64,000 bases of DNA from Parietichytrium sp. I65-24A. Its lineage: Eukaryota > Sar > Bigyra > Thraustochytrida > Thraustochytriidae. Each line of letters opens with the position of its first letter. Position 1 is the first letter of the stretch. The stretch is from NCBI GenBank assembly GCA_012862575.1, contig BLSF01000004.1, positions 434,001 through 498,000 on the forward strand, in the 5' to 3' direction. The notes under the pieces were generated by a model that was not told the origin of the DNA, did not search any database, and worked only from the letters and a program-made list of their open reading frames with translations. Shown here in pieces: positions 1 to 64,000 of the stretch. Made by a program: the position numbers and the translations under genes.

Positions 1-1599
1 AACGTAGAGGAAGAGCAGCACTGACAGCGCCGTGGTTGCGTACCAGACATCGATATAGAACAGGAGGCCAATGCACATGACCAGCCCAATAAAGCTCTGA
101 ATGCGCGAGTAGTATCTAAACTGGGGGCGGAAGTTCGGAGTTCCGCTCAGGTCCATCAGCAAGCAAGTCAAGTTAATAGCTCCGTAGGACACCAGAAAGA
201 ATGCGGTGATAACTGGCGAGACCACGTCGAGATCTCCTATCAAGCAAGAGCTCTGAGCGATGACCCACATGAAAACCACCGCTCGGCGAGGCTCGTCGCC
301 TTTGGTGGAACCTTTGGCAAAAAAGGAGATTCCAATATTCGGCGGAAGGTCGTCTCGAGCAAGAGCTTGCAAGAGTCGAGACCCCCCGAAAACACTGCCA
401 AGCGCGCTGCTGAAGGCAGAAACGGCGATGCCGATGATGATGCAGTATTTGGAAGGCCAAGCGACGTTGGCCATGACGTTCATGTTGGTTTTGAGTGTTT
501 CACGAGGAAATCCGCCCGCAAAGCTGATAATTAAGATGGCATACGTAAGCATAGCCATTAAAACGGCAGCAATGGTCCCTCGCCCGATGTCCCTGTTTGG
601 GTTTCGGAGGTCACCACTTAGATTTGCCTGTTTTTGCCGTCCCGCATAGAAAAGAAAAAAAGAAGAGTTAGGCAAGCGAAATTGCGAGCGAGTGAGTGCT
701 CGCACACAACTTACACCTTCGGAGATTCCAGTGACACCAGGAAAGATGATTGCAAAGACAGTCCTCCAGCTGCAGATTCCACCACACTTTTCATCGTATG
801 TGAAGTCTGTCCACAGATTGTCACGGAGGTTCTCAATCTTGAAACCAGTGTAAGACCCGCCATTCTCCAACTCCTCGATAGGGTTTTGGAAAAATAGCGA
901 GAGAATGCCGATGATGATAGCAGCGTACTGTATAGCGAAAATGATGCCATTAATGCGCGTGAAGAACTCAGCACCTAGATAGGAGATGAGGATCACGAGC
1001 GCCAAGGTGGCCGAAGACACTATACGGTTGTACATCTGCTTCTCATCGGCGGTCGTGGTATCGTCTGCAATGAATGCCTCTACGACAGCAGAAGCTACTC
1101 CAATGCAGTAGAAAGAGCTGCCCACGGCATACGAAAACATGAAGCAGAAGCCAATCTGTGATGAGGAAAAGGATGGTTGTCAGCAAATTATCCAATGCAT
1201 TTCAGTGCGCCCAACGTTTAAACTCCGAATGCTCAGAAAACTTACAGATCCTCCAAACTCAGCACCGAGACACCGGCTGATGAGAAAATAATTGCCTCCG
1301 CCACGCATATTGCCGTTGCTAACGAGCGCTGACATGGAAAGAACCGTGAGAAACGCAATGGTTTCTCCGATCCCAAACATGACGAATACGCCCGCCCATC
1401 CTGTGTATCCCACTGCAAACCCGATTCGCAGAAACAGCACCACCCCGAGAATGTTCAACAAGCACGGGATGAACACGCCATTGAACACGCCGAGATTGTT
1501 CTTGTGAACAACCCGTGGTGCTTCCACATCGCCTTCCTCCGAGCTGTGCGAACCCAGGAGGAGTTCCGTGCCGCTGTTCTCTGAGGTGCTGCCGTACAT
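1..1599 (-). CDS. SLC12 cation-chloride cotransporter, 5' part (3' end beyond window)
   Basis: Membrane carrier of the SLC12 (Na-K-Cl / K-Cl cotransporter) family, expected to move chloride with cations for volume and ion control. Three exons can be read: 1599-1246, 1155-715 and 627 to the left edge. The introns (1245-1156 and 714-628; 90 and 87 bp) have GTAAG donors and CAG acceptors. Exon 1 gives a short acidic N-terminus and then the family's first helices (GVFNGVFIPCLLNILGVVLF, NMRGGGNYFLISRCLGAEFG). The junction of exons 2 and 3 rebuilds the family hallmark FPGVTGISEGANLSGDLRNP, which strongly supports the splicing. Exon 3 continues through further helices (GGFPRETLKTNMNVMANVAW, then DEPRRAVVFMWVIAQSSCLI). 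The long C-terminal regulatory domain lies outside the window. NKCC, KCC and CCC9-like subtypes cannot be told apart here. The start at 1599 is the first ATG of the frame. Confidence 0.93.
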
Positions 1600-1880
1600 T
1601 GCGCTCGATCAAAATCCAATTCGAGAACCAATGCCTGTCTGAGTGACTGACTGATAGGCTGGCTGGCTGGCTGAATCAGCGTTCAACAAAGCCACTGCCC
1701 AAACGACTGATACAACACACAAATCGTCACACGCACTTGGGCGCTTTCCGAGCTTCACGTGCAACTGCCACGTGTCCCACAAAGGGCGCAGAGCCTTTTT
1801 CACGTTCCGTTCCGGTTTTGCCAAACCGACTTTTCTTACCAATGTATGCTGGCCAGCTTCCAGCTAACTTACCGTTCGCA

Positions 1881-1928
1881 CTTTTCTCTCTCTCTCTCTT
1901 TCTTTCTTCTTTCTTTCTTTCCTTCTTC
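1881..1928. repeat. Pyrimidine-rich tract (CT / CTTT runs)
   Basis: Almost pure C and T on the + strand, mixing CT and CTTT units. It lies about 280 bp upstream of the SLC12 start, where it would read as a purine tract on the gene's own strand. It may be a promoter element or simple sequence; no function is shown. Confidence 0.7.
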
Positions 1929-4312
1929 GGTCTCTCTGTGCACCTCTTCTGCGTCCGCTTTGTACGTCCTTCTCTTCTCCTCTTCTTCTCTTTTCACACT
2001 TTCACATTGGTGTCACCGACTTTAACTCACTTCACTGTGCGCCAATATGGTTTCGCTACGGTATCGATAGGACACGCTAGTCTCTGTGTTCGCAGCTAGC
2101 TAGCGAGCTCTTAGGGATCCTGACTGTCCCTCGCTATCACTTGCTATCCCTCATTAGCTTTTCTCAGCTACGGCCGCTGCAGTATCTTTGGTGTGATCGC
2201 TAGGGTAGATGGTAGATGGTAGATGGGCGTTAGGCCCTTGCGAATCTACGATGACGTCATCGGGGGAGTAAGAGGGATTATGTACTGTTTGGCGGGATTG
2301 CGTCTGTAACGGTCGGCGGCGCGCGCATTGGGGACGAGGGGCGGTAGGACCTTGGGTTGGAGAAGCGTAGATGGGCAGTAGGAGTGGAGGAGGCGGAGTG
2401 GAGAGGGAGGAAGGGAGGGACTTTTTGGGCTTTTGGGAAGTTGGCGCATCTTTCTACCTTTTCTAAACTTCTAAAATTGTTCACAATCTTCCGAGTTCAG
2501 AATAATTGAGAATTCTCAGTCAGGATCCTTCCTTCCCCATCAGTTATTGACGACGGCCCATCGAGAATTTAGGTGCGCTCAGAATTCAGAACTCTGTGAA
2601 GCGTTTTGCGCTTCCCCTTTTTTCATTGCTGCTTTGCTTGCTTCACTGGTTAAGTTCGAATTTCAATCCAATAATGAACGAAGTCCATGCTTGCCTTGGA
2701 GACATTTCTGCGTCGACTTCGATGTGAAAAGTGCGAAAATCTGCAGGACAAGTACTGAATGAGCTTTGGCCAGTACTGTCAGCCGCAACGCAAGCGCGTG
2801 GTGAGTGTAACTTATACTTTGCTTGAGGATGCTTGAGGTCCGAGGAGCGTCGACGGCAAGTATCAAGATCCGCAGAGCCCAGATCTACTGGTTACGGTAC
2901 TCACAGTGTAAGTCACTTGGTGCTGGATGGAATATACCCTCTCTCGTCCCGGAGTGGTGGAAAGGAGGGACATTGCAACCCTCGCTCAGTCCAATATATC
3001 TTCAACGGACTTTTCATCGTATAGTTGGTTTGGAGTGAAAGAAATGCCCTTGTGACTCGTTCTCTCGTTTCTCTCCGAAAAGAAAAGCTGGTGTTATTTT
3101 GCTGAATTCGGCAAAATTTACTTCTGTTAATCGCAAGGACATATGCGTCGCCGAGCGTCGAGTCATTGATGGCCGAGCACCAGAATCTTCTTGGCCAAGT
3201 ACCAAAACGGACAGAATCGTGCAAGCTGAAATATTCAGAATCGGCAGAATTCAGATGAAAAGCCAACATTGAGCAGGCACTTACTTCAACACCAGGGGGA
3301 TTTGTTCAAGCCTTGCCGATTTCTTGCGGACTGGGAACCTGTTTTTCGCAGGAATCACCGGCACTGGAACTCTCTGAGAATGTGAGTCTTCAGCCGGCCG
3401 GGGCTGACCCGTGATTGTTGAACCCTTGATTCTGCCCAGCGATGTGCCGCACTCAGTGACACACCGTCTCTTAGTATCTCACGATGCCGGCCTTGGAAAG
3501 GCAAATCTCGTCCGCGGTTCCTTTGATCGTCCTCTTCATGTGAAAAGCATCCCGGTAATCCAGAGGTAGCTTTCGTGTCTCCAGCCGGTGCCCATCGTCT
3601 TTTGAGTTCTCGGGAATTCTTAGGACCCATTGGCGGTAAAAACAACCGCAAGGGTTGCCAAAAAGACATGAGATTGCAGGAGAGGCTCCGCATTGAGATT
3701 GCCAAGTTTGCAACTCCTCGGCGGTAAACGGGCGATGGTGAGAACCAAACTATTCTTCACGTTCTCACCGGAAGTAAACCCGGCAATTCATTTCAAGAGA
3801 GTGCAAATTCTTTTTCCTCCAGCTAGTAAGCCTCCACACCTGTCAAGTCTAGACTAGAACCAAACCAATGCGGAAGGAACAACCGGTCGACCATCCCCGG
3901 ACAAGTCCAGTACATGCAAAATTTACCATGCCACGCTATCCCGTCGCCAGTACTCTGTCTCTCCCGCGCACATGCCCGCGTCATGGTCTTTCCCATCGAA
4001 TCTCCCAACATCCCCAAACTCCTCATCCTGAATGGACAAAGTGAAAAAGTTTCTATCTTTGCAATCTTTCCATTCCGAGTCCAAGAGTCTTTGCCTGACT
4101 CAGACCCAACCAACCCAACCCTTCTTGCTAACATTGCTAACAGTAGACTTACTTGAAAATTCTGCGTCCTACACTTCTCGCTATGCATGCACTACCAGCA
4201 CTAGCACTCACAGTCAACCACATTTAGTTGGAAGGTAGACAGACAAAGATTAGATAGATTGACAGATAGAAGATGGGATGGAAAGAAGGAAAGTGTGTGC
4301 GACATGGCGAGT

Positions 4313-4410
4313 GTGAGTCTGTGAGTCTGTGAGTCTGTGATAGTCTGTGACGGAAGAAGGAGGGAAACAAGGAAACAAGGAAACAAGGAAACAAGGAAGC
4401 AAGGAAGGGA
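4313..4410. repeat. Two 8-bp tandem repeats upstream of a start codon
   Basis: GTGAGTCT repeats about three and a half times at 4313-4340. GGAAACAA then repeats four times with decaying copies at 4362-4410. Both lie within 135 bp of the ATG at 4444, probably in the 5' leader or core promoter. Confidence 0.85.
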
Positions 4411-4443
4411 GCAAGGGAAGGTGGCAAGCATAATTCGGCGGTG

Positions 4444-6246
4444 ATGGAAGTGGAGCTAGGCACGCGGGAGGTGAACTTGCGACGCGGGACTGAGGACGAT
4501 GAGGGCGCAGAGAGCGAGGGCCGAGTCGGCCCGTCGGAGCCAGTGTCGCTCAAGGTGTCCCGGCACCGGCATGATCAGTTGGAGATCAAAGTGTTTGTAG
4601 ACCCCGAGCTGCTCTTCTCTCATTCGGTGCGGCTGGAGGCCAAGCTGACCGTGCCCAAGTCACTGGGATTGCTCTCCAGACAGATGTTCACAGACCAGCT
4701 TTGGCTCTTGTCCAGGATGGGCAGGGACGCAAGCCTGACGCTTGACCAGGTGCTCGAGCGACTGCCTACTTTCAAGTTGTCTCTGATTGATTCGGTGCAA
4801 AAGCTCATGCCGCCAAGGCAAGACGGTAGCGAGGCTGGCGAAGAAGGTCGGCGACAGATGATTGGAGTTGAAGAACACTCGGAGGACGAGGATGGCCTCG
4901 CTCAGGTAGAAGAGTCGCTCCGCCATCTTGGCTGCACAGCCAAAAGTGCTGTGCGAAAAGAGGTCAAGACTTTTCCTCCCGGGATTTGTCTTGCAAAGCT
5001 CAAGCAGCTGTTGCAGGAAATTGGCTCTATTCGAGAGCAAGTGCAAGCTGTGAGCGGGGCGAGCAGCGTGGCAGGATATCTGGTCGACAAGGTCGACGAG
5101 TTTTTAAGTATGGCGGTGGAGCAAGGTTGTGCCTCTATGGCTCTAAAAATTGGCTCTGAAAGTCAGCACTATGAGCTTGCATGCCAAGTCGGCACGATGG
5201 CCAGAGAGAGGGTGGATCGCTTCCGATCCCCGCTATCTACTGCAGCACTGTCCGAGCTGCGCGGCACAGAAGAGTATCTGTTCAGGTGGAGGTCGCTCAA
5301 GCAATACTTTCTCTCCGTACTCTACTTGGACAACAAAGTCACGTTGCCGTCCGTGATGTGGACGGACACCGTTGGAATGGCAACTGCAGGTGTAGCAATG
5401 ATAGTGGCAGTTCTGCTTCTCTGGATTGCAGAAGCAAGGATGGGCCGTTTCACCATTCAGCTCCTGGTGGTGCTTACTGTGTCATACATCCTCAAAGACA
5501 GGATAAAGGAGTGGGGTAAGCGATATATCATCCCTCTTGTCAGGTATCCTCATCGTATGTCTCAATTGGGTTATTCGCACAGCGAGAAAAAGTTCAATCG
5601 CGGAGTTGGTGGCGCAAATGAGTGGTTTTCCTCGACAGAGAAGAACCTTTCAAGCCACGTAGAGTACACCACAAAGCGTAACAGAAACATTCGACGCATC
5701 GCTTCAGCCGGTGATGGGCGCGGACTGAATGATCCATTCGCAAGGTTCCGAGACAGGCATGATACCCTCGCAGAAAACACTTTGGCCTATGTGCGCGACT
5801 TTTGGCTGGAGGAGGAAGGCTGGCGAAAGGCTACATCTTTAGCCAACCAGAGATCTGGTCTTGGAATCGCTTCCTTACAGGACAAGAACACATTTGTGCA
5901 AGTAATTCGAATCAACCTTTCCGAATTCTGCCGCCGTGTTGGTCGAACTGAGGACTCATACGCCACATTCCACGCTCCAGCGAGTGACTCTGCGACCCGG
6001 GGAGACTCTCGCGAGCCCCATAAAATTGTGTGCTCAAACACCTCGCAGCTTCGCCTCAAGATACGGCTAACAAAAGCTCGGAGGTTATCCCGCTGCCAGA
6101 AATGGTCTGCTCGACTACGTAAATTCTTCAGGGCAGCATCTTCGGTACAAAACGTCTCTGGCGACTCGAACGAGCTGGAGAAGGAACGCTACTACATCAT
6201 TGTGGATGCTGATGGTATAAGGCGTCTCATTTCTCGTGACCTTTAA
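4444..6246 (+). CDS. Uncharacterised two-helix membrane protein, bacterial-like
   Basis: Unknown function, 600 residues, no intron. I start at the ATG at 4444; the frame is open three bases earlier only through a GTG. The N-terminal half is soluble and helical, with an acidic stretch near residues 130-160. Two hydrophobic segments near residues 306-328 and 338-355 make a hairpin, followed by the basic stretch KDRIKEWGKRYIIPLVRYP. The C-terminal domain holds QVIRINLSEF and ends in YYIIVDADGIRRLISRDL, which looks beta-rich. From memory, this architecture (LKQYFLSVLYLD, the hairpin, then KDRIKE, closing with a DGI-K/R-RI strand) resembles an uncharacterised family of bacterial membrane proteins of roughly 450 to 500 residues. 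That likeness is inference and would imply gene transfer or ancient shared ancestry. The protein could lie in any membrane; no signal peptide is seen. Short tandem repeats sit just upstream of the start. Confidence 0.85.
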   Translation: MEVELGTREVNLRRGTEDDEGAESEGRVGPSEPVSLKVSRHRHDQLEIKVFVDPELLFSHSVRLEAKLTVPKSLGLLSRQMFTDQLWLLSRMGRDASLTLDQVLERLPTFKLSLIDSVQKLMPPRQDGSEAGEEGRRQMIGVEEHSEDEDGLAQVEESLRHLGCTAKSAVRKEVKTFPPGICLAKLKQLLQEIGSIREQVQAVSGASSVAGYLVDKVDEFLSMAVEQGCASMALKIGSESQHYELACQVGTMARERVDRFRSPLSTAALSELRGTEEYLFRWRSLKQYFLSVLYLDNKVTLPSVMWTDTVGMATAGVAMIVAVLLLWIAEARMGRFTIQLLVVLTVSYILKDRIKEWGKRYIIPLVRYPHRMSQLGYSHSEKKFNRGVGGANEWFSSTEKNLSSHVEYTTKRNRNIRRIASAGDGRGLNDPFARFRDRHDTLAENTLAYVRDFWLEEEGWRKATSLANQRSGLGIASLQDKNTFVQVIRINLSEFCRRVGRTEDSYATFHAPASDSATRGDSREPHKIVCSNTSQLRLKIRLTKARRLSRCQKWSARLRKFFRAASSVQNVSGDSNELEKERYYIIVDADGIRRLISRDL

Positions 6247-6437
6247 CGATCTCGTTTTGGAAAAGAGTCAGGTGTAACTGTGCTAGAGTCGATAAGTGAT
6301 GTTTTCTGTATTACGGCGAGATGACTCGTTTTTTTAGAAAGTATTTCGAATGGCAACTCACCTGCCAAGCGGCGAGGGAGTTCCTAGAGCTGATATGAAC
6401 AGATTTGCTTTTGGTGACGTCGGGCGTCGCCAGCACT

Positions 6438-9400
6438 TTAGTAAATGTGCAAGATATGTGTAAAAGGCATGGCTCGCTTGAGCAGAGCGATATCTTCTTT
6501 GAGGGATTCCAGGTCGGAATGCAGCTTTTCGTTTTGCTCGCGAAGCTTCTCGTTATCGGTCTTTAGGCCAGATTGAGCTTTGTCCATGAGATCCAAAAAC
6601 TCAGGGTGAAGGCTACCCTTTGGAGTTCGCAACCCTCCAGTGAGCGACCAGCCGGTGGACAGTCGCTTTCCGCTGCGGTACTGCTGACGAGCCGAAGTGC
6701 CGGACTGGGTTGGGGTCTTCTGCAGTGGTGGTAGGTTGCTGTGCTTGGAGATGACTGGCGGGTTGTCCTTTGGATCGATTTGCAGAGCTGGTCGATTGCG
6801 AGATGCTGCGTTGTTCTCGTCGTTCTTCGACTCAAAGACAGCGGCGGCGTCCTTCATTGAAATGGCACCGGTGTTCTTTGACTCTCTGCGCTTCTTCTCC
6901 TCTTCCAGGCGAGCCTTGCGTTCGGCTTCCTCTCGTGCCTTTCGCTCCTCCTCCTCCTTTGCACGCCGTTTCTTGGCGATGAGCTTGTAGAGGCGATTAC
7001 GGAACATAAAGGATCGCGATGCGCGCTGAATGCAGCGTGCGGCTGACGCGTTCTTGCGAGACACAGCCAAAATCTCGAGGAACTTGTTGGTTGCGATAAC
7101 CTTTGCAATTGCGCGTCTCCACCGCATACGTGCGTAGTACAGCTTGAAGCGACGAGCAACCTCAATCTTCTCTTCAGAGTCCTTGCCCTCGTCGTGGGCC
7201 CAGCTGGAAGCCTCTTGCATGATGCGGTCCAACAGGTCGATCATGCCTGAAGAAAAGAAGACCTTGGAGAGGCCGAGGCGAAAGGCTTCCTGAGGCACGC
7301 GGAAGGCCCAGAAGAGAGCGGCCACAAAGGTTCGGCCACTCTGCTTCTCTACCGCGTTTGCGCGCTCCCATACCTTGAGTGCGTCATCCGGTAGCGCAGA
7401 CTCGTATGCGCCCACGATCGCGTCGTAGTCGATGCGGGTAGGGAACCCGCTTTTCAGCACTGCCGCGGTTTGCGGGATGCTGAGGCACTTGAGCTGCTCA
7501 TTGACGTACTGATTGTTGAACCACTGGGTACCGCGCGCCCATCGCATCTCTGGGTTGGGCTTGACGCAGCGAATGAAGGAGCACTTTGTGGACTCGAGAG
7601 TCTCCACAAGATTCTGGATTTGGCTTCCAAAGTTTGCCACCACAGTCTTCTTCTTTGAGCGACCGAGTTTTCCGGACCCATCTGAGCTTCCGCCGTTCGA
7701 GGCTTTGAAGGCAGCCTTCACGATTTCGTTGGTGCCGCCCTGCATGAGTGCGTTCATTTCACCTGGGATGCGATCGTTGTTCTTTTCTACAAAGTCGCCG
7801 ACGGTGTACTCTACGACGCCAGCGTAGTGCTGGATTCTGAAAGTAGTCTTGATGTCCTTTGGGTGCGGCTTTGGGAAGCTCTTGACCTTTCCGAACACCG
7901 AGTGAAGTCTGCGATTGAGCTTCTCATCCGTTGGCTTTGGGGCTCTGGACTCCGAGTCGATCTCAACAAGGAGTCCAGTGCGACCAGCAATGCCTTCGAA
8001 CAGGTCGAGGCAGTCGCCGTCATCATTCGGGCACTGGAATGGCTCTCCGTCGAGGATGAGGCCCTCGCGTTTGTACAAATCAGCCTCTGCTACGAACACC
8101 TGGTAATTGAAGGTGGACTGAAGGGATTCGTTGGTGTAGTTGATAAGAAGCTGCTCGAAGCCGTTCTTAATGAAGGATTCGAACCCAAAGATATCCAGCA
8201 CGCCAATAAATGGGAGGTCCTGGAGCTTGGTGCTCTCCTTGTAGGAGCTCATCAGCACGCTGTTGACTTCCTTGACAATCCAGTCAAACAGAATGCCATA
8301 CGTCCACTTTGCAAGGGCGTCACGTGCATACTGCGCTGCAGTGATGTCCAGCTCGGTCTGAATGACCTCCATGCCTGCCTTGACTCTTTTCGTGAGGAGA
8401 AGTTTGGAGAGATCGCTCTCCTGGATGCCAAACAGCTTGGAAGACATCTTCATCGCGCTGGCAGTTTCCGCATCGGTCTTGATCTTTGCTGCGTCAGAAG
8501 ACTTGGCCTCGTCGCATTCGAAGCTGATATTTCCAAGATGGAGCACACCAGCGATGACACGAAAGATGTTCTCCACGTCTGCGTCAGTTTTGCCGATATC
8601 GTGAAGAGCCTGTACCAGTTCCTTAAAGTTGGCCATGTCCTTAGCGGCGACCTCAGACTCTGACTGCTGGAGGCGCTGCCTGCCTGCAGGGCCGTGGCTT
8701 GGCGCTGGTGCAGCGCGAGACGCTGCTCCCCTGCCTCCGCGGCGGCCTGCGGCCTCTGTAGTCTTGGCTTCACTCGTAGAAGCACCGGCCTTGAGGTATC
8801 GAAGCGTCGCTGCTTTGTCGATGGTCGGGAGGCCGAGCTCTGAGCGGGTGCTTTCGCTGGCTCCACGAATGAGCTCGTAGAAGACGTGGAAGTTTCTCTC
8901 TCCAGTGCAGTGGTTCACGACGCGGGACTGTTCCAGAAGGTACGTTTCGACAGTCGCACCGACCAGATGCCAACTTTTGCTCTTGCTTCTGTCCTGTGCA
9001 CGCTGGATAAAATGTAGCTTGGAGAACTTTCCGAAGCGAGAACTGTTGTGATTGCACACCGTCGAAGCGTTTCCAAAAGCCTCTAGGATAGGTCCCACAC
9101 CAGCAAGCTGCACGTCAATTTGGCTCTCTTTCTCTGGCCCGATAGCGGCTGTTCGCTTGACCAGATGGGTAAGCACGCGTTTTCCGGACTCGGTTTTGCC
9201 GGAGCCGGATTCTCCGCTGATGACTACGGATTGATTAACTACCAATTCGACGCTGCTGGCTTCGGAGATATCTTTGCCGCCGCGCTGAAGAATCTCAAGC
9301 TGACGCTGGTGCTGGGCACGGCGCTCAAAGCAGAACGTCATGTTCTTGAAGGCTGTCTCAGCGATAGAGAATGGATGCGGGACTTCGCTAGACATCGGCT

Positions 9401-9791
9401 TGCCAGGCTCCAGATCGGGGTCCGGGACCGGATGCAATGGATTCACCGCGACTAGTACGGACCCCATCGTGGTGTACGGCAAGTCTTGCTCGCTCCTGCA
9501 CTTGAGATTGTGCAGGATGCCTGCATCGTTGATGTGATAGAGTGAAGTCATGTCAGGCACGACACGTGGGTTGGTGAGCTGCACTTGTTCTATTTTCAGT
9601 GTGAGCTCAGGCCCAGAGTCAGCCTTGACAAGGCACGTCTTATCGTCATCGTTGATGGATATAACTTTCGCGGTCTCAAAGACTTGCTTCTCATTTCCCG
9701 CGCAGGCTGGAATCCAGACAGACCCCATGACCCTGATTTTCGGCAAGTGAGTCTTGTCTTGCGACCCGTCGGATTTGCCCGAGCCAGTCAT
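6438..9791 (-). CDS. Myosin heavy chain, short-tailed, unassigned class
   Basis: Actin-based motor of 1117 residues, one exon. The frame stays open to 10199 but only through a TTG start; the ATG at 9791 begins just before a myosin SH3-like region (KIRVMGSVWIPAC) and is preferred. Motor features in order: LVAVNPL, P-loop GESGSGKTESGKRVL (coded near 9190-9220), switch I VCNHNSSRFGKF, switch II DIFGFESF, INYTNESLQSTFNYQVF, and the actin-binding segment LVETLESTKCSFIRCVKPNP. One or two weak IQ motifs follow (AARCIQRASRSFMFRNRL), then a charged E/K/R helix, a low-complexity linker and a terminal coiled coil of about 40 residues, which could allow dimerisation. No tail domain such as FERM, MyTH4, PH or FYVE is seen. 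A Gly/Ala/Arg-rich insertion of about 50 residues lies in the motor (about 8645-8790). Class cannot be assigned from sequence alone. Confidence 0.95.
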   Translation of the reverse strand: MTGSGKSDGSQDKTHLPKIRVMGSVWIPACAGNEKQVFETAKVISINDDDKTCLVKADSGPELTLKIEQVQLTNPRVVPDMTSLYHINDAGILHNLKCRSEQDLPYTTMGSVLVAVNPLHPVPDPDLEPGKPMSSEVPHPFSIAETAFKNMTFCFERRAQHQRQLEILQRGGKDISEASSVELVVNQSVVISGESGSGKTESGKRVLTHLVKRTAAIGPEKESQIDVQLAGVGPILEAFGNASTVCNHNSSRFGKFSKLHFIQRAQDRSKSKSWHLVGATVETYLLEQSRVVNHCTGERNFHVFYELIRGASESTRSELGLPTIDKAATLRYLKAGASTSEAKTTEAAGRRGGRGAASRAAPAPSHGPAGRQRLQQSESEVAAKDMANFKELVQALHDIGKTDADVENIFRVIAGVLHLGNISFECDEAKSSDAAKIKTDAETASAMKMSSKLFGIQESDLSKLLLTKRVKAGMEVIQTELDITAAQYARDALAKWTYGILFDWIVKEVNSVLMSSYKESTKLQDLPFIGVLDIFGFESFIKNGFEQLLINYTNESLQSTFNYQVFVAEADLYKREGLILDGEPFQCPNDDGDCLDLFEGIAGRTGLLVEIDSESRAPKPTDEKLNRRLHSVFGKVKSFPKPHPKDIKTTFRIQHYAGVVEYTVGDFVEKNNDRIPGEMNALMQGGTNEIVKAAFKASNGGSSDGSGKLGRSKKKTVVANFGSQIQNLVETLESTKCSFIRCVKPNPEMRWARGTQWFNNQYVNEQLKCLSIPQTAAVLKSGFPTRIDYDAIVGAYESALPDDALKVWERANAVEKQSGRTFVAALFWAFRVPQEAFRLGLSKVFFSSGMIDLLDRIMQEASSWAHDEGKDSEEKIEVARRFKLYYARMRWRRAIAKVIATNKFLEILAVSRKNASAARCIQRASRSFMFRNRLYKLIAKKRRAKEEEERKAREEAERKARLEEEKKRRESKNTGAISMKDAAAVFESKNDENNAASRNRPALQIDPKDNPPVISKHSNLPPLQKTPTQSGTSARQQYRSGKRLSTGWSLTGGLRTPKGSLHPEFLDLMDKAQSGLKTDNEKLREQNEKLHSDLESLKEDIALLKRAMPFTHILHIY

Positions 9792-10396
9792 CGTTCCCGC
9801 TGCTGTCTCTTCCTCCTTTCCACAACCACAAACAATCCGGCTTTTACTGTTTACTGGCAGCCCGGAACGAAATTGTTCGAGCCGACACCCCTCGCCCAAG
9901 TCTCCTCCAACCGTCTCTTCGTCCTTCCCCTGCTGCTTTCGTTTCCCTGTGATTCCCCCGCGCGACCTGCCTCGCGTCGCCTGCTGCCCTCGTGCTGTCA
10001 CTTGTTCTTCTGAAGCAGTCGAGCAGAGCACCTTGAACAGATTTGGGCACTTGACCTCGCCAAGAAAACGGGTCTCCCGAGTCCATCTGGTTGAATGCGG
10101 TAGATGCGCTGAGTACAGCATGGACCAAAGAAACGTTAACAATTCACTGCCCTTAGAGCGACCTACTTGCATCACTGACCGCCGCGGGATGCAAATCAAC
10201 CAACCCGTGAGCGAACATGCTACGCCACACTAGCCGCATCCCCGCGAACTCTACAGCCTCTCTCTCTCTCTTTCCCTTTTCCCTCCTCCTCCCTTTTTAT
10301 ACATGCTTCTGAAAACAAGAAACATTAAAAACAAACAAACAAATAGAGTTGTTGCAATGGCGTGCCATCCATATCCTACGCGGTGCGTTCGGAGGT

Positions 10397-10429
10397 ATTC
10401 ATTCATTCATTCATTCATTCATTCATTTT
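10397..10429. repeat. ATTC tetranucleotide microsatellite
   Basis: About eight perfect ATTC units in tandem, upstream of the myosin gene. Simple sequence that should vary in length between strains. Confidence 0.95.
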
Positions 10430-11585
10430 GCATTCGAATCCAGACACCCTTTCTCTCTATCTCTCTCGCACTTCAATTGATACACTCTTGTGCGTTGTTT
10501 TTCGCCTTCTCAGGTCTTACTAGCGCCGAATTGGTCGTCCGAGGTGTGGACAAGCAACACAAGCAAAGGATATACAGAATTTAGAAATCAGAGATATCAT
10601 CTGTCTACTCTGCCTATCGGCCACTTGCCAGGCTTGCTTGGTGTGTTGTCCTCCAAGTCAAAAGTCAGAATAACTAATTCAGAATTCAGGTAAGTTGTTC
10701 ATGATTATATATGAGTTAGAAAAGCCAGAGTGGCTCGGGCGGGGGTGGACGATTTCCACCTAGCTGAAATTGAACCCCCACTGACAACCAACTTGGCCAA
10801 GCGTTCAGAATTCACAGTGTGGAGCCACCTAGCCGTTCGTCCGCTTGGCCGCTCGCTCGCCGTTCTTCCCGAGAGCTTCCAGCTCCGGTCGCTGCCGGGA
10901 TTACCATCTTCCAAAGCTCATGAGGATTTACGAAAATTGAACACAAGTTGACTGACCTGACCGTGGGAGCGAGTAAGTGTTGAGCACCGCTCAATATAAC
11001 GGGGGCTCACTCCCTCCCGATCGATCTTTCCTACTCTCGCATTCAGCAGAGGCAGCGTCGCGACTCTTCTGCCCGGCGGTACTTCATTTCTACCTTTGTA
11101 TACTTCGCGCATCGCATGTATTACAGGCCACTGGGGGATGCCAGATGGAGCCAGCCGCTATGTCGGGACAATTGTTTGACTCATTCTTTCGTTCAACCAT
11201 TTTCTTGATTGAAAAAGATGTTTATTTATGTACTTGCAGAACGGATCAAATTGTCTCAGGAGCGAGTGAGCAGGGCAAAGCAGGGGTCGAACGCGGTCCC
11301 TGTGAATATTCTCTTCCGAAGTAGCCAGCGCGAGCCTCTGGACTAAAATGGCTTTCCAGACTGACGTGTGAATCGACCGGGTTGCTGCTCGCAGGCCGAC
11401 CATCCAAACTCTACTAATTTGACTCCTCTACCCTTGCCTGTGAGCTCTGGGAGAGTGATGGACGATCGATTTATCTGTTTCCTTGCGTTTCGCATAATGA
11501 GAAAACAAGGAATCGCCCAACTCCACAGCGAACTAGAAAGAACGGGGTTTTCAAAACAAATCAAAACGATTGAACCATTTTCTTT

Positions 11586-11613
11586 TACTGCCAACACTGC
11601 CAACACTGCCAAT
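11586..11613. repeat. 9-bp tandem repeat (CAACACTGC)
   Basis: Three tandem copies of the 9-bp unit between genes, downstream of BCCT transporter A. Confidence 0.8.
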
Positions 11614-12039
11614 ACAATGCGCGATTGTTGAGATATGCGCCAGGGATGGAAATTGGAATCTCATCAATAAAGTGTCTCTACAAAAGACCGTTGCAAGTCA
11701 GCTACTGCTAGCTTGTAGCTAAGATGTAGTCTATGAGCCTTCCCAAGTCGGACAGCGAACAAGGGAACGATCCCGGGAAGGTGTCGTTGAACGCGGGCAA
11801 GGAAATCTCACGATGAATTTTAAGGAGAAGCGGAATTACACAACAGATAGAGAATGAATCGAAACAAAGAGACAACGTTTTTGTAATAGATTCCGGAAGA
11901 AGACTTGGTTGAGGGAAATCTGTGCTTTGAGCATCAGTTTTCCAGTGCTGGTTTGCGCGCTCCGTCACAGTCAACCAAAAATTTTCTTTGCCAAGATCGC
12001 TTTGCAAATCTGGGACAACGACACCAATTGTGACACATT

Positions 12040-14487
12040 TTACACATCGTAATCAGATTCTTCATCTTCCTCTTTGTTGGAGGAAACCTCGTCGGAAACT
12101 GGATGATCAAACTGCATGACCATCTGTGCGTGGACTTGCGCCCAAAAGAAGAATGACGCAGTGTAGTCAGTAAGTGGGCCTCCCTTAATTCCAAAGCGAG
12201 TGCGAACAGAAGCTCGCATAATACAGAGCATGTATGCCTGCATGAAAAAGAAGAGCCACGCGTAGTGAATGAGGTAGTCCGCAGCAATTGACGCGAAAAA
12301 GAGAATGAATGTTCCGTAAAAGAATCCTCCATATATGATGGTGGAGACCAGGTTGCCGACAGCCTGTTTGGTCTTTGGGTACAGTTTGCGACGTACTTGC
12401 AAATACGAGATCACAGGCAAGCAGAGACCCTTGAAGAACTCGGCGTTGATTCTTGGGGAAGGCAACGTCATGCCCATGTCCTGACGAGAGGCTGGGATAC
12501 GACCAGCAGAAAAGACGAATTCAAGATAGTTGAATACACCCCCGTACACCGGCATTGCGAATGAGCTGTCATCGAGTTCAAAGGGAACGGTGCCATCTGT
12601 GTCGCGTGCCCGCTCGCAGAACCTCCATAGGGCATAGCACAAGTACATGAGCAAAGCAGTGAAAGGCAGACCGGCCACAATCGAAGCGGCTTGAAGGGCG
12701 TTGAGAGCGTCGGAGCCACCTCCAAGGAGAAGAGCCGATGCAGTCGCTCCCTCGGTGACTGCCCAAAAGATACGTTGGACAACATGGTGCTTCTCGGATC
12801 CATTGGAGGCGAGGTGGTCCACAATCAGCGAGCCAGAGTCGGAACTAGTCACAAAGTAGATGCCAATGCAGAAGAGGGAGATGATGGAAAGAAACAAGCC
12901 GCTCTCGTACATTTCCAAAACGTTAAACCATGCGCCAACGGTAGACTCCAACTGGCACACTGGCCCGATTTTTGGGTACTCGGGTTCAAAGTAGACGACG
13001 GTGCTCGTTGTGTTGGAGGCAGAATCATAGACATCAAGAGAGAGGGTTTCTTCCGGAATCGTGTAGCACACTGTGGAGCCTGGCACGAGGTATTTGCTTG
13101 CGTTGCCGAAGACCTTTTCACTTGCAAGTTCGATTTCGTTGGCGACCCGGTTCGCGCGCAGGCCAGCTCCGCCGAAGACTCCAAACCACATGATGGCGTA
13201 GACGGTTGGAGCCACGAGAGAATACACAACAACTTCGCGGATGGTGCGGCCCTTCGAAATGCGAGCAATGAAGAGACCGACAAAGCTTGCCCACGAAGTC
13301 CACCATGCGTAGTAGAAGATTGTCCACCAGTCCATCCAGCTTGCGTTGGCTGAAAGGCCATCGGTCGAGCGACCCTCTCCGACGTGAAGCTGCGCGAAAG
13401 CGTCAGTTGCGAAGTTCAGGTCAAAGAGACCGATTTGCAGGTAGTTTCCGGTAGTCTGGACCATGAGATTAAGCAAGTACTCAGTCTTGTCTGCGGCCAA
13501 GACAAGAAACCATAACACGCAACCCCCCATGAATGCGAGCTCACTGAGCGTCTTGATGCCGTAGCTTAATCCGGTGACAACGCTTACCGTTGCTGCAAGG
13601 GTGACGACCCAGATGATGACCACAATGACAGTGGTGTTCTCAGACGCGCCGCTGTCGAGCACCCCAATGCGGCTCAGACCCTCGGCGAGCTGCAGAGCGC
13701 CAAGTCCTAGACTGGTGCACACGCCGGAGACAATGACAACGATGGTTGCTCCATCAATGACATCCCCAATCCAGCCCCACACAAAGTCGCCAAAGATTGG
13801 GTAGAATCCGGACCGCAAGGAAAGAGGAAGCCCAAATCGATGGCTTGCAAGCGCGATGGTGAGTGCAACGACGACGTATCCACCCCAGGCGGCAACTCCC
13901 CAGTGCAATATGGTGAGGGTCATTGCGTACTGATCAACCTCGTCTTGGGTGTGGTAGCCAGCATTGCTGTATCTGTTGGTGGTCAGATGGTACAACGGCT
14001 CCGAAACACCGTAAAAGAAAAGTCCGATTCCGACTCCACAGCTGAAAATCATAGCAAAAAATGTTCCATCGGTGAACTCTGGCTTGCTGTCCTTCTTTCC
14101 AAGCTTGATGTTTCCGAACACGATTGCAATGATGATGGAAAAGAACACCCAAAAGGCCTGAGTGCCGACGTAGAACCAGGTAAAGTATTGCGAGCTCCAG
14201 GACTTCCACTCGCTGAGTGTCGTGCCGGATCCTTCTGGATCCAGGAGGCACCAAACACTCAGACCCCACAGCACCACGATTCCAATCAAGCTGGTCACTG
14301 GATTGCACTTAATCTCTCCGCCCACAAAGCCGACTTTGACTTCCCGCATCGGGTATCTTGCAGCGACATTTGTGATTCGTTCCCGTAGTTCTGGATCATC
14401 GACATCTTTCTCTTCAACATGCAGCTCCTTGGACACGCGCTTGCTTGGTCCAGGAGGACGTTCATACTCCTCCGAAAACCTTCCCAT
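12040..14487 (-). CDS. BCCT-family transporter A (betaine/choline/carnitine type)
   Basis: Secondary carrier for a quaternary-ammonium osmolyte such as betaine, choline, carnitine or DMSP; substrate unknown. 815 residues from the ATG at 14487; the frame extends to 14610 only through a GTG. About 12 hydrophobic helices with the family's hallmarks: GVGIGLFFYGVSEPLYH near residue 150 (bacterial form GMGIG), ILHWGVAAWGGYVVVAL, the tryptophan-rich WTIFYYAWWTSWASFVG near residue 388, ARISKGRTIREV, and FVTSSDSGSLIVD. The N-terminus is long, charged and cytosolic. Between two late helices lies a loop of about 65 residues, longer than in bacterial members as I recall them, with one cysteine at each end (VCYTIPEE, VCQLEST); this pair may form an external disulfide. 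The acidic C-terminus (EDEESDYDV) may serve in regulation. A paralogue lies at 36947-39373 on the other strand. No intron. Confidence 0.93.
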   Translation of the reverse strand: MGRFSEEYERPPGPSKRVSKELHVEEKDVDDPELRERITNVAARYPMREVKVGFVGGEIKCNPVTSLIGIVVLWGLSVWCLLDPEGSGTTLSEWKSWSSQYFTWFYVGTQAFWVFFSIIIAIVFGNIKLGKKDSKPEFTDGTFFAMIFSCGVGIGLFFYGVSEPLYHLTTNRYSNAGYHTQDEVDQYAMTLTILHWGVAAWGGYVVVALTIALASHRFGLPLSLRSGFYPIFGDFVWGWIGDVIDGATIVVIVSGVCTSLGLGALQLAEGLSRIGVLDSGASENTTVIVVIIWVVTLAATVSVVTGLSYGIKTLSELAFMGGCVLWFLVLAADKTEYLLNLMVQTTGNYLQIGLFDLNFATDAFAQLHVGEGRSTDGLSANASWMDWWTIFYYAWWTSWASFVGLFIARISKGRTIREVVVYSLVAPTVYAIMWFGVFGGAGLRANRVANEIELASEKVFGNASKYLVPGSTVCYTIPEETLSLDVYDSASNTTSTVVYFEPEYPKIGPVCQLESTVGAWFNVLEMYESGLFLSIISLFCIGIYFVTSSDSGSLIVDHLASNGSEKHHVVQRIFWAVTEGATASALLLGGGSDALNALQAASIVAGLPFTALLMYLCYALWRFCERARDTDGTVPFELDDSSFAMPVYGGVFNYLEFVFSAGRIPASRQDMGMTLPSPRINAEFFKGLCLPVISYLQVRRKLYPKTKQAVGNLVSTIIYGGFFYGTFILFFASIAADYLIHYAWLFFFMQAYMLCIMRASVRTRFGIKGGPLTDYTASFFFWAQVHAQMVMQFDHPVSDEVSSNKEEDEESDYDV

Positions 14488-16708
14488 CTTGGCACTCCAG
14501 CTCGACGACCTCGAGTCTTCTCCTTCTTCGCTCGTCTTCGACTGCTTCCCGTTTGGGGTTTGCAGGTTCCAGTTTCCCTGCTTTTCCCCTCGCTCCTCTT
14601 TTGTGTTCACAATGGATACTCGTTAAGGTGTGCTACGCAGTGCAATACTTTTGATACTTTCGCCGTCTACCACTAATGCCATTTACAAACGGCACTATTA
14701 GAATTTACATTGACTATGACTATGGCTATGACTGTGGCATGGACTGACCGTATTGGTTAGTGCTAACAGTATACTCAGTACACAATCCCAAGCCACCTCA
14801 CACCCAAGTTCATAAAAAGAAGGCGATGGAGCTCTCTCTTCCTCGATGGAGCTCTTTCTTCCTCTGCGCAAGTGACACTTGGGCTCTCTCGCTGTGAGGA
14901 ACTTGTGCACTAGCATGGTTTCACCTCTCTCGCCCCTCTCATGCACAGTGCGGCCACGCATTTCTCCACACAGACAACACAGCCCCTCCCACGTGCAGAA
15001 ATCTGGTTTGAAAACCGCGGGTACACACCTTGTACTTTCAACATTTGCTCCGTCACCACTGTCACCACTCTCACTCTCCCCACTCTCACCACGGCGCATC
15101 GGTGGCGAAAGTGGTCAGGTCTCTCCCGCCACAATGGTTTCGCTGGCACAGCGGCGCTCGATAGTCAAGGTCTACGAGGTGTCCTAGCAGCCTGCAGATT
15201 TGTGTCACCGCCCAGGAAGGGTTACTCCTTCCTGGCTCTCAAGGTTCTGGGATCGGGTTTAAAAAGAACAAACGATGAGTTCAGTATTGTTCACGAATGT
15301 TCTTTATTGGCCTGAAAGTTCAGCCGTATTTCCGAAAATGTGGAAGTTGGTTGGAGAAAAGAAAAGTGTATAGCATATGAGGTAAAATAAAGATATGATG
15401 AGGGGGTAGAGGGCACAGCCATGTTCCACTCGTGAAATTTAATATAGTGACGGTGGATCTACTATACATCGCTTATATAGAGATTATTCATGAACATTAA
15501 GTGCTGCCGACCTCAAACTGGACCACGCTACAAAAAATGGATTCTGCATTCTGCGATAGCCAATCATTTGCGATGTGTGGTAGTCTGATAAAGAAGTATA
15601 ACATAATTAAGATATAAGCTATCCCTAGGGCATGGCACGCATGGTCTTCTGGTAGTTTACGAGAGCCACTAGAACTTACACGAATTCTGCACTGGTGTTA
15701 ACTATGTCCTTTTTTCTCCGCTCTTTGAAAGTGCAAAGCCATCAGATCGCAACAAGTCCACGGGTGCAAAATCGCGTGACGGTTTTCAAACCTATTCTTC
15801 TGCACAGTCGATGCTTTCCTCCCTGCAAGAGTGCAACCGCAAACCTCAGCTCATCCGAGTTGAAGATTGTGACTGTTTCTGTTGACAGGAACTTCGAAAA
15901 CAAACAAACAAACAAACAAACAAGAACACAACAAACACAAACCTTGAATTCGGCTACGAACGGTCTAAAATTGCCTGGAAAAATCGCCGGGTGTGTGCAC
16001 GCACATCAAAACAACTCACTTGCACTTCTTGCATTCATTCTTTCGCCCGCGAGCTATCTTCCTCAGAATAGTTTTGCCACTGCCGTAGCTGGTGACTTGG
16101 CGCTCCAGCTAGGATAGGTGTGTAATCTTTCGTCTTGCCGTCCCACAACCTCCGCCAAAGCCGGACTGACCTGTGTTCTGTGTTGTTATTTCTCACAGAA
16201 GGCCATCTTGGAGCGCGACACCCCTTTCCCTTTTCCACTCACTTGATGCCCAATTGACGTTTCTAACAATTTCTTCCTTCCTTCCGTCTCACGCGCCAGT
16301 CAAGTTATCGTGAGTTCATACCGGCAGAGTCTCGCCTCAAAAGGCATTGAGTTAAGAGTTATGAGCTGGACCGCTACGTTGAGTCTATCACCATAATCAG
16401 GCCACAGTACTGTCAGTGTAGGATAGGAGCGAACTTCTCATCCCTCTTGGATGTGCCAAACAGATGTGCGGCACTGCTGGTACTGCATTACAAGGGCGTC
16501 TCTCCAGCAGTAGTCAGTCAAAAAGATAGCAAAACTAGAATTCATCATTTTGCCTCAATGTTCACAGACTCCACCAAATTTAGCTACTAGCTTGAGTACG
16601 GTATAGAGGTAGTAGATTGACGCTGGTCCCTCGTCAGAGGTGTGTGAGATCCTCGGACAAGAAATCTAAGATAGTCCATTTCGGTGAAAAGGACTCTCCC
16701 GAAGACTG

Positions 16709-16737
16709 CCGGCACTAACAGCGAGCGCGAGTGCCGG
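16709..16737. repeat. Hairpin: 8-bp perfect stem, 13-nt loop
   Basis: CCGGCACT at 16709-16716 pairs with AGTGCCGG at 16730-16737. It lies in noncoding DNA and has no known function. Confidence 0.7.
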
Positions 16738-17880
16738 AGTTACTCCAGCAACAAAGATCGCGTCCGCCATCCTGGCGGATTTCGACAGGTCAAACCGCGC
16801 AAACGCTGTAAGAAGATGAGATTGCAATGGTTTTGGTTTGGCTATGGTGAGTGAGTACTAGTCACTGACGGTGAGTACGTACCAGCGCTTAGTGCCGGTG
16901 CCGATACTTTCGAGGCCAGACAAGCACGGGCCACGGGCCACAAGCCACGAGCCAAGAGCGATGAACCACAGAGCCTCTTTTTTCTATCACCGTCCAACTC
17001 GCACCAAATTGTAAGCCTTTCTTCAAGGTGCCGAGTAAAGAGTGAAGCGGGAGCTCCGAGTGCTCAACGACTCTTTTGCTTTGGGTCTTTGGCTTAATCG
17101 TCTCAGACCTGTACGTTTCGTTCGAAACGGCTGAATATCTTTCCGAGCCAATCTGAGAAGCAAAACAATGTGCGTGCGTTGCTTCGCAATAACAGTTTTC
17201 ATGCGATCCTCCAAGGCCCAAGATGTAGCTGTCTCACAACCCTCGAGTTCGACTCAGGGAGCTTGACCGTGAAATAATCAATCTCCCAAACGAATCTTCG
17301 AACATCGTCGTAGGACAGGGGTCGCGAGAGGATAAGTGCAACGTTTCCTGTCTCCCTTTCTCCGACCTGGTGCCAGCGACTCGAACAGGACGCTCAAAAC
17401 GGCAGCAGTCCCTTCTCCTCGAGTTGCAATCTTTCAAAATCGAAAATAATCAAAACCCTCCACGAAGAAATTTCATCGCAACCCTACCACCTCCTATAAA
17501 TCTGTCTAGCAGCCTCCCTTCTTACAGGACAGCTATGTAACCGAGGTCCCACCTGATCCATCGATGTCCATCGATGAAACATCGATCATCAAGGCCAACA
17601 AACAGCCTGGCGAAAGAACAAAAGTCTCGAAGATGTCCCGCGAACGCACTGCGCTCACTCGTACTCACCGTCAGTACCTAGCAGTGCCGCAGACGCATCT
17701 TGACGGACGTTTTCTCAATTGAAAAAACACGAGCAAGAGAGCGAGGAGCCAGCATTCACAAGTTGGAACAAGCTGGAGCCTTGTGCGACAGTGTGAACTC
17801 ACCCAAGGGAGAATCAAGGGAGGGAAGAAAGAAAGACCTGGCGAGGCCAAAGCGTCCAAAGAGACCACGGCTGGCCGACA

Positions 17881-17914
17881 GGAGGAGGAGGAGGAGGAGG
17901 AGGAGGGGGGGGGA
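17881..17914. repeat. GGA microsatellite ending in a G tract
   Basis: About eight GGA units run into a stretch of about nine G residues. On the + strand it could fold as a G-quadruplex. Confidence 0.85.
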
Positions 17915-20279
17915 GTGATGGCCTTGCGAAGGATCTTCGAGCATCGGATCACTGCAGTGAGCCCCTGCTCGCAGATCCGAGGGAGTTGAACAAGTTCCAA
18001 CTCGAAGCGGCGTCCCTCTCCCCTCACAGCTAGCTGAGCTGGCCGAGCGAACGCACATGTGGTGGGTAGGTGGGTGTTGTGCTGGCCACGTGCTCCTTTC
18101 GCGGTCCTCTGATGCAGCAATCGTGGCAAGCCAAATCATTCTCACTCTCTCGAGGCCAATTTGCACTTTACAAATCAAATTACTGCTCAGAAAAGTATCC
18201 ACTAACTTACTTTTTGAAACTTTTGTTCAAATGAACAATCCGACTTGAGTTAATAGAGAAGACTGTAAACGATACTCTGTTGGAGATTGCAAACTCATCA
18301 CACCTAGAGAACGCCATGCAGCCTGCGAGACGATTCGCGATGGTGGGACTCGCTAGAGCATTGTATCTGTTGCGTATGCAGGGCTACTAGTACCGTGAAC
18401 TCTCGTGGAAGCGAAAGGATGACTTGCTCGGAGACGCCTCGTTGACGCGCTGTCCACATTCGCACGAAGGCTCACGAGATCCGTCCGGCGATTTCTTCCC
18501 CGTTTCACTCAATTTCAATTTTGAGCTAGAATCGAAAAAAAAAAATAAAAAAAATGGGTGAGGGGGATTAGTACTCTTAATGATAACGTTAAGGTATAGA
18601 ATACACCTTTTTCGAGTTTTTCGAACCTGAGGAAATGTTTTTGTGTTTTGTAATTTTTGTTTTTTTCAACTCTGCAATTTGTTTTCGTAAGTTTTGTTAG
18701 TAAAAAAAGAAAGAAAAGAAAAAGAAGAAAAAAAGGGACAAAACTAGTTTTCCCGTCTTTCGAAAGTCCTCTTCATCATCATCTTCTTCTTCAATGAAAA
18801 ACACGTACAATAGGAATATATGTGCGTGAAAGAGAGAGAGAGGGAGAAGAAAGAGATCTCAGTTCCATCCCATACAGGTACTCGAGTACTCAGTACCGCG
18901 GAAAGAGGAAGGGCAGTCATTGGCGATGGAAGAAGGAAGGAAGGAGAGAGAGAGAGAGATAGTTGCGCATCGGACCCAGCCATCAACCTCATGGGGCTTT
19001 TGAGGTCGACCCATGCTCGGGCAGATTGTGTTTCAAGAGTGCGCGACAAGCCAGGCTGAACTTGTTTGTGATCATCCGATGAAAAGCTGCGACTTTTTTA
19101 ATGGTTCCCCACCAACAAGAGGAGTCGCTTGTTCAGTGCTCGATGCATGGTGCATGAAGATTTGATCCTCTCCGCATTCTCCGCGAATGGTGTGATCGCT
19201 CGACAGCGACGTTGGTGTTCGCTCTTTTATGGAATGGATCGGGTCAGCTTGGTCGCCATTTCACACTCTGACTGCAGAAGGGCAACGATCCAAGGAGCGC
19301 TTGGTCGTTCGGTACATCGTGGCGTTGCAGGACGCCCTTGAAGGCCAAGACTAGCTTTCACGCAACGCCAGCAAGGAGTAGCCTGCCCACAGAGACCGGT
19401 CCTTCGACGTCCGATCACGATGACGAGCGGCTGAGGTTGGCCACGTGTTCGGCATTCTGACCCCTGCCATTTTCTCCTTCAGAGTCGATCTTCTGGTCTC
19501 GGGACTGCCTGAGGTCAGGCACAACTCCCCTTCCTTCTATCCCTCTCGTTCATTCGCTATTTCGCTCATTGGACCCGCCGCATCCCATCTCCCTTGCGCA
19601 ACGACTACTAACTTCAACACCTCCCTGCCGCCGCGGCTCACAGACGCCTCGCGCGCATTGCCTCTGACGCCTCTCGCGTCCCTCAATTTCGCAGTCTTTC
19701 CTTCTTCGTCGCCAAGAGCAACTTTCGGAAAGCAATGTTCATTGTTGCAAGCAAACCAAAACGTTTCGGCACAACCACGTGCTCCTGCCACCCATGCTGA
19801 TTCCCCGATCCCGCGGGAACGCTTTGAACCCTCGACCAGTTCAGCTTTTCCTAATAAACATGGATAAATTATGAGAAACTACAGATGGTACTGAGAGGTA
19901 CTAACGTCGATGAATGAGAGGAACTCTTTCTGTTGTGTTCTTCGGGAGAACTTGCCCGGGGACGTTCTTCCGGATAAGTAGTGTAGTTTGGTTGTCGCAC
20001 ACGTTTGCCTTGCAAGGGCAGACGCTGTTCGAGGACGCTGGACGAAGACATTGGAAAAGGGGCGGCCTCTCGAGAGGGACTTGGGCAGGTGGAGAGGGCT
20101 CGTTGACAGAAGTGGGAAACGGCTAGCGATGGGAGAAGATCTCTCACGGATAAATATAAGATTTTGAGTTTACAGTTAGATTTCCCACGCTTCTCTCCCT
20201 CGCTCGACTGGCGAACTTGCAATTTGTTGCATTGTTTGTGTTTTCATTCAACAAAAGATGAAAAGGTGTTGTGCTGCTC

Positions 20280-20651
20280 TTACTTTGTGAAGAGAATCAG
20301 GTCGCTGAGCCTGCATCTCACCATCCGAGCATTTCGACCTTCAAAGAACGCCGCAATTCGTGTCCAGCGATTGCCGAAACGCTTATAAAGCCTAAGGAGC
20401 TTTGCATCCTCAGACTCCGTCCATTTTGAACCATCAATGACTTTCCATCTATTTCGAGCCTCTTTGGCCGATCTTCCAGGAATGATGGTTGAAATGGCCT
20501 TCCACGACCTCCTCCCGTTAATAATGCCGTATTTCTCCACCCCATGCCGAAGGAGACTATCCTCCCACTTGGCCCATGGACGACGCCTTGGCCGCGGACT
20601 CAGAAACGCATCGTCTACATTGATGAACAGGGTCGGCCGGTGTGCGTTCAT
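20280..20651 (-). CDS. Small two-repeat Myb/SANT DNA-binding protein
   Basis: Likely transcription factor or chromatin protein, 123 residues as read. Two Myb-like repeats are visible: PWAKWEDSLLRHGVEKYG...RSWKAISTIIPGRSAKEARNRW (about residues 25-70) and SKWTESEDAKLLRLYKRFGNRWTRIAAFFEGRNARMVRCRL (about 76-117). Spaced aromatic residues and the R-NRW and R-RCRL recognition-helix endings fit the R2R3 type. The start is the ATG at 20651. The frame stays open for roughly 40 codons further upstream without another ATG, so an upstream exon is possible. The stop codon (20282-20280) lies inside a good 5' splice site, AA|GTAAGA, with the donor G at 20283, so the last residues may be intron read-through and the true protein longer. 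I could not settle a downstream exon. Confidence 0.8.
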   Translation of the reverse strand: MNAHRPTLFINVDDAFLSPRPRRRPWAKWEDSLLRHGVEKYGIINGRRSWKAISTIIPGRSAKEARNRWKVIDGSKWTESEDAKLLRLYKRFGNRWTRIAAFFEGRNARMVRCRLSDLILFTK

Positions 20652-22176
20652 CTCGATGGGGTCTAAATCTTCCTTCCCTGTTTGTATTTTGGTGTATCGG
20701 TTGGGTTCGGGTTCTGGTCGCGAATGTTTGGCAGACCCCTTGGATTGATAAAGAACGTGCCATGTTCAGCTTCTAAGAAAGGGGGCACGACGACTAGATT
20801 TCTCTCCATTTGAGTCTTGAGAAATTTCCGGATTCTTTTGAAGATATTTCTCGCAACCATCGGTGGAAAAAGAGCTAATTGAAGCTTTCGCTACTAGACA
20901 CCACGCTTGTTGACAGAAGCGCTCATCCAGTGCAATCCTTCCAATGGAGCGAAAACATAGACAGAAAGCACATATCATACCGGTATAGGTACAGTCAGTA
21001 CTTGCTGCGAGCACGTCCTGATACCAATGGCAATGTAAATTCACTGTACGTACGTAGGTCTATCGTAGCGCGAGTGAGAGTGAGCAAACTAGAGTAGTCC
21101 TTCAGCTGACGACTCTCACACCACCCTACATTTGTACGCTCCGGAAAACAATCGCCGCTTTCCAATCTCTTACGCTCCAGGAAAGTATCGCCGCCTCGCC
21201 GGAATTAGCTTCTAAAGCTTGCCATGTTTGACTACTAGCTAGAGAGCACCAAACAGCGGAAGCGAACCATTTTACGACCGGTACTCTGCAACAATAATCA
21301 TTTTACCACCGTGACAAGGTGCATGAGAACGAATAAGTACAGTCTTCGCGATTATCCACGCTGATTTTATTTGTCGTCAAAGATCTCGCGTCGAGCGGAT
21401 GGAAGGAGACGAGAACTACACGATCACTGAGAAGCAGGGAATTGCGGCACAAAAAGCCCTGAGCTGCGGATGTCCTGCAAAAGATTGAACAATTTCTACC
21501 TCTCTCTACTACATGAAAGCTAAGTTATCACTCTCTAGCTAGGAATCTTCCCTATTTGATGGCACTTGATGAATCTTGGTGCCAATTGCTTGTTGCAATT
21601 CAAAGCGTCAATCCAGCTGACTGTGAATGTTTTTTGTTGTTACCTTTGTTGTTCATGAACACATGTTTCTCAAGAAGAGCATGCCGAAGTTCACTTGACC
21701 GGGGGAGACAATTCCGCTCAGGTAGCTGCCAGCCTGAGCTCTCACCCGCTCGACATGTGGGCATGATAGGTGGCATAGCGAGGCAGCTCAGCTCGCTGCC
21801 AAGTAGATTTTTAGATCAAAATAAGCACGCCTACTGAAACCGAGCGACAAGTGCGCGAGCTGCACAATCCCACAAAACCATCGACAAATGCAAGCGCAAT
21901 TTTGGAATTGCTCCACGGAAAGCTTCTTTCCCCGGAAATGTGCTCACATAGCTATAGTCTGCGTATGTATGCTGCAGAAGTGCAGTGCATGATAGCGCCG
22001 GGATGGGGGTAGCACTGTGACGCTGCAGGGCTACCGCTGCTCACTATCGTCCGCTTCCGCTGCTGTGGCCATCGCAGTTTTACGCGCCAAAGAGGGGGAG
22101 AAATACCGAAAGAGAAAGAAAAGGAATCAGAACGAGAAAATAAATACGAAAACATCAATAGTGTTGAACTTCTACC
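20652..22176. other. Intergenic region, 1.5 kb, no supported gene
   Basis: Spacer between the Myb gene and the glycosyltransferase-like gene, both on the minus strand. The first 110 bases above 20651 are open in the Myb frame and protein-like (GKEDLDPIE before the ATG), and may be leader or part of an upstream exon. A GTACAGTCAGTAC motif lies near 20989. No other supported feature. Confidence 0.5.
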
Positions 22177-23886
22177 TCAGGTGTACAGTATGCGTATTTC
22201 AGCGCCGGAGGAAGCTTGAGAACGAGTCCAGCCCATCTTCCTCGTCGTCATCCATTCATCATCGTCCTGTTCGTCCTCGATGAGGCAAAACGCTGCTTCC
22301 GAGAAGTCGGACCAGGCACCAAGTAGAACTGGCTGACCTTTGTCTGCAAGCTTCTTACTGGTGTCCAAACCAATCGCGAGCACTGGACCTCGACATCTGT
22401 TGGTGTCATAGAGAGGCTGTTTGAGACCTGGCCCGCACACCATCTGCGTAAAAGCTGGGTCAGTGTTATTTGCCCGACTGAGAGGAACCAATGTGAGGTG
22501 GCGCGCTAGAAGCTTGCGAGGAATACGGCCGCTGTGAGTTGCCCAACATCCCAATTTCGAGCGCAGTGTAGGTTCCCTCAGACACTGGTCTGCGTATAGC
22601 GCGTTCTCACCTCGCAGCTTGAATTCCGTCTCATCCGTAAGCTTAATAATAGCATGATGAAGCATGGTATTACTATCGATTTGAACAGTTTGGCCAAGAC
22701 TTGCGTTCTCGTACCACACGAGACGAAGGAGCTTGCCCACCCATGCATCAGATCGAAGGTAAAGGACGCGAGAGGGAGGACTCTGCCCGTCCTGAAGAAC
22801 CACAGAGGAGATGTCGTCTCGTCCGTTCGAATTATAAAAGAAGAGGTCGTCGGGATGAAGGCCTAAATTTGGCATCAAGACATTTGCCCCCACCCAAAAG
22901 GCGAAGTCGTGCCTTTTCAACGCGAAACTGATGATCGAATACATGGCAAGAATTGGAGAACTTGAGCCATTTGCCCCGACTCGGTCGTTGTGCAGACCAG
23001 CCAACGCTTCCTCGATTAAGATGTAGAGACTCATTTTGTTGAATTGAGCATACCTGGCCAATGAGAAGTAGGTAGCGGTGACCGTCCCTGCTGGAAGCTG
23101 CCAGAGGGATCCAGTTTCAAGTGCACGAGTAGTGCCCTTTGCGCTGACGCGAGTCACTTTTGCGAAGGAGTTCGCGGACACCAGTGCCACAGAGTTCCTT
23201 CGTGGTGGCTCAAAACGAGGCATCGTCCGCTTGCAAATCGACTTGTCCAGTAACCCATTTGAGATAATTCGCATGGAAGTGATGATATGACAACTTTCCG
23301 AAAGCTGAGCATTTGGGTTTTGTGCGGCTTCGCTCCACACGAACGCTTTTCGCCTTCTTGGGTCCAGAACAAGAACACACTCTTCTCTAGGTTCTGGTTC
23401 TGGCCAAGGCTCGCTTCCCAGTGCCCTCAAGAACGCTCCTGCGCTTTTGTCTGCTTTGTGATATACCTCGTTACCAGCTAAATAACTTGTGAAGGTCTCG
23501 TTTGCCTCGCGGCTTCTTTCGCTCGTACGGTGGCGCCAGTTGATAGTTCGCGGCCCCGAGCCATCTTCGGGGCTTTTCTGCCAAGCTGCGTAACCATCCG
23601 CTTCCACAGGCGCTGATGGAGTCTCACTACTCGAAGATGGAACGAGAATCTCTTCCTGCACAAAATCGGTCTCCCCACTGGGAGACCACCTTTCCGGCCA
23701 TGCCCATTTCACTCCTTCGGGATCCTGCAGCGCTCCGGATTTTCTGTACACTGACGCAAGGAACGCTACAAAGGTGAACACCAAGAAAAGCAGACCCCAC
23801 CTCAGTGCCGGGCTGCAAAGCACGGACTGGGCGGTGTGCTTTTCTTTTCTTTTCTCTGGAAGCTGTTCCACTTCTTTTGCCGCCAT
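22177..23886 (-). CDS. Type II membrane protein, possible Golgi glycosyltransferase
   Basis: 569 residues from the ATG at 23886, which has a good context; the frame runs to 24057 only through a TTG. A short basic cytosolic tail, one helix at about residues 28-47 (LRWGLLFLVFTFVAFLASVY), a stem region and a luminal domain give the layout of a Golgi enzyme. The domain contains ARYAQFNKMSLYILIEEALA, then SFALKRHDFAFWVGANVLMPN, DDISSVVLQDG, SRVLYLRSDAWVGKLLRLVW and a late MVCGPGLKQPLYD. Order and spacing recall nucleotide-sugar transferases such as GT34, where DFAFW-GAN would stand in place of the usual W-DxD motif. If so, a metal-binding acidic residue is replaced and activity is uncertain. The end is acidic (EDEQDDDEW). 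Family assignment is tentative; the single-pass topology is clearer. Confidence 0.75.
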   Translation of the reverse strand: MAAKEVEQLPEKRKEKHTAQSVLCSPALRWGLLFLVFTFVAFLASVYRKSGALQDPEGVKWAWPERWSPSGETDFVQEEILVPSSSSETPSAPVEADGYAAWQKSPEDGSGPRTINWRHRTSERSREANETFTSYLAGNEVYHKADKSAGAFLRALGSEPWPEPEPREECVLVLDPRRRKAFVWSEAAQNPNAQLSESCHIITSMRIISNGLLDKSICKRTMPRFEPPRRNSVALVSANSFAKVTRVSAKGTTRALETGSLWQLPAGTVTATYFSLARYAQFNKMSLYILIEEALAGLHNDRVGANGSSSPILAMYSIISFALKRHDFAFWVGANVLMPNLGLHPDDLFFYNSNGRDDISSVVLQDGQSPPSRVLYLRSDAWVGKLLRLVWYENASLGQTVQIDSNTMLHHAIIKLTDETEFKLRGENALYADQCLREPTLRSKLGCWATHSGRIPRKLLARHLTLVPLSRANNTDPAFTQMVCGPGLKQPLYDTNRCRGPVLAIGLDTSKKLADKGQPVLLGAWSDFSEAAFCLIEDEQDDDEWMTTRKMGWTRSQASSGAEIRILYT

Positions 23887-24611
23887 TCTCGCTCGCCCCG
23901 TTCCTGAGTTTACACCACGTCTCCACGCCGCATCAGTTTCTTCGGTTCGGGCCGCACTTTCTTTCTGACTTTTTCTTCTGACTTGTCTTTCTCTCGGCCC
24001 GAGCGCGTCGTCTGACTTGTGAAGAAAGAAGGCTCTTTGACCTTTGCAATGTATCAAACTCGAGACGCATGCACACTGGCTGTGATGACAGGCCGGATGG
24101 ATTTAGCATTGGATAAGCTTTAGCGTACAAGTACACGACACAGAGAGCGGAGAGAGAGGCTCAAAGCTCGAGGGTCGGCTCTTCTAATAGTGCTAGTTTC
24201 TGCCAATTCTATCCTAACAGCGGCCAATTGGTTGGGTATGATGAAATGGAACCGCTTCGCGACTGTGGAAACGAGAAAAGATGGAGACCTGGCTGTGACA
24301 AGCTTTCTGCCATGACACGAAAAAGGGTCAAGGTGAATTTTGAAGGGGCCAGCAGATACCCAACCTCACCTCAGAGCAGGAAGGAAGGAAAAAAGGTTGG
24401 GAGAATATTCCGGAAAGTAGAAAACAAGGAAAACATGGTGTACATAATCAAAAAGGCAAAAGAAGGTTTTCACCACGCAAGCAAACTGAACGCCGTCTGC
24501 TGCGCACAATCAATGCAAGCAATGCGGTATACTGCGGCTTCGGTACAGCCGCTCCAGTCAATACAGAAACTACAATACTAATCGGAATGGAAGGGATGGA
24601 GCGGTGGCATT
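23887..24611. other. Noncoding leader and intergenic region
   Basis: Holds the 5' leader and promoter of the minus-strand glycosyltransferase-like gene and the 3' side of the minus-strand J-protein gene. A + strand frame at 24228-24581 shows no domain. Nothing else is supported. Confidence 0.5.
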
Positions 24612-25307
24612 TCACTTGGAGTCCCAGAAAGGTCTCTGACCACCGCCAGCTGTCTGCGCAGTTCGTCTGGGTCGCTCGGAGTGAATGCCTTCGTCCTCAT
24701 CGTCTTCTTCGTCCAACGTACGCTCGCGCTGTGCCTGGAATATCTGCGACGCTGTCGACACTATTGAGCCCATTGTTTCTAGATTTTTTGCCCAGCCTTG
24801 TAGCCGTGATCTTGGTGGTGATTCATCGCTTGAAGAAGAGCGGGGTTCGCGCTCGCTCGACCGGGAGCGCGACGAGCTCCACAGTCCGTCCACAAAGAGA
24901 ACAGCGGACGCTAAAGAATGCAAAAAGTTCTCTCTGTGTTCAAATTCGATTCCCTGCTCCCTGCCGTACTGCTGCATCGCCTCTGCAAACATTTCGAATG
25001 CCTGCTCGACCGTCAAATCCACAGTGGCCCTGTTAGGATCCCCTGGCTGCGTTCCGCGTTTGGAGCGGATGTCATAATCACGCTTTTTCGCCGGGTCGCT
25101 CAAGGTGTCGTACGCCTCTGCAACGCGCTGAAAGGCTTCAGTCGCTTGTGGATGTCCAGATTTGTCTGGATGGCATTGCATGCTCCGCTTCAAGTACGCT
25201 TTCCGCAAGTTCGAGCTGGACGCATCTTCGAACGTGCACCCGAGAATCTCATACAGCGATCTCGCGCGCAGAATCTCATCGATCGGTGTATTCCCCGCTC
25301 CCGCCAT
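24612..25307 (-). CDS. Small J-domain (DnaJ/Hsp40) protein
   Basis: Co-chaperone that should stimulate an Hsp70 ATPase. 231 residues from the ATG at 25307; the frame extends upstream through a repeat that belongs to the leader. The J domain covers about residues 16-85: SLYEILGCTFEDASSSNLRK, then KRSMQCHPDKSGHPQATEAF with the essential HPD, then AYDTLSDPAKKRDYD. No Gly/Phe, zinc-finger or CTD region follows, so it is a class C J protein. The middle (TVEQAFEMFAEAMQQYG) is helical. A Ser/Arg/Glu-rich segment and an acidic stretch (TLDEEDDEDEG) lead to the C-terminus FWDSK. No signal peptide or membrane segment is seen, which suggests cytosol or nucleus. Confidence 0.92.
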   Translation of the reverse strand: MAGAGNTPIDEILRARSLYEILGCTFEDASSSNLRKAYLKRSMQCHPDKSGHPQATEAFQRVAEAYDTLSDPAKKRDYDIRSKRGTQPGDPNRATVDLTVEQAFEMFAEAMQQYGREQGIEFEHRENFLHSLASAVLFVDGLWSSSRSRSSEREPRSSSSDESPPRSRLQGWAKNLETMGSIVSTASQIFQAQRERTLDEEDDEDEGIHSERPRRTAQTAGGGQRPFWDSK

Positions 25308-25323
25308 CCTTCTCCTCTCTCCT

Positions 25324-25361
25324 CTGCTATGCTCTGCTCTGCTCTGCTCTGCTCTGCTCTG
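25324..25361. repeat. TCTGC pentanucleotide repeat in the J-protein leader
   Basis: About seven units of TCTGC starting only 17 bp upstream of the J-protein ATG, so almost surely inside its 5' leader (as GCAGA on the mRNA strand). Confidence 0.9.
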
Positions 25362-25465
25362 TACCACCAAATGTCGCAGTCGCCAAAGGCACACAACTCC
25401 AATTTATTAACTCCCACTCCGCTTTTCACGCTTCTCCAAACCCACTCAGATCTGCTTCTGCTTCT

Positions 25466-25525
25466 TCCTTTCTTTCTTTCTTTCTTTCTTTCTTTCTATA
25501 TTTCTTTCTTTCTTCCTTCCTTTTT
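25466..25525. repeat. TTTC microsatellite
   Basis: Roughly a dozen TTTC units with a few interruptions. Simple sequence about 160-220 bp upstream of the J-protein start. Confidence 0.9.
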
Positions 25526-28500
25526 CCCACACCGACGATCGTGTCCGCTGCTCCGTTACAGCGCCGAGGACTCCGCTCCTTCCTTCTCCTTCTAGTGCTC
25601 TCCTTCCCTCTCCTTTGCACTGTTCGCCCAGTCCTCGCACGCCGTAGGGTTAGCTACTGCAACCTGCTACCACCTGCCCACGTCCATGGTTAGGACTGAG
25701 TAGGACCGGTAAGGCTTGGGTTGAAAGTTGGAACTTTTTTTGTCTAGTAGCAGTGGGTGTAGGAGAAAGAGTAGGCGATCGTGATGTGGGAGATGTGAGT
25801 ACTAATCGGAAAGGGGCTTCTCCGTTATTGGACTTTGATAGGAGATTGGGTAGCTATCTAGGAGCGTAATGGATTTCATGCATGCTTTCGAGCGTTGGCG
25901 ACTAGGCTTTGTTATCAAAGGGGTACTGGTTCGGTACATGTATAACGCAAACTAGCGTATGCTATAACGTGCGAAACGCGGTGCGTTCTGATAGGAATTG
26001 TATTCTTCAAATATATTCGAGTATTTACTGATATTTTGGAGGATGTAGTGCTATTTATGCGTGCGTAAGAGTTCCAGAGTCTTGGAGGGGAGAAGGGGAG
26101 AACAGTTCGCCAAAGCCACAGATTTCGAAGCGATGTTCGATAACTGGAATGGATTTGTCTCGCGGCCATTATCTTTGATGATCTCATTTTGAATTTATCA
26201 ATTACGAATTCGCCGAGCTCTCTCTTGCGTATCCTTTCTCGCCAGCCTCACCTTGGTCACCCTGAGGACAGTCAAAAGATGTCGAAAGAGACCATATCTA
26301 TTCCCCCCGCTTTGCGCATTTTGAGATCTTGAAAACCCGGATTCTCAATTTGCGATGCACAGCATAGCACTCGACATAGCTGCCCTACGTGCAATTCAAA
26401 TCTGGGGAACGCTTTTCGGGTAAGTGACTCTTAAGAAGGGGGTGCCTTTGTTTGCATTTTTGTCCGTAGTTTGACTTTTGGCTGCACGTGTCCGCGCGTA
26501 CTGCTTCCGCTGTTGTACAGATTGCAGTAACAGGAGACCGTAAGTATCTGGACCAGCCGCGGCGTTGGTGCGGCCACGAACTTGGATTCATTTCATCTCT
26601 GAAGAGGAGGGCTTTGAAAAGTGAAGTGTTAAAAAGCGGAGCACGTGAGGAGACTTTGGCACAACTTGACGGTGTGTGAAGACAAGTGCATCTTGTTTCG
26701 CGTCTGATTTCGAAATTTTGACTGGGGAAAAAGAAGGAGGCATACTCTTGCGCTTGCGAAGGTTCGTGGCCCTGACGATTGGGATTCGTGCGTGCTGTCG
26801 ATGAGACAGAGCCCAAGTGTTGTTACATAACGGGAAGACTTGAAGGCTGCTCGATAACAGGTATTGGCGGCCTACGTCAAGAATAGTGCCAAGTTCGTTG
26901 CACGAGCAGATACTTCTCCGTCCTGGAAGGAGATCTGGGCCTCGGGTCAAAACTAAGCGGCAAGCGTACTGTGCTAAAGTATGGAGAATCATTGGTCACG
27001 GAATCTGTTATTGTTGTGACCAATCCTTTGACTGCAGGACTTTCAGGACGTCATTCGAGCTTACTTCTCTCTCGCTTCTCTTCTGTTGAGAACCTCGCTG
27101 GGTTTTGTCACGGTGGACGAACGACGCGCTAAAAGCATCTGCTTGCGCTGTCATCGATCCACCGGTCAGGCCAGGATCCTCCTAGTGGCTTCCACAGCTG
27201 GACGTGAAAAGGACTTGGCAGCCAGTTGTTTTCTGCTTCTCTATATATCCTTGCAAAGACAGCCAGGTGTGCCCCTCTCTGCTCGCAGTCAAGTGCGGTC
27301 AAGGGAGTGCGACAGCTCCGCGGAAAAGAGACGGGGGCTTGCGCAGACCAGCGAACGGCAGAGGGGATAAATTTTGTCTTCACTTGCTGTTGCCTGGTTT
27401 TTTGTTCTGGTGGACGGGAAATCACTGTCAAGTAGCGTGGAGGAACATTGTTTGTCCTCTTTCTTCGTACTCTTTCCTACTTTTCTTTACTGCCTCCACT
27501 GCCCGCGCTGTTGCTGTCTGCAAAGAGTATTGCAGCGTTGGCGTAAAGAGCATTTACAGGTGTAAGCAGTCGTAGCAAGCTGTGAAAACAAGTTTTCCTG
27601 GCTCTGCCTACACGGAGATAGAGTTTTTCCGAAAGAAGACTCAAAAACTCGAGTGCCAGGCTTGCTTTCATCCTTGTGAGTCGTTCGTTGCACACGCACT
27701 TGCCCACTCGCCGCTTGAATACGAAGACCTTGGTCGCCGCAGATTCCAGTCTCGTCTCTGCTGTCGTGCCGCATTTCGCCCCGGCATCCTCTCTCCTTCC
27801 CTCCCTCCCTCCTTCCTTCCTTATAACTCTTTGAACAAAGGATACAGCACATTTCACTGGCGCCTGGTGCCAGGTGTCCCGGAACGAGTTGAGCGCAAGA
27901 TCTTCCGGGAGGTAGGGAAAAAACAGGGTATCTTATAGTTTACGGTGAGTGCAGGGTAGCACTCGTTGCCGAGGCTCAATTTACGGAGCAGGGGTCAGGT
28001 TATAAATCAGTTCAGGAAATTCAAACCTTGCTACTGCGCAGCTAGTCGTCGGCGCAGTGCACGTTCAGGGTCAGGCTAGTCGACGATTGGCAACTGGCAG
28101 TCGAACTGGCGCAGGCTGAGTGCTGATCCAGGCATAAAAGGTCTCGGTCGTCCGATTCTTTGTTTGTTTGCTTGCACGCTTGTCTCTTTTCACCCCATCG
28201 GACGGACCCCGACGAGGAGTGCCCGGCCGGAGGAAAGAGAGAGAAGGCGACACGACAGCTCATCTCAAGCGTTTCCCCGCCTGACGCGTGCATCGCGGTG
28301 AGCTTCCGAGCTTCCGAGCGGCAGATTGCTGTTCTCAGGCGCGCTGCTCGACATATAGTGGCTGTCTCGTTGCTCTCTGTTGTTCACCCCTCTTTCATTT
28401 TTTACTTTCGCGTATTCCGGGAAAAGTTGAAATTTGGAGGTCTCAGCGAGAAGGCTATCTAGCGAGCTGGCTGTTAGTGCCATCTTGAAATTGTGCAAAC

Positions 28501-29491
28501 GTCAATCAATCCACGATAGAAAGTGGCTACCGCGCAGGGTATCTTTTGCCTGACTCGCTCGACTCGGAGGTGCTTTTGAATTGACGGACAGACATCTAGA
28601 CAACAAAAAGCCGCCGCCTGCCGCTGCAACCACGAACTCCCAGTCAAACACTCACACTGCCAGCAACCACTCGTCCACTCATCCATCCGTCACGCACTCT
28701 ACGAACGACGAGCTTCGTTCTCAGACGTCCGTCATTCATTCATTTCATCTATCCATTCACTCATTCATTCACACATTCCTGACTCTCCGAGCCACGTCTC
28801 TACGGCGCAGCTAAGCAACCGGGCAGGACAGCCCTTCCGGACGTCAGGAAGGTAGTTGGCGGTACGAAGCGGTACGAAGCGGTAGTTGGTCTAACGCTCG
28901 ATACGGACGGTAGCCGCGTGGGGATCCACACAGCAATTCGCTAGCTAGGGAAAAAAGCTTCCGGGCCCGGACTTGCATATTGATTCACACCAGAAGCGAT
29001 TCTAAATCTGTGGACGTTCAGGCTTCAGGGGGAGCTCTTTCTTAGACGCGGTGGTCAGGGCCTCTGTAGCTGTTGGCCGCAGGCACAGGCGCAGCGCGCG
29101 TACTCCGAGAGGCTCTTCTGCCCGCAGAGGAGGGCGAGTTGGAGCGAGCAGGAAGAAAAGTTCCCTCGCTGCCTGCTCGAGTGAGTGAGCACGAGCGAAC
29201 GAGAGAGCTTGTACTTTGGCACATCAGCGACTTTGTGCCCGGAAGCGCGCGGCTCGAGCCCGGTAGTGGCGAGCGGTAGGACAACGTGCCTAGGGAGGCA
29301 GCGCGGTCTTCCCGTAGCCTCGCGAATAAAAATCCATTTTTGTTTCCACCGCTCTCCTCGTGAGTGTTCAGCGCCTGGAAATCTGAGCATTTCGGAGAGA
29401 GCAAAATCGTTGACTGAGCGAGAGACTGCTTTTGCAAGCGCTGGCTTTAGAGAAAGACACAAAAGGTGATAGAAGAGAGGAATAAGCACAC

Positions 29492-32400
29492 ATGGCAGCC
29501 GTTCTCGTGGCGCGGAGACGCGCAGAGCTGGAGGCAAGGCGATTAGATTCTGATGGATTGAGCGCGTATGAAATCCTTGGGATGCCATCGCCTCGGTCTG
29601 CGTCGTCGATCAAGAACGCCGCAGCTGATGATGAAAGGAGCGAGTCAAGAGCCACTGCGACAAAAGGGCAGGAATCTGAGCAGCATGGCGGCTCATCGGG
29701 CGTATCTAGCGCTGTGGTGGCCTCTCAGGCTGTCGCGGATGATGATACCGAGACAAGTTCAGAAAAGACAGAGTCGGAATCGCTTGCTAAGAGGTTTCGC
29801 CGACAGCTAGATTTCTGGAAACGTAGCAGAGAGCTCGTGGCCGATGGTGGCCAGAGAGCCGAGGCTAAAGTGCGAGAGGCCTTTGCGACAGTTGCGACGG
29901 CAAAAGGCAGGCGAATCTACGATGTTCTTATGACCAATAACAGGCGCACCACTTTCTCGCATGGGGTTAGCGGGATGTTGCTTGGTGAGGATGCGATGTA
30001 TGGAAGAATCACTCGCCCGCTCGTGCGCGCGAGAGGAAGGGTCGATGTGCGCCTGCCCCCTCTCATCCTGGTTGGTATGGAAGGTGAGGGAAAATCTGCG
30101 CTCGCGGAACGAATAGCTCTCCGGCGCGTTTTCCCAGCCCGCGGGACACGGTTTCCACTGAGACTCATGCTACGACAAAGTGCACATGAAAATGTTGCGT
30201 ACGTGCGGGCGATGGACGTCGAGCATGACACGACTATAGAATTACAGGATTCGGTGGCGCCGGAGTCCTCGCTTCAGAAGAAGCAGGGCGAGAGTTTACC
30301 AGCTGAGACTGACGCTGACGAGCAATCTTTTAGCGCTTCCACGGCGCGGCCAATAAGCAAAAATGAATATGTTGTTCGGAATGAGCTTCCGGCAACTATG
30401 GACGCTGAAATATGCGCGCAAGTGGAGAAAATACAATCGATGCTGGAGAAATTGGAAACATCAAAAGCATCAGACGAAGCACACGCTACCGCGAGCAAGG
30501 TGGAGATTCAGGTTGAAATCCGTGCCCCCAACTTGCCAACAGTGGACATCATCGACTTGCCTGGTATTGTACAGTACCCCCTTGCGCCTGCGAAAATCAC
30601 GGCTGACGTTGCTCGGCGCTACTTGACGGAAGAAAAGCAGTGCGTCGCGATTGCTGTTGTGTCGGGATTGTCTCAGAATTCAAAGAACAGTGCAATGTGG
30701 AGAGCCCTTCGCGAGCGCCCTCAACATTCCCAGGCTGGGGCAAATAAGGTGTCCAACCTCATTGTTGCGCTTACCATGGTCGACAAGGCGGAGGATACAC
30801 AAAACCTTGCATCGCGCCTTTCTTCCCGTACAGACTTGCCCGCCGATACAGGGCCCGCCCAATTGGTTCCGGTGGTCAACTGCTGGGACAACAACATGGA
30901 CGACCGCACTCAGGACACAGACTCGAGCGACCGTGTCTGCGGTGGTTCGGGTACTGGCAGCGAAAGCGGTGCCAGCCAGACGCAACCACTTGCGCAGCCT
31001 GTAGTCGAGGCGAGACCAGAGAGCGAACAGGACCAGGAAGACGAACCCGATAACAGTGAGGACGCGAAGGACTGGTCAAAGTTTGGGGACGGATTCAAGC
31101 GGGAGGCGTCTATATTGCTTGAACTGTGCCAGAAGCATGGGGTGGACTATAGTCCGGAGACCATGGGAATCACCGGAGTAATGGTCGCGCTTGATAACAT
31201 ATTTCACAGACACATTTTGGAACACTGGGTGGCAACAGACCAGCTCAGGTGTGACACCGAAAAGAAATATGTAGTGGCAGAAAAGAAGAAGTTGGGTCGT
31301 GAGCCTTCCACAGTGACGTGGGCCGCTGTGAAGGTTGAGCTGGAGAAAGGTCAGCGCCGATTTTTGGAACACGATACCGATGAGCTCATCGAGCGCGAAG
31401 CTGAGCGGCTTCGTGCAAGCTACCGCGTCCCGAGTACAGCATCCAATTGGTCGCTTCTGCAGAGAGCCAGGTGGAAGCTTTTGATGAAGGAAGGGCTCCA
31501 TCAGAATGGGAGATCTTATGCTTTGTTGCATGAACAGCTGGATCGGGTGTGGGACGACATGGAGTCGCTCTTTTTCGCTAAGGCTGTGATGGAATCTCAA
31601 CCTCCGGTGCTCCTGCAGCGCTTCTCAGAGATTGTTGCATATCTGTTGAGCTTTTACAAGGAGGTGTACGAGCAAGAGTTGCCGGCTATGCGCGAGCGAA
31701 TGATATCAAAGGTGGAGCAGCTGTTGGAAGGTACTTTTGCAGATTATGAGGAAAGAATTGACTGGGACGGTCTTTTCACGACTTGGGCGCTGAGAGCAAT
31801 CGTGGAGGTTGCAGATGCTCACGTGAAAGGACTCTTTCAATTGAAAATCCAGTATTTCCGGAAGATTGAACAGGAGCTGGGCGAAAAATCTTTTAACGAA
31901 GACGAGGAAACTACGTTGCGACGATTGGATCTGGATAAACGAACTTCGTCTTTGGACCAACTTGAGCGTGTTTTAAAGCCGCTTTTGAAGGAGCTTGGCC
32001 CGCTGCACCTCTCCGTTGTATCCTCACATCAGCAACAACAATCTAAAAGCAACATGTCTTCTGCAGCTTCCGTTTCCTCCGCTTCTTCATCGCGGAAGGA
32101 AGAGAAAGAACGACAGCCAAGACACGGCAAGGAAAGGGACAACAGCTCGGCCGTTGCGTCTGGGAGAGATCGCAAACCGGCGGGTCACGGAGAGCGAGGC
32201 ACTAGCGGGAAATCCAAGGACGGCTCAGAGCAAGCGGAGCCGAGCGAGAACGATCGGAACGCTCGCAACCGACGCCGCGGGGGGGACAATCACAGTCAGC
32301 ACCTGCAGCAGCAGCAGACTCAACACCACCAACAGGATCAACAGCAAATGGCCCCTCAAATCTTACACCAGCAACATCAGATGCTCTTGCAGCAGCACCA

Positions 32401-33208
32401 GGCTGTTTCCGAGCTGTCTCCGCTGGCGTCAGCATATGCGCCGCAGAGCACCTATGGGCAAGCAGCCGCTGGTGCAGAGAACAGTGGCAGCGGTCGGAGC
32501 GCATTCCCGACAGTGAGTATTCCAAATATTTGGGGGAGTGGTGCGTCTTTCCAATTTACACCGACCTCGACCAACTCGCCCGGGCCGGAGGATTCGCCAG
32601 GGTTCTCGCCGTCTGGGTCGCTGAGGTCGCCATTCCAATTGTATGGCTCTGGGACGACGTCATACTTTGGCCACCATCGCGCCGAGGACGAGTCAGAGGG
32701 TGATCGCTGGCCGGGTGATTCGACGCCGTTCTCGGTGCGGTCCTCGGGCCAAATGCAAGGTGTGGCAGCTCCGCTGTCCAGATCGGCATCGACTGGCCAC
32801 TCACAAGATCTTCATACTAGTTCATACTACATGTCTTCTTCGTCACCTTTCGCGGCGGAGCACAGCCCATCCTCGTTCTCGTCGTTGGGTTCCCCGGCTT
32901 CAAATGTGTGGAATGTCGGCCCGCCGCCAGGATTTGTGTACGGTCAAGCACAGTCTGAACTTTCCCCGCATCGGGGAGCTAGGCAACCATTGAGTTCGTC
33001 CATGCAGCGGCATCTTCAACAACAGCAGCAGCAACAACAACAACAGATGAACGCGTTTACGCAGCACCAACAACAGCCTTCTTCCCAAACACAGCGCTTC
33101 CACCCGTATTCTTCTTCAGCCTCGCAGCAGAAGGCGCAACAGCAGGCAGACTCACAGCAACATCAGCAACGCTCGCAATCATCGCATTTCGCGCCTAACC
33201 GACGATAG
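29492..33208 (+). CDS. J-like domain fused to a dynamin-like GTPase with Gln-rich tail
   Basis: Large GTPase, 1238 residues, one exon, ATG at 29492. Dynamin-superfamily motifs: G1 GMEGEGKS at residues 195-202, G2 region RGTRFPLRLML, G3 DLPGI at 355-359, G4-like TMVDKAE at 428-434 where the usual TKxD has M in place of K. The G domain carries an acidic coiled-coil insert between G2 and G3 and a low-complexity insert after G4. Helical stalk-like sequence follows to about residue 835. The N-terminus resembles the first and last parts of a J domain: AYEILGMPSP at 25-34 and REAFATVATAKGRRIYD at 128-144, split by a low-complexity stretch and without HPD. The last 400 residues are disordered, Ser/Gln-rich, with a run of nine or ten Gln near 33018-33047. 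No PH domain or transmembrane segment is seen. Membrane remodelling is the family role; the exact job here is unknown. Confidence 0.9.
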   Translation: MAAVLVARRRAELEARRLDSDGLSAYEILGMPSPRSASSIKNAAADDERSESRATATKGQESEQHGGSSGVSSAVVASQAVADDDTETSSEKTESESLAKRFRRQLDFWKRSRELVADGGQRAEAKVREAFATVATAKGRRIYDVLMTNNRRTTFSHGVSGMLLGEDAMYGRITRPLVRARGRVDVRLPPLILVGMEGEGKSALAERIALRRVFPARGTRFPLRLMLRQSAHENVAYVRAMDVEHDTTIELQDSVAPESSLQKKQGESLPAETDADEQSFSASTARPISKNEYVVRNELPATMDAEICAQVEKIQSMLEKLETSKASDEAHATASKVEIQVEIRAPNLPTVDIIDLPGIVQYPLAPAKITADVARRYLTEEKQCVAIAVVSGLSQNSKNSAMWRALRERPQHSQAGANKVSNLIVALTMVDKAEDTQNLASRLSSRTDLPADTGPAQLVPVVNCWDNNMDDRTQDTDSSDRVCGGSGTGSESGASQTQPLAQPVVEARPESEQDQEDEPDNSEDAKDWSKFGDGFKREASILLELCQKHGVDYSPETMGITGVMVALDNIFHRHILEHWVATDQLRCDTEKKYVVAEKKKLGREPSTVTWAAVKVELEKGQRRFLEHDTDELIEREAERLRASYRVPSTASNWSLLQRARWKLLMKEGLHQNGRSYALLHEQLDRVWDDMESLFFAKAVMESQPPVLLQRFSEIVAYLLSFYKEVYEQELPAMRERMISKVEQLLEGTFADYEERIDWDGLFTTWALRAIVEVADAHVKGLFQLKIQYFRKIEQELGEKSFNEDEETTLRRLDLDKRTSSLDQLERVLKPLLKELGPLHLSVVSSHQQQQSKSNMSSAASVSSASSSRKEEKERQPRHGKERDNSSAVASGRDRKPAGHGERGTSGKSKDGSEQAEPSENDRNARNRRRGGDNHSQHLQQQQTQHHQQDQQQMAPQILHQQHQMLLQQHQAVSELSPLASAYAPQSTYGQAAAGAENSGSGRSAFPTVSIPNIWGSGASFQFTPTSTNSPGPEDSPGFSPSGSLRSPFQLYGSGTTSYFGHHRAEDESEGDRWPGDSTPFSVRSSGQMQGVAAPLSRSASTGHSQDLHTSSYYMSSSSPFAAEHSPSSFSSLGSPASNVWNVGPPPGFVYGQAQSELSPHRGARQPLSSSMQRHLQQQQQQQQQQMNAFTQHQQQPSSQTQRFHPYSSSASQQKAQQQADSQQHQQRSQSSHFAPNRR
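33018..33050 (+). repeat. CAA/CAG run encoding polyglutamine
   Basis: Mixed CAA and CAG codons give about ten consecutive Gln residues in the disordered tail of the dynamin-like protein. More Gln clusters lie at 32305-32400 and 33070-33180. Mixing of codons suggests selection on the protein rather than simple slippage. Confidence 0.85.
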
Positions 33209-33630
33209 TCTTAGTGTCGCTGCGATTTCCGAAGTTTGTTGCTTCTTTTGGGCATCGCACGCGTCCTCCGACATTTACTCGGCAACAACAATTTTTCTTT
33301 CAATCAAATGATCAAAGTTATTTTCATCCTTATCTTTCCTTTCCTTTTCATTTTTTTTTCTTTTCCGTTTATCCCCGCGTCTATCCGCGTCGTGTTTCGC
33401 CGTGTTTGTGTATTTTTTTGGCGTTTCCGATGAACGCCTGCTAGATCTGCTTGAGCGTGAAACTGTCACTCTTGCTTTTCTCTCTCTCTCTCTCTCTTTC
33501 CTGCCTTCCTTTTTTCTTCTTGAAACTCACAAAAATCAATCTCAACTATCTCAACTCACTGTCAATCAATCAATCAAAACTTCAGCTCCTTCGGTAGTAT
33601 TGGCGATAGGAACTCCAGGCATCCCTGCCA

Positions 33631-33648
33631 CTAAGTACCGGTACTTAG
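33631..33648. repeat. Perfect 18-bp palindrome
   Basis: CTAAGTACCGGTACTTAG reads the same on both strands and has no spacer. It lies 420 bp downstream of the dynamin-like gene. A dimeric protein site or the core of a small palindromic element are both possible. Confidence 0.85.
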
Positions 33649-34495
33649 ACGAGTGGCGCGGAAGTGCTGTTAGAGCAGGTTGAGAGAGGAAGTTAGGCCT
33701 AATGTCGTGCATCGTGTGTAAGCTACTCAGTATGCGTGGAGTACAAAGGGGCACACAATGGTCTCCGAACTCCATGGTTTTCGTTAGCTCGTGGTACAAC
33801 ACACTATAACTTGTCCATTTTACGTGGGTTTTTACAACTGGACTGGATTCAGTGAACAAGCAACTTAACGGCGAGTGAAATTTGGGGTACTACCTATGAT
33901 AATTGACTAACACAGCATAGGGTGTGATTTTGGCGAAGCGCGGAGAGAATGTAAGTAACAGTTCTGTCCTCACATTCACTGTGAATTTGAATGAATCCAA
34001 TGTGAATTTTAAAAACTGACAGAATTCAGAAAGAGATGAAAGAACAAAAATGCTCTTGCCGGAAAACAATGTGCGTCTGAACTTGAGAACCAAAGTTTTA
34101 CTGTCTGTGCGCAACAGAGGTGTTTCTTATAACAGGGTTCTTTTCCACTTTGTTCATGCCAAATGAGGGAACTGAATTCCTCGACAGTAGAGTACTCACT
34201 GTCAGTACCAAGTTACTGGTGCAAATAATTTATACAACTCCTCCTTTCCTCCCTCACTGCACTCCCTCTCATTGCACCAAGTCGGATTCGGTAAGATTTT
34301 GGGAGAGATTTGTTTGGCCCACAGAGTGTCAGCAGTTATCCGCGTTGCTAATGCTTTGTAACAGTGAAACCGAACATTCGTGTAAATAGGATCGTGAAGA
34401 ATCAAGTATTTTATCTTTGACTTTTGACATCTTTTGACTGTGCGAGCGTTGTGAGTTGTGAAAAAGTTCTAAGCCGGTGCGATATATTCTGCGGT

Positions 34496-34566
34496 GAAGA
34501 AAGAAAGAAAGGAAAGAAGGAAGGAAGGAAGGAAGGAAGGAAGGGAGGAAGGGAGGGAGGGAGGGA
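34496..34566. repeat. Purine tract (GAAA / GGAA / GGGA units)
   Basis: Pure A/G on the + strand for about 70 bp, shifting from GAAA to GGAA to GGGA units. Simple sequence. Confidence 0.9.
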
Positions 34567-36946
34567 CTACATGCAGGCGATAATGACTGTTGACAGGCGT
34601 TGTGCAGATCCCGCGCTGTCGCTCCCTCTCGGGAAAAGTGCCGTGTACCAATACCACCGACGCGACTCCCGAATTTTTCCGCTAGTACGTACTATCACTT
34701 CTTAATAATAAATCTTAGATGAAAGTGCGACTCCCCACTCTGCGTGATCATCGTGCACAATGCGTCGACTTGTAACGTTGCGAAATGTGTCAGGAGGTGG
34801 ATGTAGGTCGTGTAGGTTGGTGGCGCAGAGACGAGCAGAGGTGGGACCTGTGGTCCACCGCCGAATGAAACACTGGAATTGGAGATAGCAGGGCGACAGC
34901 GGGGAATCGGAGAAACTCCAATTAGCGAGCCTCGGTTCGAAGGACACGAGGAATGGTGGGTGCGTCAACATCGGCAAAACTTTGAACCTCGATCTGCGTT
35001 GTTCCGACTCCGAAGGACTGGATCCTTTGCGGTTCCGACTCCTTCTCAATACAATTTCAGTCAGATCATTTAAGAGTCAGAGCTCCAGCTGCTCTACATC
35101 GGTTGCTCACACTTCAACTTCTTTCTCTCAGTTCATGTCGGGTCTCCTCATCCTTCCTCCTCCCACATTCTCCTTCCCCTCGGTGGATCAGTGGGTCGGG
35201 ATGACCTTGGTCCACCAAGTTTCCACGTCGCTCTTACTGAAGCGCTATACTGTGGCCCTAGAATCCTTCGCCAAGTTTCGTACTAGCAGGAAGAAATTGG
35301 TCGACTTGACGTGATGATTAGCCGCAACTATACCTCGATATACGGTAGCAATATCCACGGTGACGCAGCAAAGCTTAGCTAGTGGAACGCGTGAGGGGAA
35401 AAGGGTAGGAGTTTAGTTATCGAAGGTTTTGCTGAACTGAATGTTACTATTTACTTCGCAAAAATATCCTTTTCTGAAAAGAGGTGTAAGCCAATTTGGT
35501 TCAGAGGATCTGTGAATGTTGTGAGGAAGGCGCGGCTCAACAAGCGGCAATTCTCTCCATAGAGGTACTGTTACTGCACTGTACACGGAGTATTAGAGGC
35601 AGCTACGTGAGGACTGGATTGCGCGAGACACAGGCGCGACGTCTTGTGCGGAATTCGTCAGCATCTAGCGGGAAGAAAGAAAGAGAGACAAGGAGGAGGA
35701 GAAAGGGAGTCGTGGAGATTGATTTGTCCGGAGTACTGACATGCTTTTTGGTTTGATTTTTAAATCATCGTTGCTCAATTGTAAAAATTGCATCTCCTAG
35801 CTCCTTTCAACTTGCCGCTAATCAAGAATTGGATGCGGAAGAATGGACGCGTGCACTCACCGTCAGTCAATTTGCTCTTGTCTGAGAGACAAAGGAGAAA
35901 AGAAAAAGCGCGGAAGAACCATCAGACCAAACACAAAGCCACGAAAAGTTGACTGACAAGGAGCAGAGGTAAGAGTCGACTGACAGTTTTGTGAAGAGCA
36001 AGCGTCCTCTCTCTCTCCTCCCTCTCCTTCTCCTCCGTTCCCCCCCTCTCCAACTTCACATCGTCTGAGAACAAGGTGGAGAAGAGGAAATTGCTGTGAC
36101 ATCGTTGTTGCCAAAAATAAGAAATGAGAAATACAAACAAATGAAAGCGGCCGCAAGTGAGAGCAGCGGGCAATCAAGCCTTCAAGGAGTGCGAAAATTC
36201 GCACTTCAACTGTACCGAGTACTGAGTACTAAGTAACGACGCCCCTCTCCTCCCTTGTCAGGGGGACGGTCCAGGTGTGGTTCCTCCTAAGAAGCTCGTG
36301 GCTATGCTAAAGGTTGACGAGACTCTTGACTCTGCTGGTTGTCGAGTGATGTGAGGGGCAGCATGCCTCCCTCTCACAGAGACACTCCAGCCAGGATGGT
36401 CTCGCGGGCGGCTTGTGAGGGCCCTGCTCCCTCTAATTAAGAGTCCGGTGGGTGAGATAGGGGACGAGGAAAAAAATCAGCGATGCGCTGTATGCTCCAC
36501 TAGCCCAACCAGTAGAACCGCGCTGGATTGAGCAGGGAGCGGTGGGACTCCGATAGGCCCCAGGCCTCAGTGGAAGTCTACGAGTAAAGGTTAAGCGAAA
36601 AGCTCAAGTTGTAACTAAGCACGGGGTGAGAGTAGCGCTGGCGGTAGTGTAGTGCTAGCTAGTGCTGTAGTGCACAAGAAAGCTTGCATGGAGAGGAGAG
36701 AACGTATTGCATTTGTATGGCAAGATCGCGCAGTGAGGTTTTGTTTCGAATGTGAATGGCAGCAAAACCCAATCTCGCAGCGGCGAGCAAAGACGTGGGG
36801 AAGAGAGCGTACCTCGGTTCCCGGTTGTGTCCAAGTTGGGAAAGAAGCACATTCACACACAAACACACACCCACACTCACTCACGCGCTCACGAAGGGCA
36901 GAAAAGAAGAGAGAGCAATCGAAGGGCTTGAAACGCTGGAGGCAAA

Positions 36947-39373
36947 ATGATTCGCGAAACTGCAGCACCAGTTTCGAACTCATCGGAGTCCTCGCCGACG
37001 GGGAGCATGAGCGTTCGGAATGACGACTTGCGAAACAAACGCGAGGACTTGGAGAATCCGGACTCGACGAGGAAGGTGAGGCGCGATGAATCACTGAGCG
37101 ATGAGGAATATTCCAACCGGTTTCCCATGCGCGAATTAAAAGTCAAGCTCTGGAGAGGCCAGGAGATGAGGTTCAATCCGCTCACTTCTCTCATAGGCAT
37201 CTTCGTACTGTGGGGCGTGAGCATCTACTGCATGGTCGACCCCGAGGGCTCCAACGAGGGACTCGTATACTGGCGTGGCCAGGCCACGCTGTACTTTTCT
37301 TGGTTCTACATCGGCACCCAAGCATTCTTTGTGTTCTTCACTTTGTATTTGGCCATTAGATACGGGCACATCAAGCTCGGTCAACCTGAGGACAAGCCGG
37401 AATTTGCAGATGTTACATATTTTGCGATGCTTTTCAGTGCGGGCGTGGCTGTTGGGCTCTTCTTCTACGGAGTGAGCGAACCGCTTTATCATCAGACTTC
37501 ACATTGGTATGCCGCCGAGTCCTACAGGTCGCAGGACGAAATTGATCTCATGGCACTCACGATCACCCTGAACCACTGGACACTGCCAGCATGGAGCCCA
37601 TACCTTGTTGTCGCTATCTCATGTGGTTTGGCAACGCACAAGTACGGCCTGCCTCTCACCTTTCGCTCGGCATTTTACGCTGTTCTGGGCGAGTACACCT
37701 GGGGATGGATTGGGGACGTCATTGACGGTTTCACGATAGTTACCGTCGTGTCTGGCGTCTGTACTAGTTTGGGGCTCGGAGCCATGCAAATTGTCACCGG
37801 GCTGCAGCGCGTTGGTGCCATCAGCACTTCGGAAGATGACGATCTCAGTACAGCACAGTCGATCACCATCTGGGTCGTGACTCTCGTAGCGACTTTCTCT
37901 GTGGTATCTGGCCTCAACGTTGGAATCAAATATTTGTCTCAGTTTGCCTTTGGAGTCGGGGTGTTGCTCTGGTTTCTTGTGCTCATTCTCGACCAAACAA
38001 GCCACTTGCTCAACCTCATGGTGGAGTCCGCAGGAAACTACTTGCAACTTGGGTTTTTCAAGCTGAACTTTTGGACTGATGCGTATGGGCAGCTTAAACC
38101 TGGTCAGGGCCGTGCGATTGATGGTATGGCCGCAGCAACTTGGTGGATGGACTCCTGGACAGTCTTCTACTATGCATGGTGGACAGCGTGGAGTTCCTTC
38201 GTCGGCATGTTCGTGGCGCAGATCTCAAAAGGACGGACTATCCGCGAGGTTATCATATACTGTCTTTTCGGGCCTTTGATTTATGCATTTGCGTGGTTCT
38301 CAGTCTTTGGTGGTGTTGGCTTGAGACAAAGCCGCCTCGCACTGGAAATCCAAAACCTTGGTTCTGTGCTGTACAATAATTCGGATTACTTCCTCGCTTC
38401 GGGAACATGCTACAACGCTCCACCGGAGGAGTCTTACGTGGACGCGGAAGGCACCGTCCTCTACACGAACTACCTCCCTGGCATCACTCCTTTGTGCACA
38501 TTTGACTCGAGCGATTCAACGAGTGCATGGTTCAATGTGCTGTACAGCTTTTACGATTTTGGTGGGTTTCTTTCTGTTCTCTCCCTCGTCGCAATCGCAA
38601 TCTACTTTGTGACCAGTTCGGACTCTGGCTCCCTCGTTGTTGACAACCTTGCGTCGAACGGCCGACATGACCATCACTGGGTTCAGCGCGTATTCTGGGC
38701 AGTCACCGAGGGCGCCGTCGCGACTGCGCTACTTCTCTCTGGCGGGTCTGAGGCTCTTGGCGCACTGCAAGCAGCATCGATCGTTGCAGGCCTTCCTTTT
38801 ACTTGTTTCCTTCTTTTCATCTGTCAGAGTTGCCTGAGAATGTGCCACGATGCTACAGTCGCTCCAGGCGCTGTTCAGAGGAACACAAGGTCGTTCGAGC
38901 AACCTTTCGTTGGCGGCATATTCAACGTTTTCGAGTGGCTTTTGAGCGCGGGCTCCATCCATCCGAGCTTGAGGTCCGCCGGGATTGAGGCGCCCTCCGG
39001 TGGGCAGGTAATGGAGTTTTTCAAGGCTCTCTTCCTTCCGTTCGTATCGTACTACCAAGTGCTGAACCGGCTGGGCTGGGGAAAAATCACCACCATACTG
39101 TCTACATTGTCCTTCGCTGTGTTGTACTTTGCTTGGATTGGCCTGTTCATCGCTAGCAAGTGGAGTTATGGCATCCTTGCTTTTGCCTGGAGCGCATTCT
39201 TTATGCAAGCTGTGATGGTGTCCACTGCTCGTTGCTGCGTCCGTGAGCGGTTCATGCTCAGTGGAAGTGTTTTGGAGGACTTTCTCAGTTCTCTTGTGAT
39301 CTACCCACAGGTCCTATCTCAGTGTGTCTACCAATTCGACAACGCCACTCCGGAGCTAGACCACAGCGAATAA
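36947..39373 (+). CDS. BCCT-family transporter B (betaine/choline/carnitine type)
   Basis: Paralogue of transporter A: 808 residues, no intron, ATG at 36947. Conserved stretches: NPLTSLIGIFVLWGVSIYC in the first helix, SAGVAVGLFFYGVSEPLYH near residues 164-183, LNHWTLPAWSPYLVVAI, GEYTWGWIGDVIDGFTIV, WTVFYYAWWTAWSSFVGMFV near residue 404, ISKGRTIREV, and YFVTSSDSGSLVVD. The glycine motif reads GVAVG here against GVGIG in A and GMGIG in typical bacterial members, so ion coupling or substrate choice may differ. The long loop after the GRTIREV helix again has two cysteines (SGTCYNAPPEE, TPLCTFDS), as in A. The N-terminal 60 residues are charged and cytosolic. Likely role is uptake of a compatible solute in saline water. 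Lies 22 kb from A on the opposite strand, which argues for an old duplication. Confidence 0.94.
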   Translation: MIRETAAPVSNSSESSPTGSMSVRNDDLRNKREDLENPDSTRKVRRDESLSDEEYSNRFPMRELKVKLWRGQEMRFNPLTSLIGIFVLWGVSIYCMVDPEGSNEGLVYWRGQATLYFSWFYIGTQAFFVFFTLYLAIRYGHIKLGQPEDKPEFADVTYFAMLFSAGVAVGLFFYGVSEPLYHQTSHWYAAESYRSQDEIDLMALTITLNHWTLPAWSPYLVVAISCGLATHKYGLPLTFRSAFYAVLGEYTWGWIGDVIDGFTIVTVVSGVCTSLGLGAMQIVTGLQRVGAISTSEDDDLSTAQSITIWVVTLVATFSVVSGLNVGIKYLSQFAFGVGVLLWFLVLILDQTSHLLNLMVESAGNYLQLGFFKLNFWTDAYGQLKPGQGRAIDGMAAATWWMDSWTVFYYAWWTAWSSFVGMFVAQISKGRTIREVIIYCLFGPLIYAFAWFSVFGGVGLRQSRLALEIQNLGSVLYNNSDYFLASGTCYNAPPEESYVDAEGTVLYTNYLPGITPLCTFDSSDSTSAWFNVLYSFYDFGGFLSVLSLVAIAIYFVTSSDSGSLVVDNLASNGRHDHHWVQRVFWAVTEGAVATALLLSGGSEALGALQAASIVAGLPFTCFLLFICQSCLRMCHDATVAPGAVQRNTRSFEQPFVGGIFNVFEWLLSAGSIHPSLRSAGIEAPSGGQVMEFFKALFLPFVSYYQVLNRLGWGKITTILSTLSFAVLYFAWIGLFIASKWSYGILAFAWSAFFMQAVMVSTARCCVRERFMLSGSVLEDFLSSLVIYPQVLSQCVYQFDNATPELDHSE

Positions 39374-40922
39374 ACGCATGGCCCGCTGGCTCAGCATGTT
39401 GGAGAATCTGCCAAGAGCCTCTCCTTCGATGGTTGTATTCATGTTATTAGCCTTACAGAATTCAGAAAGATAGATAGATTGATAGATCATCATAACTTGA
39501 TTGATGAACAAAAGTCATTGCTCAACGGTTTACTCCAGAATTTTCCCATCTAGAGCTTGTGCTCTCACCAGGGCCAAGGTACACATCTTCAAATTTGATT
39601 CTGCAGCCTCGATCGTGATTCAGATAGATAGAAAGCGTGGCTTTAATCGGCGCGCTGCACGCGTCGCAATTGCGCAACCGCACAGAGCACAAGTTGCACG
39701 CCACAGGACCGCATATGATGCTCTCCAGTGAACGTTTCCGCGCAGGTTATCCATCCCGCCTGTACTGGAAGATATCTGGACATGAGAAAGAAAGTCCTGC
39801 TTTATAAGTCTCCATCATTAAGCTTCCCAGGCTATTTTGCGCGCTTGCATTCCAGGACGGGCTTGCATAGCCGCGATTGTCCGCTCTCCAGCATCACTTT
39901 CCATCGACCTGATGGCATTTTAGTCATTCGTTGCGATGGCCCAAAGCACTGCGCACGCAACTCCCTGCTCTTGCGCCTCCCTTTTAAGTTGGCTGCGCTT
40001 GCATGGCATACCTGCGCCGACCCGCGCACTTGCGCGCCAAGAGTCCCATTATATCGCTTCACAGTCCCTTCACCATAAACCATCCTTCCGGAAGGACCGA
40101 CCATCCTGAGGACAACTTGTTTTCCCTGCTCTTCTCTTTCATTCTCTCTTTCTCTTTCATTCTCTCCCTTGCTTTGCTCTCTCTTGTTGGCCACGCGCTC
40201 TCTTCAAGTGACTGCTTGCTCGCTGTCAATTCATTGTTGAACATTGCTCTCCTTGTGGGACATTCCTTTGGAGGGTGTGCAAGCGAAGACAAGCTATCCG
40301 TTTTTACAAGCCACAGCTGAGCCGACAGTAATGGCCACGTGGAGCTAGCAGCTGCGTATAGCTGCGTCTGTGGCCCGGAAAGATCATGCTTATAGTGCTA
40401 ATTAGCTATACGAGTAGACGAGTGGACGGACGCACATAATTCCGTTGCGGTGCAAGTGGACACGGTCACCGTGACTGAGTCAGGTGTCTGTGTCATTTCG
40501 CGTTGGTTGTCATTATTTATTTTGATTTGAAAATGAGCATGGACAGTGAACACAGTTTGAAAATCGCATCAAGGCTGGTCTTCATTGAAGACGGATGATT
40601 GATGATTGAGGATTGGGGAGTGATGACTGATGTGATCGATGTTTTTTGGTGTTTTTGGCTGGTGAAGGTGGCTTTTGATGTAAGAACATGGCGTGAGGGC
40701 CGCACAGGTAGGAAAGTAGCTTTGCATGGAGAGCAAAGCAAGTGTTCGTTACGAAATCGTGCAGCTGTGCTGAGAGAGAGAGATAGAGAGAGAGTAAAGA
40801 AACAATATTGCGTACTGGCGGGGAGTCTGTCAAAGTACGACCTCTTTGTCAGACTCTCTGGCGGTGGATGTGCGCGGGCAGAGCCCAGGGGCGGCAGACG
40901 TTCTCGTCCAGTGCCGAGTCAG
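39374..40922. other. Intergenic region, 1.5 kb, no supported gene
   Basis: Holds the 3' side of transporter B and the promoter and leader of the LRR/IQ gene. It has an AGAATTCAGA site (39457-39466), CT/TTTC-rich DNA near 40131-40180 and a GA run near 40780-40798. The frame from 40599 is in register with the LRR/IQ gene but reads like leader sequence. Confidence 0.55.
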
Positions 40923-43900
40923 ATGGGGAACGACGAAGGGGGCAGCCCTGACGGGATGTTTGAGCTCGTGAATACGAGGATAGAAAGCGCCTCGAGGTTG
41001 AAGCAGGTGCTCGAGGACGCGGGCACGTTGACGTGCGCCAAGTTTGAAGATAGCGGTTTGCGGGACGCGCATTTGATGGCCCTGGACGAGCAGTGGCTGG
41101 CGATGCACACCAGGCGGTTAGTTATTCATAGGGAGGGCATCACCGACAAGGGCGTGGAGTGTTTGGTTGCGGGTTTGGTCAATGCTGAAGAAGGCTGCAT
41201 TCTCGAGGAGCTGGATTTGCGAGGCAACGACCGCCTAAGCACGCGAAGTGCCGTCGCGATTGGAGCATGGGTGGCGAATCGAAACGCCATGCAAAGCGCT
41301 GGCAAGGGAGACGGATTTTCTTTCAAAGTAAGGTTCAAAGATCTATGGATGAGCAAGCCATCTAAAGCTATGCAGGGCTGCAAGCTCGGCGACTTGGATT
41401 TGGCGTATCTGTGCCCGGGGTTGCGAACAAATACCACTCTCGTTTCTCTTAATCTGTCTCAAAATGCAATAGGCTCGAGTGGAGCTGTCCAACTCGCGCG
41501 AGTTCTTCGTGGTAATATGGTTTTGACAGAGCTTGATTTGCATCGTAATAGGATAGACAATGTCGGGTGGAAAGCTCTGTACGCTGCGTTGGAAAGCAAC
41601 CAGACATTATCATTTTTCGACTTGCGAGATAACTGCATTGTGCTGAGAGAAACCTTTGGCAACAACATCAGAGAAAGCGCAAAAAAGCACTGGCCAGGAT
41701 TTAGCGGGCTTCACTTATTGTTTGACCAGGGATCCTGGCATTGCACGCGATGGGAGCCCATATCAATATCACCTTACTCCCGCCGAAAGCTCCGGAGTCA
41801 CGCAAAACGTGATGCCAAACAAAAAAAGCCACACAAAGTGAGCCCGAAACGGGTTTCCTCTCCAAAACGGACACTTCGCGCTGTTACTCCATTCCACTCC
41901 AAAGTGCGGGAGATGGAAAAGTTATACAATGTGCGCACAACGCTGCAACCGAGGGAGCCCAACTCAATGCGAAGGCCGGGGTACGGAGGCACCTCGCCGC
42001 AACGGATGCTCCGGTTTCTACGCTCAGAATCGTTTAACGAGGAAGATATGGGCGAAGATGACGCGACAAAGCCTCCGTTTATCATTTCTACAAGAGGTAT
42101 GCGGAGTACGGCATCGTTATTATCTGACGGATCCTTCTTTGAGCCGCATTCGGATGTCATGAATGAAGCTTCCGGGAAATTAGCCTCGGTAAATGAGCCA
42201 GAAGGGGCCGAGCTCATCAAACTATCAGTGTCAGAGGTCATGAGTACTTTAGCAACTATTCAGAAGACTTTTCTCAAAATGAAAAGACGTGAGGTACAGG
42301 TGTCTGAAGAGCAGGAAAAGGCAGCCGTGAAGATCCAAACCCTCTTCAGATCCAGGCTTGCGCGCGTCAAGCTGGAGAGCCTAGTAAGGCTAAAAATGCT
42401 TCAAACCAGTGAAGAGGTGGAAGCTGCAACTCGCAAACTACAACGGTTCGTAAGACGCAAGTCCAACAAATCAGTGATGAATACTCGGCGCGGGGCCACA
42501 CTCATCCAAAAGCACTTTCGCAGATTTCAGAATAAGAAGAAGTTCATCATCGTAGGAGCGCAGCTCATCAAGGACCCAGTGTTCAAGCAAAAAGAGGTGA
42601 TCAAGCTCTCGTTTGTGAAGGTGAAAAATTGCGGCTCAAAGGCGGCGAACGGCGTGTATGAAATGGCTGGATTTGGAGCGGACCAGAGCAGCGGAAAGTA
42701 CATCCGAGAGGACGCCAAGAGCAAGAGCATATTTATTATCGAGAGATCCGACTATACCTGGCGGATCTGCCAGCTCTCTACGTTCTCTGACAAGATCGCC
42801 GTTTTGTACCTAAATACTGTGCATGGCTGCCATCTCCTTCCTCCCAAGCGTGACTGGGAAATTCATCCAGAGGGGGACACCACATTGCTGTTGCCCACTC
42901 CAAACGTCGCACATCTTGCTAATAAGAGGAGGAAATCGTCGGCAAGCAACTCATCAAGCTTGACGCACAAAGAGGATGGGGAGAGCTCGGACGAGGAAGA
43001 GTCTAATGAGCTGCACCTCGAGACAGAGTCTCTGCGGGTTGTTGACTCTGGCTCACCTCAAGTGAACGGTTTGTATCGTTTGTCTGAGGCCAGGTCGGAT
43101 GGAGCTGTTGTTTATCACAAGTTTGATCACAAGAATGGAATGTTATATGTTGTACGCCGAACTGAAAGCCTCAAAAAGAAGCTCTGGGTACTCTCCTGTC
43201 AGAAGGTGAATGAAGAGAGCAACGAGGTTCAGGTCTTTTATATCAATGTTGCTGGCGGGAGCAGTGATCAACCCCCCGATTCGGAGTCGCCCACGCCGTG
43301 GCAACTTGGGGAGCATGGGCGAACACCCGTGCCCATCTTTGTCTGGCAGAGCAGTGTGAAGGCCAGGCGCGTCGAGAGAAACGCCAGAACGTTTCTCAAC
43401 TCGAGAGGATCTTCTCGGGGCAGTGGAGCTGGAACATTGCGCACCCTTAGCCAGGAGCTTCAGCGAGAGATGATGGACACAGCTGCAAGGTTGATCCAGA
43501 GGTCGTTTCGAGCGCACAGGTTGTTGAAAATTACCAATGGTGCTTACACACTCAAACAGCTAAGCAAAGTGGTGTCCGTGACCCTCACTGGATCGGGATT
43601 GAAGGCTGTCAACGGGTCCTACGCTTGTGCGGGCTCAGCCACCACAGAAAGCGCAGGTTCGGCAATGACTTACATCAAGGACCAGGGTACGCAAGATACG
43701 TTCTATTTTGTGGAGCGCATCCGAAACGGAAGTGCATGGGCGGTGATGGAGGTGAAATCAGTCGATCGCCCAGCGGACATTGTTTACATAAATCAGGAGT
43801 TTGGATATTCGCTTTTCCCTCCAAAGAAGGGTTGGAAGGCTGTCAACAAAATCTATGTCCCTGCGCCTCTGCTCGACTGGCATATGGAAGGAGAGGACGA

Positions 43901-44285
43901 CGCCAACGAGGAGGGCGCAATCAACGTTTTAGACAACAAGGTCCGAGACAAGTTCAAGTCCGCAGTGTTTGTCACTCAGAGCGGTTCGGCCACGATTCAT
44001 GGACGGTACGAGGAGTTCGGGATTTCGGATGAAACCACTGCGTATCGCTCGAACCGAGACCCATCCATTCAGGTCCGCCGAGTTCTCAACGGTATGTCCA
44101 AGCTTTGGGTCATCGTCCGCGTCACTCAGCCGGGCGAGCCGAACATCATATACTTTTACAATGCTGAGAATGGAGGTGCCGAGTTCCCACCAGAGGACGG
44201 ATGGCAGAAGCACGGTGGCATTAGTCCTTCTCCTCTCGTTATATTCCAGCAGGCTTGCGCTCGCGCGAGCATGGTTGCCTTGTGA
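40923..44285 (+). CDS. LRR and IQ protein with four VNG-Y/PP-GW modules
   Basis: 1120 residues, one exon. I use the ATG at 40923 (MGNDEGGSPDG); the frame is open to 40599 but that part looks like untranslated leader. First come leucine-rich repeats of the ribonuclease-inhibitor type (LEELDLRGNDRLS, LVSLNLSQNAIGSSG, LTELDLHRNRIDNVG, LSFFDLRDNCI), then a basic, Ser-rich linker. Four IQ motifs follow: KIQTLFRSRLARVK, KLQRFVRRK, LIQKHFRRF and, later, LIQRSFRAHRLLK, which should bind calmodulin-like proteins. Four copies of a module of about 100 residues are coded near 42600-42905, 43030-43345, 43570-43876 and 43955-44255. Each has N/HG-Y near its start, an aromatic/hydrophobic core with W, and PP--GW near its end (PPKRDW, PPKKGW, PPEDGW; the second copy is degenerate). 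A cytoskeletal or signalling scaffold is plausible; function is unknown. Confidence 0.88.
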   Translation: MGNDEGGSPDGMFELVNTRIESASRLKQVLEDAGTLTCAKFEDSGLRDAHLMALDEQWLAMHTRRLVIHREGITDKGVECLVAGLVNAEEGCILEELDLRGNDRLSTRSAVAIGAWVANRNAMQSAGKGDGFSFKVRFKDLWMSKPSKAMQGCKLGDLDLAYLCPGLRTNTTLVSLNLSQNAIGSSGAVQLARVLRGNMVLTELDLHRNRIDNVGWKALYAALESNQTLSFFDLRDNCIVLRETFGNNIRESAKKHWPGFSGLHLLFDQGSWHCTRWEPISISPYSRRKLRSHAKRDAKQKKPHKVSPKRVSSPKRTLRAVTPFHSKVREMEKLYNVRTTLQPREPNSMRRPGYGGTSPQRMLRFLRSESFNEEDMGEDDATKPPFIISTRGMRSTASLLSDGSFFEPHSDVMNEASGKLASVNEPEGAELIKLSVSEVMSTLATIQKTFLKMKRREVQVSEEQEKAAVKIQTLFRSRLARVKLESLVRLKMLQTSEEVEAATRKLQRFVRRKSNKSVMNTRRGATLIQKHFRRFQNKKKFIIVGAQLIKDPVFKQKEVIKLSFVKVKNCGSKAANGVYEMAGFGADQSSGKYIREDAKSKSIFIIERSDYTWRICQLSTFSDKIAVLYLNTVHGCHLLPPKRDWEIHPEGDTTLLLPTPNVAHLANKRRKSSASNSSSLTHKEDGESSDEEESNELHLETESLRVVDSGSPQVNGLYRLSEARSDGAVVYHKFDHKNGMLYVVRRTESLKKKLWVLSCQKVNEESNEVQVFYINVAGGSSDQPPDSESPTPWQLGEHGRTPVPIFVWQSSVKARRVERNARTFLNSRGSSRGSGAGTLRTLSQELQREMMDTAARLIQRSFRAHRLLKITNGAYTLKQLSKVVSVTLTGSGLKAVNGSYACAGSATTESAGSAMTYIKDQGTQDTFYFVERIRNGSAWAVMEVKSVDRPADIVYINQEFGYSLFPPKKGWKAVNKIYVPAPLLDWHMEGEDDANEEGAINVLDNKVRDKFKSAVFVTQSGSATIHGRYEEFGISDETTAYRSNRDPSIQVRRVLNGMSKLWVIVRVTQPGEPNIIYFYNAENGGAEFPPEDGWQKHGGISPSPLVIFQQACARASMVAL

Positions 44286-45002
44286 CCTACACGCGAGGAT
44301 TTCTGACCTGGTTCTCCCCGTTGCACATGACCAGATCACGCGTGCGGAATATCTTCCGACTCGGCACTGTTTGATTCGGGAGAATCGATTCTTGGTCTCT
44401 GTGTGTTCATTGAAGTGATGGTTATTGAATGTTCTGTTCCTGAAATGAACATGCAAGTTCATTGAGATTGATTGAAATGTTCAAATGAAAACCTGAATTC
44501 TGACTGTGAATTCTGAATTCTACAGACTCTACAGACCAAGGAAGACGGGCTGGCTCTCTCTTCTCTACCTCACAACCCCTTGACTAATTAGTTAATAGAC
44601 CAAAGTAATCATGCGGAGCCAGTGCCCACCTTTGCCCCCTCGGTTGGTTGCCAAGCTTGCGTAATCGCGCGACTAGCACACCTATACTATATAATACACC
44701 AATTCGTAAGCTGAAGCCTAAAAGAAAATGTGGGACCACACCATTAGTGTGCACCAACGGAGGACGGAGGCTGGTGCTAACTGCAACTGTGGTCCTAATT
44801 ATAATTAAGTACAGTAGGTGGACAGTAGCGCGTGTAGTAGTGACGGGCTTGTCGAAATGGTAAGACGTACACATACGTGCTACCTACGAATATTGCTAGC
44901 TAGATGCCAAAGTGTACGAAGTTAATGTAACTTGTGTAACGACTCAAGAGTAAGTGCGAGGACACCGCGGGAGAAGGAAAGTGGCGAGGCGTACGCGTCA
45001 TA
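44286..45002. other. Intergenic region, 0.7 kb, no supported gene
   Basis: Contains a TCTGAATTCT site (44512-44521, the reverse complement of AGAATTCAGA) and a second GAATTCTGA copy just before it. Promoter of the next gene is expected here. Nothing else is supported. Confidence 0.55.
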
Positions 45003-45611
45003 ATGAAGGAGAGCACCGTATTCGAGATGCTAGACGAGCTGGAGAAGAGCTCCAGCGCGAGGCACGGTGTGTCGGAGGAGGTGCTGTCCGTGAGCCCAGT
45101 GTCGGTTGGGTCGTCGGCAGGAGCGCTGGGAGGGGCCGCGGAGAAGAAAGAAAGCGATGACGCACAGAAAAAGCGGTCGAAGGAGACGGAGAATTTGGTG
45201 GGGCTGCTGGCGGGAATTCAATTCGCGACGGTGATCTTGATCGCGCAAAGGCGGATACCAGAAGCAGGAGAAACGGAATTTTTCGTGGTGCTATCCATGT
45301 TGATGATTACCGCTGCGCACGGGCGCATTATTGCATATTTGCCCGACGGGGCGACAATTAAGAACGACTGGGATGCGATCAAATTTCTAATTTTGGGGGT
45401 GCCTATCTTTTTGTTCATGATGATGATCGAGCTCTGGTTTATCGCGTACCTATTCAGTTACGACCCCAAGGTGGAGTTGAAGGCATTCCAAGATAATGCA
45501 GAGAAGGTGCTGATCATCGGAAAGGCTCTTAGCATCACCAAGCTGAGCATGGTTGTGGTTCTCATCGCGTTCCCTCGAGTCATATCCCGAATCAAGAAGT
45601 CTTGCAAATAG
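45003..45611 (+). CDS. Small multi-pass membrane protein, unknown
   Basis: 202 residues, ATG at 45003, no intron. The first 65 residues are soluble and Ser/Glu/Lys-rich. Hydrophobic segments follow: NLVGLLAGIQFATVILIA, FFVVLSMLMITAAHGRIIAYL, FLILGVPIFLFMMMIELWFIAYLF and LSMVVVLIAFPRVI, so three or four helices. The C-terminus is basic (RIKKSCK). I do not recognise the family. It converges with the mitochondrial J-protein gene downstream. Confidence 0.75.
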   Translation: MKESTVFEMLDELEKSSSARHGVSEEVLSVSPVSVGSSAGALGGAAEKKESDDAQKKRSKETENLVGLLAGIQFATVILIAQRRIPEAGETEFFVVLSMLMITAAHGRIIAYLPDGATIKNDWDAIKFLILGVPIFLFMMMIELWFIAYLFSYDPKVELKAFQDNAEKVLIIGKALSITKLSMVVVLIAFPRVISRIKKSCK

Positions 45612-45935
45612 AAGCAGTCGGATCTCATGGGAGTTAAGGTCCTTCGAGGTCACAGTTTTGATGAGTATTAATTAAAAAACATATACAGTTATTAGCATTC
45701 TAGAAACACAAAATAAATGCCCGAGTTGTGTCAGTGCCTAACTTGGCGCCCAGCTCCACCCTCTCGCTGGTGCTGGTGGTGCAATACATGGAAACCGTTT
45801 TCACAGTTTTCTTCCGACTCTACGGAACCGGCCGCTTCTTTCCGAGTGTGTTCTGGTCTTCTACAAAAGCAACGAGGGTTCTCAATTTCGAGAGGTGACT
45901 AAATGCGCATGACTACAATTCGCATCAGTACCTGA
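45612..45935. other. Convergent 3' spacer with possible polyadenylation signal
   Basis: Spacer between two convergent genes. An AATAAA lies at 45712-45717, about 100 bp after the stop of the small membrane-protein gene, and may serve as its polyadenylation signal. Nothing else is seen. Confidence 0.4.
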
Positions 45936-46856
45936 TCAGCGCCGTGTTAGTCTAATCCAAGCGTTTCGCATGATTGTCCAGGCCACATGAGGAGGCAAGT
46001 TGCGCAAAAAGAAGATCGCAAAGACCCCAAGAAATCGCAAAGCTGCTCCCACGAGACCGGGAAAGCGAAACGCCACAGCGAATGGCAGGACAACAGAGAG
46101 GATCAAACCTTTGCGCTCTTTTGCAAAATCCCAGGCAAATGAATAGTCTCCGTGGCGCGCGGCCTGAAGCGCCGTGGATGCTTCACTCTTGACAGTGTCA
46201 AAGTACTCCTTGAGACCAAGATCCTGCCACACCTTCTCGAACACTTGACGAGCAAAATCATCCGCGGATTCTGGAGCCCCGCTCGCGGAGTTGTAGCTCT
46301 GATTAAAATGCTGCTCGTTCCCGTGTCGCCCGGTCGCATCGTACGTTCTTCGCTTATCGGCATCGCCAAGGACCTCGTAAGCTGCTGCAATCCTATGAAA
46401 CTGCACGCGAGCATTTGGGTTCCCAGGGTTCAAATCAGGATGGTATTTCTTAGCGAGGCGGAAGTACGCTTTCTTAATTTCTCCATGCGATGCCGAACGA
46501 TCTACTTCTAAGATTCTGTACAAATTTTCATCTTGTTTAAAAAACGACCGCCACTGGGTCACATCTCTGTACGCGCCGTGCGATGGACCTGTCACCCGCC
46601 TTCGTACTAGTCCCAAAGGATCTCGAGGGTCGAGTGCCGCCCCAGTTCTCCAAACAGACACCGACAGCGGCCTCCACTGGCTGCCAGCATTCCCTAACAG
46701 CCTATTTTGATTCCCCACAAACCCTGTGCGCAAGACGCCCCTGGTGAGGGACCCTCCAGCGTACGAATGTGCGAGAGTTTGCCGTGTGGAAAACTGCGAA
46801 ACAGCGCCAAGAGCCTGGCCTGAGGCCAACAATCTCTGCTGCAACCGACCAAGCAT
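45936..46856 (-). CDS. Mitochondrial J-domain protein with C-terminal membrane segments
   Basis: 306 residues from the ATG at 46856 (MLGRLQQRLLASGQALGAVS). The frame extends to 46907 only through a TTG. The N-terminus is rich in Arg, Leu, Ser and Ala with no acidic residue, like a mitochondrial presequence. The J domain lies at about residues 109-175: LYRILEVDRSASHGEIKKAY, KYHPDLNPGNPNARVQFHRI with the essential HPD, and AYEVLGDADKRRTYD. Its best likeness is to the DnaJ/DnaJA3 type. A DDFARQVFEKVWQDLG segment follows, and then hydrophobic stretches near the C-terminus (LILSVVLPFAVAFRF, ALRFLGVFAIFFL) suggest anchoring in the inner membrane. There is no zinc finger or substrate-binding CTD. 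It probably recruits mitochondrial Hsp70 at a membrane. Confidence 0.9.
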   Translation of the reverse strand: MLGRLQQRLLASGQALGAVSQFSTRQTLAHSYAGGSLTRGVLRTGFVGNQNRLLGNAGSQWRPLSVSVWRTGAALDPRDPLGLVRRRVTGPSHGAYRDVTQWRSFFKQDENLYRILEVDRSASHGEIKKAYFRLAKKYHPDLNPGNPNARVQFHRIAAAYEVLGDADKRRTYDATGRHGNEQHFNQSYNSASGAPESADDFARQVFEKVWQDLGLKEYFDTVKSEASTALQAARHGDYSFAWDFAKERKGLILSVVLPFAVAFRFPGLVGAALRFLGVFAIFFLRNLPPHVAWTIMRNAWIRLTRR

Positions 46857-47040
46857 TGCGTCGTGGCGTACGAAAGAAACGGACCCAAAAGTAAACCCTG
46901 CACACAAACGGCGCGCCAGTCAAGCACACACCCGTATTCTCGCTCGCGCTTCTGTGGGCCTCGGAAAGAGACGGGAGGCGTTGCGCGTGTGAGGTGCCAC
47001 AGTGTCAATTGTGTCAATGTCTTTTTCAATTGATTGAGAA

Positions 47041-47085
47041 TGAGAGAGAATGAGAGAGAGAGAGAGAGAATGAGAGAGTGTGTGG
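47041..47085. repeat. GA-rich repeat with GAGAGAAT units
   Basis: Tandem GA and GAGAGAAT units, about 190-230 bp upstream of the mitochondrial J-protein start. Confidence 0.85.
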
Positions 47086-48347
47086 TTGGGTGGATGGGTT
47101 CCAGAACACGAAGTCCCGAAACCTGCCTTAACGGTTATCCATGACAAACGATAGTACCCACCAAAGCTGTGAGTACGAAGTTTCAAGAGTCTGATTTGGG
47201 TTCCAGTGGAGAACCGGGTCTAGGGAGTGTAGGGAGTTGGGTTCTCCTTCCGATCTTTCAATTGCTTTTCGGTTTTGAAACGCATTTTTGTCGCTTGCGG
47301 ACCCCTGTACTAGTACGTAACGGAACCAGTGCCATGCTCCCTTAACAAAGTAGGCGAGGAAACTTTTGCCTGAATAGTTCGAGTTCCGCGTCACATGCAA
47401 CATTACACTGCACTGCCCCGCGTCATGCAAACACGACTCCATTTTTCTCAGAGAAAGATTGATTTTGACTCACGGTGAGAGTAAAACAGCTCGAGAGAGA
47501 GCGAGTTCATTTTTTTGGTATGCAGGAGCCTAGGAGCCACTAAGCTCTGCCGGGAGAGTAGGTAGTTGTTCCAGAAACGCTCACTGACGAAGGTCAGTAA
47601 CAGCGAGTCCTAACTATTACTTACTGACAACGTTGAGACCCTGTCGATCGCGACCTCATTTTGGTCGTGCGCCTCCATCTTCCAGGTCTAATGTAATGTC
47701 TACACGTATCTTATGGTCAAAAGCAGGACTGGATTTCATTTCTACAGCTATCCGAACAGCTACTTGAAACGGTAGAGGAAGTCCAATCCTCCTCTGCCGG
47801 ATGCTAGACTAGACTATGGTACACTTTCTACCACGTTCCGGAGTTCGTCACGCCCACCTGCCTACTCCGTTCTATCCGTTTTCACTAAGCGTCGCCACCA
47901 CCCACTGCGTCGTTCAGAAATGGAATCCACAACATCCAAACACGAAACGTAGAGGAAACTACCAGCGTGCTACTGCTATCTACGTCTATCCACTAGCTAG
48001 CCAGCTTGCTCAACTCCTCTCTCCTGACCCTACCTCCCATCTACCTGTTGAACTAGCAGCCCAACCCCTCCTCTCCCTTCCAGAACCCCACCGAAGGCAC
48101 ATCGAAACTGCAATCTCAGACTTTTCCCTAGGCATTCTCACTCGGCAACCTCCGCCTCCCCCTTCCAGCCCCCTTACGCCCCAACCACGCACTTCCCTAG
48201 TCCTGTCCGGGACATGGGTGTCGCAGCTGCCAGGCTTACCATCCCACTATCACAAACAGTAGTCAGCGGGGAGAGAGCGCAAGCGCTTTCTCTCTCTCTC
48301 TCTCTGTCAAGCTGGACAAGAGACGACAAGAGAGAGAGAACAGAGAG

Positions 48348-48381
48348 AGAAGAAGAAGAAGAAGAAGAAGAAGAAGAAGAA
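48348..48381. repeat. GAA trinucleotide microsatellite
   Basis: About eleven GAA units in a row on the + strand, flanked by GA and CT repeats. It lies about 1 kb upstream of the HAD gene. Confidence 0.92.
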
Positions 48382-49395
48382 GAGCAGAGACAGAGAGCGG
48401 ACGGTGCGCGGCTGTCCTCTCCTCCCTCCTCCTTCCTCCTCCCCTCCCCCACACGAATCTCCCCACAGCAGTGGCCCCCTCAAGTACTCGTTCCCTTGTC
48501 CCCTTTCTCCGTCTCCCTCCGTGTCCGCGGTGCGAAGACGAGCTCGCATTGAGGCGTAGAGAGAGCGAGAGCGAGGAAGAGAGAGGGAGCGCAAGTGTGG
48601 GCAGGCGAGAGCAGGTGCGGGGTGCCCGGCGGGGACAGGCGTGGGTGCCGGTGAGGGGCGCATAGATAGAAAGGAGCCGCGAAGAAGAGCGTTTGGTCGC
48701 TCAGTCGGTGCGGCGTTGGTTGGGGAAGGATATTCTGGTGCTTTTCGTTCGTTCTTTCTTTCGTTCTTTTGTTCTCTCTCTCTCTCCCCGCAAGTGCGCG
48801 TTTGTCTCGACCGAAAGGTTGTCGGTTTCGTCGGTCGTTTAGGCTGCAGCGAGGAAGGTCAGTGGAGCTTTTGCTTCCAGTGCGCCTTGCTTGCGGACGG
48901 TAGAAGAACGTGGAGCACCATTTCATCCCGAATTCTGCTGTAGAGTGGAACGGAAAGACTCGGTAGAGTCTTTCACGTCCAAAAGGGCTCTTGTAAGGCC
49001 CAGAGCAACTCGTGGTTAGCGCCGCGGGAAACATTAGAGCGCATCGCATCCGTTGGAGCGGTCGTTTCGGTGGTTCTAAACTTGCATTTCGTCGCTTGCG
49101 TTTTGTCTGATCGGCTTGATCGTCTGCTCGTTTTCGCCTTCCTTGTCGCGTGTTTTCAACCTCACAGAAGAAAACGACTACGGAGGCGTGCGTTTGAGCT
49201 CGGACTTTTAGGCGTTGGCGCACTTTCGTTTGTAAACACACATTCATCACACACATCCATTCCATTCGTGTGGGACTTGACTGGCAGTCTGGTCTCGCAT
49301 TTCTGTCACTATATCTACATCTAATTGTCTTTCTCGAGGGAGGGACTTGCGGGTTTTCTTGTCTGTGCAGTAACCAAGTTCGTTGCAGCAACAAG

Positions 49396-50241
49396 ATGCT
49401 CATGGCACCCCCTCACGCGTCCGCAGCTTCCTACGGGGGCTGTGGAGTTTCCCAAGTTATCGGATCGAACCTTTACGCCTTTGGATCCTCAGAGACTACA
49501 TTGTTCCTCATTGATTGGGACGATACGGTCCTCTCGAGCAGCTGGTTGGCGGGTTATGGCCTTCGCCTTGACTCTCCTAGCATTCCTGAAGAGGTATGTA
49601 CAAGTGTTGAAAGTCTGGTCTGGGATTTGTGGTAACTGTGTTCTGACTCTGACTTGTTTGTATGATTTCTTTTCCTTGCTTTGCATTGGATTGTGACGAT
49701 TTCTTTCGATTTTGTATAGGTTCTTGGTGCACTTCAGTCGCTCCAAGAGCAAGCTTTTAACTTTTTGTCGAGTGCGATCGACCTCGGCCGTGTGGCACTG
49801 GTCACCAACGCTGAGAAAGGTTGGATTGAGCTGTCGTGCCGCAAATTCCTTCCAGGCCTTCTTCCGCTTTTGTCGAAAGTGCAGATCATGAGCGCTCGTA
49901 CCACATACGAGGGCCAGTTCCCTGGCCAGACTCAAATCTGGAAGAACTTGGCTTATGAGAAGATGTTTTCGGACAACTTTTCGCACATGATGGAAGCTGG
50001 TTACGATGGCAAGTTCAATGTTCTCAGTCTCGGTGACAGCCTCTACGAGCGGTCCGCTTTGATGAGCCTTGGAAAGAAGTTGCCGAATGCGGTAACTAAA
50101 TCCGTCAAACTCATCGAGCGCCCAAATTGCAGTCAACTGCAGAAGGAGATTGAGATCCTCAGTTCAAATCTTACTGCCCTGTCTTCGGCTACCTCAACTG
50201 TGGACATGATGCTCACAATTGACTATCTTGAGGACTGCTAA
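49396..50241 (+). CDS. HAD-superfamily-like protein, one intron
   Basis: Putative phosphatase-like protein, 239 residues. Exon 1 is 49396-49593, the intron is 49594-49719 (126 bp, GTATGT...TATAG), exon 2 is 49720-50241. The junction keeps frame (IPEE|VLGALQSL). Motif I is TTLFLIDWDDTVLSSSW, with the paired acids D40 and D42 of the HAD fold. VALVTNAEKGWIELS resembles the region after motif II, and NVLSLGDSLYERSAL resembles motif IV (GDS--E). The lysine in NAEKGW may fill the motif III role, but this is uncertain. No signal peptide or membrane segment. The substrate is unknown. The start at ATG 49396 (MLMAPPHASAAS) is chosen because the longer frame upstream begins in likely leader sequence; an alternative ATG lies two codons on. 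Confidence 0.85.
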
Positions 50242-51121
50242 TTTGATGGTTCCTGTCTTTTTGGGTGCAACCGGGTTCGGGCATATGCGTCCGTTTGTGC
50301 ACCTTGCTAGGATCCCACTGATCTCGGGATACGTGCTTTGATGGCTGTCACAAGCCCGTCTTTGTTGGACTCTCGGCTCTGTGTTGTCGCGATCGTCCAT
50401 TCTCCCTCCCCTCTTTTGGCACACGGTTAGCTGTCTATGCTTGTTTTTCGGACGGTTGTGCGTGCCTTTTGCAACGGAAATATATAAAAAACACTTTGAG
50501 GGGGGGCAATGGTCCATCGAAGTCTCGGATGCTCGTGAGACGGGAGTTCAAGCGAATTGTGAAAATTGAAATCGTTCCAAAACATCTATGAAATCAACAT
50601 CGAGTTACACACACACAACTGAAAAGCGAAAAAAAATAACCAACGGGGTCTGAGGTACAGGGATATCACACCGAGGCTCCCGAGTTGCGGTTTGTTCGTA
50701 GCAACCCGTGTCTCCTTACGCAGCAGATGATATGGGCTATAGTTGAAGTTTTGCCCGCGCTGCTTCCATTCGATTGCAATGGAGGAGTTAGCTTTTTTTC
50801 TTCTCTCTACAACAAAGAGGGGGGTCAGGCGTTTCTTGAAAGCACTGCAATGTAGGATTGCTAGAGGCTGGCGCACCTCCCCCCACCAAAAAAATCTGGA
50901 TACATGAATTGCAAATATCTCTTGTCATCAGAGATGGAAGAATACGAAAAAGGTAAACAGTCAGAAAAATGCATTCAGAAAACTTGTCAAAAAAATAAAT
51001 CCTTCAAAGTTTGAAAAAGATATTCGTTTCCAATTTCAGAGCATTCATGACTCATTATTAAGCACATTTTCGAAGAAAGATTCCAAATCACAATCAGGAA
51101 GTAAACACATAAAAGTCATTG
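50242..51121. other. Convergent spacer, no supported gene
   Basis: Lies between the 3' ends of the HAD gene (+) and the GMC oxidoreductase gene (-). It has A-rich stretches near 50625-50640 and 50980-51000. No domain in any frame. Confidence 0.55.
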
Positions 51122-52552
51122 TCAATCTGCTCTGCTGACATTCACTTGCTCCGATTTCACTATCACCTGTGCAGCATAATAGGCAATGAAGTAGGACATG
51201 ATTTGCGTATTCATTGGGATGATCTCCTTCAAGCACGAGACATCCGCGACTCTCAGTCCTCTGACACCATATACGCAAAGCTGATCATCACACACTTTGC
51301 CAACTCCCAACGTGCAAGACAGATGCCAGTTTGGGGAGAGCGGTTTGAGGACCGGTTTTGCTTCGATTCCCAACGTCTTGAGCAAAACAAGGGCATCAGA
51401 CAAACTTTCCTCGTAGCTAGCGAGGTCGTCCACGCCGAGGGGAAAATAGGGCTGCAGATCGCCTGCAGCAGTCAAAATGATTTTGCCCGGGTTCTTGCAA
51501 GAAATGGTTGCAAATGACAGCAGGTTCTTGCCCAAAAGCTGAACTTTACCGAATCCCATGGCCAGATCACTGAACCGATGCTTGTACCCAAGGAGCGCTG
51601 GATAGAGCATGGGGTAGGCGTAGCGGTCGGGAACTTGTGCAGAGACGCGTCCCACCCAATGATCTTGCAAATTCGTTCCGATGTGCTCGTTGGCCACCAC
51701 AACCCCACCCTTGCCTAAGAGTGTTTCAACCATCTTCCGTGGCCCAATTCCGCTCTGAATGAGCAACTTTGGCGACTCAAGCGCCCCACAACACAGAATC
51801 ACCTGTCCTCCCTCCTCGCAACAAACCTCCATCTCCGTGCCGTCGCTCATGCGGCAGGAGACCCCCACCACCTTGCGCTTCGGGTCGTTACCATTGTGAG
51901 GCAGATTTGGGTCCGCGAAAAGCAGCTTGGTGGCCATTGCGCCCTCAATCACCTCTACGTCGGCGGGGACCAGATCCGCCGCGTGGATCCTGCGCCATCC
52001 GTCTGCAAACACCTTGATTCTGCCCCCACGTACACCTTTCCCGCGCAAGTCCTCAGAGAGCCGTTCAAGTCCCGGCGCAGCTGGCGCGTCCCTGGCCAGC
52101 ATGGGCAGCTCCTGCCGCACGAATCGCTCGAACAGTTCCGCGAACGGCTCGCCCAAGCTTCTGCGCACGTCCGCGTCTTCGGGCACTGGCGCGGCGCCGG
52201 CGTTCACGTTGGAGGTGCCGCCCAACGCGCTCGCGTTGGCGAACTGCCGCGCATGTGCGCGCAGACGGTACCCGCTCAGCCGTTGAACGAGAAACTGCAA
52301 GCCGGCGCCAGCGAGGCACAGAATGTGTACGCGCGAGGACATGCTCGGCCGACCGCCCGCGTTCACCAGCACAACTGACCTGCCCGAAAGCGACAAATAC
52401 CGCGCAAGTGCACATCCGCTCGGGCCGCCGCCCACCACCACGAAGCGGTGGCTTCTGCGGGGACGCACGGCGCGGCCCGGGGACCCTTCGCGGAAGAGTC
52501 CCCACAGCAGAATCCCCGCAAGGGCTACTCCGGCGAGCAGCTGCGGGAACAT
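51122..52552 (-). CDS. Membrane-anchored GMC oxidoreductase
   Basis: FAD-dependent oxidoreductase of the glucose-methanol-choline family, 476 residues from the ATG at 52552. The frame extends to 52621 only through a GTG. Residues 4-20 (QLLAGVALAGILLWGLF) form an anchor or signal-anchor, followed by a basic segment. The FAD-binding motif FVVVGGGPSGCALARYLS lies at residues 38-54. ALGGTSNVNAG matches the first GMC signature region and VILCCGALESPKLLIQSGIG matches the second. NLQDHW and NWHLSCTLGVG follow; the His in the latter fits the catalytic base. GLRVADVSCLKEIIPMNTQI is the C-terminal FAD-contact region. It is somewhat shorter than typical members (about 550-600). Alcohol or choline oxidation are family roles; substrate unknown. 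It is divergent from the Nudix gene. Confidence 0.93.
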   Translation of the reverse strand: MFPQLLAGVALAGILLWGLFREGSPGRAVRPRRSHRFVVVGGGPSGCALARYLSLSGRSVVLVNAGGRPSMSSRVHILCLAGAGLQFLVQRLSGYRLRAHARQFANASALGGTSNVNAGAAPVPEDADVRRSLGEPFAELFERFVRQELPMLARDAPAAPGLERLSEDLRGKGVRGGRIKVFADGWRRIHAADLVPADVEVIEGAMATKLLFADPNLPHNGNDPKRKVVGVSCRMSDGTEMEVCCEEGGQVILCCGALESPKLLIQSGIGPRKMVETLLGKGGVVVANEHIGTNLQDHWVGRVSAQVPDRYAYPMLYPALLGYKHRFSDLAMGFGKVQLLGKNLLSFATISCKNPGKIILTAAGDLQPYFPLGVDDLASYEESLSDALVLLKTLGIEAKPVLKPLSPNWHLSCTLGVGKVCDDQLCVYGVRGLRVADVSCLKEIIPMNTQIMSYFIAYYAAQVIVKSEQVNVSRAD

Positions 52553-53237
52553 TGGACTACACCTGCGACCACACCCTGGGCGCCAACACGCACGAGCGCG
52601 CACCGCAAATTGGCGCTGCACAGTCGAGAGAGTCCTGGGAGTTGTGGGAGTCCTGGGAGTTGTGGGAGGCTCGGAGGAGGGCAGCTGTGAGGGTCTGCAG
52701 AAGTTTTACACTGTTCCGCTTTTCAAAGAGCAAACTTTGAAACTTAACTTGATTCAACTTTCATTTTGATTGACATCAAAAGTCAAAATCAATCAAGAAG
52801 ATTCTCAAGATTCGCCGCGAATCGTAGTTTTGCGGGTACGTAGCAACAGTGAATCAAGCCCATAAGCATCCATATGCCCAGGCTGTTGTTGTTGGGCTGC
52901 TCGTAAATAGTTATACCGCTCGCAAGGTAAGGGTTGCAATGCGGGCAACCTTTGCGGTGCACAACAGTGGAAGGGCACGTATGCCACTTGTGAGTGGCCA
53001 ACAAAGTATTTCGCCGTCATGAAAGCTTCCCAGCTCGCGTAGGTACCCGAGCATCCACCGGAGGAGACTACTCTCTTTCGTTTCAAGTTCATTTCAATTG
53101 AACAACAATAGTTAGTTTCTATTCTCACATTTACAGTCAGTCGTTTCAGCTGTCCAAGTTCAAGTTCAAGTGGTGACAAACGTGGGAGCTTAAGAGCCTT
53201 TGCGCAGAAAAAGTACAAAGCTAGCGCTCTTGCTGAG
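52553..53237. other. Divergent promoter region, 0.7 kb
   Basis: Shared upstream region of the GMC gene (-) and the Nudix gene (+). It has a run of GAGTCCTGGGAGTTGTGG copies near 52627-52667 close to the GMC start. A long minus-strand frame at 52805-53479 has no domain support. Confidence 0.55.
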
Positions 53238-54129
53238 ATGCTGAGGTTCGACGCAGCAGCAGTGGCGCGCGTCCGCGAAGCCGCGCAGCGTATGCCGCGT
53301 AGAAGGTATGATGCTAAGCTACCGAAGAAGATGCAGCGAAATCCCGAGGAGTACCAACGACGAATGGAGAGAAGTGAGTTCGCGTGGAGGAGAAGAGGTT
53401 GTAGGTGATGGTGAGAAAGGAGAAGAGGTTTAACGCGTGCGTAAACTTGGGTCCACAGCCGCGGCAGTGTGCGTTGCAATGTGCAACGTGGAGAGTGAAG
53501 CTGCGCTGCTCCTGACGCTCAGGTCTAACGAGTAAGTGTGAAGTTTGCACGATTGAATGCTGTAAACCCTCAAATTCCTCTGTCGCGCGGCTCTGACGTA
53601 TTTGTGCTCTTAATCCTTTTTTTTCTTGACACTGTCGACTCGAAGAGTAGGCACGCATGCTGGTCAGGTCTCCTTTCCAGGCGGCCATATAGAGCCAGAC
53701 GAGACACCGGAAGATGCGGCCATTAGAGAACTTTGGGAAGAGACGAGCCTCCGCGCAAAGCCAGTGACAAGATGGCACCAAGTGCGCGCTGTCACGGGGA
53801 CCATGGTGACCCCAATTTTGTGCTTAATTGATGAAGATCTAAGCGCCACACAAGTGGCCGCTGCCGCGAACGCCAGCCAAGAAGTAGCAGAAACATTTTC
53901 CATTCGCGTGCAAGACTTTTGCCGCCCCGACGTCAGAGCAATGGAAGACCTCAAAAGCAGATGGAAGATGCCGCGATTTCAAGTCCCGGAGATCTCTCAC
54001 CCCCCGGTTTGGGGCCTCACCGCTTTCATCATCGACGGCGTCATGCGCGACATCTTCTGCCCAGTTTTCAACATAACAGACTACCCTGCATCTGAGGACT
54101 CCAAAATCCGGGGTTCCAGCCCTTTGTAA
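53238..54129 (+). CDS. Nudix hydrolase, CoA diphosphatase (NUDT7/8) type, three exons
   Basis: Exons 53238-53373, 53459-53531 and 53646-54129 join into 230 residues. Donors are GTGAGT and GTAAGT and acceptors end in CCACAG and CGAAG; introns are 85 and 114 bp. Frame is kept across both joins (MERTAAVCVAMC; LRSNEVGTHAGQ). The joined protein shows the CoA-pyrophosphatase pattern LLTLRSNEVGTHAGQVSFPGG, with Gly where the usual second Arg stands. The Nudix box covers residues 83-105 (G, five residues, E89, seven residues, REL-EE). Family members cleave coenzyme A or acyl-CoA, often in mitochondria or peroxisomes. The N-terminus (MLRFDAAAVARVREAAQRMP) is basic and amphipathic, which would suit mitochondrial import. 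The C-terminus SSPL resembles a weak peroxisomal signal at best. This model was assembled here from sequence and splice sites. Confidence 0.9.
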
Positions 54130-54301
54130 ACCTTAATTCCCCCACCAAACTCCACTCACAGCTCGCAACTCTTCTCAAAAATCCCCTGTTCATCCCTCCG
54201 TTTCAATCGTCGATGGGTCGATCCTTGCCATTTTCTCCTCTAGTCTCTACGTGGCCGTCTTCATTTCGCGGTCGACTATCATCAACATCCATCTATCACC
54301 C

Positions 54302-54350
54302 TTCTCCTATTCTCCTATTCTCCTATTCTCCTATTCTCCTATTCTCCTAT
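54302..54350. repeat. 8-bp tandem repeat (TTCTCCTA)
   Basis: Six near-perfect copies in tandem between the Nudix and WDR60-like genes. Confidence 0.93.
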
Positions 54351-54591
54351 CCCAACTACTTCGTTCTTTTCCCAGTCCCCTAGGCTACACCCATTCAACA
54401 CCAACCTTAGTCCTCACTTCCCCAACCGTTGCCCGACACTTATCCGATAGATTCCGATAGTCCGAGTCAGAGTCTGACTAGTCTGACTTGTCTGACTTGG
54501 AGCCCTGAGTCTGTAGAACAAACGTAACAAACATGGTGGAACTGTTCCAGAGGCAAGTGTCAAGTGTCAAGAGGCAAGTGGAAAGAGTACT

Positions 54592-54660
54592 CAGAGGTCT
54601 CAGAGGTCTCAGAGGTCTCAGAGGTCTCAGAGGTCTCAGAGGTCTCAGAGGTCTCAGAGG
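54592..54660. repeat. 9-bp tandem repeat (CAGAGGTCT)
   Basis: More than seven perfect copies, ending 186 bp before the WDR60-like start codon. Shorter AAGTGTC copies lie just upstream. Confidence 0.95.
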
Positions 54661-54708
54661 AAGCGAAGTGACTGACAGAGACCGCGCGAGATCCGTGCAA
54701 AAAGAAGA

Positions 54709-54760
54709 GCATTGCAAAGCATTGCAAAGCATTGCAAAGCAAAGCATTGCAGAGCATTGC
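54709..54760. repeat. 10-bp tandem repeat (GCATTGCAAA)
   Basis: Five copies, the later ones imperfect, ending 86 bp before the WDR60-like ATG, so probably in its 5' leader. Confidence 0.9.
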
Positions 54761-54846
54761 GCGGAAAGAGAGTGGCATGCGCTCGCACTAGGCGGGGGGT
54801 GGTATCGAGATTGTGAGCAGTGGACCGGCGAGCGTTCGTCGGGAGG

Positions 54847-57513
54847 ATGTCGAGTCCGGTGAAAAAGCCCGTGAGAATAGTGAAGAAGTCGCGGAAAACA
54901 GACGGCGGCGGAGCAGATGCGGCCGCAGCTGCAGTGAGAGAAAAGCCGGTGGACACCGCGGAGTTCACTGTGAGCTCGGACCCTTCGCTGGCGGTGCCGT
55001 CACCGAAGAAGCTCAAGAAGAAGAAGAAAAAGCCCGTGGTGAATGACGACGCCGTCGTCGAAGGATTGCTTGACATTCAAAGCGACTTGGACCAGCCCCC
55101 GAAAGAGCGCAGGAGCGCGACAAAAAAGCACGTAGTCCGCGAAGACCGCGAGGAGGAGAAGCAGGGCCATGGCGCGTCTTCTGAAATACCCGTTGAGCCG
55201 GAGGTGAACCAGGCCATTGAGACGCCGAAGAGGATCAAGATTAAAAAGAAGAAGGACAAAGAGAGAATCGATCTTGAGCAAGAAAAGCTGAGGCAGCAAG
55301 AAGAGGAGGAACAAGCTCGGAAAGCTGTCGAGGAGAAGGAGCAGCTCTCGCGCAGAACAAAACCGTCGAACGAGGAAAATGACTACGAAGATGACTTTGA
55401 GGACTATGACGATGACTTTGACGATGACGAACAGACACCTGCTCCTGCAAAGGACTTTAAGCCAGCCAGCAAGTCACCAAAACCAGCCAGCAAAAATATT
55501 TTTGCTCCAGATATGAATAAGTCCAAGAAGAAGCCAGCGAACCAGACCCCAGCAGCCGCTGCCGGGACCTTTTATAAAGTTGAAAAAGCCAAGCCTAGAG
55601 CAACTAGCAGCCAACGAAGCCGGCGTGATCAAGAGAATATCGTGAGAGGAAATTTTGAGGAGGACGTGGGTATTGAGTTGGGCTCAAATTCTTTCAAAAG
55701 CAAACGTGCAAACGATATCAAGAGTTTGATCAAATTGCAGCAAACAAAACTTGATATCTTCGAGCAACACTCTCTCCCGCCATGGGAGTATTATATTCGC
55801 ACCGTTGCGGCGGGCGGTACGAAACGCCAAACTTTTTGTCAGACCAACGATGATGCTTGTGACGTCGAAATCCAAACGGAAATTGTGGAGACGCATGAAA
55901 TGTACTGTCAAGGCGATGATACCGGCCCAGGCTTCGATCTCGACTCGGCAGTGTCCGTTACGAGCGAAGAAAAGAGCGCTGATCGATACGTGGCGGAAGA
56001 AATGGCCGTTGCAAGCACTCCGGGACTGGGCAAATTGACAGAGATGATGGAACTCTTGCTGGAAGAGAACGTGTCAGAAGCACGGGCAGAAAAGGATCAG
56101 GAGTCCAAGGCCGGAGACAGCGCCCAAGAGGGAGGAGCGTTCGAGTCCAAGATACGTCTTTACTCTAAGGAACGCGAACCCCAACTTCGCCTTGAGCAAC
56201 GCACTGTTCTTCAGACCGAATTTTCCCCGATGGAGTCACACATTGTCCTTGTCGTGTTTTCCCCAATCTCCCTCGGCCCATCGGATCAATCGCCAAAGGA
56301 GGGCGTTGATCGCAGGCTGCAAAAGTCATCCATCATCTGCATTTGGGACTTGAATACTTCATATAAGGCCCCGAAACACGTACTGGCTTGTGACGCAATT
56401 TTGACAAAAGCTCTCTTTAGTCCAGGACGCGCGGAGTTAGTGTTAGCGGGCTGCGATGACGGCACGCTGCTAGTTTGGGATTTGAAGTATGGCCTGGCCA
56501 TCGAAGAGGTGCTCTTCCCCTCTCTTTCGACTGGCGCATCGCGGGCGCTGGATGCAACAGCAATGCACGAGTCCGGAATTGTGGATTTGCAAACGATAGC
56601 GTCTTCGAAGCTGGCGGATTCGAGCTTTCAGATTGCTTCAATGGATCAAGACGGGAAGGTTAATTTGCATACTATTCTTACACAGTCGGCACCATCGGTT
56701 TCGACGGCGACGCACAGCGACGAATCGAGCGCGGAGTCTTCAACTACATCGAGAACATCTAGCTTGTTCATGGAGGGCAGAGTCAAGCTCCAATTTGTGG
56801 CGCAGCTTGACGCTTTGAAGGATGTGCAAAAGGAAGAAGATCCTTTGGATGATCTCCGAGGGGAGGTGGTCAGTTCTTTGGCAATTCATCCAACCGACCA
56901 TGGCCAACTCTTTGTCACTGGGTCCGCGGGTTCCATACAGCGCTGCTCGCGATTTGGCCATCGGTTAGCCCCCAAGGTTTTCAAGCCAGAGGCGTTCAAT
57001 TCGCTCTCTCTGGACTCCCACGCTGGTGCGTTCGGAGAAGAGTCAACTTGTATTGCGTTTCACCCTCAGCTGGATGACTATTTCCTCGCGGGATTCTCTT
57101 CAGGACAAATCGCGCTGTTCAACCTTTCCTTCTCCGCGCCTATCAAAGTGTGGGGAATGACAACCGAGGAAGATGCATTGAATGGCTCGGGTTTTGCGGG
57201 TGTGGTGCAAGTTACGTGGTCGCCCTCATCGCCCACCGCATTTTTTGTCATGGACGGCAAATACAACATCTACGCTTGGAATCTGGCCCGTGAGGAATCC
57301 AGGCCGATTGCCAAAAAGAGTCTCGGAAAAGGCCGGGTCCGTGGATCGAACCATCTCTCGCTCTCAGCAACAATCGTTCAAACAATGCAGCCAAGTGTGG
57401 CGATCACGTCCGAAGAGAATGGCGTCATTGTGTACAAGTTAGGAGGTGCCGTGTTGCCCACAGCACCTTTCAATCGTGAAGAGACTGAACGCGTTTTCAG
57501 TAATTTGTACTAG
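54847..57513 (+). CDS. Dynein-2 intermediate chain, WDR60/DYNC2I1-like
   Basis: Subunit of the retrograde intraflagellar-transport motor, needed for cilia or flagella. 888 residues from the ATG at 54847; the frame is open a few codons upstream only through a GTG. The N-terminal third is charged and disordered, with Lys clusters (KKLKKKKKKP, RIKIKKKK) and the acidic patch ENDYEDDFEDYDDDFDDDEQ that is typical of WDR60. A conserved middle follows: DIFEQHSLPPWEYYIRTV and QTNDDACDVEIQTEIVET, regions matching light-chain and partner binding in the family. The C-terminal half is a WD-repeat propeller (SIICIWDLNTS, VLAGCDDGTLLVWDLKYG, ASMDQDGKVNLHTI, LAGFSSGQIALFNL, KYNIYAWNLA). No intron is seen. 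Its presence implies a flagellated stage, as in zoosporic protists. Confidence 0.9.
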   Translation: MSSPVKKPVRIVKKSRKTDGGGADAAAAAVREKPVDTAEFTVSSDPSLAVPSPKKLKKKKKKPVVNDDAVVEGLLDIQSDLDQPPKERRSATKKHVVREDREEEKQGHGASSEIPVEPEVNQAIETPKRIKIKKKKDKERIDLEQEKLRQQEEEEQARKAVEEKEQLSRRTKPSNEENDYEDDFEDYDDDFDDDEQTPAPAKDFKPASKSPKPASKNIFAPDMNKSKKKPANQTPAAAAGTFYKVEKAKPRATSSQRSRRDQENIVRGNFEEDVGIELGSNSFKSKRANDIKSLIKLQQTKLDIFEQHSLPPWEYYIRTVAAGGTKRQTFCQTNDDACDVEIQTEIVETHEMYCQGDDTGPGFDLDSAVSVTSEEKSADRYVAEEMAVASTPGLGKLTEMMELLLEENVSEARAEKDQESKAGDSAQEGGAFESKIRLYSKEREPQLRLEQRTVLQTEFSPMESHIVLVVFSPISLGPSDQSPKEGVDRRLQKSSIICIWDLNTSYKAPKHVLACDAILTKALFSPGRAELVLAGCDDGTLLVWDLKYGLAIEEVLFPSLSTGASRALDATAMHESGIVDLQTIASSKLADSSFQIASMDQDGKVNLHTILTQSAPSVSTATHSDESSAESSTTSRTSSLFMEGRVKLQFVAQLDALKDVQKEEDPLDDLRGEVVSSLAIHPTDHGQLFVTGSAGSIQRCSRFGHRLAPKVFKPEAFNSLSLDSHAGAFGEESTCIAFHPQLDDYFLAGFSSGQIALFNLSFSAPIKVWGMTTEEDALNGSGFAGVVQVTWSPSSPTAFFVMDGKYNIYAWNLAREESRPIAKKSLGKGRVRGSNHLSLSATIVQTMQPSVAITSEENGVIVYKLGGAVLPTAPFNREETERVFSNLY

Positions 57514-57767
57514 CTGATTAGCAAGATGGTGAATCACAATCACATGCACAACTGTTTAGCTTTTGTCAGGCTGTTCATGTTACCTGAGTAAATTAACTTC
57601 ATATAATACTGCGAAAAGAGAGCTCGATCGCAATAGTCGTTCGTAAACGTAAACACATACATTTCTTTTCAAGACTGTGAACGGAGACCTTGGCGGCTCA
57701 CCAATTCAGGCGGCTGTCGAAAAATTGCGAGCAGTGCAGGTGCCGATGAAAAGGTTCAGCCGCCAAG
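57514..57767. other. Short convergent 3' spacer
   Basis: Lies between the stop codons of the WDR60-like (+) and TPR (-) genes. I see nothing specific in it. Confidence 0.5.
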
Positions 57768-58295
57768 TTATAAGGTCCCTTTAAACATCTCCTTTTCTTT
57801 CTTTGACTGCTCTTGTTGCCATTGAAGGTATTCCTTTTTCAGTGTGTCAATCTCAGCGCGAATGGCTCGATCCTGAGGGTTCTTCTTGGCCGCAGCGACT
57901 AGGATAGCTTTGGCCTCGTCAAATTTACGCAACTTCAAAAGCGCTTGTCCTTTTCTGAACTCTGCTTTGGCGTTTCCGGGATTGATAGCTAGCGCATCGT
58001 TGGCGACCGCCAGTGCTTTGTCATACTTTTCCAGTTTGCTATACGCTAACGCTAAGTTGCAGTACACCGAGACCTTGAGCTCCGAAACGCGCGAGTGCTC
58101 TTCTTCGGAAAGTACTTCGTCTTTGGCGTACTGCGCGTACTGGCTCTCCGGGGCTACCAACCCATTCACGTACGCAAACACCGTCCTGTACTTGACCACA
58201 GCCTTGCGCACCAGACCCTCCCCGAGCAGCTTGTTACCTTCGTCCTTGAGCGCCAACGCCGCCGCCAGCTTGTCCGCTGTACTCATCCCCGACAT
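57768..58295 (-). CDS. TPR protein, FKBP/TTC9-like repeat domain
   Basis: 175 residues from the ATG at 58295 (MSGMSTADKLAAAL); another ATG lies three codons on, and the frame to 58310 begins with GTG. Three tetratricopeptide repeats are visible: KDEGNKLLGEGLVRKAVVKY, a longer spacer, then SVYCNLALAYSKLEKYDKAL and AEFRKGQALLKLRKFDEAKA. A helix (LKKEYLQWQQEQSKKEKEMF) follows. This is the layout of the TPR domain in large FKBPs and TTC9, which binds the C-terminal EEVD of Hsp90 or Hsp70. No peptidyl-prolyl isomerase domain is present. A role as chaperone adaptor is likely but not proven. A 9-bp tandem repeat lies about 100 bp upstream of the start. Confidence 0.9.
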   Translation of the reverse strand: MSGMSTADKLAAALALKDEGNKLLGEGLVRKAVVKYRTVFAYVNGLVAPESQYAQYAKDEVLSEEEHSRVSELKVSVYCNLALAYSKLEKYDKALAVANDALAINPGNAKAEFRKGQALLKLRKFDEAKAILVAAAKKNPQDRAIRAEIDTLKKEYLQWQQEQSKKEKEMFKGTL

Positions 58296-58398
58296 GCTCC
58301 CACCTCCCACTTCCTATCTCCGTAAAGTGTCACAACAATTCGTAATTCGGGACTGCCTCAACTCACGCGTTCACCCAACCATGACAACCGCCAACGCA

Positions 58399-58456
58399 CT
58401 GGCAACTCTGGCAACTCTGGCAACTCTGGCAACTCTGGCAACTCTGGCAACGCTGC
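58399..58456. repeat. 9-bp tandem repeat (CTGGCAACT)
   Basis: Six copies, the last slightly changed, about 104-160 bp upstream of the TPR gene start on the opposite strand. Confidence 0.94.
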
Positions 58457-59049
58457 GTCTCGCACATATCTAAGATAACCATGTTCATGTTCATCAACTT
58501 ATTCATTCATTCAGAATTCAGATTATTAGAGTGGAAACAAGTGAAAAAGTGCGGAACTATAAATTCGTTCCGCAATTGCTCATGCTCAGAACAAGGAAGC
58601 CTTCCCCGAAGCGGGGTCTTATCCTGTCTACGGAGTCGCTACGCAACGGCTATTCTCGCCATTCTCGCGCCACTATAACATGCTATGGCATGCTGTAAGA
58701 GGGGTTAGTTGCTTAGTTAGCGCTGCGAGAGAGGAGGAAGAATGAATTTACAAGTAAAGCGCAAGCAGCAACAAAAGGACGTGGAGGAAGTGGAAGAGGC
58801 GGGATTGCGCGAGAGGGATGCGCGATTGATCGACTGAGGGAGTGTAGTGCCAGAGCTGTGAGAGGCTATTGTGCGCAGTTCAAGTTGCAGTTGTTGCAGT
58901 TGCAATTGCAGTTGCGATTTCGATTGCTGTTGTGGTGGAAAGGTGTGCTTTGTGCTTTCCGTTCCTTTTCAATAACAGTAAAAGTCCATTTGCGCGGCGG
59001 AGAACGGCAGAGAGGTCGCAGATTAGGACGAAAGGAAGAAAGTGCGCAC

Positions 59050-59076
59050 GCAGAGGCGCAGAGGCGCAGAGGCGAG
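59050..59076. repeat. 9-bp tandem repeat (GCAGAGGC/GCAGAGGCG)
   Basis: Three copies lying about 90-110 bp upstream of the coiled-coil gene start, likely in its leader. Confidence 0.8.
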
Positions 59077-59162
59077 GCGATTTGGGGTTCGGTTTGGACG
59101 TGCGGGGTGGATTTGGCTTGTTGTATTGTTTGCGTTGGGGACCTGCTTCGATTTAGGACAAG

Positions 59163-60362
59163 ATGAAGAAGCGACAGGAGCTGATGGAGGCGAGGCGAGA
59201 GGTAAGTGCAATGTTATCAGCAGCGGGATTGCATGAGGATGTGAGCGAGTTTGAGGATGAGACGTCTCGCGAGTTGGGGCTTTGGGTTGTGTGGTTGAAT
59301 GTTTTTAGAGTGCTGACATGGTGAATGGTGAACGTCGGGCAGGACTCGAGAATCTCGACGCTGGAGGGCAAGTTGCAGAGAATATCTTCTGAAGCAGAGG
59401 CATACAGGCGCTTCGCCGAGAGAGATAGCTTGATAGATGCTGGAAACAAGAACCAGATTGAGCAGCTCCAGAGCATGCTCCAAGAAGAGCAAAAGCGGAA
59501 CGGCGAGGCGATTCAGGAGCTGAAAGAGTTGAGAGAAAAGGTGGAACAAGATCGAGCCAAAACTCGGCATGGCCATGACCAAGAGGTTTCCAAGCTCAAA
59601 GAGGAGATTGTAAGACTGCAGGAACTTTTGGTGGAAGTGGAGCAACGCACTGAGGCGGAAAGAGCGGAGAGAGGTACCGCCGAGAGTAAGCTGGACTCTC
59701 AGCCTGTTGGCCTCGCAACCACTGCAGCGCAGGCCCGGCACAAAACGACGGAAAATGACCTGAGGCTTGCTCAGCTCGAAGTAAAAAAGTTGAAACGTGA
59801 GGTCGATCGGGAATCGCGGCGCGCAAACCGGTGCGAAGAGGAGCTTTTGGAGCTCAAGACGCAACTCGAGGGGTTCAAGCGCGAGCAGCAAGTGAAAGAC
59901 TCTCAGCTGGACTCGATGCGAGCGGAACTACAAGAATTTTTAAGTGACCCAATCACAGCCGTAGAGAACCTGATGACGCCCAGAACAGCATCGCGGCGAA
60001 GCTCGTCTCAAGCGAGCTTGCCACAGTCAAGGTCAGTTTCCCGCCTGGGGAGTGAAGGAAAGGATGGGGGCGAAGAGACCCCAAGGGAGGGTGCAAAAAC
60101 AGGATTCCAGATTGACCTCTCTAGCCTGGGCCTGGGCGAGGGAGTCACGAGCTACAGCAATGAAGCAAAGATTGTGGACAGTGCTGAGGCCGAAGAGGCT
60201 GCGGATAGCGAAGAAGAGTATGACGATGCTGTTGACAATGAGCTTGCAACGATGCGCGAGCACTATGAGTCGAAGTTATCTGACCTGATGGACCAGCTCG
60301 GGTCTGCAAAGCGGAACATCAAGGAGCTCAACGAAGAGATTGTCTCTCTTCGAGGTGTGTGA
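59163..60362 (+). CDS. Coiled-coil protein, 13-codon first exon
   Basis: Exon 1 (59163-59201) codes only MKKRQELMEARRE. The intron is 59202-59342 (141 bp, GTAAGT...GGCAG). Exon 2 (59343-60362) starts DSRISTLEGKLQRISSEAEA; total 352 residues. Residues up to about 210 are nearly continuous heptad-like coiled coil (EQLQSMLQEEQKRNGEAIQE, VSKLKEEIVRLQELLVEVEQ). A Ser-rich linker (SRRSSSQASLPQSRSVSRLG) and an acidic stretch (EEAADSEEEYDDAVDNE) follow, then a final coiled coil (REHYESKLSDLMDQLGSAKR). No motor or globular domain. The last codons (CGAG|GTGTGTG) could hide a donor, so more 3' exons are possible; the frame at 60484-60735 (KVLDSDYRKVANLLQEVAGL) is a candidate I could not join. A centrosomal, flagellar or golgin-like role are guesses. 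Confidence 0.82.
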
Positions 60363-60828
60363 ATCACATAACGCAATGTTGTTACCTGCTCAGTCCCGGC
60401 CAGTGGACCGAGTGGTGCATAGGGGGAGGAGCATGGGAAGTCGATGATACAGTGTTTTAATTCCATGGACCTTTTCTCGGCGAGTGGCGCCGAAGTCCTC
60501 CAAGTGTTTTGGCGAGTGCGATCGAAACTACGTAGCTTCAAAATTCTTGCTGCGTTCCGCACTGGTCCGAGAAAAAAACGTTTTATTAGGTATGCACCTG
60601 CCTCTGCATAGATATATGTTCCCACAAATTGAAAAAGTACTTGACAGTGATTACAGAAAAGTTGCTAATCTTTTACAAGAGGTTGCCGGGCTTGTTCGTT
60701 TCTTACAGTTCATGTGCAACGATCTAGCTTACTAGCTTGGTATTGGGAAGGAGAGCTACTGGCAGCAACACCAAGCCATGCAATGCAAATTATAAAATTC
60801 AAATCGAGGCTATCCTCACAAATTGTTC
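60363..60828. other. Convergent spacer, possible unresolved exon
   Basis: Between the coiled-coil gene (+) and the translocator gene (-). The + strand frame 60484-60735 (84 codons) has a helical, AT-richer tail (VANLLQEVAGLVRFLQFMCN) that could be a last exon of the coiled-coil gene or chance. Confidence 0.35.
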
Positions 60829-62072
60829 TCACTTTTTCTCCAGCTGCTTGACGTAGTTGTAGGCGCAGAACCCGGCGAGAGAGATGGTGTAACCGAAAAA
60901 CTGTGTGGCTGTGACAACTTCGTTCATCAACATCGCGTTGAATATAACAAGCAATGCGTTTCTCGCAGTGGCCAGGAGCTTCAATACTAGCGCATTACTG
61001 TATTGAATGACATAGGTGTTGATGACGTTGGTCATAATTGCAAACAGACAAGACAACACAAACGCGTGACTGTTCGCAGATGCGACCTCGTAATCCTCCG
61101 CAGTCATGTACGGAAACTCCATAATTGCCGCAAAGAAGAAAACGAAGAGAGCGCTGATAGGTGTAATGTAGCACAGAGACTCAACCAGATCGAATTTGTA
61201 GTCCTGCAGAACTAGCTGCGTGAAAATCAGTTTCAGGGCCTCGAACATCTGCGCAAGGAGCATACAGCATATTCCGACAAAGCTAAAGTTGAGCTCTCCA
61301 AACCCGGCAATCGCAGTTCCGAGACAGATGAACAAAACAGTTCCAACCACTTGCTTTGACGGGAAATCCAGCCGAAAGGCCACTAGACCGCACAACGTCA
61401 TGACTGGAGTAAAGGCCTTGAGCATCTGAATAAACGCTACCGAGAGAAATAAGTAGCTCGCCATTCCAAGAACAATCGTCCTGTGCCGGGGAAAAGGTCA
61501 AGACTAGTCAGTTTAATGGTTTCTTTCGAAACAGTGCATTCTACATGGCGACAAATGTACTCACCCCGCAGAAAGTGCGCCGATAGGGCATATTCTCCAA
61601 ATGAAGAATGTGGACGACATGGCCTCAGCGTGTTTGAGCTGTTTGCCGCTGAATTTGACATACGCCCAGCATGCAACTGAGGAGAACACCAGAGTGATCA
61701 GGGTCAAGCACAGCGGGAACTTGAAGTCAAGATCCCGAAGAATGTACTTGTTGCTCCTGAACCAGGTGGCGACACCAAATAATCAAAAATACACAACGGA
61801 TGTCAGATCTCGAGGCAGGCCCGGGGCGCCGTCCGATTCCAACCCCACGCGCTCACAACTTACATGATCAACATTGGACCAGACAACATGAACACGGCAA
61901 ACAAGAACGTCATTTTGATCAGCGAGAATGCCCCCGCAGCAGCAGCAGCAGGAGCGGAGCTCTCTCCATTGATCTCCTTCCTTCGCTGCATGCTGTTGTG
62001 ACGCTCTCTACGTCCCATCAGCTGCTCCGCGTCGCTCGTCTCCAAGTCTGTGTTTCGCGCACCTTGCTCCAT
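60829..62072 (-). CDS. Triose-phosphate / nucleotide-sugar translocator family carrier, three exons
   Basis: Exons 62072-61864, 61756-61565 and 61480-60829; introns 61863-61757 (107 bp) and 61564-61481 (84 bp) have GTAAGT and GTGAGT donors and CAG acceptors. The join gives 350 residues. Both junctions restore family sequence: GPMLIMSNKYILRDLDFKFP and PIGALSAGTIVLGMASYLFL. The family hallmark continues as SVAFIQMLKAFTPVMTLCGL. About ten helices are expected, and the end is basic (NYVKQLEKK), a form that in some relatives directs ER retention. Members exchange phosphorylated sugars or nucleotide sugars across Golgi, ER or plastid membranes; this one fits the KT/KV-A/G fungal-plant group better than CMP-sialic-acid carriers, though substrate is unknown. 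The start at 62072 (MEQGARNTDLE) is one choice; ATGs at 62177, 62015 and nearby are also in frame. Confidence 0.92.
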
Positions 62073-62794
62073 TCTGCCCTGCTCCGCCCGTCTCTCCCTG
62101 ACCACCCTGTGACCAAACCCCGACTGCCCAGCACCACTCAGTGGGCACTTTCTCTCCTCTTGATTCACAGGTCGCAATATCAGTGCGCTCGCGTACGCCT
62201 CAAGTATGCCACACGTGTGCGACCGGCGATGACGAGTCCAGCGGAGATGGAGTGGATGAAATCGGCCATAAGCTTCCTACAGTTTGCATTAGTACCTCTT
62301 AGCATCCTTGGGGGGATTACTGCACGGGACCGTCAGATTCTTAGGCATTGTTAGGAAGCGGACTATGGCAATGGAGTCGTTCGTCGTTTGGAGTACTAAT
62401 AAGTCCATCGGGAAGCGGGCATGGCGATCCCAGTGGCGGCACCTATGCATTCAGAGATCGGGCGTCATTTGGTTCTCCCTCGTTTTCATGTGGATGCCGA
62501 CAGTCAACACATGATTGCCCTCTGCCATACTCAGTGATCTCTGTCGTCTCTGTCAACATGGGACATAGCCGAAAAAATGAGTAACACGCTCCACAGCCTG
62601 AGCTCATCGCTCCAGACGGGTTCTGGGTGTCCAGATCATCGCGCCCACCGCAGTTGAGGCCGCGGGCTGGCGTAGGAAAGTATGAAAATAGGTGAAAGGG
62701 AACGAAGCTGTATCTTTTTTGAATCATGGTCATGCTGTCTAGTGAACTAACGATCTATATTTGCAATCTCTTGCAACATGCAACAACGCGCTGC
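62073..62794. other. Tandem spacer, 0.7 kb, no supported gene
   Basis: Upstream region of the translocator gene and 3' side of the stanniocalcin-like gene, both on the minus strand. No repeat or domain stands out. Confidence 0.5.
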
Positions 62795-64000
62795 CTAAGC
62801 AGATGGCATGTACAGTGGGTTGGAAGCTGCAAAGGCGCTGCCATGGTCTTGCGGTGAGGACAAGGCGTTTTCGTTGTTGCCGCTTGGCGCTGACCGCCTT
62901 TTGCGGACGACAACGAACGCGGCAATAGCTGCGATTGCGATGATTCCACACACGCCACTAAGCGCTGCAACGAGAACTGTGCTACTGGAACCCGTCTCAT
63001 CTGCGTTCTCGAGTGAAGAAGCTGGGGCGGTCGTGGCCTCAGAAGCCTGAAGGTACTCAGAGGAGATGGACCACGCCTCGAAGGTCTCAACGTCGCTCAG
63101 CGCGATCGCAGACGCCTGAAAGCCTGTCTCGAGTGGGAGCTCAATGGCACCAGCTGTCGTTTTCTCGAGCAAGTCTGCAATCACGTCTGTGGCTTGCGCG
63201 TCTTTGACTCCAACAAGGTACACAAGCTCGACTTGATCGTTGCTGAGTGGTGTCATTTTGGCGAGCTGAAAGTGAATAGCTTCGGAGGAAATTTTTCCTG
63301 CTGCAAGGGTCGACGCCGGCGTCAAGGCGCTTGTGAATGCAGTGTCAATGCTGCAGGCGACGCAAGAAGCATCCTCGCTTGATCGCAAGCCAATGAGCGA
63401 CTTGAGTTTGCCAACAAATCGGATTGCGCCCATAGCAGTGTTTGTTGCGCATTTATTGAGAACTGGAAGAGCTTGCTGAACGGACTCGCCAGTGAACAGG
63501 TCTCCCTGGATGGCCTTCAGGATGGGAATGCTGTCGGTCAAGACAATTTCGCAAATACTCGGATACTTTCCGTCCTCGCCGAGATAGCACGCGATGTGGG
63601 AAACGAAGGCGTCCTCTCGCAGCGACTTGCACTCCATCGGGTCTGAGAGAACCGGAACCAGTTGGCGCTGAAGGCACGCGCGAACGTTCTCCATCCAAAG
63701 CAACCCTTTCGTCGTGAAGTGATCCTTGACACTGCCAAAGTCGTTGCACTTGCGGAAGCCATACTGCATAGCATACTCTGAGTCGCTTCCCGTGCAAGGG
63801 TTTGCTACATTCAGGCAGTCCCGGTACCAGTTGCAAGTGGAAGCCTCATAGGTAGGGTTCATGCACGACGACTCGAGGCTGACATTCTCCAGGCAGAAGG
63901 TCGCCTTGACTGTTCCTTGCGATCCAACGTCAGCTTCCACGGTCTTGCATTCCTCGGCGGAGGATGGACAGGTCAAGGTAAAAGACGCAGTCCCAAGGGA
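62795..64000 (-). CDS. Type I membrane protein with stanniocalcin-like ectodomain (5' end beyond window)
   Basis: The frame is open to the right edge (SLGTASFTLTCPSSAEEC), so signal peptide and start lie outside. The extracellular part is cysteine-rich at first (SSCMNPTYEASTCNWYRDCL) and then reads GFRKCNDFGSVKDHFTTKGL, VRACLQRQLVPVL, CKSLREDAFVSHIACYLGED and SICEIVLTDSIPILKAIQGD. Spacing of cysteines and helices recalls the stanniocalcin fold (K-F-xGK-F--ESL-CI, EECY, VCSI). A later domain of about 90 residues (AIHFQLAKMTPLSNDQVELV, GVKDAQATDVIADLLE) may be SEA-like. One helix near the end (VLVAALSGVCGIIAIAAIAAFVVV) is followed by a basic RKRR stop and a short tail with NPLY, a possible endocytic signal. 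Stanniocalcins are secreted hormones in animals, so an anchored protist form suggests adhesion or sensing. The family call is tentative. Confidence 0.8.
   Translation of the reverse strand, partial: SLGTASFTLTCPSSAEECKTVEADVGSQGTVKATFCLENVSLESSCMNPTYEASTCNWYRDCLNVANPCTGSDSEYAMQYGFRKCNDFGSVKDHFTTKGLLWMENVRACLQRQLVPVLSDPMECKSLREDAFVSHIACYLGEDGKYPSICEIVLTDSIPILKAIQGDLFTGESVQQALPVLNKCATNTAMGAIRFVGKLKSLIGLRSSEDASCVACSIDTAFTSALTPASTLAAGKISSEAIHFQLAKMTPLSNDQVELVYLVGVKDAQATDVIADLLEKTTAGAIELPLETGFQASAIALSDVETFEAWSISSEYLQASEATTAPASSLENADETGSSSTVLVAALSGVCGIIAIAAIAAFVVVRKRRSAPSGNNENALSSPQDHGSAFAASNPLYMPSA

Follow-up and report, generated by a model that had tools for sequence, protein, structure and literature searches.

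A predicted dynamin-type GTPase family with a remotely J-like, HPD-less N-terminus and two kinds of tail in Parietichytrium sp. I65-24A

The auxilin-type J domain and dynamin both serve clathrin-coated vesicles in the same pathway, where auxilin is a protein distinct from dynamin and has the HPD motif in its J domain. According to the abstract of PMC5821325, ARC6 and the dynamin ARC5/DRP5B are likewise separate proteins of one plastid division apparatus. According to the excerpted text of PMC3196505, the HPD-less J-like domain of CJD1 produced no signal in two-hybrid assays with two chloroplast Hsp70s and failed to complement an E. coli dnaJ cbpA strain; partner contacts of J-like domains were described for the pairs CJD1-ARC6 and Tim16-Tim14; the same excerpts do not describe CJD1, ARC6 or Tim16 (Pam16) as fused to a GTPase. 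No description of a J-like domain and a dynamin GTPase on one chain was found in the open-licence literature at the level of titles and abstracts. The protein described here is encoded in a 64,000-nt stretch of DNA, the whole of which is called the window. Like CJD1, ARC6 and Tim16, it belongs to a family that carries a J-type pattern without HPD (absence of HPD being stated for CJD1 in the excerpts of PMC3196505), and unlike auxilin it joins this HPD-less block to a dynamin GTPase in a single chain.

The open reading frame (Table 1) is preceded by an in-frame stop just two codons before its ATG, and the window had no Rfam match at the gathering threshold. Codon-position GC is flat (0.56/0.58/0.57) over approximately residues 1001-1200, and, judged from the DNA alone, the low-complexity tail of this 1238-aa frame could possibly contain an intron. 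The preliminary description of this frame as a dynamin-type GTPase with an HPD-less J-like N-terminus and a Ser/Gln-rich tail was confirmed.

Table 1. Features of the protein-coding frame, with positions counted from the first letter of the window.
Feature	Residues	Position	Strand	Evidence or remark
Whole open reading frame	1238 aa plus stop	29492..33208	+	Single ATG-to-stop frame (ORF listing, translation)
J-like piece 1 (J helix I and start of helix II), AYEILGMPSPRSASSIKNA	25-43	29564..29620	+	J HMM 3.6 bits
Low-complexity insert, no paralog counterpart	~44-96	29621..29779	+	Inferred; boundaries approximate
J-like piece 2 (helix III region), KVREAFATVATAKGRRIYD	125-152	29864..29947	+	J HMM 6.4 bits
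Dynamin_N match	192-398	30065..30685	+	Pfam 1.2e-8, 35.7 bits, cut-off 27
G1 P-loop, GMEGEGKS	195-202	30074..30097	+	GxExEGKS invariant in 7 aligned members
G2 threonine (switch I Thr)	T219	30146..30148	+	Invariant in 7 aligned members
G3, DLPG	355-358	30554..30565	+	Invariant in 7 aligned members
G4, TMVD	428-431	30773..30784	+	Met where dynamins have Lys; 7/7 members
Putative helical stalk	~540-836	31109..31999	+	Seven paralog-locus matches, E 1.4e-9 to 5.1e-4
Ser/Gln-rich tail	851-1238	32042..33205	+	Composition

Six further genes of the same genome pair a J-like block with a dynamin-type GTPase and, because of this repeated pairing, the fusion looks real. In an unrooted tree of 17 GTPase rows, chosen from the same genome with some matches left out, a branch supported at 100/100 sets the seven members apart from the other rows. 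A test for PfaA of the thraustochytrid type (TIGR02813) yielded 13 matches, all under the cut-off. Alignment searches for relatives returned 32 stretches that fit a pattern among viral contigs and 42 among contigs of prokaryote genomes, none of which was confirmed, so that across these two collections and its own genome the family has been seen so far in this genome only. C110 also holds a short piece of the family that stands by itself and is read as a relic.

The N-terminus of the window protein was compared with J domains, which are abundant in this genome (62 matches, 61 over the cut-off), using an HMM derived from 30 of these matches. Residues 1-160 scored 12.3 bits in two pieces, and none of 5000 composition shuffles reached this score (shuffles without a reported score, about a quarter, were counted as lower); the E-value was 0.14 at a search space of 20000 sequences, and Pfam listed no family for these residues alone. 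The pair AYEILG and GRRIYD, noted earlier as resembling the two ends of a J domain, begins at residues 25 and 139, respectively. The HPD of J-domain proteins (helices II/III) is absent from the whole protein, as had also been noted, and the five CAYCCNGAY sites of the window all lie outside the frame. The J pattern is present in this copy only as two separated pieces, and a low-complexity insert may stretch the J-type domain between them. The insert was deduced by setting the J HMM matches of the window protein against the compact block of the paralogs, and a MAFFT alignment places it uncleanly. Single-sequence AlphaFold prediction of residues 1-190, which was of low confidence (mean pLDDT 53.6), gave helices at 2-20, 25-28 and 34-37 and a long helix at 90-151. 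The profile of the paralog N-termini found its best match at residues 125-144 (4.2 bits, reached by 89 of 5000 shuffles), and its full score of 3.0 bits was reached by 354 of 5000. Since the paralog profile barely finds this N-terminus, the case for its homology to those of the paralogs depends mostly on its position and on the common match to the J profile.

In the six full-length paralogs the J-like block is compact and free of the low-complexity insert. When the profile of these six N-termini was aligned by hhalign with the 30 J domains, a probability of 69% and a score of 27.4 were obtained over 55 columns, from helix I to past helix III, compared to 19.2 for the best of 200 column shuffles and 10.4 for the reversed profile. 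Of 25 slices cut from the family GTPase-stalk alignment and compared with that J profile, the highest-scoring reached 19.3; of 42 slices from own-genome dynamins, compared with the paralog N-terminal profile, the highest-scoring reached 13.5. With the J HMM, no shuffle out of 5000 reached the real score for five of the six N-termini, and one did for the sixth. We also ranked 2380 segments of 90 aa each, taken from the seven family proteins and eight other dynamin-like frames: the best 45 were all paralog N-termini (up to 15.4 bits) supplied by five of the six paralogs (the sixth scored 9.8 bits in the shuffle test with the J HMM), the best segment outside the N-terminal regions scored 5.3 bits, and segments of the window protein were not among the best 45. 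Both hhalign and the ranking recovered the sequence pattern of the J helices, in order, in the paralogs. The top PDB match of the paralog N-terminal profile was DNAJB9, with an E-value of 0.02 over profile positions 49-86 only. HPD is absent from the first 200 residues of all six. Each has one HPD within the GTPase domain, and two have a second one that lies in the repeats or close to them. The preliminary description had named absence of the N-terminal match from close relatives as the finding that would count against it, and the block was instead found in all six, above the controls. Its proposed arrangement of a J-like domain and a dynamin is supported by these six blocks, its overall interpretation only in part. 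As that description proposed, the J-like part may tether the GTPase to chaperone or membrane machinery, and the tail may phase-separate.

The J-like match stays remote, as judged by the profile scores. When the search space was set at 20000, none of the N-termini reached the inclusion threshold of the J HMM (E 0.022 to 1.1). Pfam DnaJ was listed for two of the seven N-termini (E 0.009 and 0.12; best 16.5 bits, cut-off 27.8). RPT (PF13446, 'a repeated domain in UCH-protein') was listed for three (E 0.015, 0.046 and 0.16; best 15.5 bits, cut-off 28.2), and further families came near, HTH_63 among them (0.036, in one of the six paralogs). The RPT values, comparable to those of DnaJ, raise the alternative that the N-terminal domain, rather than being a J domain by descent, belongs to some other class of short helical domains, such as RPT, and that its likeness to J is convergent or very remote; the two models also fit different halves, RPT approximately residues 17-67 and DnaJ approximately 48-76. 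Against this stand the 55-column match to J domains, which exceeds its controls, and the scarcity of RPT in this genome, where a search gave one match below the cut-off (E 0.75) compared to 62 for J domains. The family resembles RPT in the weak matches of those three N-termini and differs from it in always falling below the RPT cut-off, and we consider the alternative unlikely. All seven N-termini carry the J-like pattern, and in none does the pattern include HPD.

The tails of the family are of two kinds. The window protein ends in 388 residues with 19.1% Ser and 14.7% Gln (33.8% together) and one run of 10 Gln, in agreement with the approximately 400-residue Ser/Gln-rich tail described before, whereas in five of the six full-length paralogs armadillo repeats replace the Gln-rich tail. 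Counting complete units by motif pattern gave lower bounds of at least 16 units in the array of L026, at least 9 in L025, at least 8 in L027 and at least 6 in L024. These differences in length between copies could point to a family of sensors or scaffolds, in which the GTPase would act as a switch while the armadillo array or Gln-rich tail recognizes changing partners, perhaps as immune receptors with repeats do. The identity in DNA of some L026 units, the at least 122 matches to related repeats at many places in the genome (the family's own arrays included) and the fragment on C110 are consistent with such a family. However, pN/pS of the repeat units (0.57 in L024, 0.38 in L025 and 0.47 in L026) gave no signal of diversifying selection, Pfam recognized no Arm repeats in the window protein, and a literature search gave no paper that joins dynamin, armadillo repeats and immune receptors. 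The pN/pS evidence covers the repeat units only; three comparisons of GTPase regions were set aside, two of which (L024-L025 and L025-L026) paired unaligned sequences. A sensor role is, in our judgment, quite improbable.

Pfam listed Dynamin_N for all seven aligned members (the window protein and six paralogs), and the G1 and G3 motifs of the preliminary description were located in the window protein as listed in Table 1. Against solved structures, the seven-member GTPase-plus-stalk profile matched Drp1 (4e-18, profile positions 21-288) and Vps1 (2.9e-16, positions 30-284); by this profile comparison, the GTPase is closest to these two. The family shares with them the P-loop, the switch threonine and DLPG, and differs in its J-like block, its Gln-rich or armadillo tail, a stalk not recognized by sequence, and the G4 methionine. 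The latter had been noted earlier in the window protein and, because TMVD replaces TKxD in all seven, is a family trait rather than damage to a single gene. That loss of the G4 lysine has left a dead or nucleotide-sensing remnant is highly unlikely, since GxExEGKS, the G2 threonine, DLPG and the G4 aspartate are invariant in the seven aligned members, FeoB_N is listed for all seven (19.4 bits in the window protein, below the cut-off of 27), and the FeoAB fusion of B. fragilis, whose FeoB protein binds guanine nucleotide, has methionine at the same place (NMYD; excerpts of PMC8980893).

The region after the GTPase had no Pfam match of its own; Dynamin_M and GED were not among the Pfam families listed for the window protein, nor among the matches listed for the paralogs (25 of 41 families). 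The hhalign comparison of the family with own-genome dynamins stops at column 335 of 564, and the best PDB stretch of the family profile at 288 of 565. AlphaFold prediction of residues 157-836 had a very low mean pLDDT (34.4), with the stalk region mostly helical. No membrane-binding domain was identified.

Overall, these results make it probable that the seven genes encode a family of divergent dynamin-superfamily GTPases in which an HPD-less J-like domain for docking is combined with an interaction tail that can be exchanged. The protein would bind GTP and would assemble through the region after the GTPase, which is probably a dynamin stalk. By analogy with CJD1 and Tim16, the J-like domain may serve as a docking or dimerizing module rather than as an Hsp70 switch, and the tail may select or concentrate partners at the assembly site, most likely a membrane. 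A more tentative extension, which we consider rather unlikely, is that the J-like domain docks to or antagonizes bona fide J proteins and thereby brings Hsp70 machinery to assembled dynamin scaffolds or keeps it away from them, in a lineage-specific, expanding family whose tails give each copy its address. If the J-like domain does dock to J proteins or Hsp70 partners, chaperone control and membrane remodelling would be joined in a single polypeptide. With seven copies and two kinds of tail in one genome, the role of the N-terminal domain could be tested independently of that of the tail. Within the family, the Gln-rich tail is peculiar to the window copy, an observation that lay beyond the view of the preliminary description.

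Since the preliminary description had placed dynamin G1 and G3 motifs, a G4 with Met for Lys and an AYEILG...GRRIYD pair without HPD in the 1238-codon frame, we examined the frame by motif check; all of these motifs were found at their positions, and the absence of HPD, the tripeptide between helices II and III of true J domains, was borne out. The ATG is separated from an upstream in-frame stop by two codons. The assembly comprises 42.5 Mb in 172 contigs and is eukaryotic judging from its size and gene content, a myosin head being one example.

Pfam detected Dynamin_N in the window protein (35.7 bits; cut-off, 27). As sole query against the PDB, the protein gave weak matches (best, OPA1, E 0.01); a profile of the window protein and its six paralogs matched Drp1 (4e-18) and Vps1 (2.9e-16). 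Of the GTPases of the own genome, 17 rows were selected for an unrooted tree, which set these seven proteins apart on a branch with 100/100 support, with a long end branch for the window copy (1.47); this copy shared at best 36% identity with a paralog, across 245 columns. GxExEGKS, the G2 Thr, DLPG and the G4 Asp were invariant in all seven aligned members, and G4 read TMVD throughout. The FeoB part of the Bacteroides fragilis FeoAB fusion carries Met at the same G4 place (NMYD; excerpted text of PMC8980893), so the G4 Met need not abolish nucleotide binding. Judged by its GTPase domain sequence, the window protein is a dynamin-superfamily member whose G4 is a variant.

Searching the own genome at the protein level yielded six long ORFs besides the window copy (C14, C41, C82, C106, C79 and C93), together with partial matches on C117 (two), C34, C110 (two, one weak) and C55; what matched on C110 is a short, isolated piece of the stalk end. 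Ordinary dynamins on C25, C50 and C7 matched weakly. The C14 copy was 59-91% identical to the other five paralogs over GTPase and stalk, and the six were 27-29% identical to the window copy. An HPD tripeptide lies between G1 and G3 in all six paralogs, within the GTPase domain and outside the J-like block.

Features of the J-like dynamin family and the J-domain genes in the window
Feature	Position	Strand	Description
J-like dynamin ORF	29492-33208	+	single open frame, 1238 codons
J-domain gene with HPD	24612-25307	-	Pfam DnaJ 3.7e-20
J-domain gene with HPD	45936-46856	-	Pfam DnaJ 2.2e-24
C14 paralog			long ORF, 1074 aa
C41 paralog			long ORF, 1259 aa
C82 paralog			long ORF, 1511 aa
C106 paralog			long ORF, 1161 aa
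C79 paralog			long ORF, 754 aa
C93 paralog			long ORF, 1080 aa

The first 90 residues of the paralogs form a compact block, HTAFEILRLD...VTSAFxAAxERASD...RRIREAYETLRTEARRNGY, in which J helices I, II and III follow in order, with a shortened helix II-III loop and without HPD. Using hhalign, the paralog N-terminal profile matched a profile of 30 of the 62 own-genome J-domain matches with a probability of 69% and a score of 27.4, compared to 19.2 for the best of 200 column shuffles and 10.4 for the reversed profile. Among 25 slices of the family GTPase-stalk alignment run against the J profile the best reached 19.3, which may be explained by the chance HPD of the GTPase domain spanned by the top slices; 13.5 was the top score when 42 own-dynamin slices were compared with the N-terminal profile. 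The J HMM scored the window copy and five paralogs above all 5000 shuffles, and the sixth above all but 1. When 2380 real segments were ranked, the 45 best listed all came from N-termini of paralogs, with five of the six represented, and the top segment outside N-terminal regions scored 5.3 bits. Other tests were weak: with the J HMM no N-terminus reached the inclusion threshold (E-values 0.022 to 1.1, search space 20000), and against the PDB the N-terminal profile found DNAJB9 first (E 0.02), limited to the helix III part.

The window copy shows this pattern in two separate pieces: residues 25-43 match J helix I and early helix II, residues 125-152 match the helix III region, and the sequence separating them is of low complexity. 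Its direct similarity to the paralog N-termini was weak (a full score of 3.0 bits, which 354 of 5000 shuffles also reached, and 4.2 bits for the best piece, which 89 of 5000 reached), and Pfam found no family in the window N-terminus alone; both results count against a J-like reading, and the AlphaFold models from single sequences were uninformative.

That the N-terminal block is instead an RPT domain (PF13446) is a live alternative: on the paralog N-termini, Pfam gave weak matches to RPT (2/6, best E 0.019) and to DnaJ (2/6, best E 0.012), and with shorter sequences and the window copy included, RPT in 3/7 (best E 0.015) and DnaJ in 2/7 (best E 0.009). The J-like label, putative as to fold, is in keeping with the sequence tests. 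Because the window protein lacks HPD and stays below the Pfam DnaJ cut-off, it is not a J-domain co-chaperone. At the level of sequence, the comparisons establish the GTPase family, its conserved motifs, an HPD-less J-like pattern in all seven members and an exchangeable tail, and these are probably best explained by a dynamin-superfamily GTPase with an HPD-less J-like docking domain. No description of a J-dynamin fusion was found among the open-licence papers that the searches listed, judged by titles and abstract starts. In the excerpted text of PMC3196505, the HPD-less J-like domains of CJD1 and, as cited there, Tim16 are reported to contact the J or J-like proteins ARC6 and Tim14, respectively; between the CJD1 domain and the two Hsp70s tried, the two-hybrid assay gave no signal. 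GTP would drive assembly via the helical region and the J-like block would serve docking, while the Gln-rich tail may add self-association and an armadillo tail partner binding.

Pfam found Arm in 5 of the 7 aligned proteins; the C79 copy terminates ahead of any repeats. Counting complete units by motif pattern, which gives lower bounds, C14 has at least 6, C41 at least 9, C82 at least 16, C106 at least 8 and C93 at least 4. The units are spaced by 43 residues in C14, C41 and C82, by 45 in the C106 copy and for the most part by 44 in the C93 copy. Repeat-unit pN/pS was 0.38-0.57 in the three copies tested, indicating constraint. Some C82 units (locus L026) are identical in DNA, which points to recent tandem expansion. 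As a query, 210 aa of the C82 copy had at least 122 own-genome matches, family arrays counted, with 150 of 198 candidates scored. Similar units are widespread in other long ORFs (for example, C34:58353-63455, C12:136276-141201, C142 and C18), and the C34 array is preceded, in the same orientation, by a frame that is kinase-like by eye.

The J-like dynamin gene is flanked by genuine J-domain genes, one per side. At a density of 62 J-domain matches over 42.5 Mb, a 64-kb stretch should hold 0.093, and the Poisson chance of at least two is 0.004, judged after the fact. By eye, tetratricopeptide-like ORFs adjoin the C41 (L025, 6206-7846, minus strand) and C79 (L028, 5500-6885, minus strand) paralogs, and a frame at L065 (2111-3941, plus strand) resembles an EHD-type GTPase with a FYVE-like zinc finger ahead of it.
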